Source: a bacterium
GTDB taxonomy: Bacteria; DYJV01; JALVYZ01
Length of the DNA: 8,472 bases
Reading direction: 5' to 3'
Assembly: GCA_027037705.1 (NCBI GenBank)
Contig: JALVYZ010000311.1
Coordinates: 1-8,472, forward strand
Part shown: positions 1 through 8,472 of the stretch, in pieces
Numbering within the stretch: the first letter of the stretch is position 1
Layout: each line of letters begins with the position of its first letter
Position numbers and translations under genes: made by a program
The notes under the pieces: model-generated
Databases searched by the model: none
The model's input: only the letters and a program-made list of their open reading frames with translations
What the model was told of the DNA's origin: nothing

Positions 1-201
1 ACATTGAGTTTTTTAGGGCTTGGAGTTCCAATTACAAAACCATCACTTGGGACACTTATTTCAAATGGTTATCAGGTTCTTTTTAGCGGATACTGGTGGA
101 TGTCTGTTTTTCCAGGACTTGTATTGATGATTCTTGTTTTATCAATTAATGTTGTTGGAGATAGATTAAGAGATATTTTAAATCCAAAATTGAAAAGATG
201 A
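1..201 (+). CDS. Oligopeptide/dipeptide ABC transporter permease, C-terminal fragment (OppC/DppC type), truncated by window edge
   Basis: Only the last 66 codons are present; the reading frame is open from base 1, so the gene starts outside the window. The residues match the end of the second inner-membrane permease of peptide-type importers: an SFLGLG segment, then a loop with SLGTLISNG, a hydrophobic last helix beginning FPGLVLMILV, and the family's closing pattern GDRLRDILNPKLK. In the family this subunit pairs with OppB/DppB to form the translocation channel and contacts the two ATPases encoded next. The TGA stop overlaps the ATG of the following ATPase gene (ATGA), which indicates one operon with translational coupling. 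Substrate (peptides, nickel or oligosaccharides) cannot be told from this fragment. Confidence 0.93.
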   Translation, partial: TLSFLGLGVPITKPSLGTLISNGYQVLFSGYWWMSVFPGLVLMILVLSINVVGDRLRDILNPKLKR

Positions 202-1151
202 TACAGGTAAAAAATTTAAAAACATACTTTTTTACGAAAAAAGGCACAGTAAAAGCTGTTGATGGTGTTTCATTCAGTATAAAAGAAGGAGAAATACTTG
301 GTATTGTAGGAGAATCAGGAGCTGGCAAATCTATTACCGGTTTTTCAATTATTAATTTAATAGATTATCCTGGAAAAATAGTTGATGGTGAGGTTATATT
401 TGAAGGAGAAAATTTAGTGAAATTACCACAAAAAGAGCTTGAAAAGATAAGGGGAAATAAAATCTCTATGATTTTTCAAGACCCTCAAACATCTCTAAAT
501 CCTGTTTTGACAATTGAAAGACAACTAATTGAAACAATTTATTATCATAACAAAAATTTAACAAAGGATGAAATGCGTAATAGAGCAATTGAAGTTCTAA
601 AAAAAGTTGGTATCCCTTCTCCAGAAAAGAGATTAAAAAATTATCCACATCAATTTTCTGGAGGAATGAAACAGAGAATTGTAATCTCAATGGCTTTAAT
701 TAATAATCCCAAACTTTTAATTGCTGATGAGCCAACAACTGCCCTTGATGTTACAATTCAGGCTCAGATATTAATTTTAATGAAAAAACTTTGCAGAGAT
801 TACAATTCCTCACTTATTTTAATAACACATGATATTGGAGTGGTTGCTCAACTTGCTGATAATATTGCTGTAATGTATGGTGGTAAAATTGTGGAATATG
901 GGAAAAAAGAGGATATTTTGTACAATCCTCTTCATCCTTACACTAAGGGTTTAATTGAATGTCTACCTAAATATAATGAAGATAAAAAAAGATTGTATCA
1001 GATTAAAGGTGTAATGCCAAATTTATTAAATCTTCCAGAAGGATGTTATTTCCGTGATAGATGTCCAGAAGCAGATGAAAGATGCATTACTTATCCAGAA
1101 GAAAAAAAGATAGGAGATAGAAGGGTTTCGTGTCACAAGGTAACAATATAA
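198..1151 (+). CDS. Peptide-type ABC importer ATP-binding subunit, OppD/DppD family
   Basis: This 317-residue protein is a full-length cytoplasmic ATPase that powers the importer together with the next gene product. Visible motifs are Walker A GESGAGKS (38-45), Q-loop glutamine 94 in MIFQDP, signature FSGGMKQR (153-160), Walker B LLIADEP with catalytic Glu178, and switch His211 in ITHD. The C-terminal oligopeptide/dipeptide extension begins at HPYTKGL (about 246) and carries four cysteines (283, 289, 296, 312) in the spacing that binds a [4Fe-4S] cluster in some DppD/OppD proteins. The start is the ATG overlapping the permease stop. There is no strong Shine-Dalgarno sequence, so translation is probably coupled to the permease. 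The end overlaps the next gene by 22 bp. The family call is secure; the transported substrate is unknown because the binding protein is not in the window. Confidence 0.96.
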   Translation: MIQVKNLKTYFFTKKGTVKAVDGVSFSIKEGEILGIVGESGAGKSITGFSIINLIDYPGKIVDGEVIFEGENLVKLPQKELEKIRGNKISMIFQDPQTSLNPVLTIERQLIETIYYHNKNLTKDEMRNRAIEVLKKVGIPSPEKRLKNYPHQFSGGMKQRIVISMALINNPKLLIADEPTTALDVTIQAQILILMKKLCRDYNSSLILITHDIGVVAQLADNIAVMYGGKIVEYGKKEDILYNPLHPYTKGLIECLPKYNEDKKRLYQIKGVMPNLLNLPEGCYFRDRCPEADERCITYPEEKKIGDRRVSCHKVTI

Positions 1152-2107
1152 TCTTAAAAGTAGAAAATTTAAGTAAAATTTTTAAGATTAAAACTTCTTT
1201 ATTTGAAAGAAAAAATCTCTATGCATTAAACAATATTTCAATTGAAATTGAAAAGGGAAAAACAGTTGCACTTGTTGGAGAAAGTGGATGTGGTAAAACA
1301 ACCTTGGGAAAAACAATAATTGGACTTTATACTCCTGATTCTGGAAAAATTTTATTTAAAAATAGAGATATAACATTCCTTTCTCCACAGCAAAGAGGAA
1401 AAATTCAAAAAGATATTCAGATGATCTTTCAGGATCCGTATGCATCTTTAAATCCAAGAAAAAAAATTTTTACCATTCTTGAAACTCCTTTAAAAATTTT
1501 TACCAATTTAAGTAAAAAAGAAAGAATTAAAAAAGTTGAAGAAACATGTGGGAATGTTGGTTTTGATGTTTCATATTTAAACAGATATCCTCATCAATTT
1601 TCAGGAGGACAGAGACAGAGAATTGCAATTGCAAGAGCAATTATTTTAAATCCTTTATTTATTGTAGCAGATGAACCTGTATCTGCTCTTGATGTATCAA
1701 TTCAGGCTCAGATTTTAAATTTATTAATGGACCTTCAGGAAAAACTTTCATTAACATACCTTTTTATCACACATGATATTAGTGTGGTAAAGCATATTAG
1801 CGATTATGTTGCTGTAATGTATCTTGGAGAGATTGTTGAATACTCTTTAAAAAGAGAGCTTTTTAAAAATCCCCTTCATCCTTACACAAAAATATTGTTT
1901 TCAGCAGTGCCTGATATTGAAAATCCAGTCTTAAATGAATCATTGTTAAAAGCAGGAGAGGTGTCAAGTCCAATTGACCTTCCAAAAGGTTGTTTCTTTG
2001 CTCCAAGGTGTCCATTAAAAGATGATAAATGTTTAAAAGAAAAACCAGAATTAATAAATGTTACAGAAAATCACAAAGTTAGATGTTTTAAAATTAAAAA
2101 TTTATAG
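1130..2107 (+). CDS. Peptide-type ABC importer ATP-binding subunit, OppF/DppF family
   Basis: This 325-residue protein is the second ATPase of the importer and is expected to form a heterodimer with the preceding OppD/DppD-like subunit. Motifs are Walker A GESGCGKT (50-57), Q-loop Gln101 in MIFQDP, signature FSGGQRQR (157-164), Walker B FIVADEP with Glu182, and His215 in ITHD. The C-terminal extension has HPYTK near 250 and cysteines 288, 294, 301 and 319, the same putative iron-sulfur pattern as its partner. The start is GTG at 1130, inside the end of the upstream gene. A GGAG at 1113-1116 and AAGGG at 1121-1125 lie upstream, and no in-frame ATG is available before the conserved ILKVENLSK segment. 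The 3' end overlaps the convergent regulator gene by 14 bp, and no hairpin terminator is seen there. Confidence 0.95.
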   Translation: MSQGNNIILKVENLSKIFKIKTSLFERKNLYALNNISIEIEKGKTVALVGESGCGKTTLGKTIIGLYTPDSGKILFKNRDITFLSPQQRGKIQKDIQMIFQDPYASLNPRKKIFTILETPLKIFTNLSKKERIKKVEETCGNVGFDVSYLNRYPHQFSGGQRQRIAIARAIILNPLFIVADEPVSALDVSIQAQILNLLMDLQEKLSLTYLFITHDISVVKHISDYVAVMYLGEIVEYSLKRELFKNPLHPYTKILFSAVPDIENPVLNESLLKAGEVSSPIDLPKGCFFAPRCPLKDDKCLKEKPELINVTENHKVRCFKIKNL

Positions 2108-3365
2108 AAAATACTCTTCTTGGCCTTCCTTTTATTGGCTGTTCAATACCTATCTCTTTTGCATAATTATTTTCTAATAATTTATTTATTATCCTGCTTC
2201 CACTTCTTGTTGTAATGTTTAATTCTTTTGACAGCTCAAATATAGTTGTCCTGTTAGTTTGTTTTTTAAGTAAAAATGATTTTATCTTTGAAAGATTGGT
2301 TATACCAATTCCAGTATGTTTGGATATTTCCTTAAGATAACTATCAATTGAAATTGTATCAAAATTTACGCAATTAAATTTTGATATTGTAATTATTTTT
2401 CCAGACTCAGTTGCAATTGCAATATTTATCTTTTTTTCATCAAGTAATGGTAAAATATTTTTTGCATTGTGAAATGCTGATTGAGGATTCAGACCATACC
2501 CTATAGCAATCTTTAAATTAATTAAAAACTTTGAATATGCATTGTTAACAATTGGAAATATATTGTAGTTATTGGAATATTTTTCAATTAAATATCTTGT
2601 TGATATAAAATAGTAAGCATCTTCACCTTTTTCTATAAAAAAAGCTGAAATCTTTTCTTGAAAATTTAAAACATCATAATGAAAATCAAGTAAAAATTTC
2701 TGGAGATGAAATTCATTTTTATATTTTTTTAATAATTCTGAATAGTTTGATATTTTAATGATTCCAGCAGCAGGATATGAGCTCTTTGAATTGTAAAAAT
2801 AATATTTTTTTATTAAATTTTCTATTCCTCTATGAATTGAAAAAAATGTATGATTTAAAAGGATTGCGTTAATTTTTTTACTCTTTAATTTGTCGTAAAC
2901 ACTGAATAAACAGGTAAATATTGTTGTTGAGCTATCTTGATTTTTATTTTCAATATGAAAATTTACAATATCATCTATTGAAATTTTATCACTTAAAGAA
3001 ATAGAGTTTATTTTCTTCAATGTATGATTTAATTCTTGATAAATGTTTTTTATTACTTTTTCATCAATAGTATCAATACTAATCTTATCTGGAATGTTTT
3101 TTAATTTAAATAGTTCTGTAGTAAAACAAGTTTCATCAAATTCAAGGTATCCCATTGGGAATTCAATATTAAGAGCTTTTTTTGCTATCTGATATGGATA
3201 CCTTCCAGTAAAAAGAAAACAATCAACATTTTTAATATTGTTTATTATTTCAGGGATATTATCTGCCCTATTATAAACATAAGGAAGTATCTCAACAGTT
3301 GGATTCTGTATTTTTTTTAAAATATTGTCTATTCTTCTCTTTACACCTAATAATGCTATTTTCAT
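2094..3365 (-). CDS. Putative transcriptional regulator: receptor-like N-terminus, GGDEF/GTP-cyclohydrolase-III-like middle, C-terminal winged helix
   Basis: I do not recognise a named gene. This 423-residue protein has no signal peptide or membrane segment. Residues 1-90 alternate strands and helices and contain VDCFLFTGRYPYQIA (47-61) then PMGYLEF. This pattern recalls the PrpR-type sensor lobe, in which an 'is it visible here' loop binds a small ligand. Residues about 238-325 (FFIEKGEDAYYFISTR, then IGYGLNPQSAFHNAKNIL) resemble the nucleotidyl-cyclase fold of GGDEF and archaeal GTP cyclohydrolase III proteins. The GGDEF motif itself is absent, so a sensory rather than catalytic role is likely. 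Residues about 370-423 look like a winged helix-turn-helix (TIFELSKELNIT, SRIINKLLE, basic GRPRR wing). Its position suggests control of the adjacent peptide importer, which is inference. There is no Shine-Dalgarno sequence before the ATG. Confidence 0.6.
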   Translation of the reverse strand: MKIALLGVKRRIDNILKKIQNPTVEILPYVYNRADNIPEIINNIKNVDCFLFTGRYPYQIAKKALNIEFPMGYLEFDETCFTTELFKLKNIPDKISIDTIDEKVIKNIYQELNHTLKKINSISLSDKISIDDIVNFHIENKNQDSSTTIFTCLFSVYDKLKSKKINAILLNHTFFSIHRGIENLIKKYYFYNSKSSYPAAGIIKISNYSELLKKYKNEFHLQKFLLDFHYDVLNFQEKISAFFIEKGEDAYYFISTRYLIEKYSNNYNIFPIVNNAYSKFLINLKIAIGYGLNPQSAFHNAKNILPLLDEKKINIAIATESGKIITISKFNCVNFDTISIDSYLKEISKHTGIGITNLSKIKSFLLKKQTNRTTIFELSKELNITTRSGSRIINKLLENNYAKEIGIEQPIKGRPRRVFSINF

Positions 3366-3381
3366 GATTATAATAAAAGAT

Positions 3382-3410
3382 TTGATAACAGAGAGATTTT
3401 AAAAAGTCAA
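3382..3410 (-). promoter_or_regulatory. Sigma-70-like promoter for the putative regulator gene
   Basis: Read on the minus strand, TTGACT (3405-3410) is followed by a 17-base spacer and TATCAA (3382-3387). A start point about seven bases downstream would leave a leader of only about ten bases before the ATG at 3365. That fits the absence of a Shine-Dalgarno sequence. The -35 is good and the -10 is moderate; this is a prediction only. Confidence 0.45.
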
Positions 3411-3436
3411 TTAATTATATACACTTTTACTGCTAT

Positions 3437-3472
3437 AAAAAAATCCAGAAAAAATTAAGAAAGAGAATCTGG
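3437..3472 (-). terminator. Weak possible terminator after tRNA-Lys
   Basis: On the minus strand, CCAGA at the very 3' edge of the tRNA (3468-3472) can pair with TCTGG (3445-3449). This is followed after one base by a run of seven T (3437-3443). The stem has only five pairs, the loop is long and pyrimidine-rich, and the stem competes with the tRNA acceptor end, so it is a poor intrinsic terminator. The T-rich tract may be the functional part. Confidence 0.25.
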
Positions 3473-3542
3473 GCCGTGCAGGAATCGAACCTGCAACCCT
3501 CTGATTAAGAGTCAGATGCTCTGCCAATTGAGCTAACGGCCC
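3470..3542 (-). tRNA. tRNA-Lys, anticodon CUU
   Basis: The minus strand folds into a complete 73-base cloverleaf. The acceptor stem GGGCCGT pairs perfectly with ACGGCCC. The D arm is GCTC/GAGC with an eight-base loop containing GG. The anticodon arm is TCTGA/TCAGA with loop CTCTTAA, giving anticodon CTT (lysine, AAG codons). The variable region is five bases, and the T arm is GCAGG/CCTGC with loop TTCGATT. The discriminator base is A. The CCA end is not encoded (the next bases read GAT), so it must be added by the CCA-adding enzyme. There is no intron and no mismatch in any stem. Confidence 0.97.
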
Positions 3543-3552
3543 ACTGGGAAGT

Positions 3553-3581
3553 AAATTAGCATTAATAAAATTTTTAGTCAA
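3553..3581 (-). promoter_or_regulatory. Extended -10 promoter of tRNA-Lys
   Basis: On the minus strand TTGACT (3576-3581) is followed by exactly 17 bases and then TAATTT (3553-3558). The spacer ends in TGC, giving a TGn extended -10. Transcription would start about four bases before the mature tRNA 5' end. The -35 sits only five bases beyond the stop codon of the upstream dehydrogenase gene. The tRNA therefore probably has its own strong promoter, although readthrough is also possible. Confidence 0.65.
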
Positions 3582-3586
3582 GTAAT

Positions 3587-4864
3587 TTACAAATTCCAGT
3601 ATATTATATTATTGGGAAATTCTTTTTCTAAAAACATTGATTTTACATCAATAAAAACTCCTTCTCCATCAAATAGATTATCTAACTTTTCAAAATCATT
3701 TTTAAAACAATCATGTTTAACAGCAACAATAATTGCATCAAATTTTTTATCTGGAATTTTATCTAAAATATTAACATTATAATATTTTTTAGAATCTTCT
3801 TTATTCGCATAAGGATCGTAAATGTCAGCTTTAATTTCAAGATCTTGTAATTCATTAAAGATATCTATTACTTTTGTATTTCTAACATCTGTACAGTTTT
3901 CTTTAAATGTAAAGCCAGCAATAAGGACACTACACTTTTTTACTTTTTTTGATAATTTTATCAATAATTTTACTGTTTTTTCAGCAATAAATTTACCCAT
4001 ATTATCATTAATCCTTCTTCCAGCTAAAATAACTTCTGGATGATATCCTAAAAGTTTTGCTTTATAAGTTAAATAATATGGATCAACTCCTATACAATGT
4101 CCACCAACCAGGCCTGGTTCAAATCTTAAAAAATTCCACTTAGTTGCAGCAGCATTAAGCACTTCTTTTGTATTAATCCCCATTTTGTCGAAAATCAATG
4201 CAAGTTCATTAATTAATGCAATATTTAAATCTCTTTGAGTATTTTCAATTACTTTTGCAGCTTCTGCAACTTTTATACTTGAAGCCTTAAAAATTCCAGC
4301 TTCTATAATTGAACCATATAATCTCTCAAGTTTTCTTGTGGTTTCTTCATTTGAGCCACTTACAACTTTGACTATATTTTTTAATCTATGTTGTTTATCT
4401 CCTGGGTTTATTCTTTCTGGAGAATATCCACAAAAGAAATCAATATTAAATTTTAATCCACTCTCTTTTTCTAAAACTGGAACACACACCTCTTCTGTAC
4501 AACCTGGGAAAACTGTTGACTCATAAACAACTATATCATTTTTCTTTAAAACAGAGCCAACTATCTTTGTAGCATTTATTACAAAATTTAAATCTGGATT
4601 ATTTGCTTCATCAATAGGAGTTGGAACTGTAATAATAAAAATATTTGCATTCTTTATATCCTGTATATTATTTGTAAATTTCAAAAATTTAGATTTTTTC
4701 AATTCTTCCTTGCTAACTTCGTGAGTTATATCAATGTAATCTTTTAATTGATTAATTCTAATTTCATTTATGTCAAATCCAATTGTTTCATACTTCTCCC
4801 CAAAAGCAACTGCAAGAGGAAGACCAACATATCCCAATCCAATTACTGCTATTTTATCCTTCAT
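3587..4864 (-). CDS. UDP-N-acetyl-D-glucosamine/galactosamine 6-dehydrogenase (TviB/WbpO-like nucleotide sugar dehydrogenase)
   Basis: This 425-residue cytoplasmic enzyme is of usual family length. It oxidises C6 of a UDP-sugar with two NAD+ to give a UDP-uronic acid for surface polysaccharide. The N-terminal Rossmann domain has GLGYVGLP (9-16). The segment YESTVFPGCTEEVCVPVLE (114-132) and FFCGYSPERINPGDKQHR (143-160) are the signature I associate with the TviB/WbpO branch (UDP-GlcNAc/UDP-GalNAc) rather than plain UDP-glucose dehydrogenase. The central domain carries conserved Lys204 in KVIENTQRDLNIA and catalytic Cys257 in GGHCIGVDPYY. The C-terminal domain has GFTFKENCTDVRNTK (317-331). 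A clear AGGA lies nine bases before the ATG. No glycosyltransferase or epimerase is adjacent, so the exact sugar is uncertain. It diverges from the cytochrome gene. Confidence 0.9.
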   Translation of the reverse strand: MKDKIAVIGLGYVGLPLAVAFGEKYETIGFDINEIRINQLKDYIDITHEVSKEELKKSKFLKFTNNIQDIKNANIFIITVPTPIDEANNPDLNFVINATKIVGSVLKKNDIVVYESTVFPGCTEEVCVPVLEKESGLKFNIDFFCGYSPERINPGDKQHRLKNIVKVVSGSNEETTRKLERLYGSIIEAGIFKASSIKVAEAAKVIENTQRDLNIALINELALIFDKMGINTKEVLNAAATKWNFLRFEPGLVGGHCIGVDPYYLTYKAKLLGYHPEVILAGRRINDNMGKFIAEKTVKLLIKLSKKVKKCSVLIAGFTFKENCTDVRNTKVIDIFNELQDLEIKADIYDPYANKEDSKKYYNVNILDKIPDKKFDAIIVAVKHDCFKNDFEKLDNLFDGEGVFIDVKSMFLEKEFPNNIIYWNL

Positions 4865-4873
4865 TTTATTCCA

Positions 4874-4878
4874 TCCTT
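4874..4878 (-). promoter_or_regulatory. Ribosome-binding site of the nucleotide sugar dehydrogenase
   Basis: The minus strand reads AAAAAGGATGG just upstream of the ATG at 4864, placing AAGGA at suitable spacing. It fixes the start codon and contrasts with the divergent cytochrome gene, which has no such site. Confidence 0.7.
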
Positions 4879-4907
4879 TTTAAAATTTTATTAAAATTAT
4901 ATTTTAA

Positions 4908-4927
4908 TATCACCAATTATCACCAAT
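4908..4927. repeat. Two tandem copies of a 10-bp repeat in a divergent intergenic region
   Basis: TATCACCAAT occurs twice head to tail (4908-4917 and 4918-4927) with no mismatch, between the divergent dehydrogenase and cytochrome genes. The ten-base period places both copies on the same helix face. It lies upstream of the predicted cytochrome promoter and within the likely promoter zone of the dehydrogenase. It is a candidate operator; the protein that would bind it is unknown. Confidence 0.6.
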
Positions 4928-4940
4928 ATAAATTATATTG
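4924..4940. promoter_or_regulatory. Perfect 8-1-8 palindrome, candidate operator
   Basis: CAATATAA and TTATATTG flank a single A, giving a 17-base perfect inverted repeat. It overlaps the end of the tandem repeat and the start of the predicted cytochrome -35 element (4938-4943). Such a position suits a repressor or a dual regulator of the divergent pair. The arms are AT-rich, so chance occurrence cannot be dismissed. Confidence 0.4.
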
Positions 4941-4966
4941 AAATATAAGTGTTATCTTGTTATATC
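4938..4966 (+). promoter_or_regulatory. Predicted sigma-70 promoter of the multiheme cytochrome gene
   Basis: TTGAAA (4938-4943), a 17-base spacer and TATATC (4961-4966) form a reasonable promoter. A start point about seven bases further on falls at or next to the ATG at 4974. The messenger would then be leaderless, consistent with no Shine-Dalgarno sequence upstream of that ATG. Confidence 0.4.
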
Positions 4967-4973
4967 CTCAAAT

Positions 4974-6992
4974 ATGAAGTTAATCAATTCTCTTTTTATT
5001 ATATTAATTATTTTATTACTATTTTATACAAAACCATATAAATATAATGATTGGAAAATATATCAAAATAAATGGAAAATTTCAAAAATAAAAATACTTA
5101 AAAAGGAAATTTATAATACAGATAATAACACATTAAAAAAAAACTTACTCAAAAAATTAGAAAAAATAAAAAAATATAAAATAAAACTGAGATCAATTTA
5201 TGTAAAAAAATGGAAAAGAGAAGAGTTTTGTATAACCTGTCATATTGGAATAAAATCAATTAGCTCATCTCATCCAAATGAAATTTTTGGTTGTGTCATA
5301 TGCCATGGCGGTGATCCTTTAGCTATTACAGTAAAAGATGCACATAAAGGATTGATTGGCAAAGAAAATCCTGCAGACTTAAAATATGCAGAAAAATCTT
5401 GCGGACAAATTGCTCCTGATGGGACGAAATGTCATCCAGATATTGTTAAAAGAGTTAAAACATCTTTAATGTATTCTATGATAGGAGTTATAACATCTTT
5501 AAGATACCAGTGGCATGCCCAAAATGATAAAAAACCTCATTTTGCCACTCATGATATTTCTGATCTTTATGGAAATAGATACTTAGAGATAAAAAATAAA
5601 CATTTTGCTGATAGATATTTTAGAAAAATGTGTGCAATGTGCCATATTGGGGTTAAAAATCCTTTCTCTACAAGCAATCACTCTTCAGGTTGCGGTGCTT
5701 GCCATGTTATATATGAAAATAACAGTCACTATAAAGGAGAAGATCCAACAATTAACAAATCAGAACATGGTCATCCGCCATTCCATACTTTAACAGCTAA
5801 CATTCCAACCTCTCAATGTGTAAAATGCCATAATAGAAGCAGTAGATATGGTTTATCTTATGAAGGTCAAGCTGAAAACGATTTTTATCCTGTTCCACTA
5901 CATAATGGTGAATTTTCAAAAAATTATTTACTTGGAAATAGATATTTTTACCAATTTCAAAGTGATATTCATTTTAAAAATGGAATGGATTGTATAGATT
6001 GTCACACTTCAAAAGGAATTATGGGAGATGGAAAAATTTATTCAAGAATGTTTGAACAAACAAAAGTTAAATGTGAAGATTGCCATGGGACATACAATAG
6101 TAAGCCGAAAATTTATGAAATTAAATATCTTGACGATCCTTTACTTGAGATTAGTTTATATAATCTAAAATTAGGAGATAAAATTGTAAAAACTACAAAA
6201 GATGACTTTTTATGGAATATTAAATTTGATGGAAAAGATTATGTTTTAACAACAAAAAATTCAAATAAAAGGTTAAAAATAAAATTAATTTATAAAGACA
6301 AAAATCATAAACCTAATTTATGCAATAAAAAACTTGAATGTTATTCCTGTCACTTTTCCTGGACAACTTTATGTTATGGGTGCCATGTAGGATACAATAG
6401 TAAATTATCTCAAAGAGATGCCCTATCAGGTAAAAAAACAAAAGGATACTGGTATGAAAGAAGAACCTTTACAAGATACTCTGATATGGTTCTAATAAAA
6501 AATCAAGAAAATAAATATTCACCAGCACAATTCTGTCAATCACAGGTAACTATACCAGAATTAAATATTTACAACAAAGTTTTTATTCATAAAGATAACA
6601 CAACTTCTTATGTTGTTGTGCCAGTCCAGCCTCATACTATTACAAAAGAATCAAAAAGATGTGGAGATTGCCATAATAATTCAATGGCTGTTGGACTCGG
6701 AAAAGGTTCTTTAAAATTTACTGATAATGGTTCAATTTCATTCATTCATATATATAGTTCAAAAAAATCTCATTTAAATGTTAATTTCCCAATGGAGAGC
6801 ATTGTATCTTCTGATGGCAAAATTCAGTATCAAAGTGTTTCAGATGATAGATTTAAGGTTTTGAAAAGAAAAGAAATTTTAAAGATTTTAAAAGTTGGCA
6901 AATGTACTTTTTGTCATACAAAATATTCAGATAAGTTCTTTAAATATTATAAAGAAAAGCGTCCATGCCCATTTAATAAACAGAACTACTAA
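4974..6992 (+). CDS. Membrane-anchored multiheme cytochrome c, eleven CXXCH plus one CX9CH motif
   Basis: From the ATG at 4974 the protein has 672 residues. A TTG at 4938 would add 12 residues in front of the membrane segment and is less likely. Residues 5-18 form a hydrophobic helix with no cleavage site, so it is probably a membrane anchor. Residues 24-83 are a lysine-rich, Cys-free helical stalk. CXXCH motifs start at Cys 86, 107, 220, 240, 282, 340, 367, 456, 467, 563 and 644. Cys143 with Cys153-His154 forms a CX9CH, followed by PDIVKRVKTSLM. A Cys-free, probably beta-rich insert spans about 375-450. Stretches such as GMDCIDCHTS with GIMGDG, and CGDCHNNSMAVGLGKG, recall large multiheme cytochromes of anaerobic respiration. 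Role is likely extracytoplasmic electron transfer. No quinol oxidase, porin or catalytic partner is adjacent, so the electron donor and acceptor are unknown. Confidence 0.92.
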   Translation: MKLINSLFIILIILLLFYTKPYKYNDWKIYQNKWKISKIKILKKEIYNTDNNTLKKNLLKKLEKIKKYKIKLRSIYVKKWKREEFCITCHIGIKSISSSHPNEIFGCVICHGGDPLAITVKDAHKGLIGKENPADLKYAEKSCGQIAPDGTKCHPDIVKRVKTSLMYSMIGVITSLRYQWHAQNDKKPHFATHDISDLYGNRYLEIKNKHFADRYFRKMCAMCHIGVKNPFSTSNHSSGCGACHVIYENNSHYKGEDPTINKSEHGHPPFHTLTANIPTSQCVKCHNRSSRYGLSYEGQAENDFYPVPLHNGEFSKNYLLGNRYFYQFQSDIHFKNGMDCIDCHTSKGIMGDGKIYSRMFEQTKVKCEDCHGTYNSKPKIYEIKYLDDPLLEISLYNLKLGDKIVKTTKDDFLWNIKFDGKDYVLTTKNSNKRLKIKLIYKDKNHKPNLCNKKLECYSCHFSWTTLCYGCHVGYNSKLSQRDALSGKKTKGYWYERRTFTRYSDMVLIKNQENKYSPAQFCQSQVTIPELNIYNKVFIHKDNTTSYVVVPVQPHTITKESKRCGDCHNNSMAVGLGKGSLKFTDNGSISFIHIYSSKKSHLNVNFPMESIVSSDGKIQYQSVSDDRFKVLKRKEILKILKVGKCTFCHTKYSDKFFKYYKEKRPCPFNKQNY

Positions 6993-7219
6993 CCAAAAAA
7001 ATTTATCATATTCTTCTGTTGAATTAAAATATTTATTCCTATGTTCACCTGAGCAGTAATGTTAATCATTTTCTGCTGGTAGTCAATCTGTTTATTAATT
7101 GCTCCTCCTACAATATCTTCAGTTAATTTTTTTATTTGTTTTACTTTTTCATCTGGCTGGCACAAAGTTTTATTTATAATTTTATAACTCTGTCCCATTC
7201 CCATTCCATTAATGACCAT
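6989..7219 (-). CDS. Small hypothetical protein, possibly YjfB-like motility-associated
   Basis: This 76-residue protein has no signal peptide, cysteine cluster or clear membrane helix. A short Met/Gly-rich start is followed by a predicted helical stretch (about 22-72). This contains KVKQIKKLTEDIVGG and then ITAQVNIGINILIQQKNMI, faintly resembling the short YjfB-type putative motility proteins. That resemblance is weak. The gene is supported as real by a full AAGGAGG ribosome-binding site five bases before the ATG and by a sigma-28-like promoter. Both point to expression with flagellar or chemotaxis genes. Its stop codon overlaps the end of the convergent cytochrome gene by four bases. There is no other recognised motif, and function remains unknown. 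Confidence 0.72.
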   Translation of the reverse strand: MVINGMGMGQSYKIINKTLCQPDEKVKQIKKLTEDIVGGAINKQIDYQQKMINITAQVNIGINILIQQKNMINFFG

Positions 7220-7224
7220 AGTAA

Positions 7225-7231
7225 CCTCCTT
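7225..7231 (-). promoter_or_regulatory. Consensus Shine-Dalgarno of the small protein gene
   Basis: The minus strand reads AAGGAGG, then five bases, then ATG at 7219. It is the strongest ribosome-binding site in the window, and it decides the start of this short gene. Confidence 0.85.
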
Positions 7232-7251
7232 CTCTAATAATTCATAAATTA

Positions 7252-7278
7252 TTATCGGTTATAAATTGCATTTTATTA
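7252..7278 (-). promoter_or_regulatory. Sigma-28 (FliA/SigD)-like promoter
   Basis: On the minus strand the -10 reads ACCGATAA (7252-7259), seven of eight bases of the flagellar consensus GCCGATAA. Exactly eleven bases upstream lies TAATAAAA (7271-7278), sharing three of four bases with the TAAA core of the -35 and only AT-richness beyond it. The expected start point near 7245 leaves a leader of about 25 bases carrying the AAGGAGG site. The -10 is unusual in such an AT-rich region, which makes the match more meaningful. Confidence 0.6.
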
Positions 7279-7337
7279 AATTTTTTGATAGGCGAGTATA
7301 TAGTTTTAAATTATAAAATAATTTTGAGGTAATTAAA

Positions 7338-8472
7338 ATGCCAAGAATTGGAATAGATGTAGGTGGTACTCATACAGATGGAGTTTTAATTGGAAATAAT
7401 ACAATTATAAAAAAGGAAAAGGTTCTTACAAATCATGAAAATCTTTTTGAATCTTTAATTGATGTATTTAATAAATTAACTGAAAATTTTCCTCCAGAAA
7501 ATATAAAAAAAATCACTATCTCCTCTACTTTAACAACTAATCTTATTATTGAAAATAAACTTCCAAAAGTTGGATTAATTATTTCTGGAGGCCCTGGGAT
7601 AAAATTAGATTATTTCTTAAAAGATGAAAACTCTTTCATTTTAGATGGATTTATTGACCATAGAGGAAGAGTTATTAAAGATATTAATCTTAAAGACATT
7701 GACACAATAATCAATTCTTTAATAGCAAATGATGTTCATACTTGTGCTGTTTGCACAAAGTTTTCAGTTAGAAATCCTATTCATGAAATAAAAATTAAAG
7801 AAAGAATTGAAAATTTTTTTGATAATGTTAGTTGTGGCCATATATTTTCAGGCACATTGAATTTTCCAAGAAGAATTAATACTTCATATCTTAATGCTGG
7901 TGTTTATAATACAAATAAAAAATTTTTAGACTCAATTGTTAAATTTCTACAAGGGAAAAATATTAATTGTCCAGTTTTCTTTTTAAAAGCAGATGGTGGT
8001 ACATTTAATATAAATAATGCGTATGAAAAGCCTATTTTTACTGTATTATCTGGCCAGGCTGCTGGAGTAACAGGAATTATGAGCTTAATTGATATAAATG
8101 AAGATTGTGCAGCAGTTATAGATATTGGTGGGACTTCAACAGATTTCTCAATTTTCGTAAAAAATAGTCCAGTTTTCGAACCTGAAGGGATTAAAATTAA
8201 TAGCTTTTTAACAAATGTTAGATCAATTTATACAAAATCAATAGGTCTTGGGGGAGATAGCTTCATTAGACCTATAAATAATAATTTAAAAATTGGACCA
8301 GAAAGAAAAGGGGTGGCTATAGTATTTGGAGGAAATGAACTGACTCCCACAGATGTAATTTTTTACTTAAATGGTGATAATAGACCTGAAAAAAAATTAA
8401 AAGAGATAGCAGATGTTTTGAATATTTCAATAGATAAACTTTGTGAAGAAATATTAAAACAATTTTGCAAAA
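7338..8472 (+). CDS. Hydantoinase/oxoprolinase family protein (HyuA-like), 3' end beyond window
   Basis: The frame is open from the ATG at 7338 to the window edge (378 codons), with GAGGT (7326-7330) seven bases upstream. The protein has the actin-like ATPase layout of the HyuA/5-oxoprolinase/acetone carboxylase beta group. First come phosphate loop DVGGTHTD (7-14), the SSTLTTN segment (62-68) and IISGGPG (81-87). Then come LSGQAAGVTG (237-246), second phosphate loop DIGGTSTD (262-269), SIGLGGDS (301-308) and LTPTDV (335-340). Family members hydrolyse or activate cyclic amides or ketones with ATP. Many have a HyuB-type partner encoded nearby, which might lie beyond the edge. The usual SGPAAG-type motif reads SGQAAG here. 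Substrate cannot be assigned, and the C-terminus is not seen. Confidence 0.9.
   Translation, partial: MPRIGIDVGGTHTDGVLIGNNTIIKKEKVLTNHENLFESLIDVFNKLTENFPPENIKKITISSTLTTNLIIENKLPKVGLIISGGPGIKLDYFLKDENSFILDGFIDHRGRVIKDINLKDIDTIINSLIANDVHTCAVCTKFSVRNPIHEIKIKERIENFFDNVSCGHIFSGTLNFPRRINTSYLNAGVYNTNKKFLDSIVKFLQGKNINCPVFFLKADGGTFNINNAYEKPIFTVLSGQAAGVTGIMSLIDINEDCAAVIDIGGTSTDFSIFVKNSPVFEPEGIKINSFLTNVRSIYTKSIGLGGDSFIRPINNNLKIGPERKGVAIVFGGNELTPTDVIFYLNGDNRPEKKLKEIADVLNISIDKLCEEILKQFCK

Follow-up and report, generated by a model that had tools for sequence, protein, structure and literature searches.

ExtM carries 12 hemes (PMC5877670). The Geobacter sulfurreducens protein (GSU2935) is encoded within the extHIJKLMNOPQS cluster, and its third heme site is CX2CH in the Geobacter/Geomonas-type sequences that we collected. 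Heme motifs with a long gap between the two cysteines have been described in other multiheme cytochromes. The nanowire cytochrome OmcZ, an eight-heme filament subunit, binds heme 1 through a CX14CH motif whose extra residues form a loop (PMC9473688, PMC11208441), and removal of this loop is reported to have lowered the reduction of soluble acceptors (PMC11208441). The octaheme sulfite reductases MccA and SirA have a CX15CH motif (CX12NKGCH in SirA) for an essential, probably catalytic heme, and this motif needs a dedicated synthase (PMC6976685, PMC10663686), CcsA1 in the case of MccA and SirE/SirG in the case of SirA.

We identified a CX9CH motif at the third heme site of an ExtM-like cytochrome. 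The complete gene occupies positions 4974–6992 on the + strand of the window (the whole 8,472-nucleotide stretch of DNA that was analyzed), with an ATG at 4974 and its stop at 6992, and encodes 672 amino acids. A single N-terminal helix (residues 2–18) is predicted, which would be a membrane anchor or signal. The best curated family is ExtM (NCBIfam NF040943; 369.8 bits, E 2e-110), which matches residues 76–657, while Pfam yields only short cytochrome c3/c7 pieces. The protein shares with ExtM both this homology along its length and a total of twelve heme sites, eleven of them canonical CXXCH and one CX9CH. However, the score falls below the curated cut-off of 800 bits, and no ext gene cluster surrounds the gene; nor is there an ext neighbor in genome G001. 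The genes flanking it in the window encode Opp/Dpp-type ATPases, a UDP-sugar dehydrogenase-like protein and a hydantoinase/carboxylase-like protein. Because of the low score and the absence of ext neighbors we refer to the protein as ExtM-like rather than as ExtM. The features of the gene are as follows.

4974–6992, + strand: ExtM-like dodecaheme c-type cytochrome (reading frame; NCBIfam NF040943 ExtM, 370 bits; AlphaFold2 model)
5229–5243, + strand: heme site 1, CITCH, residues 86–90 (sequence reading; DNA pattern scan)
5292–5306, + strand: heme site 2, CVICH, residues 107–111 (sequence reading; DNA pattern scan)
5343–5345, + strand: His124, a conserved histidine outside the heme motifs, shortly ahead of site 3 (H in 94/98; nearly invariant in the alignment)
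5400–5435, + strand: heme site 3, CX9CH, Cys143, Cys153 and His154 (direct reading; C/C/H in 128/128 homologues)
5403–5429, + strand: linker GQIAPDGTK, nine residues between Cys143 and Cys153 (alignment with KSCGTKDCH of L084; tree)
5631–5645, + strand: heme site 4, CAMCH (sequence reading; DNA pattern scan)
5691–5705, + strand: heme site 5, CGACH (sequence reading; DNA pattern scan)
5817–5831, + strand: heme site 6, CVKCH (sequence reading; DNA pattern scan)
5991–6005, + strand: heme site 7, CIDCH (sequence reading; DNA pattern scan)
6072–6086, + strand: heme site 8, CEDCH (sequence reading; DNA pattern scan)
6339–6353, + strand: heme site 9, CYSCH (sequence reading; DNA pattern scan)
6372–6386, + strand: heme site 10, CYGCH (sequence reading; DNA pattern scan)
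6660–6674, + strand: heme site 11, CGDCH (sequence reading; DNA pattern scan)
6903–6917, + strand: heme site 12, CTFCH (sequence reading; DNA pattern scan)

Two canonical sites precede the CX9CH motif and nine follow it, and an independent scan for the DNA pattern recovered all eleven. The long motif had first been pointed out in a sequence-only reading, and direct reading bears out its place as the third site and its numbering: the codons of Cys143, Cys153 and His154 lie at 5400–5402, 5430–5432 and 5433–5435, with GQIAPDGTK between the cysteines. From its conservation, His124 is a possible axial ligand. Elsewhere in the protein, Cys450 (window positions 6321–6323; NLCNKKLECYSCH) replaces a histidine present in 120 of 131 aligned rows, and the nearest relative (L084) likewise has a cysteine (NQCNKNFECYTCH). 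Lying just ahead of site 9, the histidine of this column is probably an axial ligand, and either Cys450, in a His-to-Cys ligand change, or the nearby His445 may take the ligand role instead.

The motif was compared with homologues from 80 loci of our genome collection and further ones from genome searches, 130 non-identical sequences in all, 128 of which cover site 3. All 128 keep both cysteines and the histidine that follows the second, spaced as CX2CH in 83 and as CX4CH in 45; neither another spacing nor the loss of a cysteine was found among them. In a 73-row alignment, the columns of Cys143, Gly144, Cys153 and His154 are invariant. Since these columns are kept across the homologues, the motif is not a chance occurrence of C...CH. 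As judged from this conservation (C/C/H in 128/128, with the cysteines never lost), site 3 is an obligate heme site of the ExtM-like family, and only its spacing is altered in the window protein. The sequence-only reading had been right to expect a third heme at this position and to call the spacing unusual. It had also named independent variation or absence of the two cysteines as evidence against a heme site; this was looked for, and the cysteines never vary. On the other hand, the conserved CX9CH subfamily that it had proposed to look for is not borne out, as the window protein alone has the X9 form when set against 130 homologues from many phyla. The form is known from one sequence on one contig of one assembly, and the collection covers two genomes of the window's phylum, so that the closest relatives are thinly sampled. 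A literature search for a CX9CH heme motif gave a single hit, which was unrelated.

A spacing that is unique to a single sequence could be a sign that the heme at site 3 has been lost, leaving an eleven-heme protein with the loop as a remnant of decay. The earlier reading had offered the loss of covalent heme as an alternative. However, the site keeps all four conserved residues, and elsewhere the protein is well conserved, with no stops. Moreover, true loss does occur in this family, at sites 10 and 12 of some homologues, and there the cysteines are gone. We therefore regard loss of the heme as very unlikely.

The nearest relative, L084, comes from the one other genome available for this order and is 56% identical to the window protein; its third site reads KSCGTKDCH, a CX4CH motif. 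In a tree of 126 leaves the two are a sister pair with full support, and the spacing of site 3 requires four or more changes, including one on the window lineage. By this reconstruction the spacing would evolve slowly and yet does change. FastTree issued a long-branch warning for the deeper parts of the tree, and the pair connects to the other sequences through a weak branch; the sister pair is unaffected, but the tree does not settle the spacing of the deep ancestor at site 3. Compared with that of L084, the linker of the window protein has five more residues (15 bp, in frame), with an insertion point that cannot be placed exactly. Because the fully supported sister has CX4CH, a lengthening of CX4CH to CX9CH in the window lineage, by some five residues (an in-frame gain of 15 bp), is most likely. 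The 45 homologues with CX4CH, which come from Bacteroidota, Nitrospinota, Desulfobacterota and the window's own order, have the same site of the same protein already lengthened, with four residues between the cysteines where the window protein has nine.

With one genome and one contig to go on, in a fragmented assembly of 496 contigs, the 15 extra bases might instead be an error of sequencing or assembly. However, compared with the sister sequence the gene is longer here by exactly 15 bp, which keep the reading frame and introduce no stop. Nor is there a sign of a chimera, as no exact match of more than 10 bp turned up in the other cytochrome loci sampled or in the remainder of the window. An error thus appears highly improbable. 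We also considered whether the insert was copied from another cytochrome of the genome, an octaheme HAO-like protein in which the letters of NPDGTKGTCNACH resemble IAPDGTKCH; its DNA has no exact 10-mer in common with the compared region, and we attribute the resemblance to chance.

Heme site 1 is independently stretched in several ExtM-like homologues (L012, L157, L158, L162–L167 and L169–L171), of which three have CX4CH there and nine CX5CH, for example GCLAPGKCH. As the spacing varies at this site too, loops inside heme motifs seem to be tolerated in the family.

An AlphaFold2 model built on the 73-row alignment has a mean pLDDT of 87, with means of 84 for residues 141–150 and 91 for residues 151–160. 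In the DSSP assignment, residues 146 and 152 each form an isolated bridge. These features of the model fit a small hairpin in which a turn around APDG would bring the two cysteines together. Comparison with the PDB yielded no Foldseek match under E 0.001, and the VIA-align rows span only the N-terminal helices (17–73), which provides no usable fold match.

The sequence-only reading had raised the possibility of a special active-site heme or a special lyase, taking MccA as its precedent. The precedent stands, dedicated synthase included (PMC6976685), but it is incomplete in that the CX14CH motif of OmcZ was omitted (PMC9473688, PMC11208441). We searched the genome (G000; 2.05 Mb in 496 contigs, 93% complete) for heme lyases. 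Profile searches returned one PF01578 match, of the CcsA type, and one ResB, encoded side by side on contig C362 and together constituting System II. The CcsA-type protein scores 285 bits with the NCBIfam equivalog TIGR03144 (where it goes by the name 'CcsB'), whose cut-off is 188. System I was not found in the 93% complete assembly; it would have shown in the search, since CcmF and CcmC belong to PF01578, and the E. coli control was matched. Likewise, the assembly yielded neither a second CcsA-type protein nor a dedicated lyase resembling CcsA1 or SirE, though a copy in the absent 7% could have been missed, and the window contains no neighboring maturation gene.

The specialized reading, in which CX9CH would hold a catalytic or substrate-trapping heme attached by a dedicated lyase as in MccA, has the example of SirA in its favor in addition to MccA, and the effect of loop removal in OmcZ as reported in PMC11208441. 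However, the window protein resembles MccA and SirA only in having a long gap between two heme cysteines; the gap is nine residues, there is no NKGCH, and the one PF01578 match and one ResB (93% complete assembly) give no sign of a dedicated synthase beside the general one. Every other homologue has plain CX2CH or CX4CH at site 3, which makes a special active-site heme unlikely, and we give very little credence to the specialized reading as a whole.

By its gene content the organism is rich in multiheme cytochromes. CXXCH-like DNA patterns occur 157 times genome-wide compared with 18 for a reversed control, and the eight other cytochrome genes that we read together have 57 CXXCH motifs and no CH outside CXXCH. 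Further cytochromes with 8 to 10 hemes are found on contigs C63, C142 and C166. A second ExtM-like paralogue (L087:9082–10677, on C424) has 531 amino acids and 10 CXXCH motifs, with CX2CH at site 3. An octaheme HAO-like protein with 8 CXXCH motifs (L182/L173, on C18) is cut at the contig start; its best NCBIfam match, hydrazine dehydrogenase, reaches 52 bits, far under the cut-off.

If the general synthase cannot fit Cys143, the heme at site 3 might be held by one thioether, from Cys153 next to His154, or non-covalently. The dedicated synthases described for the long spacing of MccA and SirA (PMC6976685, PMC10663686), none of which was found here, would be consistent with this. However, Cys143 and the glycine following it are still present, the cysteines of site 3 are never lost in 128 homologues, and the long motif of OmcZ carries heme (PMC9473688). 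We consider such partial attachment unlikely. OmcZ and the window protein both have extra residues inside a heme c motif, which in OmcZ loop out with the heme bound. We do not claim a common family for the two, as the window protein has twelve sites rather than eight and its long motif is CX9CH at site 3 rather than CX14CH at heme 1.

The explanation that we favor, and consider probable, is that heme 3 is held by both cysteines across a loop gained in this lineage, is attached by the general System II synthase and serves as part of a wire. In this view site 3 is a heme c site obligate for the ExtM-like family, and a short insertion would have widened the gap between its cysteines. As in OmcZ, the extra residues, here those around the turn-forming APDG, would probably make a loop that leaves Cys143 and Cys153-His154 within reach of both vinyl groups and the iron of one and the same heme. 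The single general CcsA/ResB synthase would attach heme 3 along with the eleven CXXCH hemes, and electrons would pass along a twelve-heme chain in which heme 3 is a wire heme and not a catalytic site. We infer covalent attachment through both thioethers, together with the loop geometry, the handling by the general synthase and the wire role, the attachment from the conservation of the site. Should heme be attached there, the general synthase is most likely responsible, which would differ from MccA and SirA (PMC6976685, PMC10663686). That the two well-studied long motifs, the CX15CH of these proteins, need a dedicated synthase, and that none was found in the assembly, counts against our explanation.

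We lean, if only slightly, toward the view that an unspecialized CcsA/ResB attaches heme to both the CX9CH and the CXXCH motifs of one protein. If this is true, recognition by the synthase would rest on the histidine and the second cysteine, with a loop ahead of them being tolerated, which runs against the rule of dedicated enzymes for long motifs. Spacings of CX4-5CH and of CX14-15CH have been reported for multiheme cytochromes, and that of the window protein falls between them; the natural series of CX2CH, CX4CH and CX9CH at one aligned site offers a test of how loose the general synthase is toward its substrates. Genome counts limited to CX2-5CH would score the window protein as an eleven-heme cytochrome. 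CX9CH is a new length of a known motif variation and probably not a new enzyme center.
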